From NCBI RefSeq assembly GCF_013155125.1, contig NZ_CP053564.1:875501-939500 (forward strand): a stretch of 64,000 bases of DNA, written 5' to 3'. Both the position numbers and the translations under genes were made by a program. The stretch is from Pseudonocardia broussonetiae. GTDB lineage: Bacteria > Actinomycetota > Actinomycetes > Mycobacteriales > Pseudonocardiaceae. The notes below the pieces were generated by a model, which was given only the letters and a program-made list of their open reading frames with translations, was not told the DNA's origin and ran no database searches. Below, piece by piece: positions 1 through 64,000 of the stretch (positions are counted from its first letter, which is position 1; each line of letters begins with the position of its first letter).

Positions 1-367
1 TTCCGGCCTTCGGGTCGAACGCCTCGGCGTGCGCGCGACGCAGCCACCACAACTCCTCGATCACCTCCGGGTGCCAGAGCCAGCACGCGGAGAGCACGGC
101 GTCGGGGTAGCGGAGAAAGACGCGACGGGTCCAGCCGACCAGGTCGGCCAGGTCGGTGACGGCCTGCTCGGGGTCCTGCGAAAGGAGCCAGGACCGGACC
201 GGGTCGGGCCCCGCGGCCTCCGGCACGAGCGTGGCGGCCACCTCGGCGAGGTCCCCGGCGAGCTGCCGCACGAGCGCGTCGAGCGCCGTCACCCGGCGGC
301 CGTTGCGCTCGACCGAGCGGACGAGGGCGGCGAGCTGCTCGTCGTCGACGGTGGTCGGGCTGCTCAT
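1..367 (-). CDS. DUF4913-like hypothetical protein, C-terminus cut by window edge
   Basis: The gene starts at an ATG (367-365) that overlaps the stop of the downstream coupling-protein gene in an ATGA arrangement, and runs off the left edge after about 122 residues. The visible protein is acidic and helical, with a Trp-rich stretch near residues 85-115 (WTRRVF, CWLWHPEVIEELWWL). From memory this resembles the DUF4913 proteins often found in actinomycete conjugative elements; that assignment is by pattern only. The tight overlap with the VirD4-like gene implies co-transcription and a role tied to the transfer module, but no biochemical function is visible. Confidence 0.6.
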   Translation of the reverse strand, partial: MSSPTTVDDEQLAALVRSVERNGRRVTALDALVRQLAGDLAEVAATLVPEAAGPDPVRSWLLSQDPEQAVTDLADLVGWTRRVFLRYPDAVLSACWLWHPEVIEELWWLRRAHAEAFDPKAG

Positions 368-2229
368 CGTCGCCACTCCGTGTCGTCGGCGGGCAGGACC
401 CTCAGCAGCGAGGGCTCCTCGACCGGCACCTGCTCGATCGCCCGCCATGGATTCCCGAGCCGCCGAGCGAGGCCGACGGTCCACGCGCCCGTTCGTGCCA
501 CCGGCTCGCCCACATGCACGCCGATCCAGCCTGCTGCGGTGGCGACCGCCGCTCGCAGCCGCACGTCGAGCGCCTCGGGGTGCTGCCAGGCGCGGACGTC
601 CCGGCGTCGATAGGCCATCTGCACCCGGCCGATCACCGGCGGCATCCCGCGCCGGAACGCGACCACCGTCTCCGCGGGCAGGTTCGCGATCTGGGCCGGC
701 GCGAGCACCGGCACCTTCCGCACCGTCCGTGACGCGACCCGCCCGTGCAGGTCGGTCGTGGTGATGGGCTCGTCCCGCTCGCCACCCAGCGTCGCCCAGT
801 AGTTCAGGTCGTCGCGGGAGCGGGTGCCGCCGAAGACCATGACGGCGGCCGTGTTGTTGAGGATGACCTCGGCCTTGGCGTCGCCGTAGCGGTCGAGCAG
901 CTGCGCGCGGGACTGGAAGGCTCCGATGATCGTCACGCCGCGCCCACCCATGTCGGCGGTCCACTGGTGCAGCGGCACCGGGCAGATCAGCGCGGCCTCG
1001 TCGAGGGCGAGTGCGAGCGGCGGGTCGAGCCGGCCGCCCGTGCGCAGTGCGGCGATCCGGCGGGCCTCGCGGGCGATGTGTCCGGTCAGCGCGGAGACGA
1101 GCGGCGCGGTCTGCGTCTCCTCGGCGCCGAGCAGGTAGACCGTCGCGCGGGCGTCGAGCAGCTCGGCGACGTCGAACCCGGCCCCGCCGGACCGGGGCCC
1201 GGTCGCCGCGTCGGCCGCGGCCTCGTGGGTGAGCCAGCCCAGCGCGGGCATGATCGTGGACGTGATCGACGACCGGGTGCGGTCGTTCGTCGCGAGGAAC
1301 TGCCCGGCGTCCTGCTGCAACGCGGGCTCAGGCGAGCGGCGCAGCAGCGACGCCACCTCTGCCTTGCCGTCGTCGGGATCGGCGACCCAGCGCAGGACGT
1401 CGCGCATGGTGAGGTCACCGTCGAGCGCGGCGGCGTGCAGCAGCGCGGCCAGCACCCGCCGGGCCTGGGACTCCCAGAACTCCCGGTCGCCCGACCCGCT
1501 GCCCAGCGCACCGGCGGCGAGCATGTCGGCAGCGCGCTCGGACGCCGTCACGGGGCTGATGCACCCGGTGAGGGGGTCGAACGTGATCGTCGAACCGAGC
1601 GAGGCGAGCCCGACCGGGTTGAAGACGTAGATCGGGCCTCGGGCCTGGCGCAGGGGCGCGGTGAGGTCGTAGAGGTCGGTGCGGGTCGACGTGACAAGCA
1701 CGGCGCCGGGCGAGTCCAGGATGCGGCCGGCGAGCCACTGCGACTTGCCGGTGCGCGGGCCGCCGAAGATGCAGACGACGTCCTCGACCGACGCCCACAC
1801 CCGCAGCAGGCCGGCCCGGCACAGCAGCACGGCGACGTCGACGGTGCGGACGGACCAGGACCGGACGATTCGGTCCCACCGGGTCACCGGGGCGAGGGAC
1901 GGCCGAACGGTCCCGGCCCGGCGGCGCATCGCGCCCGACCCGGCCACCCGCACGATGTCGGACGTCGAGGCGACGCCGGCCTTGCGCCGGCTGCGGGCGC
2001 CCCAGCGGACGACGGTCGCGGACGTTCGGGCGTGCCGGTGCCAGACGAGCACGGCGACGGGCGCGACCAGGAGGGCGAGCACCCAGGTCGGGGTCTGTCG
2101 GTAGAGCGTGACGGCCGGGAGCAGGGCGAAGAGGCCGAAGGCCGCGCCGAGGAGGCGGGCGCCGCGGCGCCAGGCGATCCACGACGCGCCTGCGGAGAGG
2201 GCGAGCACGAGCAGGGCGGAGCCGTTCAC
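364..2229 (-). CDS. VirD4/TraG-like conjugative coupling ATPase (type IV secretion family)
   Basis: This 621-residue protein has two or three hydrophobic segments in the first 65 residues and then a P-loop ATPase domain. The Walker A is GGPRTGKS at residues 156-163, and the Walker B lies in LALALDEA at about 405-412, followed by a GRG-containing segment typical of hexameric TraD/TraG/VirD4 proteins. Family knowledge: such proteins sit at the membrane and feed DNA or relaxase into a transfer channel. Its neighbours overlap by 4 bases on both sides, so it belongs to one minus-strand operon of an integrative element. No relaxase is visible, so mobilisation partners are probably left of the window. 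Confidence 0.85.
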   Translation of the reverse strand: MNGSALLVLALSAGASWIAWRRGARLLGAAFGLFALLPAVTLYRQTPTWVLALLVAPVAVLVWHRHARTSATVVRWGARSRRKAGVASTSDIVRVAGSGAMRRRAGTVRPSLAPVTRWDRIVRSWSVRTVDVAVLLCRAGLLRVWASVEDVVCIFGGPRTGKSQWLAGRILDSPGAVLVTSTRTDLYDLTAPLRQARGPIYVFNPVGLASLGSTITFDPLTGCISPVTASERAADMLAAGALGSGSGDREFWESQARRVLAALLHAAALDGDLTMRDVLRWVADPDDGKAEVASLLRRSPEPALQQDAGQFLATNDRTRSSITSTIMPALGWLTHEAAADAATGPRSGGAGFDVAELLDARATVYLLGAEETQTAPLVSALTGHIAREARRIAALRTGGRLDPPLALALDEAALICPVPLHQWTADMGGRGVTIIGAFQSRAQLLDRYGDAKAEVILNNTAAVMVFGGTRSRDDLNYWATLGGERDEPITTTDLHGRVASRTVRKVPVLAPAQIANLPAETVVAFRRGMPPVIGRVQMAYRRRDVRAWQHPEALDVRLRAAVATAAGWIGVHVGEPVARTGAWTVGLARRLGNPWRAIEQVPVEEPSLLRVLPADDTEWRR

Positions 2230-2831
2230 GGCTGGCCCTCCGGTCGGAAGCGGGCGCCGTTGGTGGCGGCGTGGGCGGGTTCTGCGGTGGTGGGGCGTGC
2301 CCGGTCGATGAGCCGGCGGGCCTCGTACTCCGACACCCCCAGCTCGCGGGCGATCCGGCGACGGCCGGCTCCGGCGGCGATCAGCTCGGCGGCGCGGTCG
2401 TCGTCGATCTCGACCTCGGGTTCAGCCTCGCCGCCCTCGGGTGGGGCGGTCCGGCCGACGAGCACGGCCAGGTGGACGACGGCACCGAGCACGGCCGGCG
2501 CGACGGCGGAGACGACCACAACGACCCACCAGGCCGGCTCCTGCCGGTAGGCGGCGAGGCCGTGGCCGAGTGCGTTGGCCGCGACCGACAGCCCTAACAG
2601 GGTCAGGGCGAGCGAGCGGGCGAACCGGCGGGCCCCGGCTGTCACCGCCCCACCGAGCCAGACCAGCGACCCGGCCGCGGCGCCGGCATCGACGACGACC
2701 GGCAGCAGCCAGGCCAGCGACGGCGCGAACCCGCACAGCAGGGCGAGATCACGCAGCGCGGCGAAGGAGAGGACGGCGGCGGCCGTGGCGACGACCAGCA
2801 GCAGGCCGTAGAGCACGGCGCGGCCCCTCAC
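2226..2831 (-). CDS. DUF2637 membrane protein with C-terminal helix-turn-helix-like segment
   Basis: The 201-residue protein begins with four hydrophobic helices (about residues 5-115) containing the ALRDLALLCGF and PVVVDAGAAAGSL signatures I associate with DUF2637 proteins of Streptomyces-type integrative elements (Spd-like spread proteins). An acidic linker follows at about 135-145. A C-terminal segment (RRRIARELGVSEYEARRLI) looks like a small helix-turn-helix. It overlaps the coupling ATPase gene by 4 bases (ATGA). In that family's context it is expected to help intramycelial spread or transfer; this is inferred from context only. Confidence 0.75.
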   Translation of the reverse strand: MRGRAVLYGLLLVVATAAAVLSFAALRDLALLCGFAPSLAWLLPVVVDAGAAAGSLVWLGGAVTAGARRFARSLALTLLGLSVAANALGHGLAAYRQEPAWWVVVVVSAVAPAVLGAVVHLAVLVGRTAPPEGGEAEPEVEIDDDRAAELIAAGAGRRRIARELGVSEYEARRLIDRARPTTAEPAHAATNGARFRPEGQP

Positions 2832-3214
2832 GTCGGCATCTCGACACCGACATGGCCGATGCTCGACCAGAACTCGTTGAACCGGGCCGATGCGACCACG
2901 AGGCCAGCGCGGGCGGCGCGGAGCTGCTCGGTGGCGTCGGCGAGCCGCGCGACCGGGTCGACGGCGCGGGTGTCGTCGTAGAGGGCCCGGCCGCGGCCGT
3001 AGCCGCCCACCTGGGCGACGAGCACCTCGGCCAGGTCCTCGACGGCGTGCAGCGTGCTGACCAGCTCACCGGCCAGGGCGTAGAAGTCGGCGTGGTCCGG
3101 GGTGGCCCAGCGCTGGAGGCGGGCGACGTCGTCCCACCCGTCGGTCGCCTGCTCGGCGCGGGCGACGGCCGGCGCACGGTGGTCTTCGGTGGACGTCGTC
3201 TCGACGGTGCTCAT
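2828..3214 (-). CDS. hypothetical protein in transfer operon
   Basis: This 128-residue soluble protein is not recognised as a family. It is mostly helical, with a heptad-like region at residues 45-110 (LVSTLHAVEDLAEVLVAQVGG, then ATEQLRAARAGLVVAS), suggesting a coiled coil. It overlaps both neighbours by 4 bases, so it is translationally coupled within the element operon between WhiB and the DUF2637 protein. Proteins in this position in actinomycete elements are usually uncharacterised accessory transfer factors. No catalytic motif or signal peptide is seen. Confidence 0.65.
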   Translation of the reverse strand: MSTVETTSTEDHRAPAVARAEQATDGWDDVARLQRWATPDHADFYALAGELVSTLHAVEDLAEVLVAQVGGYGRGRALYDDTRAVDPVARLADATEQLRAARAGLVVASARFNEFWSSIGHVGVEMPT

Positions 3215-3717
3215 CTACGATCGGGCCCTTCCTGCGTCTGTGTCCCTGCCTGGGTGCCGTGCGTGTGGGAGATCAGGAGGGGAGCCCGGTTGCCGCCGCG
3301 GCTCCCCTCCGCCTGGGTACGGGTGACCCAGTGGGCGACGGTGCGTGCGGTGACGCCGCACCGGTGGGCGATCTCGGCGAGCGGGCGTCCCGCCGTCAGC
3401 AGGACCCGTCCGGCCGCCTCGACCTGGACCCGCGTCGCGCCCGGCCGCAGCCCGGCGTCGAGCACGGCGGCCGGCTCGCGTCCGATGCCCACCGGCTGCC
3501 GACCCCGCCGCTCCTCCGGGGTAAGGCCACCGGCGATGCCGAGCGGGATGCGCACCAGTGCCTCGGCCAGGCACTCGGCCCGGACGGGACAGCGCGCGCA
3601 CACCGCCTTGGCGACGGCGACCTGCGCCTCGTAGACCGGCCCGTCCTCGGCGGTGGGGAAGAACGTCTCGGGCTCGACGGAGCGGCACCGCGCCCGGTCC
3701 CTCCACTCGCCGTTCAC
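3211..3717 (-). CDS. WhiB-family iron-sulfur transcription factor
   Basis: I choose the GTG start at 3717, which overlaps the upstream stop codon (GTGA), rather than an upstream extension that would run through the preceding gene. The 168-residue product has the four WhiB cysteines in the C-x28-C-x2-C-x5-C layout (C11, C40, C43, C49) that bind a 4Fe-4S cluster, followed by the conserved GIAGGLTPEERR turn. Unusually, the C-terminus (about residues 95-140) adds a second helix-turn-helix-like segment (LAEIAHRCGVTARTVAHWV). WhiB-like proteins regulate transcription with sigma factors. Inside a mobile element it probably controls transfer or maintenance genes. Confidence 0.88.
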   Translation of the reverse strand: MNGEWRDRARCRSVEPETFFPTAEDGPVYEAQVAVAKAVCARCPVRAECLAEALVRIPLGIAGGLTPEERRGRQPVGIGREPAAVLDAGLRPGATRVQVEAAGRVLLTAGRPLAEIAHRCGVTARTVAHWVTRTQAEGSRGGNRAPLLISHTHGTQAGTQTQEGPDRR

Positions 3718-3935
3718 CCGACCGCTCCGGATCCCGTGAGGGCCGGCGTGGCGGCGGTGTCGAGCGTCGAGAGGAACGTCGACAGCGCGCCCGGCAGCCC
3801 GGCGCCGACCGGAGTCGAGATGAACAGGACCAACGCGACGAGCGCGAAGACGACCGCCCCGCCGGGTACGCGGGACTTGGCGCAGATGAACGTGCCGACG
3901 ATGGCGAAGAAGATCAGGACCCCGACGTTGGGCAT
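3714..3935 (-). CDS. small two-helix membrane protein
   Basis: This 73-residue protein starts with a hydrophobic segment (MPNVGVLIFFAIVGTFI), then a short polar turn and a second hydrophobic stretch (VVFALVALVLFISTPVGAG), so it is predicted to be a membrane hairpin. Its stop overlaps the WhiB start, and the excisionase-like gene lies only 3 bases upstream, placing it in the same operon. Small Spd-like membrane proteins are common in this position in actinomycete integrative elements. No more specific function can be assigned. Confidence 0.65.
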   Translation of the reverse strand: MPNVGVLIFFAIVGTFICAKSRVPGGAVVFALVALVLFISTPVGAGLPGALSTFLSTLDTAATPALTGSGAVG

Positions 3936-3938
3936 CGC

Positions 3939-4202
3939 TCACACCCCCCGGCCGGGCTGGAACGGGACCCACTCAGCGGCGTCGACGGCGCTGCGGTCGG
4001 CCACCGCGGCGTCGACCATCTCCTCGAGCGCCCGAGCCGGGACGATCAACCGGCCGCGGACCTTCACCGCGGGGAACTCCCCCGCCGCGATGGCTCGGTA
4101 GACGGTCATCGCCGACATCCCGAGCATCCGCGCGACCTCCGGAACGCTGTAGAACCGCGGCGCTCCGACCGGCGGTTCCGTTCGCAACTGCACACCTCGC
4201 AT
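3939..4202 (-). CDS. excisionase-like helix-turn-helix DNA-binding protein
   Basis: The 87-residue protein carries a winged-helix DNA-binding domain of the excisionase/MerR type: YSVPEVARMLGMSAMTVYRAI followed by GEFPAVKVRGRLIVPARALEEMV (about residues 18-68). Such proteins act as recombination directionality factors (Xis) or as BldC-like regulators. It is the first gene of the minus-strand element operon and is transcribed away from the regulator at 4413. That suits a protein controlling excision or operon expression, but an intact integrase is not beside it. Confidence 0.75.
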   Translation of the reverse strand: MRGVQLRTEPPVGAPRFYSVPEVARMLGMSAMTVYRAIAAGEFPAVKVRGRLIVPARALEEMVDAAVADRSAVDAAEWVPFQPGRGV

Positions 4203-4412
4203 GACTGCTCCCCTGTCCTATGTAGGTAGACCTCGTGGTCACGAGTTGTTCGATGTGGACGCTGTGACCTGGTGCGATGTCGAGAGTGCTGCCGGGGAGG
4301 GGTGTGGCGGCAGATGACGCGGGATGACGTGGGGTGACGCGAGTCCGGCGTCAGGGGTTGATCTGCGCTGATCACCGGCGCATCGTGGAGGCCGGGTCAC
4401 CCGGGAGGATCG
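4203..4412. promoter_or_regulatory. divergent intergenic region between element operon and regulator
   Basis: About 210 bases separate the divergent excisionase-like gene and the helix-turn-helix/TPR regulator. The interval must hold promoters for both directions. It contains short repeated TGACG(C/T)G pentamer-like units near 4315-4340 (three copies of GATGACG or GGTGACG within about 25 bases), which could be regulator-binding repeats. No rho-independent terminator is visible. Confidence 0.4.
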
Positions 4413-5525
4413 ATGCCGAACCGGCTTGCTCGCGTTCGCCAAGAAGAGCAGTGGACGAAGGCACGCCTCGTCCACGAGCTGCGCCGTGCCGCCGGATCCA
4501 TGGCGCTGCCAGGCGACGAGAGCATGAAGCGCCGAATCGCCGTCTGGGAGAACCAGGACGGGGCGGTCAGCGACTTCTATCGGGAGCTGCTCTGCGCGGC
4601 ATACGGACGAAGCGCGCCCGAACTGGGCATCGCAGGCGAGCCGGAGATGCCGTCTGCCCCGGCCACAGTCGACGACGCGTTGCCCATCGCCTTCACTCGC
4701 CTCGACCTCGGGGTCGTCGCACTACTGCGTGACCACACCCAGAGCATCCGCATGCTCGACCGCCGACTCGGCGGCGCGCTGACCTTCAAGCAAGCCGTGG
4801 CGCACGTCGAGCAGATCGAGGGCCTGCTGCGGCACGCCCTTCCCGGCGCCCACCGGGAGGCGGCGGCCGACGAGCTCGGCCAGGCCGCCGCGCTCGCAGG
4901 CTGGCAGGCGCTCGACATGGGCGACGTGCGGGAGGCATGGCGGCTCCATGAGATCGCGACCGCTGCGGCGCGGGAGGGCGGTCAGATCGCCGGGCTCGCC
5001 TACGCCAGTGCGCAGCAGGGGTATGTCCTGCTCGACGCCGGTCACGCGGTCGACGCGCAGTCGGTGATGGAGTTCGCCCGGACGCTGGCCGGCTCCGGCG
5101 TTCCGGCCGTTCTGCAAGCCTGGCTCCACGCGGCGGAGGCTGAGGCCCTCGCGGCGCTGGGGCAGCGGGACGGCGTTCTCCGCGCCCTCGACGCGGCGGC
5201 TGACGCCCTGCCCGGCGACACTGGCGACGACTCGCTGCCCTTCGTCATGCTCGACGCCGGCCACCTCGCCCGCTGGCGGGGCCACTGCCTCGCCCGGCTC
5301 GGCGACGGAAAAGCGATCGAGGACTTGACGGATGCCCTCAGCGTGATGGGCGAGGGTCAGTACGGGCGGGCGGAAGTTGGGCTGCGTGTCGACTTGGCGC
5401 TCGCCTTCGCCGCCCGCGGCGATGTCAGCGAATCCCGCGCTCACGCGCTCCGAGGCGCCGAATTGGCCGGGCGCACCGGCTCGGAGCGTCAGCGGCGGAG
5501 GATCAGCCAGTTACTCGCTGCGTGA
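4413..5525 (+). CDS. helix-turn-helix regulator with helical-repeat (TPR-like) C-terminus
   Basis: The 370-residue protein has an N-terminal region (residues 1-75) like Streptomyces-type helix-turn-helix regulators (ARVRQEEQWTKARLVHELRR, then AVWENQDGAVSDFYRELLCAAYG). A long alpha-helical repeat region follows (about 105-365), rich in Ala/Leu/Arg with TPR-like spacing. The ATG at 4413 is preceded by GGGAGGATCG, a good ribosome binding site. It is divergent from the transfer operon and its end overlaps the convergent Nudix gene by 15 bases. Such regulators are frequent next to integrative elements and Nudix genes; the ligand and target are unknown. Confidence 0.75.
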   Translation: MPNRLARVRQEEQWTKARLVHELRRAAGSMALPGDESMKRRIAVWENQDGAVSDFYRELLCAAYGRSAPELGIAGEPEMPSAPATVDDALPIAFTRLDLGVVALLRDHTQSIRMLDRRLGGALTFKQAVAHVEQIEGLLRHALPGAHREAAADELGQAAALAGWQALDMGDVREAWRLHEIATAAAREGGQIAGLAYASAQQGYVLLDAGHAVDAQSVMEFARTLAGSGVPAVLQAWLHAAEAEALAALGQRDGVLRALDAAADALPGDTGDDSLPFVMLDAGHLARWRGHCLARLGDGKAIEDLTDALSVMGEGQYGRAEVGLRVDLALAFAARGDVSESRAHALRGAELAGRTGSERQRRRISQLLAA

Positions 5526-6092
5526 GTGCGGCGCACCCGGTCCGCTGAGCGCGAGCACGTGCAGCAGCCCGACGAGCGACCCCGAGTTCACGATCTTCTG
5601 CGTGCGGATCAGCTCCGGCACGCCGGCCAGAGGCACCCACTCGAATGTGCCCTCGTTCAGCTCCGTCGCCTCTGCCACCTTCTCGGCGCCGCGCGCGAGG
5701 AACACGTGGTGGGCGTTGCGCACCATGCCGACGTTGGGCTCGAAGGTCACGAGGTGCTCGATCGACCGCGGCCGGTACCCGGTCTCTTCCTCAGCCTCTC
5801 GCGCCGCTGTTTGCGCCGGCGTCTCGCCCGGGTCCAGCAGCCCGCCCGGCAACTCCCAGTTCCACACGTCCGGGGCGAACCGGTGCCGCCACGCCATCAG
5901 CACGTGCTCACCGGCGTCGTCGAGCACGACCGTGATCGCGGCCGGCTTCAGAGTCACGACGTGATGTTCGAACCGCTCCCCTGTTGGCAATATGACGTCA
6001 GCGAGCTCGACCGTCACCCACTCGTTGGCGTACACCTGCCGCTTACTCGCAACAGTCCATCGCTGCCCAACATCTCTGGCCTGATTGGTCAT
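5511..6092 (-). CDS. Nudix hydrolase (ADP-ribose pyrophosphatase-like)
   Basis: The 193-residue protein contains a complete Nudix box at residues 84-106: G84, E90, R98-E99, E102-E103 and G105 match G-x5-E-x7-R-E-U-x-E-E-x-G-U. The flanking residues (WELPGGLLDPGE, and before it a strand with HVLMAWRHR) resemble ADP-ribose or nucleoside-diphosphate-sugar pyrophosphatases. The enzyme would cleave a nucleoside diphosphate linked to another moiety, using Mg2+. It converges on the regulator gene with a 15-base overlap; that pairing recurs on actinomycete elements. Substrate specificity cannot be read from the sequence. Confidence 0.85.
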   Translation of the reverse strand: MTNQARDVGQRWTVASKRQVYANEWVTVELADVILPTGERFEHHVVTLKPAAITVVLDDAGEHVLMAWRHRFAPDVWNWELPGGLLDPGETPAQTAAREAEEETGYRPRSIEHLVTFEPNVGMVRNAHHVFLARGAEKVAEATELNEGTFEWVPLAGVPELIRTQKIVNSGSLVGLLHVLALSGPGAPHSRSE

Positions 6093-6155
6093 ATTTCAAT
6101 TCCAACCCAAGTTACTAGATCTGATACATGTGAACCAGTTGGCGTACATCTATGT

Positions 6156-6584
6156 TCATACACGAGAAGTGACGATCACAAAACATGCGTGCATGTCAGT
6201 AAGAATTCGATCCGCCTCTACATTGCTCGGCGTCGCGCCCGCCTCGTGCATGTACCTGTTCCTCTTCTTCACGACTGTTGCTTGATAGAGCTGTCTTTCG
6301 ACAGCAGTCAGGACGGCCCGAGCCTCGAGCTCTTTCAAATAGCCTCCGAGCGCCGCGCCTTTGGGGGTCCAGTGCTTCGACGAGATAATCTCGCTCAAAC
6401 AGGTGTCCAGTGCGCGAGTTGTATATAGAACGCTTAGTAGCCACCCAGCGGCACCCTTCCGGCGAAAGCATGACTTTATGCTATTGAACTCACCGTAGAT
6501 TGCCTGAATCTTATTAGACTGGGAGAGTGACGGATGCCCGCCTGCAATAACCCGCATTGTTTCTATTCGCTTGCTGTAAGTCAT
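6156..6584 (-). CDS. HEPN-signature small protein
   Basis: The 142-residue, mainly helical protein carries R108-N-R-Y-M-H113, the Rx4H motif with a polar residue after Arg that defines HEPN RNase active sites. The motif sits near the end of a long helix, as in that superfamily. Overall helix layout and size also fit a minimal HEPN domain; membership is my inference from the motif. Its start overlaps the upstream gene's stop (ATGA at 6581-6584), so the two genes are coupled. Codon use is more AT-rich than in the transfer genes. HEPN proteins are commonly toxins or abortive-infection RNases in defence loci. Confidence 0.6.
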   Translation of the reverse strand: MTYSKRIETMRVIAGGHPSLSQSNKIQAIYGEFNSIKSCFRRKGAAGWLLSVLYTTRALDTCLSEIISSKHWTPKGAALGGYLKELEARAVLTAVERQLYQATVVKKRNRYMHEAGATPSNVEADRILTDMHACFVIVTSRV

Positions 6585-7510
6585 TCAAACTCTCCTGAGA
6601 TAGTTGCGATTCCCGCAAAGGCAGCAGCCCTGACCGGCTTCAGCGCGTCGAACCGCCGTGAAGAGGAAGCCCTGTTCAGCCGATTCTCGCGGACCGCAAG
6701 GTAGGCGTCGTTGCTGCGTAGCATTGTCGCGACTTCCGCAATTCGATCGTCTCTTTGTTCTATGGAGTAGTCCAGCCTGACGGCCTCTAGTGACGACCTA
6801 TCAAGAGTCAAAGGGCGTACCGGCTTCGCGACTCTGGCGTCAGGCCTTCCGTCACCTACTGAGGCAGCCGGGAGTGGCCAGTCCGGGACACCTGATTCAT
6901 CATCCAGCTCATCCACGGAGCGGTATCGCATATTTCGCTGCCGCTGCCCGTACTCCGCTGTCGACAGTCCAGAGCGCTCACGCCGCCTCCTCGTCCTTGC
7001 CTTCGGATCTGCTGTCAACTCCCACGCTTCCGCGAACCGCTCTGAATGGAATGGCCGCAACTCTTCCACCACGTCCGAGCCGACGCCTGGAGTCGCTACG
7101 CTCTCGGATGTTCGCGTATTAAGGTCCAAGATCGTATCGTAGAACGGCGTGAGGTCCACCAATTGCTCCACGCGACTTGTATCCTCAGTTGCCAGAACGA
7201 CTGAAAGTTGAGGAGGCAGTGCCAATCGAGCCAGGAGAACCCTAGAGCGCGAGGCCGGTGACACATACGACTCCCTCCGGGAGAAAATGAAATACGCAGT
7301 CAACTGGCCGCCATGAACAGAAAGAACCTCCGGCCCTTTGAACAAGAGTGGATGATCTGGATAGCTAACTGCATCGCTACCGGCGGGCAGTCCGTCAAGA
7401 ACTTGCCGGACTAGTACTCGTCGACCTGCCATATCAAACCCCATCATAGTTGGTACACGGAACCGTAGGACATTAAGCGCAGATGCTATCAGTGGGATGC
7501 GGAACCGCAT
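6581..7510 (-). CDS. unknown protein paired with HEPN gene
   Basis: The family is not recognised. From the ATG at 7510 the protein has 309 residues. An in-frame ATG at 7654 would add 48 residues, including an acidic stretch, but leaves only 47 bases to vsr, so the true start is uncertain. The N-terminal 130 residues look like an alpha/beta fold (strands such as GRRVLVRQVL, LTAYFIFSR, QLSVVLAT), while residues 170-230 are charged and probably disordered. It is divergent from vsr and translationally coupled to the HEPN gene downstream. It could be the sensor, antitoxin or restriction component of a two-gene module. Confidence 0.6.
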   Translation of the reverse strand: MRFRIPLIASALNVLRFRVPTMMGFDMAGRRVLVRQVLDGLPAGSDAVSYPDHPLLFKGPEVLSVHGGQLTAYFIFSRRESYVSPASRSRVLLARLALPPQLSVVLATEDTSRVEQLVDLTPFYDTILDLNTRTSESVATPGVGSDVVEELRPFHSERFAEAWELTADPKARTRRRRERSGLSTAEYGQRQRNMRYRSVDELDDESGVPDWPLPAASVGDGRPDARVAKPVRPLTLDRSSLEAVRLDYSIEQRDDRIAEVATMLRSNDAYLAVRENRLNRASSSRRFDALKPVRAAAFAGIATISGEFE

Positions 7511-7701
7511 ATGCGCGTTGCAGGGATCATCGTCGTCTTGATAAGTTGTTGCATGACCCTCCGCGTTGTGCGCATCGTCGTCATCGGCTCCCTCCCGGCG
7601 AGGCCTAGCATCCGGAGTGCAACCAGCACAGTGTCGCCGTTCGACTGTCGGCATGCCTCGATCGGTCGCAGCAGCTGACGAGGACGGAGGAAGTCTGCCC
7701 C
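7511..7701. promoter_or_regulatory. divergent promoter region between HEPN unit and vsr
   Basis: These about 190 bases separate two divergent defence transcription units and must hold at least one promoter. GGAGGAAG just upstream of the ATG at 7702 is a strong ribosome binding site for vsr. No clear palindromic operator was found. If the gene at 6581-7510 really starts at 7654, most of this interval is coding. Confidence 0.4.
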
Positions 7702-8169
7702 ATGCCACGGCCGAGCCCGAGCAACGCAGACGTGAGCCTTCGGATGTCGAAGCAGCGGAGCACGGGGACGTCGCCTGAGATGAGTCTTCGACGAGAGCTC
7801 CATCGCCGCGGCATGCGCTTCCGCGTCGAGCATCGCATCGACATAGATGGACTTCGACGGCGCAGAGCCGATATCGCATTCACCCGCCGCCGTATTGCGG
7901 TCTTTGTCGACGGATGTTTCTGGCACGCCTGCCCTCAGCACGCAACCAGCCCGAAGGCGAACGCCGCATGGTGGGCGACGAAGCTCGCCGGCAACGTCGC
8001 ACGCGACCGAGACACCGACGACCGTCTCTCTGCCGCGGGTTGGACGGTAGTGCGGATCTGGGAGCACGAGTCGGCAGCTGATGGCGCAGACCGGGTCGAG
8101 CGGGCTGTCGCCTCGGCAGAACCGCAAGGTCGACCACCAGGACCAAATCCCGCTCCGCCGAACCACTAG
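7702..8169 (+). CDS. vsr: very short patch repair (Vsr) endonuclease
   Basis: The 155-residue protein has the Vsr/PD-(D/E)XK fold signatures: TSPEMSLRRELHRRGMRFRV at the N-terminus, catalytic Asp57 in RADIAF, then VFVDGCFWHACPQH (D70, C72, H75, C77, H80; zinc and active-site residues) and a C-terminal WTVVRIWEHE strand. Vsr nicks DNA beside T:G mismatches produced by deamination of 5-methylcytosine, so its natural partner is the C5 methyltransferase at the other end of this locus. About 100 bases separate it from the Z1 gene on the same strand. The C-terminal 25 residues are Pro/Ala-rich and probably disordered. Confidence 0.92.
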   Translation: MPRPSPSNADVSLRMSKQRSTGTSPEMSLRRELHRRGMRFRVEHRIDIDGLRRRRADIAFTRRRIAVFVDGCFWHACPQHATSPKANAAWWATKLAGNVARDRDTDDRLSAAGWTVVRIWEHESAADGADRVERAVASAEPQGRPPGPNPAPPNH

Positions 8170-8268
8170 CACACGCCCTGTCACCCGATCGTGGGCGACA
8201 GGGACAGCTCCAGGTGACCACGGCCACTATGGTCACGGTCTGTCTGAGTCACAGGGGGATGACAGCGC

Positions 8269-10836
8269 GTGCAGACTGACTTCTTTGTGGTGTTCGCCGA
8301 GTGGGCCCGCAAGCACGGCCTCGACGAGGCTCGTCGCAGGTTCGGCCCCGTTCTGCAGGACGAGCTCGATGCCTTCGTCGCCGAGTACGAAGAGCGGATC
8401 ACCCGGATCGAGAGCGACGACCCGCCCGTCCTGCACGGTCCGCGGGACCCCTGGTACCCGGGCCCGAACGACGAGGGCGACACCTACTGGCCGGCGCTGA
8501 GAACCTACTTCGCGTCAGAACTCGGGTGGAGCGACGACCGCGTCCGGCCAGTGGACAAGGCGTCGAGCAAGGTGGTCGCCTACACACCCCGGCCGGAGCT
8601 CGAGAAGTGGACGTCGAAGGGCCTCGTCGTCGGCTACGTCCAGAGCGGCAAGACCACAAACTTCACATCGGTCATCGCGAAGGCTGCCGACGTGGGCTAC
8701 AAGCTGGTGATCGTGTTGTCCGGCATCCACAACGGGCTGCGCCGCCAGACCCAGGAGCGGCTCGACCAGCAGCTCCGGGAGCTCACGCCCACACGCTGGT
8801 TGACGCTGACCGACCAGGTACACGACTTCCGCCCGCCTTCGATGCAGTCGACCGCGCTGCTGCACAACCAGGACGGCGTCGCCCTCTGCGTGGCGAAGAA
8901 GAACAAGACCGTCCTGAAGCGGCTGGATGCATGGCTGGAGGACGCGTCGAAGCAACGGGTCCTCGCTGATCTCCCGGTGCTCGTGATCGACGACGAGGCC
9001 GACCAGGCCAGCGTGGAGACCCGGAGCATCAACCCCCTGATCCGGCAGATCCTCTCCAAGCTTCCGCGCTGCACCTACATCGGCTACACGGCGACACCGT
9101 TCGCGAACATCCTGATCGACCCCGCGGCGGGCGATCTCTATCCCGAGAACTTCATCCTCAACCTGCCGAGACCCGACGGGTACTTCGGCAGCGAACGGAT
9201 CTTCGGCAGGGATCTCGTCGAGGGCGAGGAGGCGAACGGCGCCGAGCTCGACGGGTTCGACATGGTCCGCATCATCGACGAGGACGAGATGGAAAGCCTC
9301 CGGCCGGCCGGCCGGAGGGCGGAGGCGACGTTCGAACCGGACATCACACCGTCCATGAAGTCCGCGACTCGGTGGTTCTGGCTCGCCACCGCCGCACGCC
9401 GAGCCCGCGGCGATGCGGGTCACTCGACGATGCTCATCCACACCTCGGTGAAGATCGCCGTCCACGAGGGGTTCAAGGATCCACTCATCGACCTGCGCGA
9501 CGACATGTCGACGCGGCTGCGGCGCGACGACCGCGCCCTCATCGACGAGCTGGAATCACTGTGGGATACCGAGACCGCCCGGGTGCCGGCCTCGGAGTTC
9601 CCCGGACTTCCGGTCACACCTTTCGCGGATGTCCTGGCGATGCTGCCGAAGGTCGTCGGATCGACCCGAGTGATCATCGACAACTGCCGCAGCGAGGACC
9701 GTCTCGACTACAGCGCGCCGGGCCAAATCGCCATCGCCGTCGGCGGTGCGACCCTGAGCCGGGGCTTGACCCTCGAAGGGCTGGTCGTCAGCTTCTTCGT
9801 CCGCGCTGCCCAGGCCTACGACACATTGCTGCAGATGGCACGGTGGTTCGGGTTCCGTCATGGTTACGAAGACCTGCCACGCATCTGGATGACCGACCAG
9901 CTGTGCGACTGGTTCCGCCACCTGTCGACGGTCGAGCACGAGATTCGTCTCGACATCGACCGGTACGAGCAGCAGGGCCTCACACCGACCGAGTTCGGCG
10001 TGCGGATCCGCACCCATCCGGTCCTCCGTGTGACGGCCAAGATGGGCGCCTACAAGCCCGCCTACGCGTCCTACGGCGGCCGCCGGATCCAGACGCGCTA
10101 CTTCCCCGTGAGCAACGCCGAATGGCTGCAGGCCAACCTTGGTGCGGCCGATGCGCTGGTCCGCAGCGTCCGCGGGGACGGCGGGATGGGCGAGCGGCTC
10201 GACAGTGGAGCCACGCTCTACCGGGACGTCGGCGCAGATATCGTCGAACGCTTCCTCGGTTCCTACCGTAGCCATGCGGACTCACCCGACCTCGACCGCG
10301 ACCTCGTGCTGAAGTACATCCGGAAGCAGCGCCAGCAGGGCGCGCTAGGGGCGTGGAGCGTGGCCGTCATGGCCGGTGTCAAGGATCGACACGGTGCTGT
10401 GAGCCTGGGCGGTCTGCCCTTCTCCCGCATTTCGCGCGCAAAGGTGAAGGACACGGGGCCGGAACGGGCCGACATCAAGACACTGATGTCGAAGGACCAC
10501 CGGGTCGTCGACCTCCACATGACGTCGCAGCATGCACGGGCGATGAACGAGTCGGCGCTCATGGACGCACGCAACTACGACCCGGTTGCGCGAGACCGCG
10601 GCCTCCTTCTGATCTATCCGATCGATCCCCGGTCCGAACCGGATCCACGGAACATCAAGAACAGGTCAGCTTTGGGTGCAGTAGGTGATGTCATCGGAAT
10701 GGCCCTCGTCTTCCCCGGGAACGCGGAAGCGAAGACCTCGGTCGGCAGCACCTACATCTCCGTCGACCTGTCCGAGGCCGATGTCGAGGTCGAGGAGGCC
10801 GAGCTCGCCAGCCTCAACGGCGAGGACGAGCAGTGA
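8269..10836 (+). CDS. Z1-domain superfamily II-like ATPase of a defence system
   Basis: The GTG start at 8269 follows a G-rich ribosome binding site. The 855-residue protein has a Walker A (GYVQSGKT, 122-129), a DEAD-like Walker B (LVIDDEAD, 238-245), a TAT motif (IGYTATPFAN, 271-280) and a late helicase-like block (GGATLSRGLTLEG near 492, then LLQMARWFGFR near 520). This is the architecture of Z1-domain proteins. Family knowledge: Z1 ATPases occur with PD-(D/E)XK nucleases and GHKL ATPases in restriction-modification-like systems. The stop overlaps the nuclease start (GTGA). It probably translocates or remodels DNA for the coupled nuclease. Confidence 0.92.
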   Translation: MQTDFFVVFAEWARKHGLDEARRRFGPVLQDELDAFVAEYEERITRIESDDPPVLHGPRDPWYPGPNDEGDTYWPALRTYFASELGWSDDRVRPVDKASSKVVAYTPRPELEKWTSKGLVVGYVQSGKTTNFTSVIAKAADVGYKLVIVLSGIHNGLRRQTQERLDQQLRELTPTRWLTLTDQVHDFRPPSMQSTALLHNQDGVALCVAKKNKTVLKRLDAWLEDASKQRVLADLPVLVIDDEADQASVETRSINPLIRQILSKLPRCTYIGYTATPFANILIDPAAGDLYPENFILNLPRPDGYFGSERIFGRDLVEGEEANGAELDGFDMVRIIDEDEMESLRPAGRRAEATFEPDITPSMKSATRWFWLATAARRARGDAGHSTMLIHTSVKIAVHEGFKDPLIDLRDDMSTRLRRDDRALIDELESLWDTETARVPASEFPGLPVTPFADVLAMLPKVVGSTRVIIDNCRSEDRLDYSAPGQIAIAVGGATLSRGLTLEGLVVSFFVRAAQAYDTLLQMARWFGFRHGYEDLPRIWMTDQLCDWFRHLSTVEHEIRLDIDRYEQQGLTPTEFGVRIRTHPVLRVTAKMGAYKPAYASYGGRRIQTRYFPVSNAEWLQANLGAADALVRSVRGDGGMGERLDSGATLYRDVGADIVERFLGSYRSHADSPDLDRDLVLKYIRKQRQQGALGAWSVAVMAGVKDRHGAVSLGGLPFSRISRAKVKDTGPERADIKTLMSKDHRVVDLHMTSQHARAMNESALMDARNYDPVARDRGLLLIYPIDPRSEPDPRNIKNRSALGAVGDVIGMALVFPGNAEAKTSVGSTYISVDLSEADVEVEEAELASLNGEDEQ

Positions 10837-11825
10837 CGGCTCCGCACGACTGGCTGCGAGAGCTGCGGCACTCGTGGCCGCTGCTGCGCGGCGATCGTCG
10901 AACGGAAATCGCGACGGTGCCCCTGCCCCTGGGTGGAACGGGTGCGCCGGTCCGCGCAGGCGTCGACGGCAGCGGCGCGCGCCACCTGCTCGTGCCCGTC
11001 GGCGAGGAGGAGATCCGACCCGATCACGTCGAGAGTGCGCTGCTCGTCGAGCTCCGGACCTACACGTTCTCCCGGACGCCGCTGCGCTACGTCGACATCA
11101 GCTGTGCCCGGCCTGATCTGTTCGACGTCTTCGATGAGATCCTTGCTGACGTGCTCGTCGGGGTGGGAGATGCGCCACAGGCCCCCGCCCGGGCGGCGTT
11201 GGACGTCGTCAGCCGCTGGCGGGCACTGCTCGCCACCCATCGAGCTCGCCTCCTCACGCTCGTCGGACAGATGTCGCTCGTCGGCGAGCTGACGGTGCTC
11301 GATCTCGTGACCCGCGACGAGTCGCTCGACATCTCCTCGTGGCGCGGCCCGCGTCGCGAACCGCACGACATCGTGCTGCCGGGGTTCGCCGTCGAGGTGA
11401 AGGCGATCGGCACCACGTCGACCTCGGTCGAGATCCACGGGGTCCATCAGCTGGAGCCCCCCGGCGTCCCGCTCGCGCTCGTCCTGACCACGGTCGCCGA
11501 GGACGACTCGGGAGCCACGCTGCCCGAACTCGTCGACCGGATCCTCGCCCGCGTGACGGACCGCGGCCGGGCCGTGCGGCTGTTGACCGCAGCCGGTTAC
11601 GCGTTGGCCGATGCCGATCACTACCGGGAGAGGTTCGCGGTCACGGACATCGCTCACGTCGAGGCGACAGATGCGGTGCCGAGGATCGTTCCGAAGTCGT
11701 TCGGTGAGCAGGGTGTTCCAGCAGGCGTCGACGGCATCTCGTACCGCGTCGAACTCGACGCCCTCGACGGTCTCGTCGCGCGCGGGGAGGCCGCGTTGCT
11801 GGGCTGGGTCGGGGCGTTGCGATGA
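10833..11825 (+). CDS. PD-(D/E)XK nuclease-fold protein (DUF4420-like)
   Basis: The GTG start overlaps the Z1 stop by 4 bases. The 330-residue protein shows a plausible nuclease core: E152 in GELTVLDL, D179 in PHDI and E188-V-K190 in FAVEVKA, matching E...D...ExK of PD-(D/E)XK enzymes, with WRGP preceding the Asp as in the DUF4420 proteins I know from Z1 loci. It is the likely DNA-cleaving subunit of the system. It is coupled at both ends, to Z1 and to the GHKL ATPase, so the three proteins are probably made in fixed ratio. Confidence 0.85.
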   Translation: MTAPHDWLRELRHSWPLLRGDRRTEIATVPLPLGGTGAPVRAGVDGSGARHLLVPVGEEEIRPDHVESALLVELRTYTFSRTPLRYVDISCARPDLFDVFDEILADVLVGVGDAPQAPARAALDVVSRWRALLATHRARLLTLVGQMSLVGELTVLDLVTRDESLDISSWRGPRREPHDIVLPGFAVEVKAIGTTSTSVEIHGVHQLEPPGVPLALVLTTVAEDDSGATLPELVDRILARVTDRGRAVRLLTAAGYALADADHYRERFAVTDIAHVEATDAVPRIVPKSFGEQGVPAGVDGISYRVELDALDGLVARGEAALLGWVGALR

Positions 11826-13633
11826 CGGCCCAGTGGTGGTCGCAGCCGGTAGCGGCCGAGGGGTCGACCGCCTCGGAAGGCATCCGCCGTCAGCTCGGCA
11901 AGCCGCACCTCGATCCGCTCACCGTGCTCATCCGGGAGACGGCGCAGAACACCTGCGACGCAGCGCTGCCCGGTGGGGGTGATGTCGAGTTCGCCGTACG
12001 GCTCCACCGGTTGTCAGGCAACCGGCTCGCCGGCTGGCGGGAGTTCCTGCTTCCCGAGCCGGCCGGATCGGCGCTCGGGATCGCCGAGGCCATGAACCGT
12101 GGTCCGCTCCTGATGACGCTGTCGGACCGCGGAACGACCGGTCTGGGCGGACCGCTCCGGGCGGATGAGAGTCCGCGCGAGGGCGAGCGACCGGACTTCG
12201 TGAACTTCATCCGCAACGTCGGCGAGCGCAAGGCTGTGGACCTGGGCGGGGGCTCGTACGGCTTCGGCAAAGGAATCCTCTACAACGTCAGCCGATGCCA
12301 CCTCATCGTCGCCGACAGCGTCTGCATGTTCCGGGGGCGGCTACAACGACGACTCATCGGTGCTGCGCTCGGTGACGGGTTCACGCATGGCGGACGCCGG
12401 TGGACCGGGCGCCACTGGCTCGGGGTACTGGAGGACGGGCACACTCGTCCGCTGCTCGACGACGAGGCCGAAGAGATGGCCGGCAAGCTCGGCCTTCCTC
12501 GGTTCGCCGAAGGCGCGACGGGGACGAGCGTCGCCATCGTCGATGTCGACCTGGGCCGGCGCCAGGGCCAGGACGGCGACGCTGTGCGCACACCTGAGGA
12601 GGCTGCTGACTTCATCGTCTCCACAATGCTGTGGAACCTGTGGCCCCGGATGCTCTCCGACCGGCCGAATCGGTTGGTCTGCTCGATGCGCCGAGACGGC
12701 TTCGTCAACGAGGTACCCGATCCCGAGCAACTGATCGAGCTGTCGCCCTTCGTGAAGGCCTACCGAGCGCTCGCGGAGGAAGGCCGCTACCAGGTTCCGC
12801 CTCGCAAGTCCGAGCCGCGCGAGATCGGGCGGTTCGCAGTCGTCAAGGGTATGGCTCCCCTGCGTCCGAATCCGGCGGTGGCCGCAGCAGCACCGTTCGA
12901 GGGCAGGGCCCATCACTGCGCCCGCATGCGGCACGCCGACCTTGTCGTCGACTACTTCAAGGGCGAGACGCCCACCGACGAGATGATCCAGTACGGCGCG
13001 GTCTTCCGCTCCAGTCCGGAGGCCGACGGCTTCTTCGCCGAGGCGGAACCGCCGACGCACGACGACTGGGTAGTCAACGGTCTGCGCGGCACGGCGCGAG
13101 GCGTTGTCCAACTGGCGACGGGCTTCATCCGCGACCGCCTGCGCGAGCAGTCGACCCCGGCAGCCGGTCCTGTTCCTTCGGGTGAGGCGCCATTGGCATC
13201 GCTGGCGGGCCGCCTGTCGGGATTGATGACGGCCGAGGGCGACCTGGCCGAGGGTTCCGTGCGCCGTGAGCCGTCCGGCGGTGGGCGCCGCTCCAGCGGT
13301 GGTCCCCGATTCGTCACTGCACCGCACCTGGTGCAGGAGAACGGAGTACCGGTGATCTTCGGAGTTGTTCAGATGCCGTCATGGGCGTCGACGAGAGTTG
13401 TCGTGGCGGAGCCGGTGATCGTCCTGGACAGCGGTGTCGAGCCGGTGGACGGACGAACCGACGGCCCCGTCGTCCTCGGTTGGCGATCGGTCGAGAGCGA
13501 CCCGCCTGTCGACGGTGCAGAACTGGTCATCGAGCGGCCATCGGATCGCACGTGGGAACTGCGGGTCCGGCCGTCCGCGGATGCGGTCGTCCGCGTCAAC
13601 CTGACGGTGCGCGAGCTCGGCGGTGACGGATGA
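11822..13633 (+). CDS. GHKL (paraMORC/MutL-like) ATPase
   Basis: The 603-residue protein has the three GHKL nucleotide-binding motifs in order: LIRETAQNTCDA (E39, N43, D46), SDRGTTGLGG (D102, G104, G107) and GGGSYGFGKG (142-151, the ATP lid). The remaining 400 residues would contain an S5-like domain and a long C-terminal arm; a Ser/Gly-rich, probably flexible segment lies near residue 480-495. From memory, Iyer and co-workers described such paraMORC ATPases in prokaryotic restriction-modification loci with helicases and nucleases. ATP-driven dimer closure around DNA is the expected mode. It overlaps both neighbours by 4 bases. Confidence 0.88.
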   Translation: MTAQWWSQPVAAEGSTASEGIRRQLGKPHLDPLTVLIRETAQNTCDAALPGGGDVEFAVRLHRLSGNRLAGWREFLLPEPAGSALGIAEAMNRGPLLMTLSDRGTTGLGGPLRADESPREGERPDFVNFIRNVGERKAVDLGGGSYGFGKGILYNVSRCHLIVADSVCMFRGRLQRRLIGAALGDGFTHGGRRWTGRHWLGVLEDGHTRPLLDDEAEEMAGKLGLPRFAEGATGTSVAIVDVDLGRRQGQDGDAVRTPEEAADFIVSTMLWNLWPRMLSDRPNRLVCSMRRDGFVNEVPDPEQLIELSPFVKAYRALAEEGRYQVPPRKSEPREIGRFAVVKGMAPLRPNPAVAAAAPFEGRAHHCARMRHADLVVDYFKGETPTDEMIQYGAVFRSSPEADGFFAEAEPPTHDDWVVNGLRGTARGVVQLATGFIRDRLREQSTPAAGPVPSGEAPLASLAGRLSGLMTAEGDLAEGSVRREPSGGGRRSSGGPRFVTAPHLVQENGVPVIFGVVQMPSWASTRVVVAEPVIVLDSGVEPVDGRTDGPVVLGWRSVESDPPVDGAELVIERPSDRTWELRVRPSADAVVRVNLTVRELGGDG

Positions 13634-14511
13634 AGGACGTCAAGCCCTTCTTCGTCCCGCCTGCCGCGCTCGTTCAAGCGTCGACCTGGGCCCACCTCGT
13701 CGACGACGAGTGGGAGGAGCTCGGCGCCTACGTCGAGAACTGGGACTACCGGACCCGCCTACGTCTGCGCGCCACCATCGAGGCCGACGTCGACGCGATT
13801 CGCACGGCCGCCCGTCTCGTTGATGCGTCTCCGCTGGTCTGGTCCATCGGATGGCGTGCGACCGACACCGGCCTTCTCGGAACCCCGTCCCTCGTACCGT
13901 TCGAGGACGGTCCGTGGACTTTCGAGCTGGACATCCCCGCCGACCGGGCCGGCGCGACCATCGTCCTTTCCCGGCGCCTGGTGCTGCGTCGTGACCGCAT
14001 GTTCGCTTCTGCCGGGGAGGCCCGATGGGCCGGCAGCATCCTGTGGTCCGACGAGACGACCGTTCGGCTCACCGGGCAGGGAGCCGCCTTTCCCACGGAG
14101 GTCATCGACTTCCGCACGCTCGGACGCGAGCCGGGAAGCAGCTGGTTCCTCGACCTGCCGGCTGCGGCCGATGTACCGGCGATGGGCTCGATGATCCTGC
14201 TCATCAACTCGGCCGACACCGCGCTCGTCGGCGCCGTGACCCGAACCAGGCGCCACACCGAGATCCAGCAGAACCTCATCGACGCCATGGAGGAAGGTGT
14301 GGTCGAGGAACTGGTCCGATGGGCGCTCGCCCGCTGGCCCGAGCTCGCCGACGCCGAACCGGACTCCGTGGGATCCGCCGCCCGGACGCTCACGCGTCGG
14401 GTACTGCCCGACCCGGACGCGTGGACATCGCCGGATGTCGACTCCATGGCCCTCAAGTCCGCAATCGTCGCCGGGGCACGCGGCATCGGCTTCGGAAGGG
14501 CGCTGTCGTGA
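13630..14511 (+). CDS. unknown protein of the Z1-paraMORC operon
   Basis: The 293-residue protein overlaps the GHKL ATPase stop (ATGA) and its own stop overlaps the next start (GTGA), so it is an integral operon member. No family is recognised. The N-terminal two thirds looks beta-rich (WTFELDIP, ATIVLSRRLVL, WSDETTVRL). A C-terminal helical part (EIQQNLIDAMEEGVVEELVRWAL) follows, with a final Gly-rich GARGIGFGRALS. Lacking nuclease, ATPase or methylase motifs, it could be a structural or recognition subunit bridging the ATPase to other components. That role is inference from position only. Confidence 0.7.
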   Translation: MKDVKPFFVPPAALVQASTWAHLVDDEWEELGAYVENWDYRTRLRLRATIEADVDAIRTAARLVDASPLVWSIGWRATDTGLLGTPSLVPFEDGPWTFELDIPADRAGATIVLSRRLVLRRDRMFASAGEARWAGSILWSDETTVRLTGQGAAFPTEVIDFRTLGREPGSSWFLDLPAAADVPAMGSMILLINSADTALVGAVTRTRRHTEIQQNLIDAMEEGVVEELVRWALARWPELADAEPDSVGSAARTLTRRVLPDPDAWTSPDVDSMALKSAIVAGARGIGFGRALS

Positions 14512-15248
14512 GTCAGCTCTGGCCGCGGCTCAATCCCGCCGTCGCACGCGCCCTGTTCGCCGATCTGGCGGGGCGGACCACCGACCAGCTGGCGGGCTCT
14601 GCGCGGGGCGATCACCCGCAGTCCACATTCGCCGCTACCGGCGGCGTGCGTGTGTCGGCTGCCGAGGTGACCGCCCTCGCTTCCTCGCTCCGCGAGACGG
14701 CGGTGGAGTTCGGCTATCCCGGGTCGGCGGACGACGGCGAACGGATCGCGTTCGACCGTGCAGCCGCGGAGGTGCTCTATGCCGCCACCGACCTCACCAC
14801 CGTCGAGGCCGCCCATCGAGGGGTGTGGAACTTCGTCGCGCTCGTGGCCGCCCCGGACCTCGTTCAATGGCGATTCGGACGGAACAACACCGAACGCTGG
14901 ATCGCGTCGGACCTGAGCCGCCACATGTTCTCCCGCCTCTGGTGGCAGGCATTGACGTTCGCCGTACCCACGCCTGACGGCCGGATGGACTACTCGCTCC
15001 TGCGCGGTCTTTCGGAGAGCGACCTCAACCAGATCACCGAGCGGCGCTCCCTTGCAGGCAACTCGCGGCTGGCCCAGTCCATCGCCCGCCTGATCACTTC
15101 AGCGAACGTCGACGTCAGCCGACGCGCGCTCCTGCGGGATCTGACCCCCCGGCTGCGGCGACGCCTGGCCTTCATAGACTTCGCCGTCCTCACCGACGAG
15201 CAGCTCGACGATCACGTGCGCGCCCTCGCCCACGGAACTTCCTCATGA
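14508..15248 (+). CDS. DUF6339-like helical protein of the Z1-paraMORC operon
   Basis: I use the GTG at 14508, overlapping the previous stop (GTGA), giving 246 residues. The protein is largely alpha-helical. A central segment (WNFVALVAAPDLVQWRFG, about 105-125, then a Trp-rich WWQALTF) resembles proteins labelled DUF6339 found in similar loci; that label is from memory and moderately sure. A short duplicated pattern at the C-terminus (LLRDLTPRLRRRLAFIDFAVLT) may mediate oligomer contacts. There is a 33-base gap to the methyltransferase. Its role in defence is not known to me. Confidence 0.65.
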   Translation: MSQLWPRLNPAVARALFADLAGRTTDQLAGSARGDHPQSTFAATGGVRVSAAEVTALASSLRETAVEFGYPGSADDGERIAFDRAAAEVLYAATDLTTVEAAHRGVWNFVALVAAPDLVQWRFGRNNTERWIASDLSRHMFSRLWWQALTFAVPTPDGRMDYSLLRGLSESDLNQITERRSLAGNSRLAQSIARLITSANVDVSRRALLRDLTPRLRRRLAFIDFAVLTDEQLDDHVRALAHGTSS

Positions 15249-15281
15249 GCCGGCGCGCCGCTGGACAGGCCTCACGAACAC

Positions 15282-16439
15282 GTGTTCGATGACGCGCGGG
15301 ACCGACGAACGATCACGGGGGACGCGGTGCAGGGCGACGAGATCACCCCGTCCACGCCGAATCCCGGCCAACTGCGCACGATCGATCTGTTCGCCGGCTG
15401 CGGCGGCCTCACCGCAGGCTTCGTCTCGACCGGGCACTACCGTCCCGTCGCGGCGGTGGAGTCCGATCTCGCGGCGGCAGCGACCTATGCGGCGAACTTC
15501 GGCGAGGAGCACGTCCACTGGGGCGACATCGCGGAGTGGGTCCTTGGCGACCTACCGGATGCCGATGTGATCATCGGTGGGCCGCCTTGCCAGGGCTTCT
15601 CGAACCTCAACAAGCAGCGGGGCGACGGCGACAAGCGGAACACGCTCTGGCAGAGGTACGTCGACACGATCGTTGCCGTCGAGCCCCGCGCCTTCCTCGT
15701 CGAGAACGTTGATCGTTTCGCCTACAGCGCGGAGTACCAGCAGCTGCTGCGTGAGACCGACCTGGGCGGCCGGCTCGAGGACTACGAGCTCGACATGTAC
15801 GTCGTCCGCGCCACCGACTTCGGTGCAGCCCAGCTGCGCCGGAGGACGATCGTCATCGGCACCCACCGCGACCTGCCTCGGATCGAGGTCCCGCGCGATC
15901 GGCGTCCCATCGACGAGTGGACGACAGTCAAGGATGCAATCGGCGACCTCGCACCCTACGTCGACCCGGAATCGAAACACCTCCCTGAGTCGACGACCGA
16001 GGCGTTTGGCCAGACCCTGCCCGGCACCTTCAAGTCGCCGGATCTGCACGTCACTCGTCACTACACCGACTTGTCCCTCCAGCGATTCGCCCACATCAGG
16101 GAGGGCGGCAATCGCCTCAGCCTGCCTGATCACCTCAAGGCGAAGTGCTGGGTCGGGCACGAGACCGGATCCTTGGACGTCATGGGCCGCATGCACTGGG
16201 GCAAGCCGTCGGTGACGATCCGTACGGAGTTCTTCAAGCCTGAAAAGGGACGCTACCTGCACCCTGATGAACCGCGAGCGATCACCCACCATGAAGCAGC
16301 ACGGCTTCAGGGTTTCTCCGATGATTTCCTGTGGTGCGGCACGAAACTTCAGATCGCTCGGCAGATCGGCAACGCAGTTCCGCTTCCTCTAGCGGCAGCA
16401 ATAGCAAGAGAAATCTTCGACAGGTTAAGTGCACTATAA
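15282..16439 (+). CDS. dcm: C5-cytosine DNA methyltransferase
   Basis: The 385-residue protein has the ordered C5-methyltransferase motifs: I (DLFAGCGGLTAGF, 35-47), IV (GGPPCQGFS, 99-107, catalytic C103), VI (ENV, near 142), VIII (QLRRR, near 185) and X (QIGNAVP near the C-terminus). GTG 15282 is the longest start. GTG at 15327, just before QGDEITPS, is a plausible alternative because motif I begins only 20 residues later. Methylation would mark self DNA against the Z1/nuclease/GHKL effector, and its deaminated product is the substrate of Vsr. The target-recognition region (about 200-330) does not reveal the site. Confidence 0.93.
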   Translation: MFDDARDRRTITGDAVQGDEITPSTPNPGQLRTIDLFAGCGGLTAGFVSTGHYRPVAAVESDLAAAATYAANFGEEHVHWGDIAEWVLGDLPDADVIIGGPPCQGFSNLNKQRGDGDKRNTLWQRYVDTIVAVEPRAFLVENVDRFAYSAEYQQLLRETDLGGRLEDYELDMYVVRATDFGAAQLRRRTIVIGTHRDLPRIEVPRDRRPIDEWTTVKDAIGDLAPYVDPESKHLPESTTEAFGQTLPGTFKSPDLHVTRHYTDLSLQRFAHIREGGNRLSLPDHLKAKCWVGHETGSLDVMGRMHWGKPSVTIRTEFFKPEKGRYLHPDEPRAITHHEAARLQGFSDDFLWCGTKLQIARQIGNAVPLPLAAAIAREIFDRLSAL

Positions 16440-16693
16440 CACTCGGACACAATCCGGCGCCTGTATTTCAAACCGAGCGGCCATGGCCCTTCCGCAAGCT
16501 TATCAAGCGTTTCGATCTGTAGTGACCTTCCGCCAACCTCAATAACCGGGAATTTCGTAGGGAGGCATTCAGTCCTCGCAGTGATCGACTCCTCCCGCAG
16601 TCTGTCCGATACAACTGCTCGTCACCCTACGGTACCAGCGAGTGCACTGATCAAAGCGCTTACGCTTGCGCCTGAGTCGCCAATGTGGATCAC
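16350..16693 (-). pseudogene. small unknown gene interrupted by in-frame TGA
   Basis: On the minus strand a GTG at 16693 overlaps the stop of the upstream small gene (GTGA), as in an operon. The frame reads VIHIGDSGASVSALISAL and so on for 23 codons, meets TGA at 16624-16622, then continues with clear coding character (SDRLREESITARTECLP, FPVIEVGGRSLQIETLDKL) until about 16430. There it enters sequence antisense to dcm and stays open to about 16350. The original 3' end may have been lost where the methyltransferase locus joined. No family is recognised. It is either a nonsense-inactivated remnant or a gene with a recoded TGA. Confidence 0.45.
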
Positions 16694-17145
16694 GTCGAAG
16701 ACTCACCGTCGGCGGCAAAATCAAGCTCCCGGTCGATCCGCCTCCACTCCCCTACGAGGTCTCGGCGTTCTGCGGCGTCTTCCGAGGACCAGTTCCACTC
16801 GTAGTACGCCCGCTCGCGGTCCATTTGCTGGCTCCACGCCTGACTAGCGCAGCTGCCCAGCGAGAAAATAGCCCCCACGATGAGAGCGACCCCAGCTTCA
16901 CCTCATAGGCCAGTTGCGAGCACGACGCCACCCGCAGCGCCAACAACGAAGTTGCCTATGACTAATAATGTACCCAGTTTACGACTTGACAGCAGGACAC
17001 GTTTTCGGCGTCCAAGTCGCCATGCCAACCCGGCGTCATCAAGCCGCTCAATGCGCCCGACCACCTCGCTTCGTCGCTCACGAAGAACTTGTGCTCGTTC
17101 CGGCTCGCCAACCTCTTCAGAGTCGCTCAGATCGTTTATCGCCAT
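16690..17145 (-). pseudogene. two-helix membrane protein gene interrupted by in-frame TGA
   Basis: ATG 17145 has an excellent ribosome binding site (GGAGGTGCG). The frame encodes a charged cytoplasmic part (about residues 1-55), a first transmembrane helix (TLLVIGNFVVGAAGGVVLA), TGA at 16905-16903 in the connecting loop, then without any frame change a second helix (VALIVGAIFSLGSCAS) and an acidic tail ending at 16690. Read through, it would be a standard 151-residue membrane hairpin. The single in-frame TGA suggests a nonsense mutation. Two short independent proteins are less likely, because the second half has only a weak internal GTG start. Confidence 0.5.
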
Positions 17146-17289
17146 CGCACCTCCACACGAACGGGCCTGGGCTTACCTAGAGATCCTACCTTTGAACTTG
17201 AGCAGTCCGATGGCGTGTCGAGGCCGCAAACGCCGGCCATCGTTGGACTCATAAGTGATCAAGGTCGAGTGTTAGCTTGCCCGGGTCCT

Positions 17290-17870
17290 CGAATGCTTTG
17301 CGGGACACCACGAGCCAGACCCGCCCAACGCCGAGAAGGCCGCGCGGTACCTGAACGCCGCCCAGGCCGATCTGGAGTGAGGGGCTGCTCTCTGGCTCAC
17401 CATGCTCGCCGAGCCCCGCAGAGGCAAGGCTTCCGCGCTGCGCTGGCGCCACGTCGACTTCGAGCGCTGACTGCTCACGATCGACCGCCGCAACGCCCCC
17501 AACCGAAGTCCGGACTGAAGGGTAAGACCACCAAGACCGGCCAGGCCCGCAAGATCGCCCTCGACCCGCACACCCTCGGCCTGCTGACCACCCACCGCAA
17601 GCTGTTCGAGTCTCGCTGCGCCGAGCTCGGCTCCACCCTCAGCCTCGACGCCTTCGTCCTCTCCCCCGCCCCAACGGCACTACCCGTTCCTGCCGCGGGC
17701 CATCAGCCAGCGCTACCGCGGGCCCGCTCTGCGCCTCGGACTCCGCAGCACCCGTTTCCACTCGCTTCGCCACTACTCGGCGACCGAACTCGTGGCGGCG
17801 GCGTCGACATCCGCACCGTCGCCGGCCCGGCTCGGGCACGGCAGCTCGCAAATGTAAGCCCAGGCGCGCG
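17290..17870 (+). pseudogene. degenerate tyrosine recombinase (integrase), C-terminal part
   Basis: Scattered over three frames are pieces of an actinomycete element integrase: AEKAARYLNAAQADLE, LWLTMLAEPRRGKASALRWRHVDF (with the Arg-containing box), TGQARKIALDPHTLGLL, and then RFHSLRHYSATELVAA (the H-x-x-R box) followed by a LGHG tail. In-frame TGA codons occur at 17378-17380 (where Trp is normally found) and 17468-17470 (where Gly is expected). At least three indels separate the remaining pieces. The gene is dead. It shows that an AICE-type element was integrated here or nearby. The N-terminal part is absent at this location. Confidence 0.75.
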
Positions 17871-17930
17871 TTGATGCGCACGCACCTGACCGTGCACGAC
17901 TTGCCTTACAAGTCTGCACTACTCTGATTA

Positions 17931-19057
17931 TTACTTGATCTGTGGACGGCGCGCATCGCGGGCGCAAAAGACCCCAAGAGCCCTCGGCTCGGCGCGCATG
18001 AATAATGGCTGAGGTTCGATAGGACTACTGCAGCCTTCATGGGATAACGCCGTATCTCCGGCGCCGAACTGATCACTGAGATTTTCCAGCACTTTCACTG
18101 GCGAGTCCGAGGGCGTAAGACGCGGGAAGGCCATAAGCTTCGGTAAAGGGATTTGGCTGTGTCGAACTACCAGATTTAGCGCCTGAACGAGGCGCTTGTC
18201 GGCACTGACAAAAACGTCGCAGTCTGGCAAATATGCGGACAACTGCTCATCACGAGGTGTGCTCGGGGTGACCCGGCCCATCATCGCCGCTGTCTGTACT
18301 GCCCAGCGAAGCCAGGTCCGGCGAACTGAAGTTTCACTGACTTCGTCGAACCAGAATCGAGTTAAATCGGCAGGATCTGCGAGGACTCGTTCGATAGCGA
18401 GATACGGTTCCACCCAATCGGTGTACGTGCTATTCCGACCAGTCAACCTAACCAGAGGCGCCGTCCGCAACTCGCGCCAGAAAACATCACGAGCCTGTAC
18501 TCGCCACCATTCGACCTTGCGACCCTTAGACCAGCCTGCAATCGAGTCTCATTCGTTCCACTGAGCGGGCTCAACCAAAATGTTTCGTAGATCTGAAAGG
18601 TCCTGCTGAGTTGCTAGACGCGCATCGCGATTGTACTTCTGCTCCTCGAAGGCCTGTCGATCGGTTGGGGAGTGAACGACGCTTGTCGCCTCGCGCGCCA
18701 GAACAGGATCCGCCCTTGCTTCTCGACACACCGTCTTCTGCCAGTAAGTTCGATAGTGCGCAATCCTGCCAGGCTGAGCTACGGTTCGAACCCAATCTGG
18801 CCTAAGTCGACGGGCCTCACCAACAAACTCCTGTGTCTCCTTATCCGCCTCGGCCTGTAGGCGCACCCAATGCCTTGAAGACAAGACCTCGACAATCTTC
18901 ACTAGGGCCACATCGTCCGTGGTGCGCAGCACCTCTAATAAAGCCGATGGAGGAGTGAGGAGTTTCAACCTCGGTCGCTTACAAGCTGTTCGAGTAATTT
19001 TCGTGAATCACGCCGACCAACCTCAGACCAAATGTTCGTATCCAGTATCAAGCGCAA
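17931..19057 (-). pseudogene. large PIN-domain protein gene, one frameshift and one in-frame TGA
   Basis: A TTG start at 19057 lies 6 bases after GGAGG and begins RLILDTNIWSEVGRRDSRKLL, the first acidic motif of a PIN nuclease. After about 30 codons a one-base shift near 18968 is needed to continue as KLLTPPSALLEVLRTTDDVAL. The frame then runs to TGA at 18551-18549 and, in the same frame, on through VEWWRVQARDVFWREL to the terminal PIN motif LPDCDVFVSADKRLVQAL. Intact, the protein would have about 375 residues. PIN proteins are RNases, often toxins. Two lesions make this copy non-functional unless it is recoded or mis-sequenced. Confidence 0.65.
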
Positions 19058-19607
19058 CTGCGACCTCCGCAGATGGTCTGCCGGTGTAGAATATCGATTA
19101 GCAATGTTAGCGCCCGACGACTCCCCTCCGTCCTACACCTCCAGTTCAGCTGGTTCCCGCGCTGGCAGTCAAGAGCAGACCGACGAGCCGGACTGCAGGA
19201 ACGATCGTCAAGCGCTCGGGTAGGCCGTCAACCCCGCGACCAACTCTGCACACGAGCTTCGCTCGCGCCTGAGGAGGGATGTTGGACTTGACGACCGCGG
19301 AGTGACGGGGTGGCGGAGCGGACGTCGCGCATCATTCCTGCCTCGGTGGCCGCGGCCGGGCGCGTCCTGACCACCCGTGGACTCCTCTCGCTCCCCCGCG
19401 TGTCCGCGCGACCACCGCCCGCGAGCGCCCGGCTGCCAGTAGCAGAAGACTTGCTGCGGCCGTCTCTGCCCGGGTGCGGGAGGTGCGCGCGAGTGACCTT
19501 GGCCCCTGAGGCCGGACACATCACCTGAGGCGGGCTTGCCCCGCCAGGGAGGATGTCGTTCGTGCCGCTCCAACCCGGATCAGCTTCAAACGAAATGTAG
19601 GAGTTTC
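19058..19607. other. intergenic region, no supported gene
   Basis: No gene is supported here. Reading frames in this 550-base stretch are Arg/Ser/Pro-rich, without domain signatures. The part from about 19200 to 19560 is noticeably more GC-rich than the flanks, which may mark a separate insertion. TAGGAG at 19598-19603 belongs to the gene that follows. Confidence 0.4.
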
Positions 19608-20771
19608 ATGCCGGTCTCGACATTTAGCGACTGCAGAACCTTTGCTAGAGAGATCTCCGGGCTAGATCAGTGGCCAGGATTGAGAGATTCCATTCGACCT
19701 CGTGGAGCGTCGGGCCTCTTTCGATCACGCCCCCCGTTGACAATTCAATTATACACGGCTTCCCTCGAGCAGCGTCTAATCCTACCTCGGACCGGTGGCC
19801 TTTTGCTCATAGAGCGGCCGCTTGGAAGGCGCCTTCCAGCACCTCCAAGCCTTCACGATCGCGCCTTAGTCATGATCGCCAGACATTGGGAAGTCCTGCT
19901 GGTTACGCTAGCAATGCTTTTCCCTATGCTGGCTGCAGCGATCCTAGTTGCGCTAGTCTCCGAATTACTGGTCGGGCTGGTAGCTGTTGGTGTCGCCCTC
20001 ATTCCCACAGTAGCTATCGTCGTTTCCACGGTTACTCAACAACTCCTTCATTTTGCGCTTGGCGACGGCTGGAACTCAAAACAGTCCATCCGGAGTCAGC
20101 TTCGCATGAAGCATTGGGCGGTCACGCTGATGTACAAGGATGGGCAAGGACAACCCGCTAGACCGTTGGACGCTCTGCTATCAACTGCACATGTACGCTC
20201 GGCGCACCTTCTTGCCAATTCTAGCGGGCAGTCCTTACCAGTTCTGGTCGTATCCGATGGCATTTGCGGCCCTCGCCCTCAGGAAGGTGCTTTTGCCAAC
20301 TTTCGGCTTATGCGCCTTCCAAGTACGAGCACCGCAAACCTCGACCTGATCGCCTATCTAGTGACAGACGGACCGCTGCAAGGGCCCGATTCTCCTGGCC
20401 GATTCTCCGCATCGGATTCGCTCGTACTATTTGGCGGAACTGCTGTACTTCTGGGGATTTCCCCCGTTCTCGTGGCCGATCGTGAAGCACAACGGTGCGC
20501 TGGCGTAAACAATTGCGCTGAAACACCTGCATCGTATGGCGACGCCTTCTATTGGCTAGCAAATCGCATTCTCGGAGGCGACCCGGAGGGTCTTAGTGCG
20601 GCCGACCCATGGAATCGTGCGCTCGGCCTTCTCGTGTCGATATACGGCCTATTCGTGCTTGCAACATTCATCTCACGCCTCATTGATCAACGAATTCATT
20701 CGAATCGGATCACAATAGAGGGCGTTGTACAGCAGTTTGAGAGCAGGAGATCATTGAATAACTCCTCGTAA
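19608..20771 (+). CDS. multi-spanning membrane protein of unknown function
   Basis: I choose ATG 19608 because TAGGAG stands 4 bases upstream; an upstream in-frame ATG would add 24 implausible residues. The 387-residue protein has two adjacent transmembrane helices (about residues 90-145), a cytoplasmic-looking domain (about 150-270), a third helix (SLVLFGGTAVLLGISPVLV), a Cys-containing extracytoplasmic loop (two Cys five residues apart) and a fourth helix near the C-terminus (LGLLVSIYGLFVLATFI). Codon use is AT-rich relative to the chromosome. No family is recognised. The next gene on the strand is a receptor kinase 630 bases away. Confidence 0.65.
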   Translation: MPVSTFSDCRTFAREISGLDQWPGLRDSIRPRGASGLFRSRPPLTIQLYTASLEQRLILPRTGGLLLIERPLGRRLPAPPSLHDRALVMIARHWEVLLVTLAMLFPMLAAAILVALVSELLVGLVAVGVALIPTVAIVVSTVTQQLLHFALGDGWNSKQSIRSQLRMKHWAVTLMYKDGQGQPARPLDALLSTAHVRSAHLLANSSGQSLPVLVVSDGICGPRPQEGAFANFRLMRLPSTSTANLDLIAYLVTDGPLQGPDSPGRFSASDSLVLFGGTAVLLGISPVLVADREAQRCAGVNNCAETPASYGDAFYWLANRILGGDPEGLSAADPWNRALGLLVSIYGLFVLATFISRLIDQRIHSNRITIEGVVQQFESRRSLNNSS

Positions 20772-21397
20772 ATGGTCGACTGCGACAACACCCAAGCCGA
20801 GGTACAACCACAAACCCGCGCATCCCCGAGTGAAGCGCCTGTCGCGACTAGAACCCAATCTCGCCGTACCCCTAGAACTCGTCGGCAGTTCGAGGCGCTA
20901 CAACTTCTGCCCTGCGCACCTACAACCGCGCGTTTAGGAGTGGAAGGCCGGCTGGCGCGCTGGATCGTTAGGCCTACCCTTCAAAAACAACAGCGTCTCC
21001 GGTAGCCATAAATTCGAAGTTTCCACTCGTTCGCGTAAGAGCGTGCACACTCGGCATGAGCGCATGATCATGGAGGCTCAGCGGGGAGTGTCGCCTCCAC
21101 CACTTCAGCAACGTTCCTAGACGAGACCGTCCGGCGCGCGTCACAGCATCAGCTGCAAGAGCGTGACAACTATCAGATGCAGGTCCAAGATTTGATCTTC
21201 ATCCGCGCATACAATCCGGCCATAGCCGCCAACGAAGGAGACGCTGATGCTTGAGGCGCACCCTACGAGACTGCCGAGGCGTCTTGGGGGGCTCTCACAG
21301 TGACTGGAGGGCTACTCCCCCGAATGTCCTCTCGGCAAGTAACCAATTCGGCCATACGGCGCCAAGTCCCTCTGGCGCGATCGGAGGCGCAATTCGC
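20772..21397. other. intergenic region, no supported gene
   Basis: This 626-base interval lies between the membrane protein and the kinase. A 77-codon frame directly after the membrane gene is Thr/Arg/Pro-rich and lacks a ribosome binding site, so I do not call it. The interval should contain the kinase promoter. GGAGG at 21382-21386 is the kinase ribosome binding site. Confidence 0.4.
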
Positions 21398-23218
21398 ATG
21401 ACTTCACTTCTGTCCAACGGCAGTTCATTCGGGAGATATCGCATCTTTGCAAGGATTGGCGCGGGCGCCCAAGGACATGTTTACCGCGCGCGTGATACAC
21501 GCGATGGGCGTACCGTCGCACTTAAGATTCTGCATGGCGGACAGGGACTGGACGCGAGTACTCGAAAGAGATTCGATCGTGAAGGCGCCATCCTGGCTAA
21601 GCTCAATCACAAGCACATTGTGAAGCTCTATGATGTCGGAGTTGAAGAGGGTCACCCATATTTCACGATGGACTACGTGGAAGGGCTCGATCTGTCCCAG
21701 CTTCTCGCAGATAGGGGACAGAAGGGCCTCCCGGTCGACTTCGCCGTTCAAATCATTGAACAGGTTGCCTCGGCTTTAGATGCAGCACATGCTGCAAAGC
21801 TTCTGCACCGTGATATCAAGCCGGCCAACATCCTCATAGAGCAGGATCCTCCAGGCGACGTCTATCTGACCGATTTCGGCATCGCTACTGAAGCTGGCGC
21901 ACCACCATTGACGCGGACTTCTGCCCTCATCGGCACTCTCGCCTACACTGCACCTGAGCGCTTCAGGGAGCGCAGTCAAGTTGATAGACGAGCCGACATA
22001 TACTCACTTGGCTGCGTGCTTTACGAAGCGCTTACTGGTGATGCACCCTTCACGGCTCAGGACTTTCCCGGATGGATAGCCGCTCACCTGTATTCAGCGC
22101 CACCCAAGCCCTCTACAATGCGGCCTACGACGGTGTCAGTAGCCTTCGACTCTGTAATAGAGTGCGCTCTCGCAAAGAATCCTCTCCATAGATTCGGAAC
22201 CGCATCCGAATTGGCGTCGGCGGCCAGGATCGCAATGGAATCGGAATTGCCACTCCCGGCAAGCCAAATCCTTATAGACCAATCCGCTCCATCGGAGGTT
22301 GCGCGAAAGCGATCCTACGAACCTACTCGTAACGCCGAGACAACTCAACGTGCTGCTCTAACGGCGTTCCTGCTGCGTGCCTTCCAGCCGACCATGATAG
22401 CGGATGTGGCGCCTGGCCCCGTCGGCAAGAACCCGGAGGCTAAACGAGACGTCAAGACACCGTCTTCACCAGCTGCCGTAAAGCGCGGGGCCTTCCCGCC
22501 TCTAGCTCTTGCGCTTGCTCTATTTCTTATACTGACCAACAGTTGGTGGTCAAGTAAAGCCTCGGAAATCGTCAATCAATGGACTTCGGGGGGAAGTTCG
22601 CAGGCTTCGAATCAGTTTGTTGATTGGCACGAAGAGTTCGATGAAGACTTCTGCCCTTCCGTGCCCTTTGAGGTTGCTGGACAGAAATGGACAGTCGGCC
22701 TACTGAGTAGCGACACCGACTGTGGAACTGTTCACGTCTTTTCTGGGGAGGACAGGATTGCCGAATTCTCCGTGCCTCGTCCGGCTTATAGTGTCGATAT
22801 TCTTGTTCACGTAGGCGATTCTCCGTCATCGTCGTACGTCGCGCTCATCGACGATGATGCAACGCCTATGCTCGTTGGCTTTGCTGTTAGTGATCCTGCG
22901 ACGCAATGGACGAGACCCATCGGCACACAGGCCGCAATGCTTGCCTTTCAAGATGGTCCCGTCATCGGCACTTCGGAGGCCATTGATGCTGAGGATTCCG
23001 TCATAGGGATCTCTATGTCATCAGGCGAAATCGTTTGGTCAGCCAACTGCCCTGAAGGCTTTACGCGCGACGGGTTGCGTTTAGCTGAATCTGAAGAAAG
23101 CAGCCGTCCTGGAATGGTCATGGTGTGCGATCGTATTCCGCCTCCGTACGGGGCAGAAGGTAACCTCTTTCTAGTAGCTGGCGACGGCATAGTAGTTGAT
23201 ATTCCAGATGACGCCTAG
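21398..23218 (+). CDS. receptor-type serine/threonine protein kinase
   Basis: ATG 21398 is preceded by GGAGG at a spacing of 11, and the kinase fold begins about 12 residues later. The longer in-frame start at 21251 is not supported. The 606-residue protein has a Gly loop (GAGAQGHVY), catalytic Lys (VALKIL), HRDIKPANIL, DFG, APE (TAPERF) and DIYSLGCVLYE, all intact. A linker leads to one transmembrane helix (LALALALFLILTNSWW, near 370-385). A roughly 210-residue extracellular domain follows that has no PASTA repeats and four or more Cys (EDFCPSV, DTDCGTV, ANCPEGF, MVCDRI). It is predicted to sense an external signal. The ligand-binding domain is not recognised. Confidence 0.88.
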   Translation: MTSLLSNGSSFGRYRIFARIGAGAQGHVYRARDTRDGRTVALKILHGGQGLDASTRKRFDREGAILAKLNHKHIVKLYDVGVEEGHPYFTMDYVEGLDLSQLLADRGQKGLPVDFAVQIIEQVASALDAAHAAKLLHRDIKPANILIEQDPPGDVYLTDFGIATEAGAPPLTRTSALIGTLAYTAPERFRERSQVDRRADIYSLGCVLYEALTGDAPFTAQDFPGWIAAHLYSAPPKPSTMRPTTVSVAFDSVIECALAKNPLHRFGTASELASAARIAMESELPLPASQILIDQSAPSEVARKRSYEPTRNAETTQRAALTAFLLRAFQPTMIADVAPGPVGKNPEAKRDVKTPSSPAAVKRGAFPPLALALALFLILTNSWWSSKASEIVNQWTSGGSSQASNQFVDWHEEFDEDFCPSVPFEVAGQKWTVGLLSSDTDCGTVHVFSGEDRIAEFSVPRPAYSVDILVHVGDSPSSSYVALIDDDATPMLVGFAVSDPATQWTRPIGTQAAMLAFQDGPVIGTSEAIDAEDSVIGISMSSGEIVWSANCPEGFTRDGLRLAESEESSRPGMVMVCDRIPPPYGAEGNLFLVAGDGIVVDIPDDA

Positions 23219-23717
23219 ATGCTGCTCGGTAATGCAAAAGCCTTATTAGCGGGCCTTTGCTTTCGTCCTGAGCGAATTCGCCGACGGCGTGCGACGCCCG
23301 CAGGAACTGTAGTCGAACCACCTCGTACCACCCTCGCTTGTCACGCCCGCAATTCTGCCCCGCTTCGTCTGCTACGGTTTGACCTGTGCGGCCAACGACC
23401 GCCCTCATATCCGAATCCGACAAGGGCATGTTCGACACGGAGATGCCGCATGGCCGCTGCTGCCACAGCGCGCCACCAGCCTCTGATCAGGGCCGTCCTG
23501 CGTCGTCATCCGCGGCTGGCTGGCGTCGAGTGGAATGTGCCCAGCGAGTCCGAGAGAACTTTCGACTCGGCAACGGTGGTGACCACACCGCACGGCCGTC
23601 TCCATGGAGCCGTTCGTGGAGCGAAGCTGCGATGGTCGGTGTGTCGTGGAGCTGCCAACGCTGGCGATGGCAGAAGGTAGGTGCAGGTAGATGCTTGGGA
23701 GGTAGAGGTGGCTTACT
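23219..23717. other. intergenic region inside element end, no supported gene
   Basis: About 500 bases between the kinase stop and the tRNA fragment. Reading frames are short and Arg-rich with no recognisable domains. On the element model this is the terminal, non-coding end next to attR. The sequence at about 23640-23717 replaces what would be the 5' half of the tRNA. Confidence 0.4.
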
Positions 23718-23760
23718 CTCCTAAAGCGGGTGCCGCAGGTTCGAATCCTGCCGGGGGCAC
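23718..23760 (+). other. 3' fragment of tRNA-Arg(CCU): probable attR site
   Basis: The sequence from 23718 reproduces the 3' half of a tRNA: anticodon loop CTCCTAA (anticodon CCT), 3' anticodon strand AGCGG, variable region, a perfect T arm (GCAGG-TTCGAAT-CCTGC) and acceptor strand CGGGGGC followed by A. Upstream, the matching 5' acceptor strand (GCCCCCG) is missing and the 5' anticodon strand pairs poorly, so this is not a working tRNA gene. Integrative elements that use tRNA genes leave exactly such a 3' duplicate. The intact tRNA-Arg(CCU) should lie at the element's other end, left of the window. Confidence 0.75.
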
Positions 23761-23783
23761 AAGCACTGACCAGTGGACACGCT

Positions 23784-23839
23784 CCGCGATATCGCGGGCT
23801 GACACCTCACCCCGCGATATCGCGGGCTGACACCTCACG
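23784..23839. repeat. two tandem 28-bp repeats with CCGCGATATCGCGG palindrome
   Basis: Two direct copies of a 28-base unit (23784-23811 and 23812-23839) differ only at the last base. Each begins with the perfect 14-base palindrome CCGCGATATCGCGG, followed by GCTGACACCTCAC. A third palindrome copy (13 of 14 bases) lies at 23984-23996, exactly 200 bases after the first. The repeats start 24 bases beyond the tRNA fragment. They could be recombinase arm sites, a regulator operator, or a dispersed extragenic palindrome family of this genus. Confidence 0.7.
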
Positions 23840-23904
23840 CTGCTCGAGCTCGCTCGACGGAGGCTCATGCCACCTTGGACACGACGACGGCCAGCGCGGC
23901 TCGA

Positions 23905-24130
23905 CCCTTCCGCTGCCGAGCGGCTCGTACCGCGTCACCGTGTACGCCGACTGCGACGGGCTGACAGGCAAGGCGCGGCAGCTCCGCGATATCGCGAGAA
24001 TCTACGACGAGGCCAAGAGGATGCTTACGCGCCTGTCGCTCCAGGTCGACGAGGACAAGCAGGCGAGGAGCATCGTCACTGTCTGCCCAGCTACGACAGT
24101 GGCGCAGCTGGCGGTCGCGAAGGGCAGTCG
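23905..24130 (+). pseudogene. integrase N-terminal remnant
   Basis: The frame reading PSGSYRVTVYADCDGLTGKA and then IYDEAKRMLTRLSLQVDEDK corresponds to the N-terminal arm-binding domain of AICE-type tyrosine integrases (family pattern GSYRV.VYAG.DP.TGK, then EA...L.QVDE). It breaks off after about 65 residues into unrelated sequence. No catalytic domain follows. It lies just right of the tRNA fragment, on the plus strand. With the C-terminal remnant at 17.3-17.9 kb it shows either two dead integrases or one integrase split by rearrangement. Confidence 0.6.
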
Positions 24131-24320
24131 CTTCAGGTGCAGCGCATTGAGCATCTTGACCTCTCGACCAGGAACGACTGATTGAGTCGTCTCGCGACAG
24201 GTGCGAACAGTATAAAAAGCCTTCCCTCCAGGCTGACACGAGAGTGAAAGAATCTGGAACGGCGGCAGTATGCCGAGGACAGCGACGAAGCTCTAGCGGC
24301 CAGCTGGCACAGTAGCCAAA

Positions 24321-25340
24321 TCACCGAGCGATGATGAGATCATCGATATTTACCGACCAATTTTCTTCACTACCAGTTTCGAGAAGAAACTGCACATCGA
24401 CGATCGGTGACGAGTCGGACGGTCCCCGGTTTCGAACATCTCCCGCCTGCAGCTCCAGCTGGCTTCCCGTTTGAACGATGCTTAGTTGTCCCGGCACACC
24501 TTGTCCGAACCCCGCGGGGCCTGGATGATCGAATTCATCATACTGATCTCCGCAGGGCAACCTCAGACAAAGCCAAGTTTCGACCCCTGGGCCGTTCTCA
24601 CTAGGTCCCATGCGCAGCCTGCTCTCGCGGCCGCTTGCCTGCCGAACTATAAGATCGACCCCACCGTCCGATGGCGTCACCTGAGCAATAGAAGCCGAAA
24701 GTGAAACACTACTGTAGGGGCCAGCCAGGCCTATCGGCGCGAGCGTGACAGTCTGAAACCTTTCCGGCGTCAGTTCAGGTGTGACACGAAACACCAACTG
24801 CCCGCTGGCCACGTCGACCAGTCCGATCGACGCGTCGAATTCCCAACGATCGGGGCTCAATGCAGCTTCATTGAAGTTCTCGGCCCACGCACCTCCATCG
24901 CCGTCGGCGGTACCGGAAGGTGCTGCATCGACGGTGGTCGCCCCTGCTCCTGGGCTTGACGGCGAGACCGGGGAGTCCGCTTCGGACGTGGAGGAAGACC
25001 CGATCCAACCCGCGAGGGCGAGCGAACCCGCAACAAGTAGAACCGAAAATGTCACAGATACGCTAAGGAGCTGACCGCTGGAGATTTGACTGACACTGAA
25101 TCCCGCCCCGCTGACTCGAAGAACTACGACTGCCGCAACAACCGCGACGACTATGACGGCCGCCACACCCACGAACAGGTCTATCCATTGCTGCTCGCGA
25201 ATGAATTGCGAAACCTGGCCCAGAGCGGCAACCGCACCCACAACAGCGGCAGCAACAGCAAGGGCGCTAGTCCATCTACTGAAGAGGCCAGAAGGTGTCG
25301 GTGTTGGTGTCGGTGTTGGCGTTGGTGAAGAACTGGTCAT
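24321..25340 (-). CDS. membrane-anchored exported protein with N-terminal TP repeats
   Basis: The 339-residue protein starts with a (TP)n tract, then three transmembrane helices (about residues 23-45, 53-73 and 88-112). An acidic Ser/Pro linker leads to an extracytoplasmic domain of about 190 residues that looks beta-rich (WEFDASIGLVDVASGQLVF, TVTLAPIGLAGPY, ENWSVNIDDLIIAR), like lectin or concanavalin-type jelly rolls. ATG 25340 overlaps the preceding gene's stop (ATGA), so the two are coupled. No catalytic motif is seen. Composition is less GC-rich than the chromosome to the right. Confidence 0.65.
   Translation of the reverse strand: MTSSSPTPTPTPTPTPSGLFSRWTSALAVAAAVVGAVAALGQVSQFIREQQWIDLFVGVAAVIVVAVVAAVVVLRVSGAGFSVSQISSGQLLSVSVTFSVLLVAGSLALAGWIGSSSTSEADSPVSPSSPGAGATTVDAAPSGTADGDGGAWAENFNEAALSPDRWEFDASIGLVDVASGQLVFRVTPELTPERFQTVTLAPIGLAGPYSSVSLSASIAQVTPSDGGVDLIVRQASGRESRLRMGPSENGPGVETWLCLRLPCGDQYDEFDHPGPAGFGQGVPGQLSIVQTGSQLELQAGDVRNRGPSDSSPIVDVQFLLETGSEENWSVNIDDLIIAR
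25294..25327. repeat. hexanucleotide microsatellite (GTGTTG/GTGTCG)
   Basis: About five and a half hexamer units alternate GTGTCG and GTGTTG within the 5' end of the exported-protein gene and encode its Thr-Pro tract. Because the unit is 6 bases, length changes would keep the frame and only change the number of TP dipeptides. Confidence 0.6.
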
Positions 25341-26086
25341 GAGGTCGTGGGAATCTGGAATGTTGCGATTGTATTCGGGCTTCGCAACCTCAACTCTTCT
25401 GGACTGAAGCCATCTCGCTCCTGTCGAGCAAGCTCGTCGGCAAACTCCTGCGATGCCGCCTCATCTACCAGCACAACGTGCTGGTCGTAAGTGATACCAA
25501 GCGCCTCCGCATACCCAAGCTCCCGCGGCGGCAGGGACCAACATCCGTCGTTGGTGAGAATCTCGCCGATCGGGTACATTCGACCATTGCCGGGATTGCG
25601 ATCCGGCGTGGAGTCAAAACTGTCTGGTCGCGGATAACTGAAAAGCCACAAGTGCTGGCCATCAGGAACGAGCTCGCTCAGTCGACCAGCTCGGGCGATC
25701 GTCGCCGGAGACACTGATGTATCGATGGAGAAACTTGCTTGGCTCAGAGTCACCGGAGACGTATCGGGACCCGCAGTGATCTCCGCCTCCGAGCTCGCCC
25801 CCACGTCGGCCGCGGGACAATTCGCAGCCAACGGGACGTCAGCAGGCGCCGGTTCTTCTTGCGTCGTAGCCACTCCGGAATCAAGGGATCCGTCGTTTCG
25901 TCCGCTCGGAGAGAAGCGGCTCACTATCGCCACTCCAACGACCAAGACTGCGACGAGCGCACCGACGATTAGGACGACCTTGGCTGTGTGAGAACCACCG
26001 GGATTAGGACCTGATGCCGCTGTCACGGATGGCGCCGATGATGGTGCATGGATGCAGGTTCCAATCGTGATCAGCATCGAGGACAT
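25337..26086 (-). CDS. single-pass exported protein of unknown function
   Basis: The start is uncertain. ATG 26086 gives 249 residues. An earlier TTG/ATG-type start up to 26173 or the ATG at 26077 are alternatives, none with a good ribosome binding site. A transmembrane helix (KVVLIVGALVAVLVVGVAIV, about residues 35-56) is followed by an acidic low-complexity linker and an extracytoplasmic domain with two or three Cys. The C-terminus is charged. It is coupled through ATGA to the downstream TP-repeat membrane protein, so the pair probably acts together at the cell surface. Confidence 0.55.
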   Translation of the reverse strand: MSSMLITIGTCIHAPSSAPSVTAASGPNPGGSHTAKVVLIVGALVAVLVVGVAIVSRFSPSGRNDGSLDSGVATTQEEPAPADVPLAANCPAADVGASSEAEITAGPDTSPVTLSQASFSIDTSVSPATIARAGRLSELVPDGQHLWLFSYPRPDSFDSTPDRNPGNGRMYPIGEILTNDGCWSLPPRELGYAEALGITYDQHVVLVDEAASQEFADELARQERDGFSPEELRLRSPNTIATFQIPTTS

Positions 26087-26427
26087 CAAACAGTCGCGTG
26101 GAGGACCCGACGCGTTACAGGGACCGGCCAGCGATTCGTTCCAGCCTCCGGCCTCCCAGCGCTCCAGGTGCAAGATGCAACCCTGTGGCCGCAGGCCCCG
26201 CTGGCTGCAGCGCTAGCTGCGTCACCTCATCGGGCGTGAGATGTCCGTTCCCGCCGCGGTTCTGCCACAGGTGAAGGGCGCTCCGTGCAAGCTCGCCGTC
26301 GTCCCGTCCGGCCGTCCCGGTCCTCCACCCTGACGCGCTCCAGGGTGAACGGCTGGCGCCGTCCGACACCTCACCTCGACAAGCTCCTGAAGAGCGACAC
26401 CACGCTCACCAGCACGCGGCAGCTGGG
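26087..26427. other. junction between accessory DNA and chromosome, no supported gene
   Basis: In this 340-base stretch, base composition shifts from mixed to very GC-rich. A minus-strand frame (26369-26115) contains RSALHLWQNRGGNGHLTP, which may be a small remnant of another gene, but it has no start signal and I do not call it. Confidence 0.35.
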
Positions 26428-27342
26428 TCAGCCCCGACCCACCCCACGCAGCGCCGCGAGCTCCCCCAGCCGACCCCGCACCATCTCCACCACCGCCCGC
26501 ACCGCAGGCGACGGCTGCCGCCCCGCCCGCGTCGCCGCCACCAACCGCCGCTCGATCCGGGGCGCGAACCCGAGCGCCGCGATCGTGCCGCTCTCCAGGT
26601 CCCCCCGCACGAACGTGTAGGGCAGGACCGAGCAGTGCTCGCCGCGCAGGACCAGGTCCCGGACCATGTTGACGGAGTCGATCGCGTAGCCGGTGTCCTG
26701 CGTCGCCCGCTCCATCTCCGGGCCGGCGAGCTGGAGGACCTCGCGGAAGCCGGGGGTCAGGACGAGGGGCAGCGTTCGGAGGACGTCGGCGGTGGCGGGG
26801 CCGTCGATGCCGGCGAGCAGGTCGGGGCGGCCGACGAGCAGCATCTCGTCGGTGCCGACGCCGGTGACGGACAGCTCGGGCGTCGCCTGGTCCGGCGCCG
26901 TGGTGAAGACGCCGAGGTCGAGCCGGCCCTCCTCCACCCGCTCCGCGAGGAACATGGGCAGGGCCTCGACGATGGCGAGCCGGGCCTGGGGGTGCTCCTG
27001 GGCGAACCGCCGCTCCAGGTGCCCCGCGAGCGCGGGCACCAGCGACGGCGAGAGGCCGAGGGTGACGGTGCCCGCCAGCGACGCGGCCGCCTCGCGGACC
27101 GCCGACCGGATGTTGTCCACCTGCACCAGCAGCGCCCGCGACAGCTCGTCGAGGCGGGCGCCGGCGGCGGTGGGGCGCACGCCGCCGGGCAGCCGCACGA
27201 GGAGGTCGACGCCCAGCTCGCGCTCGAGCGCCTGCACCTGCTTGCTCAGCGCGGGCTGGCCGACGTGCAGCTTGCGCGCCGCCCGGCTGAAGCTGCCCTC
27301 GCGCACGATCGTCGCGAAGTACTGGATCTGCCGGATCTCCAT
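26428..27342 (-). CDS. LysR-family transcriptional regulator
   Basis: The 304-residue protein has the standard LysR layout: an N-terminal winged helix (IRQIQYFATIVREGSFSRAA, then ALSKQVQALERELGVDLLVR, residues 3-60), a linker helix, and a periplasmic-binding-protein-like effector domain (about 90-290). It is the last gene of a minus-strand catabolic cluster with which it shares orientation. A palindrome 69-85 bases upstream of its ATG (27411-27427) matches another upstream of the cluster's first gene, suggesting that it regulates itself and the cluster. The effector is unknown, probably a pathway intermediate. Confidence 0.9.
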   Translation of the reverse strand: MEIRQIQYFATIVREGSFSRAARKLHVGQPALSKQVQALERELGVDLLVRLPGGVRPTAAGARLDELSRALLVQVDNIRSAVREAAASLAGTVTLGLSPSLVPALAGHLERRFAQEHPQARLAIVEALPMFLAERVEEGRLDLGVFTTAPDQATPELSVTGVGTDEMLLVGRPDLLAGIDGPATADVLRTLPLVLTPGFREVLQLAGPEMERATQDTGYAIDSVNMVRDLVLRGEHCSVLPYTFVRGDLESGTIAALGFAPRIERRLVAATRAGRQPSPAVRAVVEMVRGRLGELAALRGVGRG

Positions 27343-27410
27343 GCCCCGCCACCCCGCTGTGACCAGGGGAGGCGCCGGAGCCCTCCCGTCGGCCGCGACG
27401 CTAGCAGGAG

Positions 27411-27427
27411 CATTCCCCCGTGGAATG
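27411..27427. promoter_or_regulatory. candidate LysR operator CATTC-N7-GAATG (copy 1)
   Basis: The perfect inverted repeat CATTCC-CCCGT-GGAATG contains the T-N11-A spacing typical of LysR sites. It lies between the lysR start (27342) and the stop of the amidohydrolase gene (27430). The same CATTC-N7-GAATG pattern occurs at 32919-32935 in front of the cluster's first gene. Confidence 0.6.
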
Positions 27428-27429
27428 GA

Positions 27430-28398
27430 TCACGAGAGACCGAGGAAGGCCAGGGCGTTGTGCACCTGCACGTCCGGGCGGGCCGACTCGGCCAGGGCAC
27501 CCGCGTGCACGGCCGCGTCGACGATCCCGGCCGCCGCCGCGAACTGCTCGGGCATGAACGGGCTGTCTGTGCCGACGAGCAGGCGGTCCGCCCCGAACCG
27601 GTGCACGAGCAGCCGCAGGTGCTCGGCATCGAGGACCAGCGTGTCGACGTAGAGCCGGCGGACCAGCGCGTCCCACTCCCCGACGGGAGCGACGAGCCGC
27701 AGCCGCGGGTAGACCCACGGAAAGGCGCCGCACCCGTGCGTGAGTGCGACGCGCAGGCCCGGGTGCCGCGCCAGCACCCCGCCGAAGACGAGCGCGAACG
27801 CCGCGGCGGCGGCGTCGACCGGCATGCCCAGCCCGATCTCGATCTGCCGCCCGGACCGGCGCAGCACGTCCCGCCCCCGGGCGACGGGGTGGACGAGGAC
27901 GGCCGCACCGGCCGCCTCGCAGGCGGACCACACCCCGGCGAACCCGTCGGCGTCGAGGTCGAGCCCACCCATCCGCGTCCCGACCTCGACCCCGCGCAGC
28001 CCGAGGGCCAGGCACCGAGCCAGCTCGCCCGCCGGGTCGGCCGCGGGCAGGCACCCGAGCCCGATCAGGCGGCCGCCCGACGCAGCGCAGGCGCCGGCGA
28101 TCGCGTCGTTCACGGAGCGGGCGTAGAGGGGCTCGTCCGACCACGCCTGCTCCATGACCTCCGGCACCGGCGAGAGCACCTGGTGCGACAGCCCCACCCG
28201 GTCCATCCCGGCCAGCCGCTCGCCGACGTCCCACAGCGCGGACGGGACCGTGCGCGACCCCCCGTCGGCCGTGACGATCCGGCCGCCGCCCGCCGCGTCC
28301 ACGACGAGCCGCGGAGCACCGCTGGGGAGCTCGGGCAGGTCCGTGCCCAGGTGGTGGGCGTGGACGTCCACCGAGCGGTACGGCACGCCGTCCATCAC
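27430..28398 (-). CDS. amidohydrolase family 2 protein (ACMSD-like decarboxylase/hydrolase)
   Basis: The 322-residue protein starts with the metal-binding HxH of amidohydrolase_2 proteins (SVDVHAHH, residues 9-16). A central His (LVHPVARG, near 180), a second His (ALTHGCGAFPW, near 232) and the terminal Asp (LLVGTDSPF, near 280) complete the site. This family includes 2-amino-3-carboxymuconate-semialdehyde decarboxylase and gamma-resorcylate decarboxylase, so a metal-dependent decarboxylation or hydrolysis in ring catabolism is likely. A two-codon repeat around the start (MM, ATCACGCGGAGCCCATCACG) leaves the exact start slightly uncertain. Confidence 0.85.
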   Translation of the reverse strand: MMDGVPYRSVDVHAHHLGTDLPELPSGAPRLVVDAAGGGRIVTADGGSRTVPSALWDVGERLAGMDRVGLSHQVLSPVPEVMEQAWSDEPLYARSVNDAIAGACAASGGRLIGLGCLPAADPAGELARCLALGLRGVEVGTRMGGLDLDADGFAGVWSACEAAGAAVLVHPVARGRDVLRRSGRQIEIGLGMPVDAAAAAFALVFGGVLARHPGLRVALTHGCGAFPWVYPRLRLVAPVGEWDALVRRLYVDTLVLDAEHLRLLVHRFGADRLLVGTDSPFMPEQFAAAAGIVDAAVHAGALAESARPDVQVHNALAFLGLS

Positions 28399-28408
28399 GC
28401 GGAGCCCA

Positions 28409-28933
28409 TCACGCGGAGCCGGGGCGCGGCATCGGCGACACCAGCCCGCCGAACACCGACAGGTCCTCGCGAAGGACGGCGCCGCCGCTGCGGACGGGCA
28501 GCGCGTCGATCAGCACGAACAGGATCCGGACCGGCTCGTCGCCGCGCGGCACCCAGGCGTGCATGGTTCCCCGCTGCACCAGGACGTCGCCCGCCCTCAG
28601 CTCCTCGACGACCTCACCGCTGTCGAGCACCATGTCGAGCCGCCCCGAGAGCACGACGGCGACGTCCTGCGTCTCGGTGCGGTGCATGTACAGGCGCTCG
28701 GGCTCCGCCGGGTCGAACTCCGCGACGCGGAAGAGCACGCGCGACCCCGGCGGGCCGGGGACGCCGTCGTCGAAGGCCTCCTCGTCGTTGTCCGCGGGGA
28801 ACTGCCCCGTGCACCACGCGACGCGCGCCTCGTAGCCCGGCAGCCGGGGCTCGGAGCCGACGACCTCGTCGGACCGGACGACGGCCTTGCCGTCCTCGTG
28901 ACCGGTCACCACCCGCCTGAACGTGAAACCCAT
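28409..28933 (-). CDS. cupin-domain protein
   Basis: ATG 28933 follows AGGAGGT at ideal spacing. The 174-residue protein contains a single conserved cupin barrel: motif 1 is MHRTETQDVAVVLSGRLDMVL (His and Glu ligands) and motif 2 is GDVLVQRGTMHAWV. A C-terminal extension follows with PVRSGG and GGLVSP. Cupins of this form act as small dioxygenases, isomerases or decarboxylation aids. Its place between the fumarylacetoacetase-like and ACMSD-like genes suggests that it processes the same substrate. Confidence 0.8.
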   Translation of the reverse strand: MGFTFRRVVTGHEDGKAVVRSDEVVGSEPRLPGYEARVAWCTGQFPADNDEEAFDDGVPGPPGSRVLFRVAEFDPAEPERLYMHRTETQDVAVVLSGRLDMVLDSGEVVEELRAGDVLVQRGTMHAWVPRGDEPVRILFVLIDALPVRSGGAVLREDLSVFGGLVSPMPRPGSA

Positions 28934-28960
28934 GGCACCTCCTGTCGATCGGGCCGGCAC

Positions 28961-29899
28961 TCAGCCGGTGGGACGGAGCGGGACGACGCCGGGCCCCGGC
29001 GTCACGGTCTGCCGGGTCTCCCCCAGCCCCTCGCCGCGCAGGGACACCACGTCGCCGGGCTGCAACCAGCGCGTGAAGTCGGCGAGCTCCGCGGTGTCGA
29101 CGTGCTCGAGCAGGCAGCCGCCGGGCACCGTGCCGGAGCCGATCACCGCGCCGGGCGGCAGGTCGGTCCCGCGCGAGACGTAGGCGAGGAGCTCGCCGAA
29201 CGTCCAGTCCATCTGGTCGAGCGTGCCGCGGGTCAGCTCCTCCCCGTTGACGGTCGCCGACAGCTCCGGCGCGAGGCGCCCGTCACGGCGGTGGGGCTCG
29301 AGCTCGTCGACGGTGACCAGCGCCGGGCCGAGCGTGATGGCGCTGTCCTTGCTCTTCGCCATCCCGATGCCCTGGGCCATGTCGACGACCTGGTGGTCCC
29401 GCGCGGTCCAGTCGTTGTAGAGGAGGTACCCGGCGATGTGGTCCTCGGCCCGGTCCGGGTGCAGGTCGCGGCCTCCGACGCCGATCACCGCGCCGACCTC
29501 CAGCTCCAGGTCGAACATCGTCGACCCGGGCGAGACGGGGACGTCGTCGTGCGGGCCGACGATCGCGTCGGCGTTGGCGAAGTAGAACGCCGGGCTCCGC
29601 GACCACACCGGACCGAGCGGTCCCTCGCGGCCGAGCGCGCGGTAGCACCCGCGCAGGTGGTCCAGGAAGCACAGTCCGTCCCGCACCGACGGCGGACGGC
29701 GCAGTGGCGCGTGCAGCCGGACGTCGGCCAGCCCGCGGACCTCGGCCGGCGCGCGGCGGGCGTCCTCACCGGCCTCGGCGAGGTTCCCGCCGGCCAGCAG
29801 CGCCTCCAGCGTCGTGCCCGCGGCGAGGCCGCGGACGGTCTCTCCGTCGACCAGCCCCGTGCGGACGCCGTCGGCGCCCTCGTAGGTCACCCACCTCAC
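28961..29899 (-). CDS. fumarylacetoacetate hydrolase family protein
   Basis: I choose GTG 29899, which overlaps the transporter stop (GTGA); longer frames run into the transporter. The 312-residue protein has the FAH-fold metal site: ELEVGAVIG (E-x-E), then YLLYNDWTARDHQ, KSKDSAITLGP and GSGTVPGGCLLE. Family members hydrolyse C-C bonds of beta-diketones or hydrate 2-oxo-enoates (fumarylpyruvate hydrolase, 2-keto-4-pentenoate hydratase). It probably carries out a ring-cleavage product step in this LysR-controlled cluster. Confidence 0.88.
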   Translation of the reverse strand: MRWVTYEGADGVRTGLVDGETVRGLAAGTTLEALLAGGNLAEAGEDARRAPAEVRGLADVRLHAPLRRPPSVRDGLCFLDHLRGCYRALGREGPLGPVWSRSPAFYFANADAIVGPHDDVPVSPGSTMFDLELEVGAVIGVGGRDLHPDRAEDHIAGYLLYNDWTARDHQVVDMAQGIGMAKSKDSAITLGPALVTVDELEPHRRDGRLAPELSATVNGEELTRGTLDQMDWTFGELLAYVSRGTDLPPGAVIGSGTVPGGCLLEHVDTAELADFTRWLQPGDVVSLRGEGLGETRQTVTPGPGVVPLRPTG

Positions 29900-31275
29900 G
29901 ACGCGGCCCTCCCGAGCGGGCTGCCGACGGCGGCGCCGTCGGTCCGGCCGGGCACCGACGGCTCGGGGGACCCCCGGCCGAGGTACAGCGGGATCGCCGG
30001 GACCGCGAGCGCGGCACCGAGCGTCAGCACGCAGGCGAACAGGACGACGTACATGGGCGCGGTGAGGCCCAGCGCCGCGATCAGCCCGACCAGGACCAGG
30101 CTCATGAGCCCGCCGAGCACGGCGACCACGATGTTGTAGGTGACCGAGTAGCCGGTCTGCCGGACCTGTGTCGGGAAGATCGAGGACACCAGACCCGGGA
30201 TCGCGCTGACGATCGCCCCGGCCGCCAGCGCGGCGGGCAGCTGGATCCACAGCGCGGTGGCCGAGCCGGCGGGCAGGGTCGGGAGGACCAGGAACAGCAG
30301 CACCGTGGTGGCCGCCGTCAGCCCCGATCCCCACAGCAGCTCGGTCCGCCAGCCCCAGCGGTCGGCCACCCAGCCCCAGAAGGGCATCGACACCATCGCG
30401 CCGGCGATCGCGATCAGGCTCGCCCCCAGTGCCGTGGTCGCCGGGACCTGCAGCGAGGTCTGGAGGTAGGTGGGCCAGAACGTGAAGTAGGTGATGTTGA
30501 CCATCGAGAGCGCCGCCACGAGCAGCGCGCCGAACAGGACCGCCCGGCCGTGGAGGCGCAGCACGTCCCGCACGGGCGTCGACCCGGCCCGGCGCTCCTC
30601 CTCGACCTGCTGCTGGAACGCGGGCGTCTCGTCGAGCCTCCGGCGCAGGTAGATCGACACCACGCCGAGCACGCCGCCGATGATGAACGGCAGCCGCCAC
30701 GCCAGGGACGGGACGCTCGGCACCAGGTGGGTGGCCACGATGCCGCTGAGGAAGGCCATCGATGCGCCGAGCAGGAACCCGCCGTAGGCCATCATCTGCT
30801 GGAGCGCGCCCGCCCGGGCCACCCGGTCGCGCTCGGCGTGCTCGGTGACGAAGACCGCCGCCGCCGGCAGCTCGCCGCCCACCGCGCAGCCCTGGGCGAT
30901 CCGCATGAGGATCAGCAGCGCCGGGGCGGGCCAGCCGACCTGCTCGTAGGTCGGCAGCAGGCCGATGACGAGCGTGGCCGCCGACATCACCACGACGGTG
31001 AGGACGAACAGCCGCTTGCGGCCGACCCGGTCGGCGACGCGGGCGATGAGGATGCCCGCGACCGGCCGGATCAGGAAGCCGACCGAGTAGATCGACAGCG
31101 TCTGCACCAGCCGGAGGGTGTCCGAGGTCTCGGGCGGGAAGAACGCCGCACCGATGAGCGTCGCCACGTAGAGGTAGACGACGAAGTCGTAGTACTCGAG
31201 TGCGGCGCCGAGCGAGCCGAGACGGATGTTCCGCCTCGCCACACGGGCTCCGGCCCCCGGGGATGAGTGCTCCAT
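29896..31275 (-). CDS. MFS transporter, metabolite:H+ symporter type
   Basis: ATG 31275 (MEHSSPG) is preceded by a purine-rich GGAAGGACGTGAGG. The longer frame extends upstream by 30 unlikely residues. The 459-residue protein has 12 predicted helices and the MHS signatures: ALEYYDFVVYLYVA in helix 1, RPVAGILIARVADRVGRKR in the helix 2-3 loop, and GELPAAAVFVTEH. Such carriers import aromatic acids, shikimate, ketoglutarate or related carboxylates. Overlap with the hydrolase gene ties it to the catabolic cluster as the likely substrate importer. Confidence 0.88.
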   Translation of the reverse strand: MEHSSPGAGARVARRNIRLGSLGAALEYYDFVVYLYVATLIGAAFFPPETSDTLRLVQTLSIYSVGFLIRPVAGILIARVADRVGRKRLFVLTVVVMSAATLVIGLLPTYEQVGWPAPALLILMRIAQGCAVGGELPAAAVFVTEHAERDRVARAGALQQMMAYGGFLLGASMAFLSGIVATHLVPSVPSLAWRLPFIIGGVLGVVSIYLRRRLDETPAFQQQVEEERRAGSTPVRDVLRLHGRAVLFGALLVAALSMVNITYFTFWPTYLQTSLQVPATTALGASLIAIAGAMVSMPFWGWVADRWGWRTELLWGSGLTAATTVLLFLVLPTLPAGSATALWIQLPAALAAGAIVSAIPGLVSSIFPTQVRQTGYSVTYNIVVAVLGGLMSLVLVGLIAALGLTAPMYVVLFACVLTLGAALAVPAIPLYLGRGSPEPSVPGRTDGAAVGSPLGRAAS

Positions 31276-31419
31276 TGCCTCACGTCCTTCCGTCGGTCGC
31301 TCCCCCGCAGCGGGAGCTGCGCGGGCCTTGCCGGGACGCCGCATCCGCGCGCGCGGCCGTGCCACCGGGCACCGCGTCGGTGCTCGGCGGGGGTCCGGGC
31401 CGTCGTGGAGCGGCCGGTG

Positions 31420-32829
31420 TCAGTCGTCGAAGTCGACGGCCGCGTGCGGCCAGTCGACCGCGTCGAGGAGGTGCGCGTGGGACTCCTCGGCCAAGCGGCG
31501 CACGCGGTCGAGGTCGACGCCGAGCAGCCGGCCGTCCCACTTCACGATCCGGCCGTCGACCAGCACCGTGTCGACGCAGCCGATGTCGGCCGCCTGGACG
31601 ACGGAGCAGAGGACGTTGTTGCGCGGGAACAGCTGCGGCCGCGTGGCGTCGAGCAGGACGACGTCGGCCTTCTTGCCCGGGGTCAGCGACCCCGCCACGG
31701 CGCCCACCCCGCAGTTGTCGGCGCCGCGCTGCGTGGCGGACTCCAGGATCTCCCGCAGCGACGCCGACTCCGCGCCGCTGCGGTGCTCGTCGAGGCGCTG
31801 CACCGTGTAGAGCGCGCGCATCTCGGCGAACATGTCGATCCCGTAGGTCATCGGGTTGTCGTTGCTGATCCCGGGGCGCAGGCCCAGCTCCACCCATTCG
31901 CCGTAGGGGATCTGCCCGTAGCGGAACTGCGACTCGATCCGCGGGCAGACGTTCACCTGCGATCCGTTGTCGACGATCAGGCGGCGCTGCTCGGGGCTGC
32001 AGAAGTTGGCGTGGTTGATCGCCTCGCGCCCGTCGAACGACCCGTCCGCGTACAGCCGCTGCAGGTCCTGCCGGTAGATGCCGGTGTCGAAGGAGAACCA
32101 GACGTCGAGGTCCCTGCGGATCCGGACGAGGTCGGTGAGGTCGTCGGCGCCGACGGCGAACAGCCGCAGGGTGCACAGGTCGTCGTCGCTGCCGAAGTGC
32201 TCCTTGCGCAGCCGGGCGACGTCGTCGGGGAAGGACCCGGCCCAGTCGCCGGAGCGGGGCGCGCCCACCGCGTGGACGCCGCGCAGACCGGACTCGCGCA
32301 GGGCCGCCACCGAGGCGTCCGAGTGCTCCGGCGAGCGGGCGTTGTGCATGTTGTCGACGACGGTCGTGATGCCGCCGTCGAGGGCCGTGAGCAGCGTGAG
32401 CAGCGTGCCGGCGTAGACGTCCTCGGGGCGGCAGGCCGGGCCGAACAACCGGTGCGCGGTGTACATGTAGCTCCTGCTGGAGACCGGGGCACCGCCGATC
32501 GGGTCCTCGGTCGTCTGCGGCACGTTCTCCGGGATGATCCGGCCCAGCGCCCCTTCCCAGCAGTGGATGTGCGGGTCGGCGAAGCCCGGGACGACGATGC
32601 GGTCGCGGGCGTCGACCACCGTGGCGCCCTCGGTCGGCAGGGACTCCCCCACCGCGGCGATGCGGTCACCGACGATCAGGACGTCACCGCGCGCGAGGTC
32701 GCCCACCGCCGGGTCCATCGACACGACGCTCCCGCCCTGCAGCAGGATCCGCTGGTCGACCTCCGCGGCACCGGAGGCGTGCCGCTCCAGCAGCGCCCGC
32801 AGCGGGCCGTTCGTCGGATCTGTCGTCAC
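31420..32829 (-). CDS. amidohydrolase (chlorohydrolase/cytosine-deaminase-like)
   Basis: This 469-residue metal-dependent hydrolase has GFADPHIHCWEG (HxH metal ligands near residue 87), AINHANFC (His near 275), PRIESQFR and SNDNPMTYG (Asp near 320), and a C-terminal SLTPGKKADVVLLD beta-strand region typical of the TRZ/ATZ/SsnA group. It would hydrolyse or deaminate an N- or halo-substituted compound. It is the first gene of the minus-strand cluster. A putative LysR operator lies 90-106 bases upstream, which suggests inducible expression with its own substrate pathway. Confidence 0.87.
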   Translation of the reverse strand: MTTDPTNGPLRALLERHASGAAEVDQRILLQGGSVVSMDPAVGDLARGDVLIVGDRIAAVGESLPTEGATVVDARDRIVVPGFADPHIHCWEGALGRIIPENVPQTTEDPIGGAPVSSRSYMYTAHRLFGPACRPEDVYAGTLLTLLTALDGGITTVVDNMHNARSPEHSDASVAALRESGLRGVHAVGAPRSGDWAGSFPDDVARLRKEHFGSDDDLCTLRLFAVGADDLTDLVRIRRDLDVWFSFDTGIYRQDLQRLYADGSFDGREAINHANFCSPEQRRLIVDNGSQVNVCPRIESQFRYGQIPYGEWVELGLRPGISNDNPMTYGIDMFAEMRALYTVQRLDEHRSGAESASLREILESATQRGADNCGVGAVAGSLTPGKKADVVLLDATRPQLFPRNNVLCSVVQAADIGCVDTVLVDGRIVKWDGRLLGVDLDRVRRLAEESHAHLLDAVDWPHAAVDFDD

Positions 32830-32918
32830 GGAAATCCCTCGCTCCCCTGCTGAATCGCCTGTGAATGGACCCTAGCAGCGGTGGAGCGCCGTTCCCGATA
32901 CCGATTTCCGATACCCTG

Positions 32919-32935
32919 CATTCCTGCATAGAATG
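32919..32935. promoter_or_regulatory. candidate LysR operator CATTC-N7-GAATG (copy 2)
   Basis: The inverted repeat CATTC-CTGCATA-GAATG has the same arms and spacer length as the site in front of lysR. It lies 90 bases upstream of the amidohydrolase start. Two direct repeats of TTCC(C)GATACC at about 32892-32915 sit between this site and the gene and may overlap the promoter. Confidence 0.6.
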
Positions 32936-32996
32936 GATATTCTCCCGGAATCGGGGCGGAACCGGACCGGGGCCGGGTGCGGCCTAGGATCGGCCG

Positions 32997-33428
32997 ATGA
33001 TCCGCTCCACCGCCGTCCGCACGGTCGCCGCTCCCCCGGACCAGGTCTGGGGGGTGCTGGCCGACCACGAGGGCATGCGCACGTGGGTCCCCGGGCTCCG
33101 GGTGGCGGTGACGAGGCCGGGCACGAGCGAGACCGGCGGCGTCGGCACCGTGCGGAAGGTCGGGTTCGGGATCGCCGGACCGATCGTCGAGGAGGTCGTG
33201 GCGTTCGAGCCGGGCCGGCGCCTGGGCTACCGGGCGCTGGCGGGCGTGCCGCTGAAGGACTACCGCGGCGAGGTCGTGCTGAGCCCCGCGGGCGCGGGCA
33301 CCGAGATCCGCTACACCGTCGAGGCCGAGCAGCGGCTGCCGTTCGGCGAGGCGCTCCTGGTGAGGGGCCTCGCCGCCGGGCTGCTGTCGGGGCTGGTGCG
33401 CGGGGTGCGGGCCGGCGGGGTCCGGTAG
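32997..33428 (+). CDS. SRPBCC (START-like) family protein
   Basis: The 143-residue protein has the helix-grip pattern of polyketide-cyclase/START-like proteins: an N-terminal strand and helix (IRSTAVRTVAAPPDQVWGVLADHEGMRTWVPG), then alternating strands and a long C-terminal helix. It has no catalytic signature. These proteins bind hydrophobic ligands or act as cyclase/dehydrase accessory proteins. It is transcribed divergently from the catabolic cluster and converges on the GAF-LuxR gene with a 4-base gap. Confidence 0.8.
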   Translation: MIRSTAVRTVAAPPDQVWGVLADHEGMRTWVPGLRVAVTRPGTSETGGVGTVRKVGFGIAGPIVEEVVAFEPGRRLGYRALAGVPLKDYRGEVVLSPAGAGTEIRYTVEAEQRLPFGEALLVRGLAAGLLSGLVRGVRAGGVR

Positions 33429-33432
33429 GCCC

Positions 33433-34302
33433 CTACGGGATGAGCCGCAGCGCCCGGGCCCGGACGACGGCCTCGAAGCGGGTGTGGGCGTCGAGCTTGC
33501 GCATCGCGCCGCGCAGGTAGGCCTTGGCCGTCTCCGGCTTGATCGACAGCCGGGTCGCCGCCTCCTGGTTGGTGCAGCCCAGGGCGATCTGCGCCAGGAC
33601 GTCGACCTCGCGCGCCGACAGCCGGACGACGGTGCCGGACGCGGCCGCGGTCCCCGTGCCGACGTGGGCGAGGCGCTTCGAGAGGTCGGCGATGCGCTGG
33701 GACAGGCCCGCGTCGGAGATGAGCTGGGCGACGGCGCGCAGCTCGGCGTGCAGCGCGCGGATCTCCTCGAGGCTGGCGACGTCGCGCACGTGCTCCGGCG
33801 CGACGGTGGCGACGACCTCGGCGTCCCGCATGCGGCGGCGGACCTCGTCCTGCACGGTGAGCTCCGTGCTCAGGCGCCGGCCCGCGCTGAGGATGGCCGA
33901 CTTGCTGCGGTCGCCCAGGGCGTTGCGGTCGCGGGTGGCGACGTAGATCAGGCCGGCCAGCCGGTCGCGGACCATGACCGGGGCGGCGGCGATCGAGGCC
34001 AGGCCCTCCGACAGCACCCAGGTGTCGTACTCGTGGGTGATGGTGTCGGCGGTGCGGTAGTCGTTGACCGCGGCCGGCCGGTTCTCCGCGATGACCCGCC
34101 CGCCGAGGCCGGAGCCGGCCCGGACCTCGAGGCTGTGCAGGTTGTTCGTGCGCGTGCCGCGGAACTCGCTGAGCACGGCGGTCGAGCCCTCCACGAACGC
34201 CCCGAACGCGACCGGGAGACCGGACTCGGTCTGGACCGCACGGAGCGCGGCACGGAGTGCTCCCCGTGCGTCGAAGCCGGCGTGCGCGGATGACGTGCTC
34301 AT
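33433..34302 (-). CDS. GAF-domain LuxR-type transcriptional regulator
   Basis: ATG 34302 (MSTSSAHAGFD) is used; the upstream extension is Arg/Pro-rich and unlikely. The 289-residue protein has a GAF domain (about residues 10-165; GSGLGGRVIAENRPAAVNDY, ASIAAAPVMVRDRLAGLIYV), a coiled-coil linker (about 170-215) and a C-terminal LuxR helix-turn-helix (LSAREVDVLAQIALGCTNQEA, then IKPETAKAYLRGAMRKL). GAF-LuxR proteins of actinomycetes often control aromatic or alcohol oxidation genes. The molybdenum hydroxylase operon immediately upstream is the obvious candidate target. Confidence 0.85.
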   Translation of the reverse strand: MSTSSAHAGFDARGALRAALRAVQTESGLPVAFGAFVEGSTAVLSEFRGTRTNNLHSLEVRAGSGLGGRVIAENRPAAVNDYRTADTITHEYDTWVLSEGLASIAAAPVMVRDRLAGLIYVATRDRNALGDRSKSAILSAGRRLSTELTVQDEVRRRMRDAEVVATVAPEHVRDVASLEEIRALHAELRAVAQLISDAGLSQRIADLSKRLAHVGTGTAAASGTVVRLSAREVDVLAQIALGCTNQEAATRLSIKPETAKAYLRGAMRKLDAHTRFEAVVRARALRLIP

Positions 34303-34375
34303 CGGAACCGCCTTTGGTTCGGGAGCCTTGCGGTGCACCGCGCGGCGACGGCGCGCCGGGTGGTGCCGAGCAGAC

Positions 34376-34409
34376 GCCGTCGGCCCGTCCGGTGGGACGG
34401 GCCGACGGC
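34376..34409. terminator. strong hairpin after molybdenum hydroxylase operon
   Basis: A 15-bp perfect stem (arm GCCGTCGGCCCGTCC) with a 4-base GGTG loop lies between the small secreted-protein gene (stop 34486) and the GAF-LuxR start (34302), all transcribed leftward. It is well placed to end the upstream operon. There is no clear U-tract, as is common for actinomycete terminators. Confidence 0.7.
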
Positions 34410-34485
34410 GGGGGGACGGACGTGACGCGCCGGCCCGGGAGGAGAATGCCCGGGGCCGGCGCGCCACTGCACGGGGAGCCTGCTG

Positions 34486-34785
34486 CTAGTCGAACGGCCC
34501 GTTGAGCAGGCCGCCGACCGGACCCTCGACGTAGCGGGGGTCGACGGGCGGGAACTCGTTCTCGACGCCGTTGGCGCCGTCGGGCCGGTTGTCACCGTTC
34601 AGGGCGTCCGTGCCCTGGAAGGTGAGCTCACCGAGGATCGCGGTGACCGAGCTGCCGACCTGGCCCGGGTTCTGCGTGCTGGGGTAGCCGGCGTTGCTGT
34701 CCTCGTCGGCGGCGGCGACGCCGGCTCCGAGCAGCAGCAGGGCACCTGCTGCCGTCGCCAGGGTGATGCGCTTGGCAGTGCTCAT
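34486..34785 (-). CDS. small secreted protein
   Basis: ATG 34785 begins a classical signal peptide (MSTAKRITLATAAGALLLLGAGVAAADE; cleavage near residue 26). The mature part of about 73 residues is Asn/Asp/Pro/Gly-rich with a GQVGSSVTAILGELTFQG segment and no Cys. It follows the iron-sulfur subunit gene by about 70 bases on the same strand and is probably co-transcribed. No family is recognised. It resembles small actinomycete secreted proteins of unknown role. Confidence 0.65.
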   Translation of the reverse strand: MSTAKRITLATAAGALLLLGAGVAAADEDSNAGYPSTQNPGQVGSSVTAILGELTFQGTDALNGDNRPDGANGVENEFPPVDPRYVEGPVGGLLNGPFD

Positions 34786-34855
34786 GGGCTTCGTCCTCTT
34801 CTCTACGGGAAACGTGGAAAGCACGGCGGGCCCCCGGGACCGGGGGCCCACCGGA

Positions 34856-35332
34856 TCACATGTTCTCGGCGCCCGCGTAGATCGCTTCGCGGATGCGGTT
34901 GTAGGTGCCGCAGCGGCAGATGTTGCGGATCTCCTCGATGGCGGCGTCGTCGAGCTTGCGGCCCTCGTCGGCGCACTGGCGGACCTTGGCCACCGCGGCC
35001 ATGATCTGGCCGGGCTGGCAGTAGCCGCACTGCGCGACGTCCTTCTCGATCCACGCTTCCTGCATGGGGTGCAGGTCGGAGCCGACGGTGTCGGCGAGGC
35101 CCTCGATGGTGGTGATCTCGTCGTCGGCGGAGATGTCGGCGACGGAGACCGAGCAGGGGTTGAAGGCCTTGCCGTTGATGTGGCTGGTGCAGGCCTTGCA
35201 GACGTTGATGCCGCAGCCGTACTTGGGTCCGGTGACCCCGAGCAGGTCGCGGATCACCCAGAGCAGGCGGACGTCGTCGTCGGCTTCGACGGTGACGGAC
35301 TCACCGTTGAGGTTGAAGGTGTGCTGTGCCAT
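34856..35332 (-). CDS. 2Fe-2S subunit of a molybdenum hydroxylase (IorA/CoxS-like)
   Basis: The 158-residue protein carries the two 2Fe-2S clusters of xanthine-dehydrogenase-family small subunits: a plant-ferredoxin type site (C40, C45, C48, C60) and the helical site (C102, C105 in CGYCQPG; C139 and C141 in CRCG). It passes electrons from the molybdenum centre of the partner encoded just upstream (10-base gap). Two-subunit enzymes of this type (isoquinoline 1-oxidoreductase, some aldehyde oxidases) lack a flavin subunit, and none is found here. Confidence 0.92.
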   Translation of the reverse strand: MAQHTFNLNGESVTVEADDDVRLLWVIRDLLGVTGPKYGCGINVCKACTSHINGKAFNPCSVSVADISADDEITTIEGLADTVGSDLHPMQEAWIEKDVAQCGYCQPGQIMAAVAKVRQCADEGRKLDDAAIEEIRNICRCGTYNRIREAIYAGAENM

Positions 35333-35342
35333 GTCTGGCTCC

Positions 35343-37712
35343 TCAGAAGGTGAAGTCGAGGCCGTTGCGGGGCGACTCGGGGATGGGCGGCGAGGTCGGG
35401 TACTGCGTGAAGCCCTCCGGGAACGGCTCCTTGTGCAGGACCGGCGTGTACTCCGGCTCGACGCCGGTGGCCCGGCGGAACGCGTTCACGACCGCGGACA
35501 TGGTGGCCGCGACCGAGACCTCACCGGCACCACCGGGCTCGGGGTACTCGGAGTCCTCGATCAGGATCACGTTGACCTCGGGCGGGGTGTTCCACTGCCG
35601 GGTGTAGAAGTAGTTGTCCCAGCTCGCCTCGACGAACGACCCGTTCTCCAGGTGAAGACCCGCGGTCATGGCGTTCGCGATGCCGTCGTTGATGCCGCCG
35701 AGCACCTGGCCCTCGAAGCCGGTCGGGTTGAGCAGCAGCCCGGGGTCGACGACGAAGGTGACCTTGGTGACGCGGGGACCGGTGCGGCCGGAGCGGACCT
35801 GCCGGTTCACCGTCTCGGGCCGGGCGTCGATCTCCACGACGCAGGCCGTGGCGCACTTGTACTCCTGGTGGACGCCGATGCCCTGGGCCATGCCCTCCGG
35901 CATCGACTTGCCCCAGTCGGCCTCGTCGGCCGCGCGCTGGATGACCTTGCGCAGGCGGTCGGTCTTGACGAACTCGGTCCGGAACTCGACCGGGTCCTTG
36001 CGCAGCCGCTCGGCGATCCGGTCGATCATCAGCTCGCGGGCGGTGCAGGTGTCCGGGCCGTAGACGTTGCGCGTCGAGCCGGTGTTGAAGCCGTAGTTGG
36101 TCTCGACCATGAGCCGGGTGTTGACGCCGAAGTTGTAGGGCGTGTGGACCGAGATCTCCCAGAAGGTCTCGGACACCCCCAGGTTGCCGCCCGGCGCCTT
36201 GATCAGCTGCGACGAGAGCACGTCGGTCAGACCCTCGTCGACCTCCATGTTGACGCCGGAGTAGCGGAGCTCGAAGCTCGCCACCGCGTCGTCGGTGACC
36301 ACGGCGCGGACTCGCGTGACGCACAGCGGCTTCACCCGGCCCTGGCGGCAGTCGTTGGCGCGGTCCCACATCAGCTTGACCGGCTTGCCGATGGCCTTCG
36401 CGGCCTCCGACGCCTCCTGGACGTGGTCGTTGAACAGGCGGCGGCCGAACGAGCCACCGCCCGGGACGACGTGGAAGGTGACGTCGTTGACGCCGATGCC
36501 GAGCTTCTGCGACACGATCTTCGCGCCGGCGATCGGGCTCTTCGCCGGGGCCCAGACCTCGGCCTTGCCGTCCTTGAAGGACACGATCGCGCAGTTGGTC
36601 TCCAGCGCGGACCCGTTGCGGGAGTAGTGGACCAGCTCCTGCTCGAGGGTCTTGCCGGGCACCGCGGGCGCCACCAGCGGCAGCTCGGCAGCGCGCAGCC
36701 CCTCGACGATGTCCTCGTCGTTCTTGCCGGCGACGGTGCCGGGGTTCCAGTTCAGCTCCAGCGCGTTCACGCCGTCGATGGCCTGGCCGAAGGTCAGCGC
36801 ACGGACGGCGATGCCGTTGCCGATCGGCGCGACATCGGTGACGCCGGGCATGTTGCGGACCTCGTCGAGGTTCGAGGGCCCGCCGTCGGGGAAGCCGTTC
36901 AGGTCGGGCGCCCGGCAGATCACCGTGGGCAGCGCGTCGGGCACCTGGATGTCCATGGCGAACTTCTTCGCCCCGGTGACCATGGCGCGCGCGTCGTCCT
37001 TGATGCGCGACTTGCCGAGGACCTTGAACTCCTCCTGCGGCTTGAGGAGGACCTCGACCGGCGTGGTGACCGGCACGGCCGCCAGCCTGCTCAGCTCGCC
37101 GAAGCCGATCGCCTTGCCGGCGGTGTCGGTGACGGTGAGACCCAGGGTCTCGAGCTCCCGCGCCTCGGAACCCAGCGCCAGCGCAGCCGCCTCGAGCAGC
37201 GCGCCCTTGGCGATCGCGGCCGCGACCCGGACCGGGGTGAACAGCGAGTAGGTCGTGCTGGACCCACCGGTGAGCTGGTTGAAGACCAGCTCCGGGCGGG
37301 CGTCCGCCAGCGTGACGTCGACGTCGCTCGGGTCGATGCCCATCTCCTCGGCGATGACCATCGCGAAGAGCGTCTGGATGCCCTGGCCGTTGTCCGAGCG
37401 CGGCAGCGCGAACGCCACCCGGCCGTCCTCCTTCACCTCGACCCTGAGGAGGGGGTTGGTCGGGACGCAGGCGTCGCGGTACGCGTCGACGAACTCGTAG
37501 TACTCGGGAGTCTGCGGCGGCGACGGCAGCGCGGCGGCGCTCGCCTCCGCTCCACCCCAGGCGGCCTGCCGGCCGACGTCCGCGACGACGACGAGCGTCG
37601 GCGCGGCGACCAGGTAGCCGAGGAACTTCCGGCGGTTGACCGACATCAGCCCGGAGCCGAAGATCTTGCGCTGGTCGCGGGGTGTGGTGGTGCCTGCGCT
37701 GTGAGCGGGCAT
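35343..37712 (-). CDS. molybdopterin-binding catalytic subunit of molybdenum hydroxylase (IorB-like), Tat-exported
   Basis: The 789-residue protein starts with a Tat-type signal (NRRKFLGYLVAAPTLVVV, residues 26-43) after a short leader. ATG 37712 has AGAGGA upstream, whereas a start at 37646 has no ribosome binding site. The body matches aldehyde-oxidoreductase/isoquinoline-oxidoreductase beta subunits: DNGQGIQTLFAMVIAEEMGI, VVPGGGSFGRRLFNDHV and a C-terminal GQVLGGINDGIANA with the conserved Glu region (GGAGEVSVAATMSAVVNAF). With the iron-sulfur subunit it should hydroxylate an aldehyde or N-heterocycle outside the cytoplasmic membrane, using a membrane electron acceptor. Confidence 0.9.
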   Translation of the reverse strand: MPAHSAGTTTPRDQRKIFGSGLMSVNRRKFLGYLVAAPTLVVVADVGRQAAWGGAEASAAALPSPPQTPEYYEFVDAYRDACVPTNPLLRVEVKEDGRVAFALPRSDNGQGIQTLFAMVIAEEMGIDPSDVDVTLADARPELVFNQLTGGSSTTYSLFTPVRVAAAIAKGALLEAAALALGSEARELETLGLTVTDTAGKAIGFGELSRLAAVPVTTPVEVLLKPQEEFKVLGKSRIKDDARAMVTGAKKFAMDIQVPDALPTVICRAPDLNGFPDGGPSNLDEVRNMPGVTDVAPIGNGIAVRALTFGQAIDGVNALELNWNPGTVAGKNDEDIVEGLRAAELPLVAPAVPGKTLEQELVHYSRNGSALETNCAIVSFKDGKAEVWAPAKSPIAGAKIVSQKLGIGVNDVTFHVVPGGGSFGRRLFNDHVQEASEAAKAIGKPVKLMWDRANDCRQGRVKPLCVTRVRAVVTDDAVASFELRYSGVNMEVDEGLTDVLSSQLIKAPGGNLGVSETFWEISVHTPYNFGVNTRLMVETNYGFNTGSTRNVYGPDTCTARELMIDRIAERLRKDPVEFRTEFVKTDRLRKVIQRAADEADWGKSMPEGMAQGIGVHQEYKCATACVVEIDARPETVNRQVRSGRTGPRVTKVTFVVDPGLLLNPTGFEGQVLGGINDGIANAMTAGLHLENGSFVEASWDNYFYTRQWNTPPEVNVILIEDSEYPEPGGAGEVSVAATMSAVVNAFRRATGVEPEYTPVLHKEPFPEGFTQYPTSPPIPESPRNGLDFTF

Positions 37713-38103
37713 CGTCGTCCTCTCGTTACTTGATCCCGGCCGGATGCGGGGGGGGAGCGAATCCGGTTCGAGACAGCTTGTGCCAGTAACGAAGCCCGTT
37801 CGGCCGCGATACGCGGGGGAGGTCGGGTACCCACCCCCACCCCCGCCCCGTCGTGGTGGCGGGAGACACAGCGACCTGCAGTTCTCAGGTGACCCTTACC
37901 AGCACCTGCTAGGCCATTCGGGCTAGTGTTCCGCATCTGCGGATTCGCCGAAACATGCCTGGAACCACCCTTTCGGGGGTGGGTCGGCGCCGTGACCTGC
38001 ACCCTGCGGGCGTCCCCGGGCTGCACGGGTGGGCGGCGCGAACTGCCGATCGCGGGAGTCCTCGGCCCGCTGGGCACGACCTTGCGGACCGGGATGGGCG
38101 GCC
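37713..38103. other. intergenic region upstream of molybdenum hydroxylase operon
   Basis: About 390 bases hold the leftward promoter of the hydroxylase operon. A C-rich tract at about 37830-37850 and several GGTAC or GTACCC-like words are visible, but no convincing operator palindrome. Frames crossing it are Arg/Pro-rich and unsupported. Confidence 0.4.
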
Positions 38104-38793
38104 TCAGGCACCGACGAGCTCCAGCAGCGCGTGCAGGTGCGCGGCGCCGGCGAGGGCCGAGCGCGACCGGCGGGCCAGGGCCGCCCGGCGGGCGTCGAGT
38201 GCGGCCGCGGCGGCGGACGGGTCGCCGCCGCCGCGCAGCTCGTCCATGACGGGCGCGATCGCGGCGAGCGGGAGGCCGCCGCGGCGGAGCTGGTGGACGA
38301 CGTGGGCGTCGCGGACGTCGTCAGGGCCGTAGCGCCGGTGCCCCGTGGACGGGTCGCGCCCGGGCCGCAGGAGCCCCGAGCGCTCCCAGCGGCGCAGGGT
38401 CGCGGGCCGCAGGCGCAGGCGGTGCGCGACGGCCGAGATCGGCTCGCTCCCCCGGCGGGTCACCGGCGCAGGCCCGCCGAGCCGGTGCAGCAGGCCCGCG
38501 ACGGTCTCCACCACCGCGCGCTCGGCGTCCAGCGCGGCGTGGGCGGCGTCGAGCCGGGCCAGGGCGCCGTCGACGTCCCCGGCGTGCACGCGGCGCAGGA
38601 CCTCCCGGGCGGCGGGGTAGCCGTGCCCGCCGACGAGCGCGAGGTAGGCCCGCAGCGAGGCGGCGTGCCGCTCGTCGTAGACGCGGTACCCGGCGGCGGT
38701 CCGCGCGGCCGCGGGCAGGACGCCGGCGGCCTCGTGGTTGCGCACCGCCTGCGTCGAGAGCCCGTGCTCCCGGGCGAGCTGCACCGTCCGCAC
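38104..38793 (-). CDS. MerR-type regulator with two helix-turn-helix domains
   Basis: GTG 38793 follows GGAGGTGACCG. The 229-residue protein contains two MerR-like DNA-binding segments. The first is at the N-terminus (VQLAREHGLSTQAVRNHEAAG, then GYRVYDERHAASLRAYLALV). The second is in the middle (ISAVAHRLRLRPATLRRWERSGLLRPGRDP, then HRRYGPDDVRDAHVVHQLR; about residues 118-175). This tandem layout is like TioE-type double-MerR regulators linked to antibiotic resistance. It is divergent from an erythromycin-esterase-like gene, which is its likely target. Confidence 0.85.
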   Translation of the reverse strand: MRTVQLAREHGLSTQAVRNHEAAGVLPAAARTAAGYRVYDERHAASLRAYLALVGGHGYPAAREVLRRVHAGDVDGALARLDAAHAALDAERAVVETVAGLLHRLGGPAPVTRRGSEPISAVAHRLRLRPATLRRWERSGLLRPGRDPSTGHRRYGPDDVRDAHVVHQLRRGGLPLAAIAPVMDELRGGGDPSAAAAALDARRAALARRSRSALAGAAHLHALLELVGA

Positions 38794-38817
38794 CGGTCAC
38801 CTCCTCCGCTGCGTTGA

Positions 38818-38830
38818 GGGTTGACAACCC
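38818..38830. promoter_or_regulatory. candidate MerR operator in divergent promoter
   Basis: GGGTTG-A-CAACCC is a perfect inverted repeat (6+1+6) in the interval between the divergent double-MerR gene and the esterase-like gene. It includes TTGACA, which could serve as a -35 element for the rightward gene. Confidence 0.5.
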
Positions 38831-38890
38831 CCGAGCTGCTGATCCGTGGGCCGAACCGCCAATGGGAGGTTCAAGGTTACGGTTCAGGGG

Positions 38891-40051
38891 GTGCACCTCG
38901 ACGACGTCCTGGCCCTGCTCGACCACCGCACCCGGCTGCTCGCCCTCACCGAACCCCTGCACGGGCAGCAGCACGTGCCGCTGCTGCGCAACGCCCTGCT
39001 CGCCGCGCTCGTCGACCGGGCCGGGTACCGGTCGGTCGCCGTCGAGAGCTGCTGCCTGCGCGGCGCCCGGCTCGACGCGCTGCTCGCCCGTGGTGTCGAG
39101 CCCGACGACGCCCGGCGCGACGCCGGCTTCAGCCACGGATGGGGCCCCGGCCGCGGCAACCGCGAACTGGTGGCGTGGATCGCCGCGCACAACCGCGCCG
39201 CCGCACCGCGCGACCGGGTGCGGTTCAGCGGCTTCGACGCGCCGCTGGAGTCGAGCGGCGCCGACTCGCCCCGCGACGCGCTCGAGCAGGTCCACGGGTT
39301 CCTGCAGGCGCGGGGCGCGACCGCACTGCCCGCGTGGGACCGGATCGCGGACCTCCTCGGGCCGGACGCCCCGTGGAGCGACCCGGCCGTGATCCGGGAC
39401 CCGGCCCGCGGGAGGGGGGCGACGCCCGCGGCGGCGGAGCTGACCGTCGTGGCCGGGGAGCTGGCCTGGCGCCACGCGACGACCGCCCCGGACGGCCCCG
39501 ACGACGACGCCTGGTGGGACGCCGCCGCCGCGGCCCGCTCCGCCACCGGACTGCTGGCCTACCACCGGCTCCTCGTCCTGGACGACGCGTACCGCGTGCA
39601 GCGGCTCGCCGCCCAGCGCGACGCGATGATGGCCGCGAACCTGGCCGCCGTCGTCGAGCGGGAGCGCGGGCGCGGCCCGACGCTCGTGTTCGCCCACCAC
39701 GGCCACCTGCAGCGCGGTCCGAGCGCGATGACGATGGGCGTCGAGCTGGTCTGGAACGGGGCGGGCGCGCTCCTGGGCCCGCGGCTCGGGCCGGAGCTCA
39801 CGGTGCTCGGCACGCTGGTCGGCGCCGCCCCGGAACGGGGCATCGGCGCGCCGGAGCCCGGGACGGTGGAGCGGGTCCTGCTCGACGCGCACCCCGGCGG
39901 CGCGGTCCTGCGATCCGCCGAGGCCCGCCGGCTCGCCGCCGGGGCCGGCACGCGGGCACCCGCCCCGCCCCCCGTCGGCTACTCCGGGGCCGACGACGCC
40001 CTGCTCGCCGGGCTCGACCTCGTCTGGCTGCTGCCCGAGCTCACCGCGTGA
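38891..40051 (+). CDS. erythromycin-esterase-family protein
   Basis: GTG 38891 places the start exactly where family similarity begins (HLDDVLALL). GTG 38846 would add 15 atypical residues. Of 386 residues, key features are LTEPLHG (near 25), RSVAVESCC (Glu near 50), FSHGWGPG and NRELVAWIAAHN, the FSGFDAPLE strand, RDAMMAANLAAVV and VFAHHGHLQ with the HHxH group. These are hallmarks of the erythromycin esterase/succinoglycan-biosynthesis-like fold. Many homologues do not cleave macrolides, so resistance is only a possibility, supported by the adjacent double-MerR regulator. Confidence 0.83.
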   Translation: MHLDDVLALLDHRTRLLALTEPLHGQQHVPLLRNALLAALVDRAGYRSVAVESCCLRGARLDALLARGVEPDDARRDAGFSHGWGPGRGNRELVAWIAAHNRAAAPRDRVRFSGFDAPLESSGADSPRDALEQVHGFLQARGATALPAWDRIADLLGPDAPWSDPAVIRDPARGRGATPAAAELTVVAGELAWRHATTAPDGPDDDAWWDAAAAARSATGLLAYHRLLVLDDAYRVQRLAAQRDAMMAANLAAVVERERGRGPTLVFAHHGHLQRGPSAMTMGVELVWNGAGALLGPRLGPELTVLGTLVGAAPERGIGAPEPGTVERVLLDAHPGGAVLRSAEARRLAAGAGTRAPAPPPVGYSGADDALLAGLDLVWLLPELTA

Positions 40052-40068
40052 TCGGTAGCGTCGGGGCC

Positions 40069-40929
40069 ATGAGCCTCCCGGTACCGCGGCGGATCACCGT
40101 CCCCGGCACGACGCTGCCCGAGATCACGCTCTCGGTCCACGACACCGGCGGCGACGGCCCGGCCGTGGTCCTGCTGCACGGCTGGCCCGACCGCGCCGAG
40201 CTGTGGAGCCACCAGGTCGACGCCCTCGCCGCCGCCGGGTACCGGGTCATCGCCCCCGACCTGCGCGGCTTCGGGGAGTCCGACCGGCCCGCCGAGGTCG
40301 AGCACTACCGGATGCGGACGCTGCGCGCGGACGTGCTGGGCGTGGCCGACGCGCTCGGCGTCGACCGCTTCGCCCTCGCCGGGCACGACTGGGGCGCGTC
40401 GCTGGGGTGGGCGCTGGCGCTGGCGTCGGACCGCGTCACGCGCTACGCCGCGTTCTCCGTCGGGCACCCCGCCGCGATGGCCACCGCGGGCTTCGCGCAG
40501 AAGGCGATGTCCTGGTACATGCTGTGGTTCCAGTTCCCGGGCGTCGCCGAAGAGGTGGTGCCCGCCGACGACTGGCGGTTCCTGCGGTCCTGGGGGCACG
40601 CCGCCTTCCCCGACGGGCACCCGCTCCCGGAGCGCCAGATCGCCGACCTGGCCCGCCCGGGGGCGCTGACGGCCTCGCTCAACTGGTACCGCGCCAACAT
40701 CGACCCGGCGACCTTCGTGCGGTTCGAGCCGCCGCGCCTGCCCCCGGTGCGGGTCCCCGTCCTGGGCGTGTGGAGCGACGAGGACCTCGCGCTGACCGAG
40801 GCGCAGATGCGGCGCTCCGCCGAGTTCTGCGCCGACTTCCGCTACGAGACGGTGCCGGGGTGCGGGCACTGGATCCCGCAGGAGGCCCCGGAACGGGCGA
40901 CGGAGCTCCTGCTGGACTTCCTGGGTTAG
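40069..40929 (+). CDS. alpha/beta hydrolase (epoxide hydrolase-like)
   Basis: The 286-residue protein shows the alpha/beta hydrolase core: VVLLHGWPDRAELW (oxyanion HGWP), DLRGFGESDRP, nucleophile elbow GHDWGAS (Asp nucleophile, as in epoxide hydrolases and haloalkane dehalogenases), a late acid region (VWSDEDLALTE) and catalytic His in PGCGHWIPQEAP. The cap region contains the two Tyr-containing helices expected for epoxide hydrolases. It starts 17 bases after the erythromycin-esterase-like gene and is probably co-transcribed. Confidence 0.87.
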   Translation: MSLPVPRRITVPGTTLPEITLSVHDTGGDGPAVVLLHGWPDRAELWSHQVDALAAAGYRVIAPDLRGFGESDRPAEVEHYRMRTLRADVLGVADALGVDRFALAGHDWGASLGWALALASDRVTRYAAFSVGHPAAMATAGFAQKAMSWYMLWFQFPGVAEEVVPADDWRFLRSWGHAAFPDGHPLPERQIADLARPGALTASLNWYRANIDPATFVRFEPPRLPPVRVPVLGVWSDEDLALTEAQMRRSAEFCADFRYETVPGCGHWIPQEAPERATELLLDFLG

Positions 40930-40936
40930 CGGGGAC

Positions 40937-41899
40937 TCAGCCGCGCAGCGCCCCGGCGAAGACCTCCACCAGCGCGGTCGCGGTGCGGGCGAAGCCGTTG
41001 TTCAGCGCCGGGCTCAGCGTCACGACCCGGCCCGCCCGCACCGCCGGCAGCGCCTGCCAGGTGGGCACGGCGGCCAGCTCCTCGGGCGCGGCGGGGTTGC
41101 TGGCCTGCAGGAACAGCACGTCGGCCTCGGCGAGCACCGAGAAGGTCTCGGGCGCCACGGCGAACCCCGGCTCCGCACCGCCCGGGTCGTGGAAGGCCAG
41201 GTCCATGCCGAGGTCGGCGCCCACCGTCGTGGCGAGGGTGTCGGTCCACACCAGCGCCGAGGCGCCGTAGGCGAGCATCGCGACCCGGCCCCGCGCAGCG
41301 ACGTCGCCGAGCTCCGCGCGGGCCCGGCGCACGGCGTCGTCGTAGCCGCCGACCAGCGCGTCGGCCTGCGCCCGCCTGCCCAGCAGCTCCGCCTGGGTCA
41401 GCAGGTCCTCCCGCCAGCTGCCGCTGCGCGCCGTGACCGGCAGCACCGGGGCGATGGCGGCGAGCAGGTCGTTGCCGTAGAAGTCGGCGGCGGCCGCGTC
41501 GGCCGGCTGCAGGATCAGGTCGGGCGCGAGCGCCGCGATCTCCTCGTAGTCCATCGCGTCGTAGGCGGACCGCAGGATCGTGACGTCACGGGTCTCCGGC
41601 GACGCGAGGTGCGGCGCGATCGCCCGCTCCGCGCCGAACAGCCCCGTCGCGATCACGGGGTAGCCGGCGGACAGCGCGAACTCCAGGTCGCCGCGCCCCT
41701 CGACGACCAGCACCCGCTCCGGCTGCGCCGGCACCGTGGCGACGACGTCGAGGTAGCGGAAGTCGACGGTGCCCGACAGCGGCGCCGCGGGCGGCGTCGA
41801 CGCGCAGCCGCTCAGCAGCCCGGCGGCCGCGAGCCCGGCCAGGAACTCCCGACGGGTGGCGGCGCTGGTGTCCGGACGCTCGAGGAGCGCGGTGGTCAT
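40937..41899 (-). CDS. iron-siderophore ABC transporter substrate-binding lipoprotein
   Basis: ATG 41899 follows GGAGGTACTGCC. The 320-residue protein begins with a combined twin-arginine and lipobox signal (RREFLAGLAAAGLLSGC), anchoring it outside the membrane, then a FecB/FepB-type two-lobe fold (PERVLVVEGRGDLEFALSAG, YEEIAALAPDLIL, AGRVVTLSPALNNG). No permease or ATPase genes adjoin, so it is an orphan binding protein. A DtxR/IdeR-like sequence lies 37 bases upstream of the start, fitting iron-regulated expression. The ferric ligand cannot be told from sequence. Confidence 0.86.
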   Translation of the reverse strand: MTTALLERPDTSAATRREFLAGLAAAGLLSGCASTPPAAPLSGTVDFRYLDVVATVPAQPERVLVVEGRGDLEFALSAGYPVIATGLFGAERAIAPHLASPETRDVTILRSAYDAMDYEEIAALAPDLILQPADAAAADFYGNDLLAAIAPVLPVTARSGSWREDLLTQAELLGRRAQADALVGGYDDAVRRARAELGDVAARGRVAMLAYGASALVWTDTLATTVGADLGMDLAFHDPGGAEPGFAVAPETFSVLAEADVLFLQASNPAAPEELAAVPTWQALPAVRAGRVVTLSPALNNGFARTATALVEVFAGALRG

Positions 41900-41935
41900 G
41901 GCAGTACCTCCGTGATCGGGAACCGGGCGCCGTAT

Positions 41936-41954
41936 TGAACACAGGCTCACCTAA
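41936..41954 (-). promoter_or_regulatory. DtxR/IdeR-like iron box
   Basis: Read on the minus strand, the 19-mer begins TTAGGTGAGCCT, which agrees with the first 12 positions of the actinomycete iron-box consensus TTAGGTTAGGCTAACCTAA except at two positions. The second half is weak. Its place directly upstream of the siderophore-binding lipoprotein gene supports an iron repressor site. Confidence 0.5.
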
Positions 41955-41990
41955 CTTCCACAAGACCGCGGGCGGTCCTACTGTGCCGGG

Positions 41991-43370
41991 GTGCGCGTCG
42001 ACGATCTCCGCTCCCTGCCCCTGTTCGGCGACCTCGCCGACGGCCAGATCGCCCAGCTGGTCGCGGCCGGGACCGTCGTGCGGATCGAGCCCGGCGTCGA
42101 GCTGTTCCGCGAGGGCGAGCCGGCCGACTCCTGGTGGGCGCTGGTCGACGGGCAGATCGAGCTGAGCCGCCGCGTCGGCCGCGAGGAGACCGTGGTCGGC
42201 CGGATGGACGGCCCGGGCCGGTGGGCCGGTGGGTTCCGCGCCTGGGACGAGCGCGGCGTCTACCTGGCGACCGGCCGCGGCACCGTCGAGGGCCGCGTGC
42301 TCCGGGTGCCCGCCGCGGCGCTCGGCGAGCTGGCCGCGGAGTGGTTCCCGTTCGGCAGCCACCTCATCAGCGGGCTCTACCACACGGCGCGCTCGATCGA
42401 GTCGACCGCGCGGCAGCGCCAGTCCCTCGTCGCGCTGGGCACGCTCGCCGCGGGCATCGCGCACCAGATCAACAACCCCGCGGCCGCCGCCGGCCGGGCG
42501 GTCGACGAGCTCGACGAGGCGCTGCGGACGCTCGTGTCGTCGCTCGGACTGCTGGCCGGGGAGGACGTCTCGGCCGCGCAGTTCGTCGCACTGGACGCGC
42601 TGCGCGGCGAGCTGGCCTCGCGCCCGGTCGTCACCGACGCGCTCGCCCTGTCCGACCTGGAGGGCGACCTCGAGTCGTGGCTCGACGACCACGACGTCGA
42701 GCGCGGGTGGCTGCTCGCCCCGGCGCTGGCCGCCGCGGGCGCCGATCCCGCCTGGTGCGAGCGCGCGGCGGGCGCCGTCGACGGTGCGGCGCTGGGTCCC
42801 GCGCTGGAGTGGGTGGCCAGCACGGTCTCGGCCACGGCGCTGCTCGCCGAGCTCAAGGAGTCGACCGGGCGGATCTCCGAGCTCGTCGGCACCGTGAAGT
42901 CCTACTCGCAGATGGACCGCGCCTCGATGCAGCGCGTCGACGTGGCGGACGGGATCGACAGCACGCTGGCGATGCTCGGCCACCGCATCGGCGGCGGCGT
43001 CACCGTCGTCCGGGACTACGCGTCCGGGGTGCCGCCGATCGACGCCCACGCGGGCGAGCTGAACCAGGTGTGGACCCACCTCGTCGACAACGCCCTCGAC
43101 GCCATGGACGGCACCGGCACGCTCCGCGTGGCGGTACACCTCGACGGCACCGACGTGGCGGTGAGGGTCGCCGACACCGGCCCGGGGATGGCGCCCGAGG
43201 TCGCGGAGCGCGCGTTCGACGCGTTCTTCTCGACCAAGGACGTCGGGAAGGGCACCGGGCTGGGCCTGGACATCGCCCGCCGGATAGTGGTGGAGCGCCA
43301 CCGCGGGTCGATCGCGATCGAGTCCCGTCCGGGCGAGACGGTCCTCCGGGTGCGCCTGCCGACCGATTGA
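41991..43370 (+). CDS. sensor histidine kinase with N-terminal cyclic-nucleotide-binding-like domain
   Basis: GTG 41991 starts a 459-residue protein. Residues 1-115 look like a cNMP-binding fold (LPLFGDLADGQIAQLVAAGTVV, then LFREGEPADSWWALVDGQIEL). A histidine kinase follows: LGTLAAGIAHQINNPAAAA (H box, near 150), NQVWTHLVDNALDAMDG (N box), VADTGPGMAPE (G1) and GKGTGLGLDIAR (G2). No transmembrane segments are seen, so it is cytoplasmic. No response regulator gene is adjacent, making it an orphan kinase. It may respond to cAMP-like or redox signals; the exact ligand is unknown. Confidence 0.86.
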   Translation: MRVDDLRSLPLFGDLADGQIAQLVAAGTVVRIEPGVELFREGEPADSWWALVDGQIELSRRVGREETVVGRMDGPGRWAGGFRAWDERGVYLATGRGTVEGRVLRVPAAALGELAAEWFPFGSHLISGLYHTARSIESTARQRQSLVALGTLAAGIAHQINNPAAAAGRAVDELDEALRTLVSSLGLLAGEDVSAAQFVALDALRGELASRPVVTDALALSDLEGDLESWLDDHDVERGWLLAPALAAAGADPAWCERAAGAVDGAALGPALEWVASTVSATALLAELKESTGRISELVGTVKSYSQMDRASMQRVDVADGIDSTLAMLGHRIGGGVTVVRDYASGVPPIDAHAGELNQVWTHLVDNALDAMDGTGTLRVAVHLDGTDVAVRVADTGPGMAPEVAERAFDAFFSTKDVGKGTGLGLDIARRIVVERHRGSIAIESRPGETVLRVRLPTD

Positions 43371-43401
43371 CATTCGATAGATACCTGTTGATACTCGCCG
43401 C

Positions 43402-43887
43402 ATGTCGAGGATCAACCGTGCCGTGCTGCCCCTCCGGCTCGTCCTGGTCGCCCTGTTCGCCGTGGTGCTCCTGTTCCAGGTGCTGGTGGTGGTGGGACTG
43501 CAACCGGGCGAGGACGGACCGGGCCGGTTCACCTACCTGCTGTGGATCGTGATCCCGCTGGCGGTGCTCGGGCTGCTCTGCGTCCAGGTCGTCATCGCGT
43601 GCACGTGGAAGCTGCTGACGCTGGTGGTCCGGGACCGGATCTTCAGCGAGGACGCGCTGCGCTGGGTCGACGCGATCGTCTGGACGAACGTGGCGGGGCT
43701 GGTGGTCATCGCGATCGGGTTCGTCCCCGCCTTCATCATCGCCGACGGCGACGACGCCCCCGGCGTCGCCGCGATCCCGCTGCTGATGGGGCTCGTCGGC
43801 TCCGCCGTGCTGCTGCTGATGATCGTGATGCGCGCGCTGCTGCGGCAGGCCACGACGCTGCGCTCGGACATGGAAGCGGTCATCTGA
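43402..43887 (+). CDS. DUF2975-type four-helix membrane protein
   Basis: The 161-residue protein has four predicted transmembrane helices (about residues 10-32, 45-68, 92-116 and 124-145) and the DUF2975 signature in the loop after helix 2 (VRDRIFSEDALRWVDAIVW). It overlaps by one base the following small helix-turn-helix gene (TGATG). This pairing, a DUF2975 protein plus a YozG-like regulator, is a conserved two-gene unit; its function is unknown. The start ATG at 43402 agrees with the first hydrophobic segment. Confidence 0.85.
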   Translation: MSRINRAVLPLRLVLVALFAVVLLFQVLVVVGLQPGEDGPGRFTYLLWIVIPLAVLGLLCVQVVIACTWKLLTLVVRDRIFSEDALRWVDAIVWTNVAGLVVIAIGFVPAFIIADGDDAPGVAAIPLLMGLVGSAVLLLMIVMRALLRQATTLRSDMEAVI

Positions 43888-44129
43888 TGGCGATCGTGGT
43901 GCGGATCGACGTCGAGCTGGCCCGGCGGAAGATGAGCGTCGGCGAGTTCGCCGAGAAGGTCGGGCTCACGCCGGCCAACGTGGCGGTGCTCAAGAACGGC
44001 CGGGCGAAGGCGGTGCGCTTCAGCACCCTGGAGGCGATGTGCCGGGTGCTCGAGTGCCAGCCGGGTGACCTGCTGGAGTGGGTCGACGACGACCGCTCCC
44101 CGACCTCGACGGCCGCCACCGGTGCCTGA
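43887..44129 (+). CDS. small helix-turn-helix (XRE/YozG-like) regulator
   Basis: The 80-residue protein is essentially one Cro/XRE domain: IVVRIDVELARRKMSVGEFAEKVGLTPANVAVLKNGRAKAVRFSTLEAMCRVLECQPGDLLEW. This matches the YozG-type regulators encoded next to DUF2975 membrane proteins. It starts at the last base of the upstream stop and its end overlaps the DedA gene start by 8 bases, so all three genes are translationally linked. It probably regulates its own operon. Confidence 0.88.
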   Translation: MAIVVRIDVELARRKMSVGEFAEKVGLTPANVAVLKNGRAKAVRFSTLEAMCRVLECQPGDLLEWVDDDRSPTSTAATGA

Positions 44130-44832
44130 CCCCGTGGAGCTCCTGCGCGCCGTGACCGAGGCCGCGCTGGCCTCGCCGTGGCTGCTGGCGGTGATCGTCG
44201 GGATGGCCGTCGTCGACGCGCTGCTGCCCGTCGTGCCGAGCGAGGCGCTGATCATCGCCGCCGGGGTGGCCGCCGTGACCGGGGAGCAGGACCTCGTGGC
44301 GGTGATCGCGGCGGCCGCCACGGGGTCGTTCCTCGGCGAGTGCGCGGGCTACCTGGTCGGGCGGCGGATCGGCCCGGCCGTACGGCACCGGTTCCCCGCC
44401 GAGCACTACCACCGGGCGGCCTGCCTGCTGGAGCGGCGCGGGGGCCTGGTGCTGCTCACCGCGCGGTTCGTGCCGGCCGGGCGCACCGTCGCCACCCTCG
44501 CGTCCGGGGCGACCGGCTACCCGGCGGCGCGGTTCGTGGGGTTCACCGCAGTGGGGACCGTGCTGTCGGCGGCCTGGCAGGCGCTGCTGGGGTTCGTCGG
44601 CGGGGCGGCGTTCGCCCACGACACCGTGACGGCGCTGGCCGTCGGCTTCGGGTTCGCCACGCTCGTCGGGGCGGCACTGGAGGGCGGGCGCCGGCTGATC
44701 GGTGCACGACGCGCATCGTTGCGCGTCGTGCAGCGTCGTTCCGTACGGTGGCGGTATGAGCGACTCCCCCGAACGACCGACCGAGCCGACCGACGCGGGC
44801 GTCACCTCGCTGACGCGGGTCCTGCCCGCTGA
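44122..44832 (+). CDS. DedA/SNARE-associated family membrane protein
   Basis: I choose GTG 44122, which overlaps the previous stop by 8 bases. The 236-residue protein shows the DedA pattern: an early helix with the VPSEALIIAAG motif (residues 30-50), GSFLGECAGYLVGRRIG, LLTARFVPAGRTVATLASGATGYP and a final pair of helices. DedA proteins are undecaprenyl-phosphate or lipid transport-type proteins. The last 26 codons overlap the P450 coding start and contain a 30-base palindrome, so the natural C-terminus may once have been shorter. Confidence 0.82.
   Translation: MPDPVELLRAVTEAALASPWLLAVIVGMAVVDALLPVVPSEALIIAAGVAAVTGEQDLVAVIAAAATGSFLGECAGYLVGRRIGPAVRHRFPAEHYHRAACLLERRGGLVLLTARFVPAGRTVATLASGATGYPAARFVGFTAVGTVLSAAWQALLGFVGGAAFAHDTVTALAVGFGFATLVGAALEGGRRLIGARRASLRVVQRRSVRWRYERLPRTTDRADRRGRHLADAGPAR
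44703..44732. promoter_or_regulatory. 30-base palindrome upstream of P450-TetR operon
   Basis: Perfect 13-base arms (TGCACGACGCGCA and its complement) flank TCGT, ending 23 bases before the P450 start codon at 44756. It lies inside the 3' part of the DedA reading frame. Long palindromes immediately upstream of a tetR operon are typical TetR operators. A terminator for the upstream genes is the alternative, but no U-tract follows. Confidence 0.6.
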
Positions 44833-46051
44833 CCTGACCGAGCGGGCCGCCGGGTGCCCGTTCGCGCCCGCGCCGGGCCTGGCGGAGCGGCGGGGGCGCG
44901 GGACGGTGCAGCCCGTCGCGCTGCTCAACGGGGCCGACGCGTTCCTCGTCACCGGGTTCGACGAGGCCCGCGCCGTCCTGTCCGACCCGCGGTTCAGCTC
45001 CGACCGGCTCCGCTACCCGGACGCCTCGCAGCTCACCCCGGACCAGGTGGCCGGGCTCGCCGGGCAGGACGGTCCGCCGCGGCCGCGGGTGGAGAGCCGC
45101 GAGGACGGCATGTTCGTGTTCATGGACCCGCCCGAGCACACGCGGCTGCGGCGGCTGCTCACCGGCCAGTTCACCGTCCGCCGGATGAACGCGCTGGAGG
45201 AGCGGCTGCGCGAGATCGCGACCGAGCACATCGACGCGATGGTCGCCGCGGGCACCGAGGCCGACCTCGTGCCGGCCTACGCGCTGCCGATCCCGTCGCT
45301 GATGATCTGCGAGCTGCTCGGCGTCGACTACGCCGACCGCGACGAGTTCCAGCACAACACCGCCGTCGCCCTCTCGACGCGCTCCACCGACGCCGAGCGG
45401 GCCGCGGCCGGCGGCGCGCTCTACGGCTTCATCGCGCGCCTGGTCGCCGAGAAGCGCCGCGCCCCCGCCGACGACCTGCTGTCCGGCCTCGTCCACGAGG
45501 CCGAGCCGCCGCTGACCGACGCCCAGCTGATCGATGTCGCGCTGGTCCTGCTCGGCGCCGGGCACGAGACCACCGCCAACATGCTGGGCCTGGGCGTGCT
45601 CGCGCTGCTGCAGGACCCCGCGCAGCTCGCCGCGCTGCGGGCCGACCCCGGCCTGATCGACGGCACGGTCGAGGAGCTGCTGCGCTACCTGAGCATCGTG
45701 CAGCTCGGCGTCACGCGGATCGCGCTGGAGGACGTCACCGTCGGTGGGGTGGACGTGCCGGCCGGAGCCACCGTCGTCATCGCGACGCCGGAGGCCAACC
45801 GCGACGCCCGCCACCTCCCCGACCCCGACCGGCTCGACCTGACCCGCCCCCGCGCGCCGCACCTGGCGTTCGGGCACGGGATCCACCAGTGTCTGGGCCA
45901 GCAGCTGGCGCGGATCGAGATGCGCACCGGGTTCGGCGAGCTGTTCGCGCGGCTGCCGGACCTGCGGCTGGCCGTCCCCGCCGAGGAGGTCCCGTTGCGC
46001 AACGACATGCAGATCTTCGGCGTCCACTCGCTGCCGGTGACCTGGGCGTGA
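44756..46051 (+). CDS. cytochrome P450
   Basis: ATG 44756 (MSDSPERPTEP) is chosen. The 431-residue soluble bacterial P450 has I-helix GAGHETTAN, ExxR in VEELLRY and the heme-binding FGHGIHQCLGQQLAR (Cys near residue 380). The substrate-recognition region is not diagnostic; overall it resembles CYP105/107-like monooxygenases. Its stop overlaps the TetR gene start (GTGA), implying that the TetR protein controls a P450-catalysed oxidation, possibly induced by the P450's substrate. No ferredoxin gene adjoins. Confidence 0.93.
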   Translation: MSDSPERPTEPTDAGVTSLTRVLPADLTERAAGCPFAPAPGLAERRGRGTVQPVALLNGADAFLVTGFDEARAVLSDPRFSSDRLRYPDASQLTPDQVAGLAGQDGPPRPRVESREDGMFVFMDPPEHTRLRRLLTGQFTVRRMNALEERLREIATEHIDAMVAAGTEADLVPAYALPIPSLMICELLGVDYADRDEFQHNTAVALSTRSTDAERAAAGGALYGFIARLVAEKRRAPADDLLSGLVHEAEPPLTDAQLIDVALVLLGAGHETTANMLGLGVLALLQDPAQLAALRADPGLIDGTVEELLRYLSIVQLGVTRIALEDVTVGGVDVPAGATVVIATPEANRDARHLPDPDRLDLTRPRAPHLAFGHGIHQCLGQQLARIEMRTGFGELFARLPDLRLAVPAEEVPLRNDMQIFGVHSLPVTWA

Positions 46052-46674
46052 GCGCCCCCGCACCGCCGGGCCGCCGCGAGCGCAAGAAGCTCGCGACGCG
46101 CACCGCCGTGAGTGCGGCGGCCCTGCGCCTGGCGGTGCGGCACGGCGTCGAGCACGTCACCGTCGAGCGGATCGCGACCGAGGCCGACATCGCGCTGCGC
46201 ACGTTCTTCAACCACTTCCCGAGCAAGGAGGACGCGATCCTCGCCGCGTCGGCCGCCGGCGCCGACGCGCTCGTCGCGGAGTTCCGGTCGCGGCCGCGAG
46301 GCGAGTCGGTGTTCGGGGCGCTGCGCGAGGCGGTGCTCGTCGTCATGGACCGCACCGACGCCGCCGGGCGCGACCACCTCGCCGCGCTGCGCCTGATCCG
46401 CACCGCCCCGTCCCTGGTCCCCCACCAGCTCGCCGTGCTGGCCCGGCAGGAGACCGCGCTCGCCGCGGCCATCGGCGAACGCGTCGGGGGCGGGGTGTCG
46501 CCGGTCTACCCGGAGCTGTGCGCGGCCGCCGCGCTCGCGGCGCTGCGGGTCACGCTGGACCGGTGGCTCGGGGGCGACCCGGGCGACGCCACGCCCCCGC
46601 TCGACGTGCTGCGCGCCGACGTCGACTCGGCGCTGGCCGAGCTGGCCGCGGGGCTGGACCGGCCGGGCGCCTGA
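46048..46674 (+). CDS. TetR-family transcriptional regulator
   Basis: GTG 46048 overlaps the P450 stop. The 208-residue protein has a TetR DNA-binding region (RRERKKLATRTAVSAAALRLAVRHGVEHVTVERIATEADIALRTFFNHFPSKEDAI in outline; residues 8-65). A helical ligand-binding domain follows with a C-terminal MftR/SACE_7040-like shape (LRLIRTAPSLVPHQLAVLARQE). Coupling to the P450 and the palindrome at 44703-44732 suggest repression of the operon and derepression by a hydrophobic ligand. Confidence 0.9.
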   Translation: MSAPAPPGRRERKKLATRTAVSAAALRLAVRHGVEHVTVERIATEADIALRTFFNHFPSKEDAILAASAAGADALVAEFRSRPRGESVFGALREAVLVVMDRTDAAGRDHLAALRLIRTAPSLVPHQLAVLARQETALAAAIGERVGGGVSPVYPELCAAAALAALRVTLDRWLGGDPGDATPPLDVLRADVDSALAELAAGLDRPGA

Positions 46675-46701
46675 CCCTCCCCGTGACCACCGGTCGAGGC
46701 T

Positions 46702-47940
46702 CTACCGCGGGGTCACGATGACCGGCGTGTTGGCGAGCACGACGAGCCCGACGACAGGGTTGACCACACCGGACACGACGCCCGGCATCGCCGGGTAGGT
46801 CAGTTTCACCCCGTCGGCTGCGAGACCGAACGCGTCGAGGACGACGAGCTGGCCCGCCACGATGAGGGCGTGTGCGGCCAGCACGAGGATCGCGACGAGC
46901 ACGATCTGCCCCACCGTCACGCCGGCGATCACCGGAACCGCCGCCAGTGACAGGTCGAGCGCGTCGATCACCGCATCGATCCCCTCGTCCGCGAACAGCT
47001 CCACCATGTCCGGGATGATCCTCACGAGGTCGTCGGCGGTCACCGCGCTCTTCAGCGTGTCTGTGCAGGAGCGGTCCAGCTTCACGGTCACGCCGAGCGG
47101 GATGCTGGAGACCCCCGGGATGGAGACGTCGAACTCCTCGAGCGTGCTGATCGACCACTTGGCGTCGACGAGCAGGCAGCGCAGGACCTTCGCGAACGGA
47201 CCAAGGGCCTTGGTGGCCGCCGCCTTGCTGACACCGGTCTGCGCAGGCCGCCTGCCAGCGGGGGCCGGACGGACGAACGCCGTGGGGATGGCGAAGTCGC
47301 CCCAGGAGCCGAGGAACCGAGCGCTGTCGCGCGCGCAGTGCGCCGCGTCCCGCAGCACCTCGTCGGCCAGCGCGTCGGCGGCCGCCCAGCTGCGCACTGC
47401 GAGGTCGTCCGGGTCCGACGCCCCGGTGCCCCACGACGTGATCGTTCGACGGAGGGACGCCTCCAGGGTGACGAGTCGGCAGTCGCCGCCGGAGCGCTTG
47501 GTCGTGAACGCCGTCCTGCGCTCCGCTCCGGCCAGGACGACGTCCGCGACCCGGCGGTCGGGAGCGGCTCCGACGGTCGCCGCATAGCCGTACATGGTCT
47601 GGTCGAGCGCGCGGCGCAGCGCGCGCGCCGAGTCACGCAGCACGTCGTCCGTCCGGATCAACCGAGCCAGCTCTTCGTACGCTGCTCCGTTGTACGGGCG
47701 CGAGCCGGCGTCGAGGACGTAGTCGGTCGGTGTCAGGCGGAGCATGCCCCGTCGACTGCGCAACCGGATCGAGGCCGATCCTCCCCCCGTCGACAGTGCG
47801 GCACTGCCGTCGGCCGACTTCACGGCACGGGGCAGGAACCTGCGGGCGGGTCCGGTGTTCGCGGTGATGGTCAGCGCGCCGACAGCGTCGCTGTACAGGC
47901 GCGAGGCGTGGTCGTCGAGGGGGAGGGTGATGGTGGGCAT
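46702..47940 (-). CDS. unknown protein with C-terminal hydrophobic region
   Basis: ATG 47940 has GGAG at good spacing; longer frames are not supported. The 412-residue protein is not recognised. The N-terminal 110 residues look beta-rich (MPTITLPLDDHASRLYSDAV, LRLTPTDYVLDAG). A middle helical part contains DDVLRDSARALRRALDQTMYGYA and several Cys. Residues about 310-395 form two or three hydrophobic segments (VPVIAGVTVGQIVLVAILVLAAHALIVAGQL, VVNPVVGLVVLANTPVIV). It could be a membrane-associated or phage/stress-related protein. It precedes a two-component system on the same strand, but about 130 bases separate them. Confidence 0.55.
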   Translation of the reverse strand: MPTITLPLDDHASRLYSDAVGALTITANTGPARRFLPRAVKSADGSAALSTGGGSASIRLRSRRGMLRLTPTDYVLDAGSRPYNGAAYEELARLIRTDDVLRDSARALRRALDQTMYGYAATVGAAPDRRVADVVLAGAERRTAFTTKRSGGDCRLVTLEASLRRTITSWGTGASDPDDLAVRSWAAADALADEVLRDAAHCARDSARFLGSWGDFAIPTAFVRPAPAGRRPAQTGVSKAAATKALGPFAKVLRCLLVDAKWSISTLEEFDVSIPGVSSIPLGVTVKLDRSCTDTLKSAVTADDLVRIIPDMVELFADEGIDAVIDALDLSLAAVPVIAGVTVGQIVLVAILVLAAHALIVAGQLVVLDAFGLAADGVKLTYPAMPGVVSGVVNPVVGLVVLANTPVIVTPR

Positions 47941-48073
47941 CGGGTGCTCCGGGTGATGGAAGGAATCGGGCCCCATCAGGGTGATCCGTGCACCCGGGCG
48001 AGCGGCTGGGTGCGAACCCGCGACTGCGGTCAGGGTTTCCCCCCGCGCTGCGACATCACGACCAGCGCACCGC

Positions 48074-48733
48074 TCACCCGGCCAGCTGCAGGTAGGTCAG
48101 CACCGCGAGGACCCGACGGTTCCGGTCGCGGTCGACGTCCTTCCCGGTGAGGTGCAGCTTGCAGAAGACGGCCGCGACGTAGGTCTCGACCGTCTTGCCG
48201 GACACGAACAGGTCGCGGCCGATCCCCGCGTTGGACATCCCCTGGGCCATCAGCTCGAGCACTCGACGTTCACGATCGGTGAGACTGTCGAGCTGACCTG
48301 AGAGGCGCTTGCGCCGCACCAGGGCAGCGACGATCTCCGGATCCAGTGCGGTTCCGCCGTCGGCGACGCGCCGGAGTGCGCCGAGCAGGTCAGCAGCGTT
48401 GTCCACCCGGTCCTTCAGCAGGTAGCCCACGCCCCCGTGATCGTCGAGGAGGAGCCGTTCCGCCCACGTCGTCTCCGCGTACGTCGACAGGAGCAGCAGT
48501 CCCACCGCGGGCCAGCGCTCCCGGATCTCCTCGGCCGCACGCACTCCTTCATCGGTGAAGGACGGCGGCATCCGGACATCCAGGACGCACACGTCCGGTT
48601 GCTGTTGCGCCATGTGACGCAACAGCGCCTCCGCCTCGCCGACATCGCGGAGGACCTCGAGACCGGTGGCTTCCAGCAGCAGCCGGAGACCACGACGGAA
48701 GATGCCCGAGTCGTCAAGGATCATGATCCGCAC
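48074..48733 (-). CDS. NarL/LuxR-type response regulator
   Basis: The 219-residue protein has a receiver domain (residues 1-125; acidic ILDD, phospho-Asp in CVLDVRMP, Thr/Ser in LLLLSTY, Lys in YLLKD) and a LuxR-type DNA-binding domain (LTDRERRVLELMAQGMSNAGIGRDLFVSGKTVETYVAAVF, in outline). It overlaps the end of the histidine kinase gene by 13 bases and is the obvious partner. ATG at 48724 is an alternative start, three codons downstream of the GTG. Confidence 0.92.
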   Translation of the reverse strand: MRIMILDDSGIFRRGLRLLLEATGLEVLRDVGEAEALLRHMAQQQPDVCVLDVRMPPSFTDEGVRAAEEIRERWPAVGLLLLSTYAETTWAERLLLDDHGGVGYLLKDRVDNAADLLGALRRVADGGTALDPEIVAALVRRKRLSGQLDSLTDRERRVLELMAQGMSNAGIGRDLFVSGKTVETYVAAVFCKLHLTGKDVDRDRNRRVLAVLTYLQLAG

Positions 48734-50463
48734 GGCAGCTCGGCCTCCACTCGGGTCCCGCTCGCCGTCGTCGACGTCACCGTGAAAGTCCCTCCGAGTG
48801 CGCTCACACGATCATTGAGACCGGCCAGACCGCCGAAGGACAGCACCCGCGCACCGCCGGCTCCGTCGTCCACCACGCACATCCCGACATGGCCGGGGCC
48901 GGCTCGCAAGCACACGCGGATGGTGCCGGCGCGGCTGTGCTTCACCGCGTTGGCCGTCGCTTCCGCCGCCACGAACCAGAGCGTGTTCTCCACAGCAGCA
49001 GGGAACCGAACGCTCCTCAGGTGTGGAGGGACGTCGATCTGCAACGGGATGGGCGCGTTGTCGGCGAGCGTGGGCAGCGCCCCCGGTAGACCGCTCTGGC
49101 TCAGGACTGAGGGATAGATCCCACGAGCGAGCCGACGCAGTTCGGCGAGCGCGGCCGACAGCTGCGCACGAGCGTCGCTCAGCGCCAGAACACGTTCGGG
49201 CTCCGTGGGGACCACCTCGGCCCGAGCGAGGGTCGCCGCGACCGCGAGGAGCTGTTGCTGGGCCCCGTCGTGCAGGTCGCGTTCGATGCGTCGCCGGGAC
49301 TGCACCGCAGCTTCCACGATGCGTGTCCGGGAGCGGCGAACCTCGTCGAGGCTCCGTTTCAGGCCGGCGTGGAGTCGAGCGTTGTCGAGCGCCAGTGCCG
49401 CGGCTACCAGCACGACGCGGAGCTGCCCCGGATCGCGCGTCGTCGACTCGTGCGCCTCCACGATCCCGATCACGGCACCCTCGGTGGACCTGAGGAACCG
49501 CCGTATGCGCCCGTTCGTCGAACCCTCGCCGGTTCCCGCCCCTCGCGCGCCGAGGGACCGCGGCGCTCCCTCCGCCGGAAGCGTCAGTCGAAGGCTCGGG
49601 TCGCTGAGCGCACGCGAGAGGGCGATCTCGATGCGTACCGCGTCCCCTCCGACGGCCAGCAGGCTCTCGATCACCCTCGCACGAGCAGCCCGGCGACGAA
49701 GGGCCTCGAGCAGCAGACCGAGAGGTGCCAGCGCCAGGCAGATGAGGTTGCCCGCGCGAGCTGTCTCGTACCACTGCGCTGCGACCAGTTCCACGTCGAC
49801 AACAACACGGATCAGGAGCCGAGCCGCGAAAGTGATCGCCAGAACGACGCCCACGAGGGTGACTGCGCGCACCGCGCTGCGTTCCGGCGCCGCCGCTCGG
49901 ACCCACCGTTGCACCAGGGCCAGACAGGCGAAGATCGACAGGACCGTGCCGGCGAGGCCGAACACCACCTCGAACCGGTGCACCGGAAGGCCGAACGGCC
50001 CTGCGAGGGTCTCCTTCACCGTCCAGAGAACGACGAACTCGCATCCGACGGCGACCAGCAGCCAGCCGTGCCAGCGGCGAGCGACCCGCTGCCCCGGATA
50101 CGTCAGCATGACGATCCCGAGTGGAGCGACCGCCCACCAGGTCGTGATGGCACCGACCGGTTCTCCGGCAGGTCCGGCGACTGCTCCCAGATCGCTGAGG
50201 AACAGGGCCGCCCCAGTGATGTAGAGGAGCAGGCCCGACCTGTTCTGCTCCCGGTCCACACGGAGGAGGTGACCGGCCACGACGAGCGTGGCGCAGGAGA
50301 GAGCAACCGTCGCCGACACGGACGCATCAGCCCCGCGCAGCACCGCAGACGACTCGGCCACGAGGACCGTGGTGATCGCTGCACACAGCACCAGCCGTTC
50401 ACGTGCCCGCGTCGGACAGCGCTCTGTCCCGCTCGCCGGCCCACGGCGCCGCAGATCGAACAC
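48721..50463 (-). CDS. membrane sensor histidine kinase (NarX/DesK-like)
   Basis: GTG 50463 is preceded by GGAGG at a spacing of 7, so I prefer it to the more upstream GTG 50520. The 580-residue protein has seven or eight N-terminal transmembrane helices (about residues 25-245), a GAF-like or linker region, the dimerisation/phosphoacceptor helix SRRRIERDLHDGAQQQLLAVA (HisKA_3), and a HATPase domain (AAEATANAVKHSRA, then VVDDGAGGA and GGLAGLNDRVSALGG). It phosphorylates the response regulator encoded downstream. The multi-helix sensor suggests an intramembrane or cell-envelope signal. Confidence 0.9.
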   Translation of the reverse strand: MFDLRRRGPASGTERCPTRARERLVLCAAITTVLVAESSAVLRGADASVSATVALSCATLVVAGHLLRVDREQNRSGLLLYITGAALFLSDLGAVAGPAGEPVGAITTWWAVAPLGIVMLTYPGQRVARRWHGWLLVAVGCEFVVLWTVKETLAGPFGLPVHRFEVVFGLAGTVLSIFACLALVQRWVRAAAPERSAVRAVTLVGVVLAITFAARLLIRVVVDVELVAAQWYETARAGNLICLALAPLGLLLEALRRRAARARVIESLLAVGGDAVRIEIALSRALSDPSLRLTLPAEGAPRSLGARGAGTGEGSTNGRIRRFLRSTEGAVIGIVEAHESTTRDPGQLRVVLVAAALALDNARLHAGLKRSLDEVRRSRTRIVEAAVQSRRRIERDLHDGAQQQLLAVAATLARAEVVPTEPERVLALSDARAQLSAALAELRRLARGIYPSVLSQSGLPGALPTLADNAPIPLQIDVPPHLRSVRFPAAVENTLWFVAAEATANAVKHSRAGTIRVCLRAGPGHVGMCVVDDGAGGARVLSFGGLAGLNDRVSALGGTFTVTSTTASGTRVEAELPCGS

Positions 50464-50718
50464 CTCGGTCCTCCGTTCGACCCGTTCGGGTCGCTCGCAC
50501 CGACGAACCGCCCAGCCCACATCGTCGGGTCGCCGGATCAGGAGGAGGACGCACTGCGACCTGGTGCAGTGAGTACGGAGACGCAGACGGAGGCGAGTAC
50601 TCCCTGGGGCCCGGGTCCGACGGGGCTCAGCGGGCCTCCAGAACGCTGCGCACCCTCACCCGCGGCGATCCCGGTGCACGCGGACGGCCCGCCGGACGGC
50701 GACGGACGCGGAACGAGC

Positions 50719-51309
50719 TCAGACCGCGGCGGTGCCGATCAACCCCTTGCGCGTGACCAGCGCGGTGAGCTCGGGCTCCGTCAGCGCGTCGGTGCCCTTC
50801 GGGCGGCGCGGCAGCACCATGTAGCGCGACTCCGCGCTGGCGTCCCACACCGTGATCGCGATGTCGTCGGGTAGCTCCAGCCCGAACTCCCGCAGCACCC
50901 CGCGCGGGTCGCGGACCACCCGCGACCGGTAGGCCTCGCTCTTGTACCAGGTGGGCGACGGGCCGAGCAGCGCGATCGGGTAGCAGGAGCACAGCGTGCA
51001 GACCACGACGTGGTGCTCGTCGGGGGTGTTGGCGACGACCTTGAGCCGCTGCTCCTGCAGCCCGCCCGCCATCGACAGGCCGACCTCGCGGATCGCCGTG
51101 TTCGCGTCGGTGAGCAGGCGGTCGGTGAAGCCGGGGTCGGTCCAGGCGCGGGCGGCGATCCGCGCCCCGTTGGCGGGGGTGCCGCCGGCCAGGAACTCGT
51201 CGATGCGGGTGTCGATCTCGCCGGGGTCGAGCAGCCCGCGCGACTCCAGCAGCGACTCGACGTGCCGGACCTGCGCCGAGATCGTCGAACTGGCGTGGTC
51301 ACCGCTCAC
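50719..51309 (-). CDS. nitrile hydratase alpha subunit, cobalt type
   Basis: GTG 51309 overlaps the upstream stop (GTGA) and starts the typical N-terminal helices (VRHVESLLESRGLL). The 196-residue protein holds the metal-claw motif VCTLCSC at residues 103-109. The Thr in CTLCSC marks cobalt rather than iron enzymes, and two of the cysteines are expected to be oxidised to sulfinic/sulfenic acid. It hydrates nitriles to amides, or could be the gamma-equivalent of thiocyanate hydrolase. Its beta partner is split into two genes immediately upstream. No amidase is adjacent. Confidence 0.93.
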   Translation of the reverse strand: MSGDHASSTISAQVRHVESLLESRGLLDPGEIDTRIDEFLAGGTPANGARIAARAWTDPGFTDRLLTDANTAIREVGLSMAGGLQEQRLKVVANTPDEHHVVVCTLCSCYPIALLGPSPTWYKSEAYRSRVVRDPRGVLREFGLELPDDIAITVWDASAESRYMVLPRRPKGTDALTEPELTALVTRKGLIGTAAV

Positions 51310-51596
51310 GACGGCACCTCCTCGGGATCGGCCTCGTGCAGGTAGTCCTCCCACAGCTCGACGACCACGGAGTGGTCGCCCGCGCCGAACAGCGCGGCCG
51401 CGGGGAAGCGGACGTGGTAGACGCCCCGGGGATCGGTGGCGCGGCCGCGCGCCCGCTCGTCGGCCAGCGGGTGCGTCCCCGCCCGCTCGACGACGGTGCC
51501 GACGGCCCCGCGGGCGTAGCGGGGCAGTCGGGTGTGCCCGTCGGGGTCGCCGGTGCGGGTGCGCACCCGTGTGCCCGGCGGGAAGCGGTCAGCCAT
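51306..51596 (-). CDS. nitrile hydratase beta-subunit C-terminal half as a separate protein
   Basis: The 96-residue protein matches the C-terminal SH3-like barrel of nitrile hydratase beta: FPPGTRVRTRTGDPDGHTRLPRYARGAVGTVV in outline, then VYHVRFPAAALFG and VVVELWEDYL. It starts inside the end of the N-terminal-half gene (8-base overlap) and ends at the alpha start (4-base overlap). In most enzymes this domain is fused to the preceding one; thiocyanate hydrolase and toyocamycin nitrile hydratase are the three-subunit precedents I know. Confidence 0.9.
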   Translation of the reverse strand: MADRFPPGTRVRTRTGDPDGHTRLPRYARGAVGTVVERAGTHPLADERARGRATDPRGVYHVRFPAAALFGAGDHSVVVELWEDYLHEADPEEVPS

Positions 51597-51894
51597 GCGG
51601 GTGCCCGTCGGCGGGCAGCGCCAGGTCGGCGGCCCCGACCACGCCCTTCTCGGCCAGCAGCGTGCGGATCGCGGCGAACCACCGCTCGTAGTACGAGGCG
51701 GCCAGGTACTCGCCGACGGGCAGACGCTCCTGGGCGTCGCGGAACTCGTCGAGGTTGTAGATCCCGCGGCGGATCAGGGCTCCGTTGAGCGCGAAGACGT
51801 GCGCCTCCCAGTCGTCGTGGAAGGGCGGTTCGTCGGGCTCCTCCACGATCGCGGCGAAGCCCGTCATCCCGCCGACGTCGTTGATGCGACTCAC
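51589..51894 (-). CDS. nitrile hydratase beta-subunit N-terminal half as a separate protein
   Basis: The 101-residue protein carries the N-terminal beta signature (MSRINDVGGMTGFAAI, EPDEPPFHDDWEAHVFAL) and the following helices (YYERWFAAIRTLLAEKG). It is the first of the three overlapping hydratase genes. Nitrile hydratase activators are also related to this domain, but no other gene here supplies it, so a structural subunit is the better reading. The pyridoxamine-oxidase-like gene ends 20 bases upstream. Confidence 0.9.
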   Translation of the reverse strand: MSRINDVGGMTGFAAIVEEPDEPPFHDDWEAHVFALNGALIRRGIYNLDEFRDAQERLPVGEYLAASYYERWFAAIRTLLAEKGVVGAADLALPADGHPHG

Positions 51895-51913
51895 GCGCTC
51901 TTCCTACCGCCCC

Positions 51914-52405
51914 TCAGTGCTTGCGCACCACCCGTTCCGCCTCGCCGGGCTTCCAGATGGTGACCTCCATGTGCCCGTCGACGAGCTCCACCGCGGAGGC
52001 GCCGGTGAGGTGCGCCTCGTAGAAGTGGCCGAACACCTCGCCGCGGAGGTCGAACCCGCTCTGGTCGAACAGATCCTGGGCGAAGCGCTGGTGCAGGTCG
52101 GTGTCGCGGACGTCGGACACGGAGCCGAACAGCTTGGCGTCGCCGTCGCCGACCTGCGTGTCGACGGTCGCGGTGTGCAGGCAGAAGCGCGGGTCGCGGT
52201 GCAGGTCGTGGAACTTGGTCGTGTCCGGCATCCCGATCAGCCACAAGCGGTCCTCGAACACGCTCGGTTCGATGGGGCTGATCCGCGGGGAGCCGTCGGC
52301 GCGCACCGTCGCGAGCATGCACAGCTTCCCGGTCGCGGCGTGGCGGCGTCGGAAGATCGTCGAGATGCGGGGGGCGCCCGCGGTGAAGTCCGTCCAGCTC
52401 GTCAT
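51914..52405 (-). CDS. pyridoxamine 5'-phosphate oxidase-family (FMN-binding split barrel) protein
   Basis: The 163-residue protein has the split-barrel pattern: KLCMLATVRADGSPRISPIEP (strands 1-2), RLWLIGMPDTTKFHDLHRDPRFCLHT and a C-terminal WKPGEAERVVRK. Actinomycete members bind FMN or F420 and reduce or protect small molecules. The true substrate is unknown. It is upstream of the nitrile hydratase genes on the same strand with a 19-base gap, so it may share their promoter. A palindrome lies 23 bases upstream of its start. Confidence 0.85.
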   Translation of the reverse strand: MTSWTDFTAGAPRISTIFRRRHAATGKLCMLATVRADGSPRISPIEPSVFEDRLWLIGMPDTTKFHDLHRDPRFCLHTATVDTQVGDGDAKLFGSVSDVRDTDLHQRFAQDLFDQSGFDLRGEVFGHFYEAHLTGASAVELVDGHMEVTIWKPGEAERVVRKH

Positions 52406-52427
52406 GGTGACGACGGTAGGACCGGTC

Positions 52428-52446
52428 CCTGACAGCTCCTGTCAGG
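52428..52446. promoter_or_regulatory. palindrome CCTGACAG-CTC-CTGTCAGG
   Basis: An 8+3+8 perfect inverted repeat lies 23 to 41 bases upstream of the oxidase-like gene and just after the HAAS-like gene's stop, both on the minus strand. Its position over the expected promoter suggests an operator for the oxidase/nitrile hydratase unit. A weak terminator for the preceding gene is the alternative. Confidence 0.5.
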
Positions 52447-52454
52447 AATCTGCG

Positions 52455-52976
52455 TCACGGGTTCCCATCGCGGACGAACCGACGGGCCACGGCCAGGTGC
52501 GCCGCGGCCAGCGCCGGCCCGACCACCAGCGCCCCGAGGACGACGCCGGCCGCGCCGGGCAGGAACGCCACGACGACGGGCACCCCGGCGGCGACGAGCG
52601 CGGTGGCCGCCAGCTTGTGCCCGACGGGCCAGGCGCGCGAGCGCCACAGCAGCACCAGCCCGACGACCGCGCCGACGCCGAGCGTGAGCAGCGACGCCGC
52701 GAACAGGTGCACCGGCGCGAGGTCGCGCGGGCGGAACGGGTCGGGCCGCTCCCCCGTGCGCTCCAGCTCCGCGCGCACGAGGTCGGCGGGCGGGCCCAGC
52801 TCGGCGAGCGCCGCGGCGACGACCTCGTCGGACGCACCCGGGCCGGCGTGCGCGGCGCAGTGCGTCCAGATCCGCGAGCCGACCTCCAGGCGCGACACCT
52901 GCCCGAGCCGGTGCGCGTGCCGGTCGAACTCGGCGAGGTAGGCCGCCAGCGCGGGGGGCACCTCGCCCGCCGTCAC
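52455..52976 (-). CDS. HAAS-like membrane protein
   Basis: GTG 52976 overlaps the IclR gene stop (GTGA). The 173-residue protein begins with a helical HAAS-type region (ALAAYLAEFDRHAHRLGQVSRLEVGSRIWTH in outline, then a segment like AALAELGPPADLVRAEL), which in that family links to membrane signalling. Three transmembrane helices follow (about residues 85-165). It may act with the IclR regulator it is coupled to. Assignment to HAAS is by helix pattern and modest. Confidence 0.65.
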   Translation of the reverse strand: MTAGEVPPALAAYLAEFDRHAHRLGQVSRLEVGSRIWTHCAAHAGPGASDEVVAAALAELGPPADLVRAELERTGERPDPFRPRDLAPVHLFAASLLTLGVGAVVGLVLLWRSRAWPVGHKLAATALVAAGVPVVVAFLPGAAGVVLGALVVGPALAAAHLAVARRFVRDGNP

Positions 52977-53770
52977 CGCGCCACCCGCCCGGACAGCTCC
53001 GTGCCCAGCGCCTGCGCCGCCGCGTGCAGCACCGGCGTGATCTGCTCGACCGCCGCCCACGTCACGCGCGACTCCGGCCCCGACACCGACACCGCGGTCG
53101 GTGACGGCACGCCCGGCACGGCCACCGCGACGCAGCGCACCCCGAGCTCCTGCTCGGCGTCGTCGACGGCGTGGCCCTGGCGCCGGATCCGCTCCAGCTC
53201 GCGCAGCAGCGCGTCGGGGTCGGTGATCGTGTGCGGGGTCTGCGCGGCCATCCCGGTGCGGGCCAGCAGCGCGCGGACGGCGGGCTCGGGCAGCCCGGCG
53301 ATCAGCGCCTTGCCGACGCCCGTGCAGTGCACCGGGACGCGCCTGCCGACCTCGGTGAACATCCGCATCGAGTGCCGCGAGGGCGCCTGCGCCACGTAGA
53401 CGACCGCGTCGCCGTCGAGCATCGCCATGTTCGCGGTCTCCCCGACGGCGTCGACGAGCGCGGCGAGCTGCGGCTGCGCCCACGACCCGAGCATCCGCGA
53501 CGCCGCCTCGCCCAGCCCGATCAGCCGCGGACCCAGCCCGTAGCGGCGGGAGGGCAGCTGCCGCACGTACCCCGACGCCACCAGGGTGCGGACGATCCGG
53601 TGGATCGTCGGCAGCGGCAGCCCGGAGCGGACGGCGAGCTCGGAGAGCGCGAGGTCGCCGTCGGCGAGGTGCTCGAGCAGCGCGAAGGCGCGGTCGAGCG
53701 ACTGCACGCCCCCGGACCGGCCGATGCCGTTCGTCGCGCCCATCACCATCCGATCGCCGGGACCGATCAC
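52973..53770 (-). CDS. IclR-family transcriptional regulator
   Basis: The 265-residue protein has an IclR winged helix (SLDRAFALLEHLADGDLALSELAVRSGLPLPTIHRIVRTLVASGYV in outline; residues 24-68) and the effector domain (ETANMAMLDGDAVVYVAQ, VPVHCTGVGKALIAGL, GVRCVAVAVPG). Starts at 53749 or 53743 are also possible because ATG codons cluster there without a clear ribosome binding site. It is coupled to the HAAS-like membrane protein downstream. IclR regulators often control catabolic genes; no obvious operator was found. Confidence 0.88.
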   Translation of the reverse strand: MIGPGDRMVMGATNGIGRSGGVQSLDRAFALLEHLADGDLALSELAVRSGLPLPTIHRIVRTLVASGYVRQLPSRRYGLGPRLIGLGEAASRMLGSWAQPQLAALVDAVGETANMAMLDGDAVVYVAQAPSRHSMRMFTEVGRRVPVHCTGVGKALIAGLPEPAVRALLARTGMAAQTPHTITDPDALLRELERIRRQGHAVDDAEQELGVRCVAVAVPGVPSPTAVSVSGPESRVTWAAVEQITPVLHAAAQALGTELSGRVAR

Positions 53771-53833
53771 CCGGACCGAGGGTATCCCGCGCGCGCCCGC
53801 GGCCGTCCGCCGTTCCGGCCGGCACCTCCGGGA

Positions 53834-54238
53834 CTAGGGGCGCACCAGGTTGCGCAGCGCGAGCCACGCCACGGGCAGGTAGGCGGCGAGCACGGGCGCC
53901 GGGCCGCGGACCGCCAGCCAGGTGGCGCAGCCGCCCGGGTCGTCCTCGACGCCGTGCACCAGGTGCAGGCGCAGCGGCCCGAGGCGGACGTCCCACGCCC
54001 ACGTGCGCGCGGCCTCGTCCACCGCGGTGACCACGAACGCGACCCGCACCCCCAGCGGCCCGTGCACCGTGCCGGTGGCGCCCGGCGCGATGCGCGGCGC
54101 GGCGGTGTCGACGCGGCGGATCTGCGGCGCCCAGCCCGCCCAGCGCCCCGGGTCGGCGTAGCGCTCCCAGGCCTGCGCGGGCGTCGCGGCGCCCCGCGCG
54201 CGTGTTCCGGCTTCCACTCCCCGATCGTCGAGGAACAC
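53834..54238 (-). CDS. SRPBCC family protein
   Basis: The 134-residue protein has the START/polyketide-cyclase pattern (TPAQAWERYADPGRWAGWAPQIRRVDT, GTVHGPLGVRVAFVVTAVDEAARTWAW) and a C-terminal helix. It is divergent from a second, related SRPBCC gene with only 35 bases between the two starts. The two may have arisen by duplication and share a promoter region. No catalytic residues are evident. Confidence 0.78.
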   Translation of the reverse strand: MFLDDRGVEAGTRARGAATPAQAWERYADPGRWAGWAPQIRRVDTAAPRIAPGATGTVHGPLGVRVAFVVTAVDEAARTWAWDVRLGPLRLHLVHGVEDDPGGCATWLAVRGPAPVLAAYLPVAWLALRNLVRP

Positions 54239-54273
54239 GGGCGTCGGCGCCTCCCGGGGCCTACCGTGGACGG

Positions 54274-54720
54274 GTGATCCGAACCGAGCAGACCGTCGCC
54301 GCTCCCGCCGCCGTGGCGCACGCCGTGCTCACCGACGTGGCGGCGTGGCGGCTGTGGTCCCCGCACATCCGGCGCGTCGACTGCGCCGGTGAGGTCATCC
54401 AGGACGCGAGCTGGAGCGGCACGATCACGCCGTGGTTCGGCCCGGGCACCGTCATGGAGGTGACGTGGTGCGAGCCCGGCCGCGGCATCCGCTGGACCTC
54501 CCGCGCCGCCGGCCACCGCCTCGACTACGCCGACCTCATCACCCCGCACGGCGACCAGCGCTGCACGGTCACGATGGAGGCCGAGGTCTCCGGGCCGGTC
54601 GGGAAGCTGGTGCAGGGCGTCGTCGGGCCGCTGTCGGCCTACGGGCAGCGCCGCCGGCTCAACCGGCTCGCCGCGCTGGCCGAGTTCCTGCACCGCCGCG
54701 CGATCGTCTACACCGCCTGA
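54274..54720 (+). CDS. SRPBCC family protein
   Basis: GTG 54274 gives 148 residues with the helix-grip fold (IRTEQTVAAPAAVAHAVLTDVAAWRLWSPHIRRVDC, then GTITPWFGPGTVMEVTWCEPGRGIRWTS in outline) and a long terminal helix. It resembles the divergent neighbour in the WSPHIRRVD and APQIRRVDT segments. Ligand-binding or cyclase roles are typical of the fold. It converges on the maleylacetate reductase gene with a 21-base gap. Confidence 0.8.
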   Translation: MIRTEQTVAAPAAVAHAVLTDVAAWRLWSPHIRRVDCAGEVIQDASWSGTITPWFGPGTVMEVTWCEPGRGIRWTSRAAGHRLDYADLITPHGDQRCTVTMEAEVSGPVGKLVQGVVGPLSAYGQRRRLNRLAALAEFLHRRAIVYTA

Positions 54721-54741
54721 CCCTCCCGACAGCGCCTGCCT

Positions 54742-55770
54742 CTACAGGGCCTCCCCGGACCAGGCCGCCTGCACGAGCCGGCGCAGCGCGCCGCCGCCGA
54801 CCGGCACCGGGTTGTCGGCCGGCACGACCGGCTCGGTGCGCCCGGCGACCTCGTCGAGCTGGTCCTCGCGCAGCCCCAGCTCGCGCAGCCCGTGCGGCAC
54901 GCCCGCGGCGTCGGCGACGGAGCGCAGGCCCGCCACGGCGTCGTCCGTGCGCAGGGCGCGGGCCATCCGCGCGGCGGCGTCCGGTGAGCCGGGGGCGTTG
55001 AACGCGAGCACGTGCGGCAGCAGGACCGCGTGGGTCGCCGCGTGCGGCATGCCCAGCCCGCCGAGCACGTGCGCGAGCTTGTGGTGCAGCCCCGACCCGG
55101 CGGCCGCGAACGCCGTGCCGGCGAGGTAGGCGCCCAGCAGCAGGTCGGCGGGGTCGCCGTCACGCAGCCCGTCGGCCAGCGCCCGCACCCCCTCCTCCGC
55201 GACGGCGGAGCTCACCGGGTTGCGCCGCGGGGCCCAGAACGCCTCGACGCAGTGCGCCATCGCGTTCAGCGCGCTCGCCCTCGCCAGCGCGAGCGGCAGT
55301 GACGCCGTCAGCTCCGGGTCGTAGACGACGGTGCGTGGCAGCACCACCGGGTCGGTGCCGGTGGTCTTGACGCCGTCCTGCGACGTCCCCCAGACCGGCG
55401 TCACCTCCGAGCCCGCGTACGTCGTGGGCACGGCGAGGATCGGCAGCCGCGTGGTGAGCGCGACCGCCTTGGCAGCCCCGACCGTCGACCCGCCGCCGAT
55501 GCAGACGACGGCGTCGGCGCCCGCCGCGGCCGCCCGCGCCGCCTCCGCGGTGGCCACCGGCACGTGCTCGCGCACCGCGCTGAACGTGCCCGCGACGCGG
55601 TCGGCGAACGGGGCGGTCAGGGCGCGGACGCGCTCGGCGTCGCGGTCGGAGGCGATCACCAGCACCGCGCTCGCGCCCAGCCGCTCGACCTCCCCGGCCA
55701 GCTCCGTGCGCGCGGCACCGGACCCGAACACGACCCGCACCGGCAGGGCGTCGTAGACGAAGGACTCCAT
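54742..55770 (-). CDS. maleylacetate reductase (iron-type alcohol dehydrogenase family)
   Basis: The 342-residue protein has the Rossmann-like start (VVFGSGAA), the GGGST NAD(P)-binding motif (CIGGGSTVGAAKA, near 90), PTTYAGSEVTPVWG (a maleylacetate-reductase hallmark near 115), and later His-containing segments (NAMAHCVEAFWA, GLHHKLAHVLGG). Maleylacetate reductase turns maleylacetate into 3-oxoadipate, the step after hydroxyquinol or chlorocatechol ring cleavage. No ring-cleavage dioxygenase gene is next to it, so it is an isolated pathway gene here. Confidence 0.88.
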   Translation of the reverse strand: MESFVYDALPVRVVFGSGAARTELAGEVERLGASAVLVIASDRDAERVRALTAPFADRVAGTFSAVREHVPVATAEAARAAAAGADAVVCIGGGSTVGAAKAVALTTRLPILAVPTTYAGSEVTPVWGTSQDGVKTTGTDPVVLPRTVVYDPELTASLPLALARASALNAMAHCVEAFWAPRRNPVSSAVAEEGVRALADGLRDGDPADLLLGAYLAGTAFAAAGSGLHHKLAHVLGGLGMPHAATHAVLLPHVLAFNAPGSPDAAARMARALRTDDAVAGLRSVADAAGVPHGLRELGLREDQLDEVAGRTEPVVPADNPVPVGGGALRRLVQAAWSGEAL

Positions 55771-55804
55771 CCCCGGAGCCTAGGGTTTCCCCGTTCGCCC
55801 GCGG

Positions 55805-56809
55805 ATGATCACCCGAGCTGCCAGCATCCCGACCGTGACGACCGGTGCCCGGGTCCCGCGGACCACCTCGCTGCACGTGTTCTGCGTCGTGCTCGTCGTC
55901 GCGGTCGCGGCACGGCCGCTGCTGGCCGGCGCGGCGGCGGCTCCGGGGCTGCGCACGGCCGCCACGGTGTTCGTCGCCGTGTGCCTGCAGGCGCTGCCGT
56001 TCCTCGTGGGCGGGGTGCTGCTGTCCGGGCTGATCGCGGCGTTCGTCTCGCCCGCGGCGCTGCGGCGGGTGCTGCCGCGCAGCCCGGTGGCGGCGGTGCC
56101 CGTCGCCGCGGCGGCGGGGCTGGTGCTGCCCGGGTGCGAGTGCGCGTCGGTGCCGGTGGCGCGGCGCCTGATCGGCCAGGGCGTGCCCGACGCCGCCGCG
56201 CTGGCGTTCCTGCTCGCGGCGCCGGCGGTCAACCCCGTCGTGCTGGTGGCCACGGCCGTCGCGTTCCCGGGCGAGCCGCGGATGGTGCTCGCCCGGTTCC
56301 TCGGCTCGCTCGCCACGGCCTGCGCGATGGGCTTGCTGTGGCAGCGGGCGGGGCGGGCGGAGTGGATCGCGGGCCGCGCCCGGCGCCCGGCGACGGCGGG
56401 TCCGGGCGGCCGCTGGGCGGTGCTCGCCGAGACCGCGCGGCACGACCTCGTCTCGGCCGGCGGGTTCCTGGTGCTCGGCGCACTGGCCGCCGCGACGCTG
56501 TCGGTGCTGGTCCCGCCCGCCTGGGTCGAGGCGCTCGCGGGGCGGCTGCTGCTCGCGGTCGTCGTGATGGCGGTGCTCGCGGTGGCGCTCGCGCTGTGCA
56601 GCGAGGCCGACGCGTTCGTCGCCGCGTCGCTGACCGCGCTGCCCCTGCTCCCCCGGCTGGTCTTCCTCGTCGTCGGCCCGGCGGTCGACGTCAAGCTCGT
56701 CGCGCTGCAGGCCGGCGCGTTCGGTCCGGCGTTCGCGGCGCGGTTCGCGCCGGCCGCGTTCGTGGTGGCCGTGCTGAGCGCGTGCGCCGCCGGCTGGGCC
56801 GTGCTGTGA
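55805..56809 (+). CDS. permease of the UPF0718/DUF318 family
   Basis: The 334-residue protein has eight to ten predicted helices and the family motifs VLPGCECASVPVARRL and LAFLLAAPAVNPVVLVATAVAFPG in the first half, echoed by CSEADAFVAASLTALPLLPRLVFLVVGPAVDVKL in outline in the second half. Family members transport metals or organic arsenic or thiols, but specificity is not established. It overlaps the TIGR03943-type gene (GTGA), a conserved pairing that supports a joint membrane complex. Confidence 0.88.
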   Translation: MITRAASIPTVTTGARVPRTTSLHVFCVVLVVAVAARPLLAGAAAAPGLRTAATVFVAVCLQALPFLVGGVLLSGLIAAFVSPAALRRVLPRSPVAAVPVAAAAGLVLPGCECASVPVARRLIGQGVPDAAALAFLLAAPAVNPVVLVATAVAFPGEPRMVLARFLGSLATACAMGLLWQRAGRAEWIAGRARRPATAGPGGRWAVLAETARHDLVSAGGFLVLGALAAATLSVLVPPAWVEALAGRLLLAVVVMAVLAVALALCSEADAFVAASLTALPLLPRLVFLVVGPAVDVKLVALQAGAFGPAFAARFAPAAFVVAVLSACAAGWAVL

Positions 56810-57495
56810 GGCGCGAGACGCAGCACGTGCTGCTCCTGCTGCTCGGCGGGGCGGTGCTGCGGATCGCGGTCGACGGCACCCACCTGCGCTACGTCCGCCC
56901 CGGGCACCGCTGGCTGCTGCTCGCGGCGGGCGCGGTGGTCGTCACGCTCGCGGTGGTGGCACTGGTCCGCGACCGGCGCGGGCCCGTACCCGGCCACCAC
57001 CACGGCGGGGCCGAGCGCCACGTCCCGTGGCTGCTGCTCGCCCCGGTGCTGGTGATCGCGCTCGTCGCCCCGCCCGCGCTGGGCGCCGACGCGGTCGGGC
57101 GGACCGGCTCCGGCGGAGCCGTGGTCCGCGACGGCGACGTGTTCGGGCCGCTGGCCGACGGCGCCGCGCTCCCCGTCGCCGAGTTCGTGCAGCGGGCCGC
57201 GTGGGACACCGGCGGCTCCCTCGACGGCCGCACCGTCGAGCTCACCGGCTTCGTGGTGCGCCGGGGCGCCGCCGTCGACCTGGCCCGGCTGACGATCGCC
57301 TGCTGCGCCGCCGACGCCCGCGCCCACCTCGTGCACCTGGCAGGCGACGTCGGCGACCCGCCGCCCGACACCTGGCTGCGCGTGCGCGGCACCGTCGTGA
57401 CGGGCAGCGCCACCGCCGCCACCGGGTACGTCCCGGTGCTGGCGGTGGCGTCGGTGGAGGTCGTGGGGGCCCCGCCCGACCCGTACGAGTACTAG
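56806..57495 (+). CDS. TIGR03943/DUF1980 family membrane protein
   Basis: GTG 56806 overlaps the permease stop. The 229-residue protein has two N-terminal helices (about 8-22 and 35-55), a His-rich loop (PGHHHGGAERH), a third helix and an extracytoplasmic domain with VELTGFVVRRG, ACCAADARAH (vicinal Cys, a metal-binding feature) and a C-terminal beta region. It is the usual partner of the DUF318 permease; with the His and Cys motifs, metal handling is likely. Confidence 0.86.
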   Translation: MRRETQHVLLLLLGGAVLRIAVDGTHLRYVRPGHRWLLLAAGAVVVTLAVVALVRDRRGPVPGHHHGGAERHVPWLLLAPVLVIALVAPPALGADAVGRTGSGGAVVRDGDVFGPLADGAALPVAEFVQRAAWDTGGSLDGRTVELTGFVVRRGAAVDLARLTIACCAADARAHLVHLAGDVGDPPPDTWLRVRGTVVTGSATAATGYVPVLAVASVEVVGAPPDPYEY

Positions 57496-57530
57496 GCGTA
57501 CCGATCGGACAGGGCGGGCGGGGTCGGGCG

Positions 57531-58184
57531 CTACCGGCGGCGGTCCACCGCCCAGGCGACGCCGGTGGCCGCGGTGAGCAGGACGAGCGCCAGCCCGGCG
57601 TCGGGCACGGGCGGGGGGCCCGCGGCGGTCAGCGCGGCCACCGCCGTGCCGACGGGCGGGAGCCACGGCTGCACCGCCGTCACGACCACGACCGTGACGG
57701 CCAGCAGCACCGACCGCCCGATCCGGGTCACCACCGGCCGGGCGCACAGCAGCCCCACCGCGGTGCCCGCCAGCGCGGCCGCGAGGTGCGCCACGACGCC
57801 GAGCACCACGGTCGCGGGCGGGTAGGCGTAGCGGCCGAGCACCACCGGCCACGCCACGGCGAGCGCGACCAGCAGGACGTCGCCGAGCACCGCCACGAGC
57901 GCCGTGGCCGCCGCGACCGGCCCCCACCCGCCGGCGGCCGAGGCGGTCAGCGCGCGCCGCGCCGGGTCGTCGACGTGCGCGACGACCAGCGCCCACCACG
58001 CCGCCACCGGGTAGAGCGCCAGCGCCGACGCCGCCCACGGCACGGGCGGCGGCCCGGGGTCGCCGCCGAACAGCACCGCGAGCACCGCGGCGAACAGGAG
58101 CAGCGGAGGCACCCAGCGCTGCGACCGGACCACCTCGGCGAGCACGTACCGCGCGACGGCGGCCGTCGTCGCGACGCCGTTCAC
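57531..58184 (-). CDS. ABC exporter membrane subunit
   Basis: GTG 58184 overlaps the ATPase gene stop. The 217-residue protein has six predicted helices (RWVPPLLLFAAVLAVLFGG, ALYPVAAWWALVVAHV, AAATALVAVLGDVLLVALAVAW in outline, and others) and no other domains. It is the permease partner of the upstream ATP-binding protein. Substrate is unknown; a 2-component exporter of small lipids or peptides is likely. It converges on the TIGR03943 gene. Confidence 0.82.
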   Translation of the reverse strand: MNGVATTAAVARYVLAEVVRSQRWVPPLLLFAAVLAVLFGGDPGPPPVPWAASALALYPVAAWWALVVAHVDDPARRALTASAAGGWGPVAAATALVAVLGDVLLVALAVAWPVVLGRYAYPPATVVLGVVAHLAAALAGTAVGLLCARPVVTRIGRSVLLAVTVVVVTAVQPWLPPVGTAVAALTAAGPPPVPDAGLALVLLTAATGVAWAVDRRR

Positions 58185-58984
58185 GGCGTCCCCGGACGGC
58201 GCACGGACAGCACCGAGCACCCCGCCCCCAGCGCCGCCGCCAGCAGCGCGTCACCCCCGGCGACCGGCACCCGGACGGTCAGCACCGGGCCCTCGCCCGA
58301 GCACCGCGCGGACGGCGGCAGCCGCGCGACGACGGCCGCCAGGTCGCCCGGGCAGCGCAGCACCACCACGGTGCGGGGTGCCTCCGGCGCCGGTCCGGGC
58401 GCCAGCCGCCCCGCGGAGAGGCTCCAGCGCGCCGCGCCCGCGAGCCCGCCGGCCCGCCCGGAGTGGTCGGCGACCAGCAGCGGCACCGCCACCCCGGCCA
58501 GTACCGCGTCGAGCGCGGCGGCCGCGGAGTCGTCGAGCCCCGACCAGGGCTCGTCGAGCACCAGCAGGGCGGGCGACCCGCAGAGCGCCTGCGCCAGCCC
58601 GACCTTGCGCGCGTTGCCCGTCGACAGCCGCCCCATCGGGGTGTCGGGGCCGCCGGTGAAGCCGAGCCGCTCCAGCAGCGCCGTCGCCTCCGCGCCGTCG
58701 CGCCCGGAGCCCCGGATCGCGGCGAGGTGCGCGAGCCAGGTCCGGACGGGCGTCCGCTCGGGCACCGGGAGGTCGGCGGGCAGGTGCCCGACGCGCCGGG
58801 GCCGGTCGCGCACGCGGCCGGACGTGGGCACCGAGCAGCCGGCGGCGATGCGCAGCAGCGTCGACTTGCCGGCGCCGTTGGCGCCCAGCACCACCGCCGG
58901 GACCCCGGGCACGACGTCGAGGTCGACGCCCGCGAGCACCTCGGGACCGCGCCCGTAGCGCTTGCGCACCCCCTCCAGGCGCAC
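58181..58984 (-). CDS. ABC transporter ATP-binding protein
   Basis: The 267-residue ATPase has Walker A GANGAGKST (near 35-43), signature-like LSTGNARKVGLAQAL (near 125; LSTGN replaces the usual LSGGQ) and Walker B LLVLDEPWSGLDD. A C-terminal part of about 70 residues follows the switch His (VADHSGRAG). It is expected to power the permease encoded downstream with a 4-base overlap. A possible extra substrate-sensing tail is not recognised. Confidence 0.9.
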   Translation of the reverse strand: MRLEGVRKRYGRGPEVLAGVDLDVVPGVPAVVLGANGAGKSTLLRIAAGCSVPTSGRVRDRPRRVGHLPADLPVPERTPVRTWLAHLAAIRGSGRDGAEATALLERLGFTGGPDTPMGRLSTGNARKVGLAQALCGSPALLVLDEPWSGLDDSAAAALDAVLAGVAVPLLVADHSGRAGGLAGAARWSLSAGRLAPGPAPEAPRTVVVLRCPGDLAAVVARLPPSARCSGEGPVLTVRVPVAGGDALLAAALGAGCSVLSVRRPGTP

Positions 58985-58987
58985 CGC

Positions 58988-59284
58988 TCAGCCGGGCAGC
59001 CGGAACTGGATCCGCTCGATCGACGCGCTGATCGGCGCGAACATCTCCCGCCGGATCCGGTTGTGCTCCTCGTCGAGGTCGTAGACGCGGTAGGCGTCCT
59101 CGTCGTCGAGGTCGACGGTGATCGCGAAGCTCGCGTTGCCCTCGCGCAGGCCCAGGTCGGTGCCCGCCACCAGCCGGATCGTCACGCCCTCGACGCGCAG
59201 GTCGCGCAGCGCCTGCAGCGCCGCGTCCACCTGCTCGGCCGGCACGTCCGGGAGCAGCCGGCCCACCACCACGTTGCGGATCAC
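58988..59284 (-). CDS. Dabb (stress-responsive alpha/beta barrel) domain protein
   Basis: The 98-residue protein matches a single ferredoxin-like Dabb domain: IRNVVVGRLLPDVPAEQVDAALQALRDL in outline, then FAITVDLDDEDAYRVYDLDEEHNRIRREMFAP. Such small proteins dimerise and act in stress or as heme- or substrate-binding modules. It ends 3 bases from the ABC ATPase gene start and is probably co-transcribed with it. Confidence 0.85.
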   Translation of the reverse strand: MIRNVVVGRLLPDVPAEQVDAALQALRDLRVEGVTIRLVAGTDLGLREGNASFAITVDLDDEDAYRVYDLDEEHNRIRREMFAPISASIERIQFRLPG

Positions 59285-59308
59285 GGCGGCCAGGCTAGCC
59301 CGCGGCGC

Positions 59309-60076
59309 TCACACCTCGGCGCGGTGGTCCACCAGCGTCTGGGCCACCTGCGCGAGCTTCACGTTGAGCGACTGCGACGCCGTGCGGAGCACGTCGAACG
59401 CCTCGTCGGCGCTGATCCCGCGACGCTCCATGAGGATGCCCTTGGCCTGGCCGATGACGTCGCGGCTCTGCAGCGCCTGGCGCAGCTGCGCGCCCTCCAG
59501 CTCCGAGGAGGTGGCGGCCATCGTGGCCGCCAGCGCGGTGGAGGCGTGGGCGGCGAGCACGAGGGTGAGGTCGCGGTCGAGCTCGTCGAGGCCCGCGACC
59601 TGGCGGGAGTAGATGTTCAGCGCCCCCATCCGCGGGCCGTCGCCGTCGGGGAACAGGCCGACGGCCAGCACGCTGTGCACCCCGAGCTCGGCCGCGGCCG
59701 GGCCGAAGGCGCCGAAGCGGGTGCTGGAGGCGAGGTCGGAGCAGAACGTGAGGCCCAGGCCCGCCTTGCGGGTGGCGTCCACGCACGGCCCGTCGTCGAT
59801 GCGGTACTGGATCTCGTCGAGCCGGGTGGCGAGCGGGTCGGTCTCGGCGGGGGTGTGCAACCCGGACGCCGTGCGCAGCGTGACGCTGACCAGGTCGGCT
59901 CCCGGCACGACGGCCTTCGCCGCATCGACGACGCGCACCAGCACACCGCGCACCGTCGTCGCGTCCATCAGGGCGGCGGCCAGCGCGAGGAACTCCGCCG
60001 CCACCGCTCCCGGGACCTCGTCGACGACCGCGGCCAGCACCGCCGCGTCGCCGGCCGTTCCCTCGTGAACCGTCAC
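59309..60076 (-). CDS. GAF-ANTAR regulator (RNA-binding antiterminator type)
   Basis: GTG 60076 follows GGAGTGTGTGCGG. Longer in-frame extensions run into the divergent region and are not supported. The 255-residue protein has a GAF domain (about residues 25-175; DLVSVTLRTASG, FCSDLASSTRFGAFGP, SVLAVGLFPDGD) and a C-terminal ANTAR domain (LRQALQSRDVIGQAKGILMERRGISADEAFDVL in outline). ANTAR proteins bind paired RNA hairpins to prevent termination. No target leader was identified here. Confidence 0.9.
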   Translation of the reverse strand: MTVHEGTAGDAAVLAAVVDEVPGAVAAEFLALAAALMDATTVRGVLVRVVDAAKAVVPGADLVSVTLRTASGLHTPAETDPLATRLDEIQYRIDDGPCVDATRKAGLGLTFCSDLASSTRFGAFGPAAAELGVHSVLAVGLFPDGDGPRMGALNIYSRQVAGLDELDRDLTLVLAAHASTALAATMAATSSELEGAQLRQALQSRDVIGQAKGILMERRGISADEAFDVLRTASQSLNVKLAQVAQTLVDHRAEV

Positions 60077-60180
60077 CCGCACACACTCCTGATCGTTCGA
60101 GCCCAGCGCGCGGAAGCTTGACCGACAGCGACGCCCTCGGGCAAGCCGATCAGGTGTCGTTCGGCCGAACGGTGGCGCGG

Positions 60181-60807
60181 TCAGGCCCGGTGGCGCGCCC
60201 GGTCGGAGGTCTCCCGCGAGCGGACCCGCCGCACGATGAGCACGACCAGCCCGACCAGCAGCAGCCCGAGCACCACGTAGGTCACCGGCCCGAGCCACCG
60301 CTCCACCAGCTCGAAGTTCTCCCCCAGGTACCAGCCCAGGCCGACGAACACGGCGTTCCAGATGCCGCTGCCGACGGTCGTGAGCAGCGCGAACCGCCAC
60401 AGCGGCATCCCGACGATGCCCGCGGGGATGGACACGACGCTGCGCAGCAGCGGCACGCAGCGGGCCAGCAGCACGACCTTGCCGCCGTGGTGCCGGAACA
60501 GCCCGAAGCCGCGTTCGAGGTCCTTCTGGCTGGACAGGATGAACCAGCGGTGGCCGGAGAGGGCGTGCAGCCGGTCGTAGCCGAACCAGGCCCCGAGCCC
60601 GTAGAGGATCAGTGCGCCGATCAGCGACCCGGCCGTCGCCGCGCCCCACGCCGCGACCACGTTGAACGCTCCGACCCGGGCCCGGAACCCGGCCAGCGGC
60701 AGGATCACCTCGGACGGGATGGGCGGGATGATGTTCTCGAGGAGGATCAGCAGGCCGACGCCCGGCGCTCCCAGGCGGTCGACGATCGAGAACACCCAGT
60801 CGGCCAT
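60181..60807 (-). CDS. DedA/SNARE-associated family membrane protein
   Basis: ATG 60807 (MADWVFSIVDRLG) begins at the family start; longer frames are unsupported. The 208-residue protein has LENIIPPIPSEVILPLAGF (the DedA P-S-E motif, near 25-40), GSLIGALILYGLGAWFG, LLARCVPLLRSVVSIPAGIVGM and the terminal helix pair with a basic tail. It is the second DedA homologue in the window (the other is at 44.1 kb). Role in lipid or polyprenyl-phosphate traffic is family knowledge. Confidence 0.9.
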   Translation of the reverse strand: MADWVFSIVDRLGAPGVGLLILLENIIPPIPSEVILPLAGFRARVGAFNVVAAWGAATAGSLIGALILYGLGAWFGYDRLHALSGHRWFILSSQKDLERGFGLFRHHGGKVVLLARCVPLLRSVVSIPAGIVGMPLWRFALLTTVGSGIWNAVFVGLGWYLGENFELVERWLGPVTYVVLGLLLVGLVVLIVRRVRSRETSDRARHRA

Positions 60808-60882
60808 GACCCCAGGTTGCCCGAATCGTCCTGTGATCATCCGGTGGAGGTAGGGAGGGTCACAGCGGGGCATGATGGGCGC

Positions 60883-61245
60883 ATGGCCGTGAACCCGTCC
60901 GGGGCCGACATGAAGGCGTTCCTCGCCGACGACCCCGACCAGCCGATCGTCATGCTCAACCTGCTGCGCTTCGCCCCCGGCGGAGCCGACCGGTACGACG
61001 CCTACCTGGCGCATTTCCGGCCGTTCGCGGAGAAGGTGGGCGCCTCCGTCGTGTACTTCGGGCACGGCGCCGACCCCGTGGTCGCCGAGCAGGGCCAGGA
61101 CTGGGACGCCGTGCTGCTCGTGTCCTACCCGAGCCGCCGCGCGTTCTCCGAGATGGTCCGCGACCCCGGCTACCAGGAGGGCACCCACCTGCGCACGGAG
61201 GCGCTGGTGGAGGCGGTGCTGCAGCCCACGGTGCCCCGCGGATGA
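60883..61245 (+). CDS. DUF1330 family protein
   Basis: The 120-residue protein has the DUF1330 ferredoxin-like pattern: PIVMLNLLRFAPGGADRYDAYLAHFRPF in outline, then WDAVLLVSYPSRRAFSEMVRDPGYQEGTHLRTEAL. Family members are small dimeric proteins without an agreed function. It overlaps the SGNH hydrolase start by 4 bases (ATGA), so the two are coupled. Orientation is divergent from the DedA gene. Confidence 0.87.
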   Translation: MAVNPSGADMKAFLADDPDQPIVMLNLLRFAPGGADRYDAYLAHFRPFAEKVGASVVYFGHGADPVVAEQGQDWDAVLLVSYPSRRAFSEMVRDPGYQEGTHLRTEALVEAVLQPTVPRG

Positions 61246-61925
61246 CGACAGAGTTCGAGTACTCCGGCCTCAGCGGCCGTCCGGCCGGGCCGGTGCTGCG
61301 CCTGCTCTCCCGCGTCCTGCCGGGCGTGCGCAGCGTCCAGGACCAGGTGGTCCCCTACGCGCGGGCGTGGCAGCGGCACAACCGCGAGGCGCTGGCCGCC
61401 GACGGCCCGCTGTGGGTGGCGCTGGGCGACTCGCTCACCGTCGGGATCGGGGCCGGCGCCCACGACCGCGGCTGGGTCGGGCAGCTCGCCGCGCGCATGC
61501 CCGGGTGGCGCGTGGTCAACCTCGCCGTCAGCGGCGGGCGGGTGCGCGACGTGCTCGACCACCAGCTCCCCGCCCTCGCGGCGCTGGGGCAGGAGCCCGA
61601 CCTCGTCACGCTGCTGATCGGCAACAACGACCTGGTCAGCCCGCGGCTGCGCCCCGCGCTCGCGGGCGACCTCGCCGAGCTGCTGCGCCGCGTCCCGCCC
61701 GGCACGGTCGTGGGCAACCAGCCGGCGACCTACGCCGCCGCGCTGGAGGTCAGCCGCCTGGTCGACGAGGCCGTGGCCGAGCGCGGGCTGCGGCTGGCCG
61801 ACCTGCGGACGCCGCGCACGCAGAGCTGGTCGGGCAAGCTCGCCGCCGACCACTTCCACCCCAACGAGCGCGGGTACGCGGGCCTCGCCGCGGTGTTCGG
61901 CGCGGCGATCGGGGTCGGCGCGTGA
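61242..61925 (+). CDS. SGNH/GDSL hydrolase
   Basis: The 227-residue protein contains block I WVALGDSLTVGIGAG (Ser nucleophile, near 60), block II Gly in VSGGRVRDVL, block III LLIGNNDL (GxND) and block V DHFHPNERGY (Asp-x-x-His). These are the four SGNH hydrolase blocks. It lacks a signal peptide, so it acts in the cytoplasm, on an ester not identifiable from sequence. It overlaps the YbdK-type ligase start by 4 bases. Confidence 0.92.
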   Translation: MTTEFEYSGLSGRPAGPVLRLLSRVLPGVRSVQDQVVPYARAWQRHNREALAADGPLWVALGDSLTVGIGAGAHDRGWVGQLAARMPGWRVVNLAVSGGRVRDVLDHQLPALAALGQEPDLVTLLIGNNDLVSPRLRPALAGDLAELLRRVPPGTVVGNQPATYAAALEVSRLVDEAVAERGLRLADLRTPRTQSWSGKLAADHFHPNERGYAGLAAVFGAAIGVGA

Positions 61926-63019
61926 GCGCGCGGACCGTCGGCGTCGAGGAGGAGTTCCTGCTGCTCGACCCGGGCAGCGGGCGGCCGCGGGCCGTCGGCG
62001 GGGCCGTGCTGGCCGCGTGGGACTCCGCCGAGCCGGACGCCGACGGCGCCGGGCTCACCGGGGAGCTGCACCGCGAGCAGCTGGAGACGGGCACGCGCCC
62101 GTGCCGCACGCTCGACGAGCTGGGCGCGCAGCTACGCAACACCCGCGCGGAGGCCGCCGCCGCCGCGGCCCGGCTCGGGGCCGCCGTCGCGCCGCTGGGG
62201 ACGTCGCCGCTGCCGGTGGAGCCGACCGTCTCGCCGGTGGAGCGCTACGCCCGGATGGTGCAGCGGTTCGGCATCACCGTCGACGACCAGCTGACCTGCG
62301 GCTGCCACGTGCACGTGGCGATCGACTCCGCGGAGGAGGGCGTCGCCGCGCTCGACCGCATCCGGCCCTGGCTCGCGCCGCTGCTGGCCGTCAGCGCCAA
62401 CTCCCCGTTCTGGCAGGGCGCCGACTCCGGGCACGACAGCTTCCGCAGCCAGGTGTGGTCGCGCTGGCCGTCGGCGGGGGCGTACGCGCCGTTCGGGTCG
62501 GCGCAGGGCTACCGCGAGTTCGTCGACGGCGTGCTCGCCACCGATACGGTCCTCGACGAGGGCATGGTCTACCTCGACGCCCGCCTGTCCCGCGACCACC
62601 CGACGCTGGAGGTGCGGGTCGCCGACGTCTGCCGCGACCCCGACGACGCCGTGCTGGTCGCGGCCCTGGTGCGCGGGCTGGTGGAGACCGCGGTCCGGGG
62701 CTGGCGGGCCGGCGACGGGGTGCCGCCGGTGCGCACCGAGGTGCTGCGGCTGGCGGCGTGGCGGGCCGGACGGTCGGGCGTCACGGGCGACCTGCTGCAC
62801 CCCGCGACCTGGCGCCCGGCCCCGGCCGCGGACGTCCTCGGGGCGCTGGTGGCCCACGTCGCCGACGCCCTGGACGAGGCGGGCGACCGCACCGCCGTCG
62901 ACGCCCTGCTCGCCGGTGTCCTGGCCCGCGGCACCGGGGCGCAGCGCCAGCGGGCGGTGCGGGAGCGGACCGGGTCGCTGGCGGCGGTGGCCCAGGACGC
63001 GGCCCTGCCGGCGCCCTGA
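61922..63019 (+). CDS. YbdK-type carboxylate-amine ligase (glutamate-cysteine ligase 2 family)
   Basis: GTG 61922 overlaps the upstream stop. The 365-residue protein has the YbdK/GCS2 features: TVGVEEEFLLLDPG (Glu metal ligands, near 5-15), ELHREQLETGT, CGCHVHVAIDS (near 125), NSPFWQGADSGHDSFRS and the terminal PTLEVRVADVC. The family forms an amide between glutamate and an amine; real substrates are mostly unknown. As the third gene of a coupled operon, it may act on the product of the SGNH hydrolase. Confidence 0.92.
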   Translation: MSARTVGVEEEFLLLDPGSGRPRAVGGAVLAAWDSAEPDADGAGLTGELHREQLETGTRPCRTLDELGAQLRNTRAEAAAAAARLGAAVAPLGTSPLPVEPTVSPVERYARMVQRFGITVDDQLTCGCHVHVAIDSAEEGVAALDRIRPWLAPLLAVSANSPFWQGADSGHDSFRSQVWSRWPSAGAYAPFGSAQGYREFVDGVLATDTVLDEGMVYLDARLSRDHPTLEVRVADVCRDPDDAVLVAALVRGLVETAVRGWRAGDGVPPVRTEVLRLAAWRAGRSGVTGDLLHPATWRPAPAADVLGALVAHVADALDEAGDRTAVDALLAGVLARGTGAQRQRAVRERTGSLAAVAQDAALPAP

Positions 63020-63113
63020 GCGCCGCCCCCTCCCCGCGCCTCCTCGACAGCCCCGCCCCCCGCGGCCCGCCTCCCCCGCCCCTCGCCCCCCGCCCCCGCC
63101 TCCGGATTGCAGG

Positions 63114-63154
63114 AAGGCCACCTTCACGCAACGTCGTTGCGTGAAGGTGGCCTT
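63114..63154. terminator. bidirectional hairpin between convergent genes
   Basis: An 18-base perfect inverted repeat (arm AAGGCCACCTTCACGCAA) with a 5-base CGTCG loop lies between the ligase stop (63019) and the convergent dehydrogenase stop (63208). It can end both transcripts. A partial further copy of the arm (CAACGTC... and GCTGCAAC) at its edges suggests a repeated-element origin. Confidence 0.75.
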
Positions 63155-63207
63155 GCTGCAACAGGGTGGCGCGGCCCGAACAAGGGAGGGGCGGGGAGGG
63201 GTCGGCG

Positions 63208-64000
63208 TCAGGCCGCCGCCGTCTCCTTCGCCCGCTCCCGCAGGCTCGCCGGCACCGCGAACCGCTCGCCGTACTTCTGCGCGAACTCGTCGGCCCGCGC
63301 CACGAAGCCGGCCGGGCCGCCCGGGTAGCCCTCGACGTACTGCACCACGCCGCCGGTCCAGGCCGGGTAGCCGATGCCGAAGATCGAGCCGATGTTGGCG
63401 TCGGGCACCGAGGTGAGCACGCCCTCGTCGAAGCACTTCACGGTCTCGAGCGCCTCGATGACCAGCATGCGCTCGGACAGCTCGTGCAGGTCGACGTCGT
63501 GGTTGGTGGCGCCGAGCTCCTCGCGCAGCCCCTTCCACAGGCCGGCGCGCTTGCCGTCGACGTACTCGTAGAAGCCCGCGCCGCCCGACCTGCCGGTGCG
63601 GCCGGCCTCGACGAGCCGGTCGATGACGCCCTCGGACGGGTGCGGCGTCCACGTGCCGCCCGCCGCCTCGACGGCCGCCCGCGTCTCCTTGCGGATCTTC
63701 TGCGGCAGCGTGAGCGTGAGCTCGTCCATCAGCTGCAGCACCGGCGCCGGGTAGCCGGCCTGCGACGACGCCTGCTCGATCGTCTGCGGGTCGATGCCCT
63801 CGGCCAGCATCGCGACGCCCTCGTTGATGAAGGTGCCGATGACGCGGCTGGTGAAGAACCCGCGGCTGTCGTTGACGACGATCGGGGTCTTCTTGATCCC
63901 CAGCGTCAGGTCGAACGCCTTGGCCAGCGCGGCGTCGGACGTGCGCTCGCCGCGGATGATCTCCACGAGCGGCATCTTGTCGACGGGCGAGAAGAAGTGC
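63208..64000 (-). CDS. 3-hydroxyacyl-CoA dehydrogenase/enoyl-CoA hydratase, C-terminal part (FadJ-like), cut by window edge
   Basis: The gene's 5' end is beyond the right edge. The visible 264 residues begin at HFFSPVDKMPLVEII, the end of the NAD-binding domain, and continue through GFFTSRVIGTFINEGVAML and the C-terminal dehydrogenase domains (YPAPVLQLMDELTL, GYPAWTGGVVQYVEG). This is the C-terminal half of the multifunctional beta-oxidation enzyme that oxidises 3-hydroxyacyl-CoA. The partner thiolase gene should lie upstream, to the right. It ends at TGA 63208. Confidence 0.92.
   Translation of the reverse strand, partial: HFFSPVDKMPLVEIIRGERTSDAALAKAFDLTLGIKKTPIVVNDSRGFFTSRVIGTFINEGVAMLAEGIDPQTIEQASSQAGYPAPVLQLMDELTLTLPQKIRKETRAAVEAAGGTWTPHPSEGVIDRLVEAGRTGRSGGAGFYEYVDGKRAGLWKGLREELGATNHDVDLHELSERMLVIEALETVKCFDEGVLTSVPDANIGSIFGIGYPAWTGGVVQYVEGYPGGPAGFVARADEFAQKYGERFAVPASLRERAKETAAA

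What the first reader, a model, noticed from the sequence alone, without database searches (positions are those of the whole stretch)
7702..16439. Seven-gene Z1/PD-(D/E)XK/paraMORC/Dcm/Vsr defence operon with two unassigned subunits
Directly visible: vsr, a Z1 ATPase, a nuclease-fold protein, a GHKL ATPase, two unknown proteins and a C5 methyltransferase on one strand, five of them joined by 4-base overlaps. The component families are known from prokaryotic restriction-modification-like loci (paraMORC work by Iyer and colleagues, from memory). The seven-part combination and the roles of the two unknown members are not described to me. This is the most likely candidate in the window for an undescribed anti-phage mechanism: methylation for self, ATP-driven sensing or translocation, coupled cleavage, and mismatch clean-up by Vsr.
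Basis: partly seen in the sequence, partly recalled or inferred. Interest (0 to 1): 0.82.

Follow-up and report, generated by a model that had tools for sequence, protein, structure and literature searches.

The report
Five-gene restriction-like defence core, already predicted
The window holds an intact, widely conserved set of five overlapping genes, with a DNA methylase and a repair nuclease beside it, that most likely destroys foreign DNA; others have already predicted such a system from genome data, and some relatives carry its core beside other known phage-defence genes.

The parts
7702..8169 (+). vsr: very-short-patch-repair endonuclease (accessory)
   Evidence: TIGR00632 113.1 bits, cut-off 97.85; PF03852 E 2.3e-15; D57, W74 and H75 43 of 43 homologues, D70 36 of 43
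8269..10836 (+). [not shown]
   Evidence: PF10593 E 1.6e-65; Walker A GxVQSGKT, DDExD and the key residues of DTLLQMxRWFG 58 of 58 homologues
10833..11825 (+). DUF4420 PD-(D/E)XK nuclease-fold protein (core in most loci; missing in about five lineages)
   Evidence: PF14390 E 2e-41; E152 53/53, D179 52/53, E188 53/53, K190 52/53
11822..13633 (+). GHKL ATPase, paraMORC2-type (core)
   Evidence: no Pfam hit at E<=1; N-box E39/N43 56 of 59, G2 GxxGxGK 57 of 59, ExxxH = E409/H413 59 of 59
13630..14511 (+). U1: unnamed family, predicted beta-sandwich plus helical tail (core)
   Evidence: 59 of 59 GHKL-seeded loci; no Pfam hit at E<=1, no NCBIfam hit for the window protein; AlphaFold2 pLDDT 91.0, pTM 0.59
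14508..15248 (+). U2: DUF6339 protein, predicted all-helical (core)
   Evidence: PF19866 28.6 bits, cut-off 23.2; 59 of 59 GHKL-seeded loci; W107, R122, R179 invariant in an alignment of 71 sequences; pLDDT 95.9, pTM 0.92
15282..16439 (+). dcm: C5-cytosine DNA methyltransferase (accessory but usual)
   Evidence: PF00145 E 1.7e-59; motifs I, IV (PPCQ), VI (ENV), VIII, X present
6035..6068 (.). left edge of the stretch, variable within the genus, in which the operon lies
   Evidence: alignments to three same-genus genomes stop at window 6068, 6062 and 6035; in one of them long alignment resumes at 50717

Best explanation
[not shown]
Confidence: 0.58

Rival explanations
1. A defence system that does not use self-methylation: the core senses phage DNA structures or replication intermediates and the methylase/Vsr pair are neighbours in a defence island.
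For: Dcm and Vsr vary in position and strand; L005, L009 and L051 have neither within at least 7.3 kb on both sides of GHKL, nor L183 in its fetched DNA. The set sits next to other systems in some loci: DISARM, Gabija by PADLOC GajA/GajB and a TmtA hit (system names of these models recalled).
Confidence: 0.18
2. A modification-dependent (type IV-like) system that cuts foreign modified DNA, the own methylase serving another purpose such as masking.
For: Iyer 2008 suggests that eukaryotic MORCs respond to epigenetic signals such as DNA methylation.
Against: Pfam shows no methyl-reader domain in the seven proteins at E<=1, and a cognate methylase in the same operon would expose the host.
Confidence: 0.1
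3. A mismatch-repair or chromosome-maintenance operon built around Vsr, Dcm and a MutL-like ATPase.
For: Vsr, Dcm and a GHKL ATPase together recall very-short-patch repair; Iyer 2008 mentions possible recruitment to repair.
Confidence: 0.06
4. A decayed or silent island remnant.
For: Some relatives show broken copies, for example a split U2 in L093 and GHKL pieces in L156.
Against: All seven window genes are open with third-position G+C of 0.69-0.87 and their catalytic motifs are intact.
Confidence: 0.04

Closest known systems
Miller, Stern and Burstein 2022 putative defence system 'Type I' (PMC9523054; sections 11 and 22 read)
   Different: Their figure and table were not held, so that the three genes are GHKL, U1 and U2 is inferred; the sections read give no GHKL assignment for Type I, no folds and no DISARM link
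paraMORC2-containing restriction-modification neighbourhoods (Iyer, Abhiman and Aravind 2008, PMC2292703; three of four parts of the text read)
MZA (mzaABCDE; named in PMC9523054 and NCBIfam, its origin in Rousset 2022 is recalled)
CglI / NgoAVII ATP-dependent restriction systems (PMC4267653, passages)
   Different: Their nuclease is a PLD-B3 protein and the systems have three genes; no GHKL, U1 or U2
DISARM
   Different: No DrmA or DrmB in the first 26 kb of the window

Membership tests
paraMORC2 (Iyer 2008) | GHKL ATP-binding motifs (N, G1, G2 boxes) | tested here: met
   E39/N43 56 of 59, D102 and G107 56 of 59, GxxGxGK 57 of 59; the others are gaps or one differing row
[quoted passage not shown]
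   E409-PPT-H413, E and H each 59 of 59; that it lies in an S5 fold was not modelled
paraMORC2 (Iyer 2008) | S5-fold domain after the GHKL domain | not tested
Iyer 2008 third operon type | SFII helicase with DThhQXuRhFG motif | tested here: met
   DTLLQMARWFG at 518-528; D, T, Q, R, F, G 58 of 58
Iyer 2008 third operon type | RE-fold partner with E-D-ExK | tested here: met
   E152 53/53, D179 52/53, E188 53/53, K190 52/53
[not shown]
Miller 2022 Type I | three additional genes are the same families as GHKL, U1, U2 | not testable with these tools
   Fig. 5c and Supplementary Table 11 not held; the text gives only the number
MZA | MzaC and MzaD equivalog scores | tested here: not met
   394.8 against 1500 bits; 71.2 against 420 bits
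MZA | AIPR-family MzaE in the operon | tested here: not met
   no AIPR hit among the ten proteins scanned
CglI / NgoAVII | PLD-B3 R-protein | tested here: not met
   no such Pfam hit among the seven proteins at E<=1
DISARM | DrmA and DrmB | tested here: not met
   no hit in window 1-26000 with profiles whose seeds were four DrmA (three PADLOC-confirmed) and three DrmB (two PADLOC-confirmed) relatives
Vsr (TIGR00632) | score over curated cut-off | tested here: met
   113.1 against 97.85 bits
DUF6339 (PF19866) | score over curated cut-off | tested here: met
   28.6 against 23.2 bits

The most novel reading that the evidence does not exclude
Probability: 0.33. Interest if true: 0.75.

Novelty: new member of a known kind. 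Interest (0 to 1): 0.47.

Why it matters

Tried and rejected
MZA membership: rejected on cut-offs and on lack of AIPR. U1 and U2 as passengers: rejected. Seven-gene strict operon: rejected, Vsr and Dcm move.

Full report

Limits. DISARM is also near 6 of 96 canonical loci, including the window's closest relative L002, defence genes cluster in any case, and the kinship-corrected test is not significant. The portable-module reading is therefore a hypothesis (0.33, lowered by 0.02 when the recount showed that three hybrids lack a methylase nearby; the main reading went from 0.60 to 0.58 for the same reason). The link of U1' to U1 is a 74% profile match.

Setting. Three same-genus genomes align to the window up to about 6.06 kb; in one the long alignment resumes at 50.7 kb, so the operon sits at the left end of a 44.6-kb stretch that is variable in the genus. 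The GHKL protein has no match in 50,697 phage records and 6 in 72,556 plasmids.

Verdict. A real, intact, widespread restriction-like defence core, already predicted in print; no experimental test was seen in the searches made. The useful additions are the two fixed subunits, the paraMORC2 assignment and the DISARM hybrids.

Noticed in passing
[not shown]
   Followed up: partly
[not shown]
   Followed up: partly
L158, L161, L162, L163, L078, L080: Divergent trio GHKL'-U1'-U2' with two C5 methylase hits each, facing a gene of roughly 1,600 residues. The L158 copy hits PADLOC TmtA and the L078 copy helicase domains; the other four were not scanned. A P-loop ORF lies after it.
   Followed up: partly
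L103 7255-12660: Haloarchaeal plasmid with GHKL, a U1'-like gene and DUF6339 in a row, preceded by a 508-aa protein of no Pfam or PADLOC family.
   Followed up: no
[not shown]
   Followed up: no
L040, L026, L019, L024 (U2 genes): U2 is 402-637 aa long here, with a C-terminal extension that has no Pfam hit over cut-off.
   Followed up: partly
[not shown]
   Followed up: no
window 4413-5525: NsdA-family regulator (NF053720 134.3 bits, cut-off 75) left of the variable stretch.
   Followed up: no
window 6060-50717: About 44.6 kb that is replaced by 6.9 kb in the same-genus genome behind L178; its G+C is low (0.56-0.62) between 16 and 26 kb. Short matches to two other genomes lie at 17580-17754 and near 23600-23926.
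   Followed up: partly
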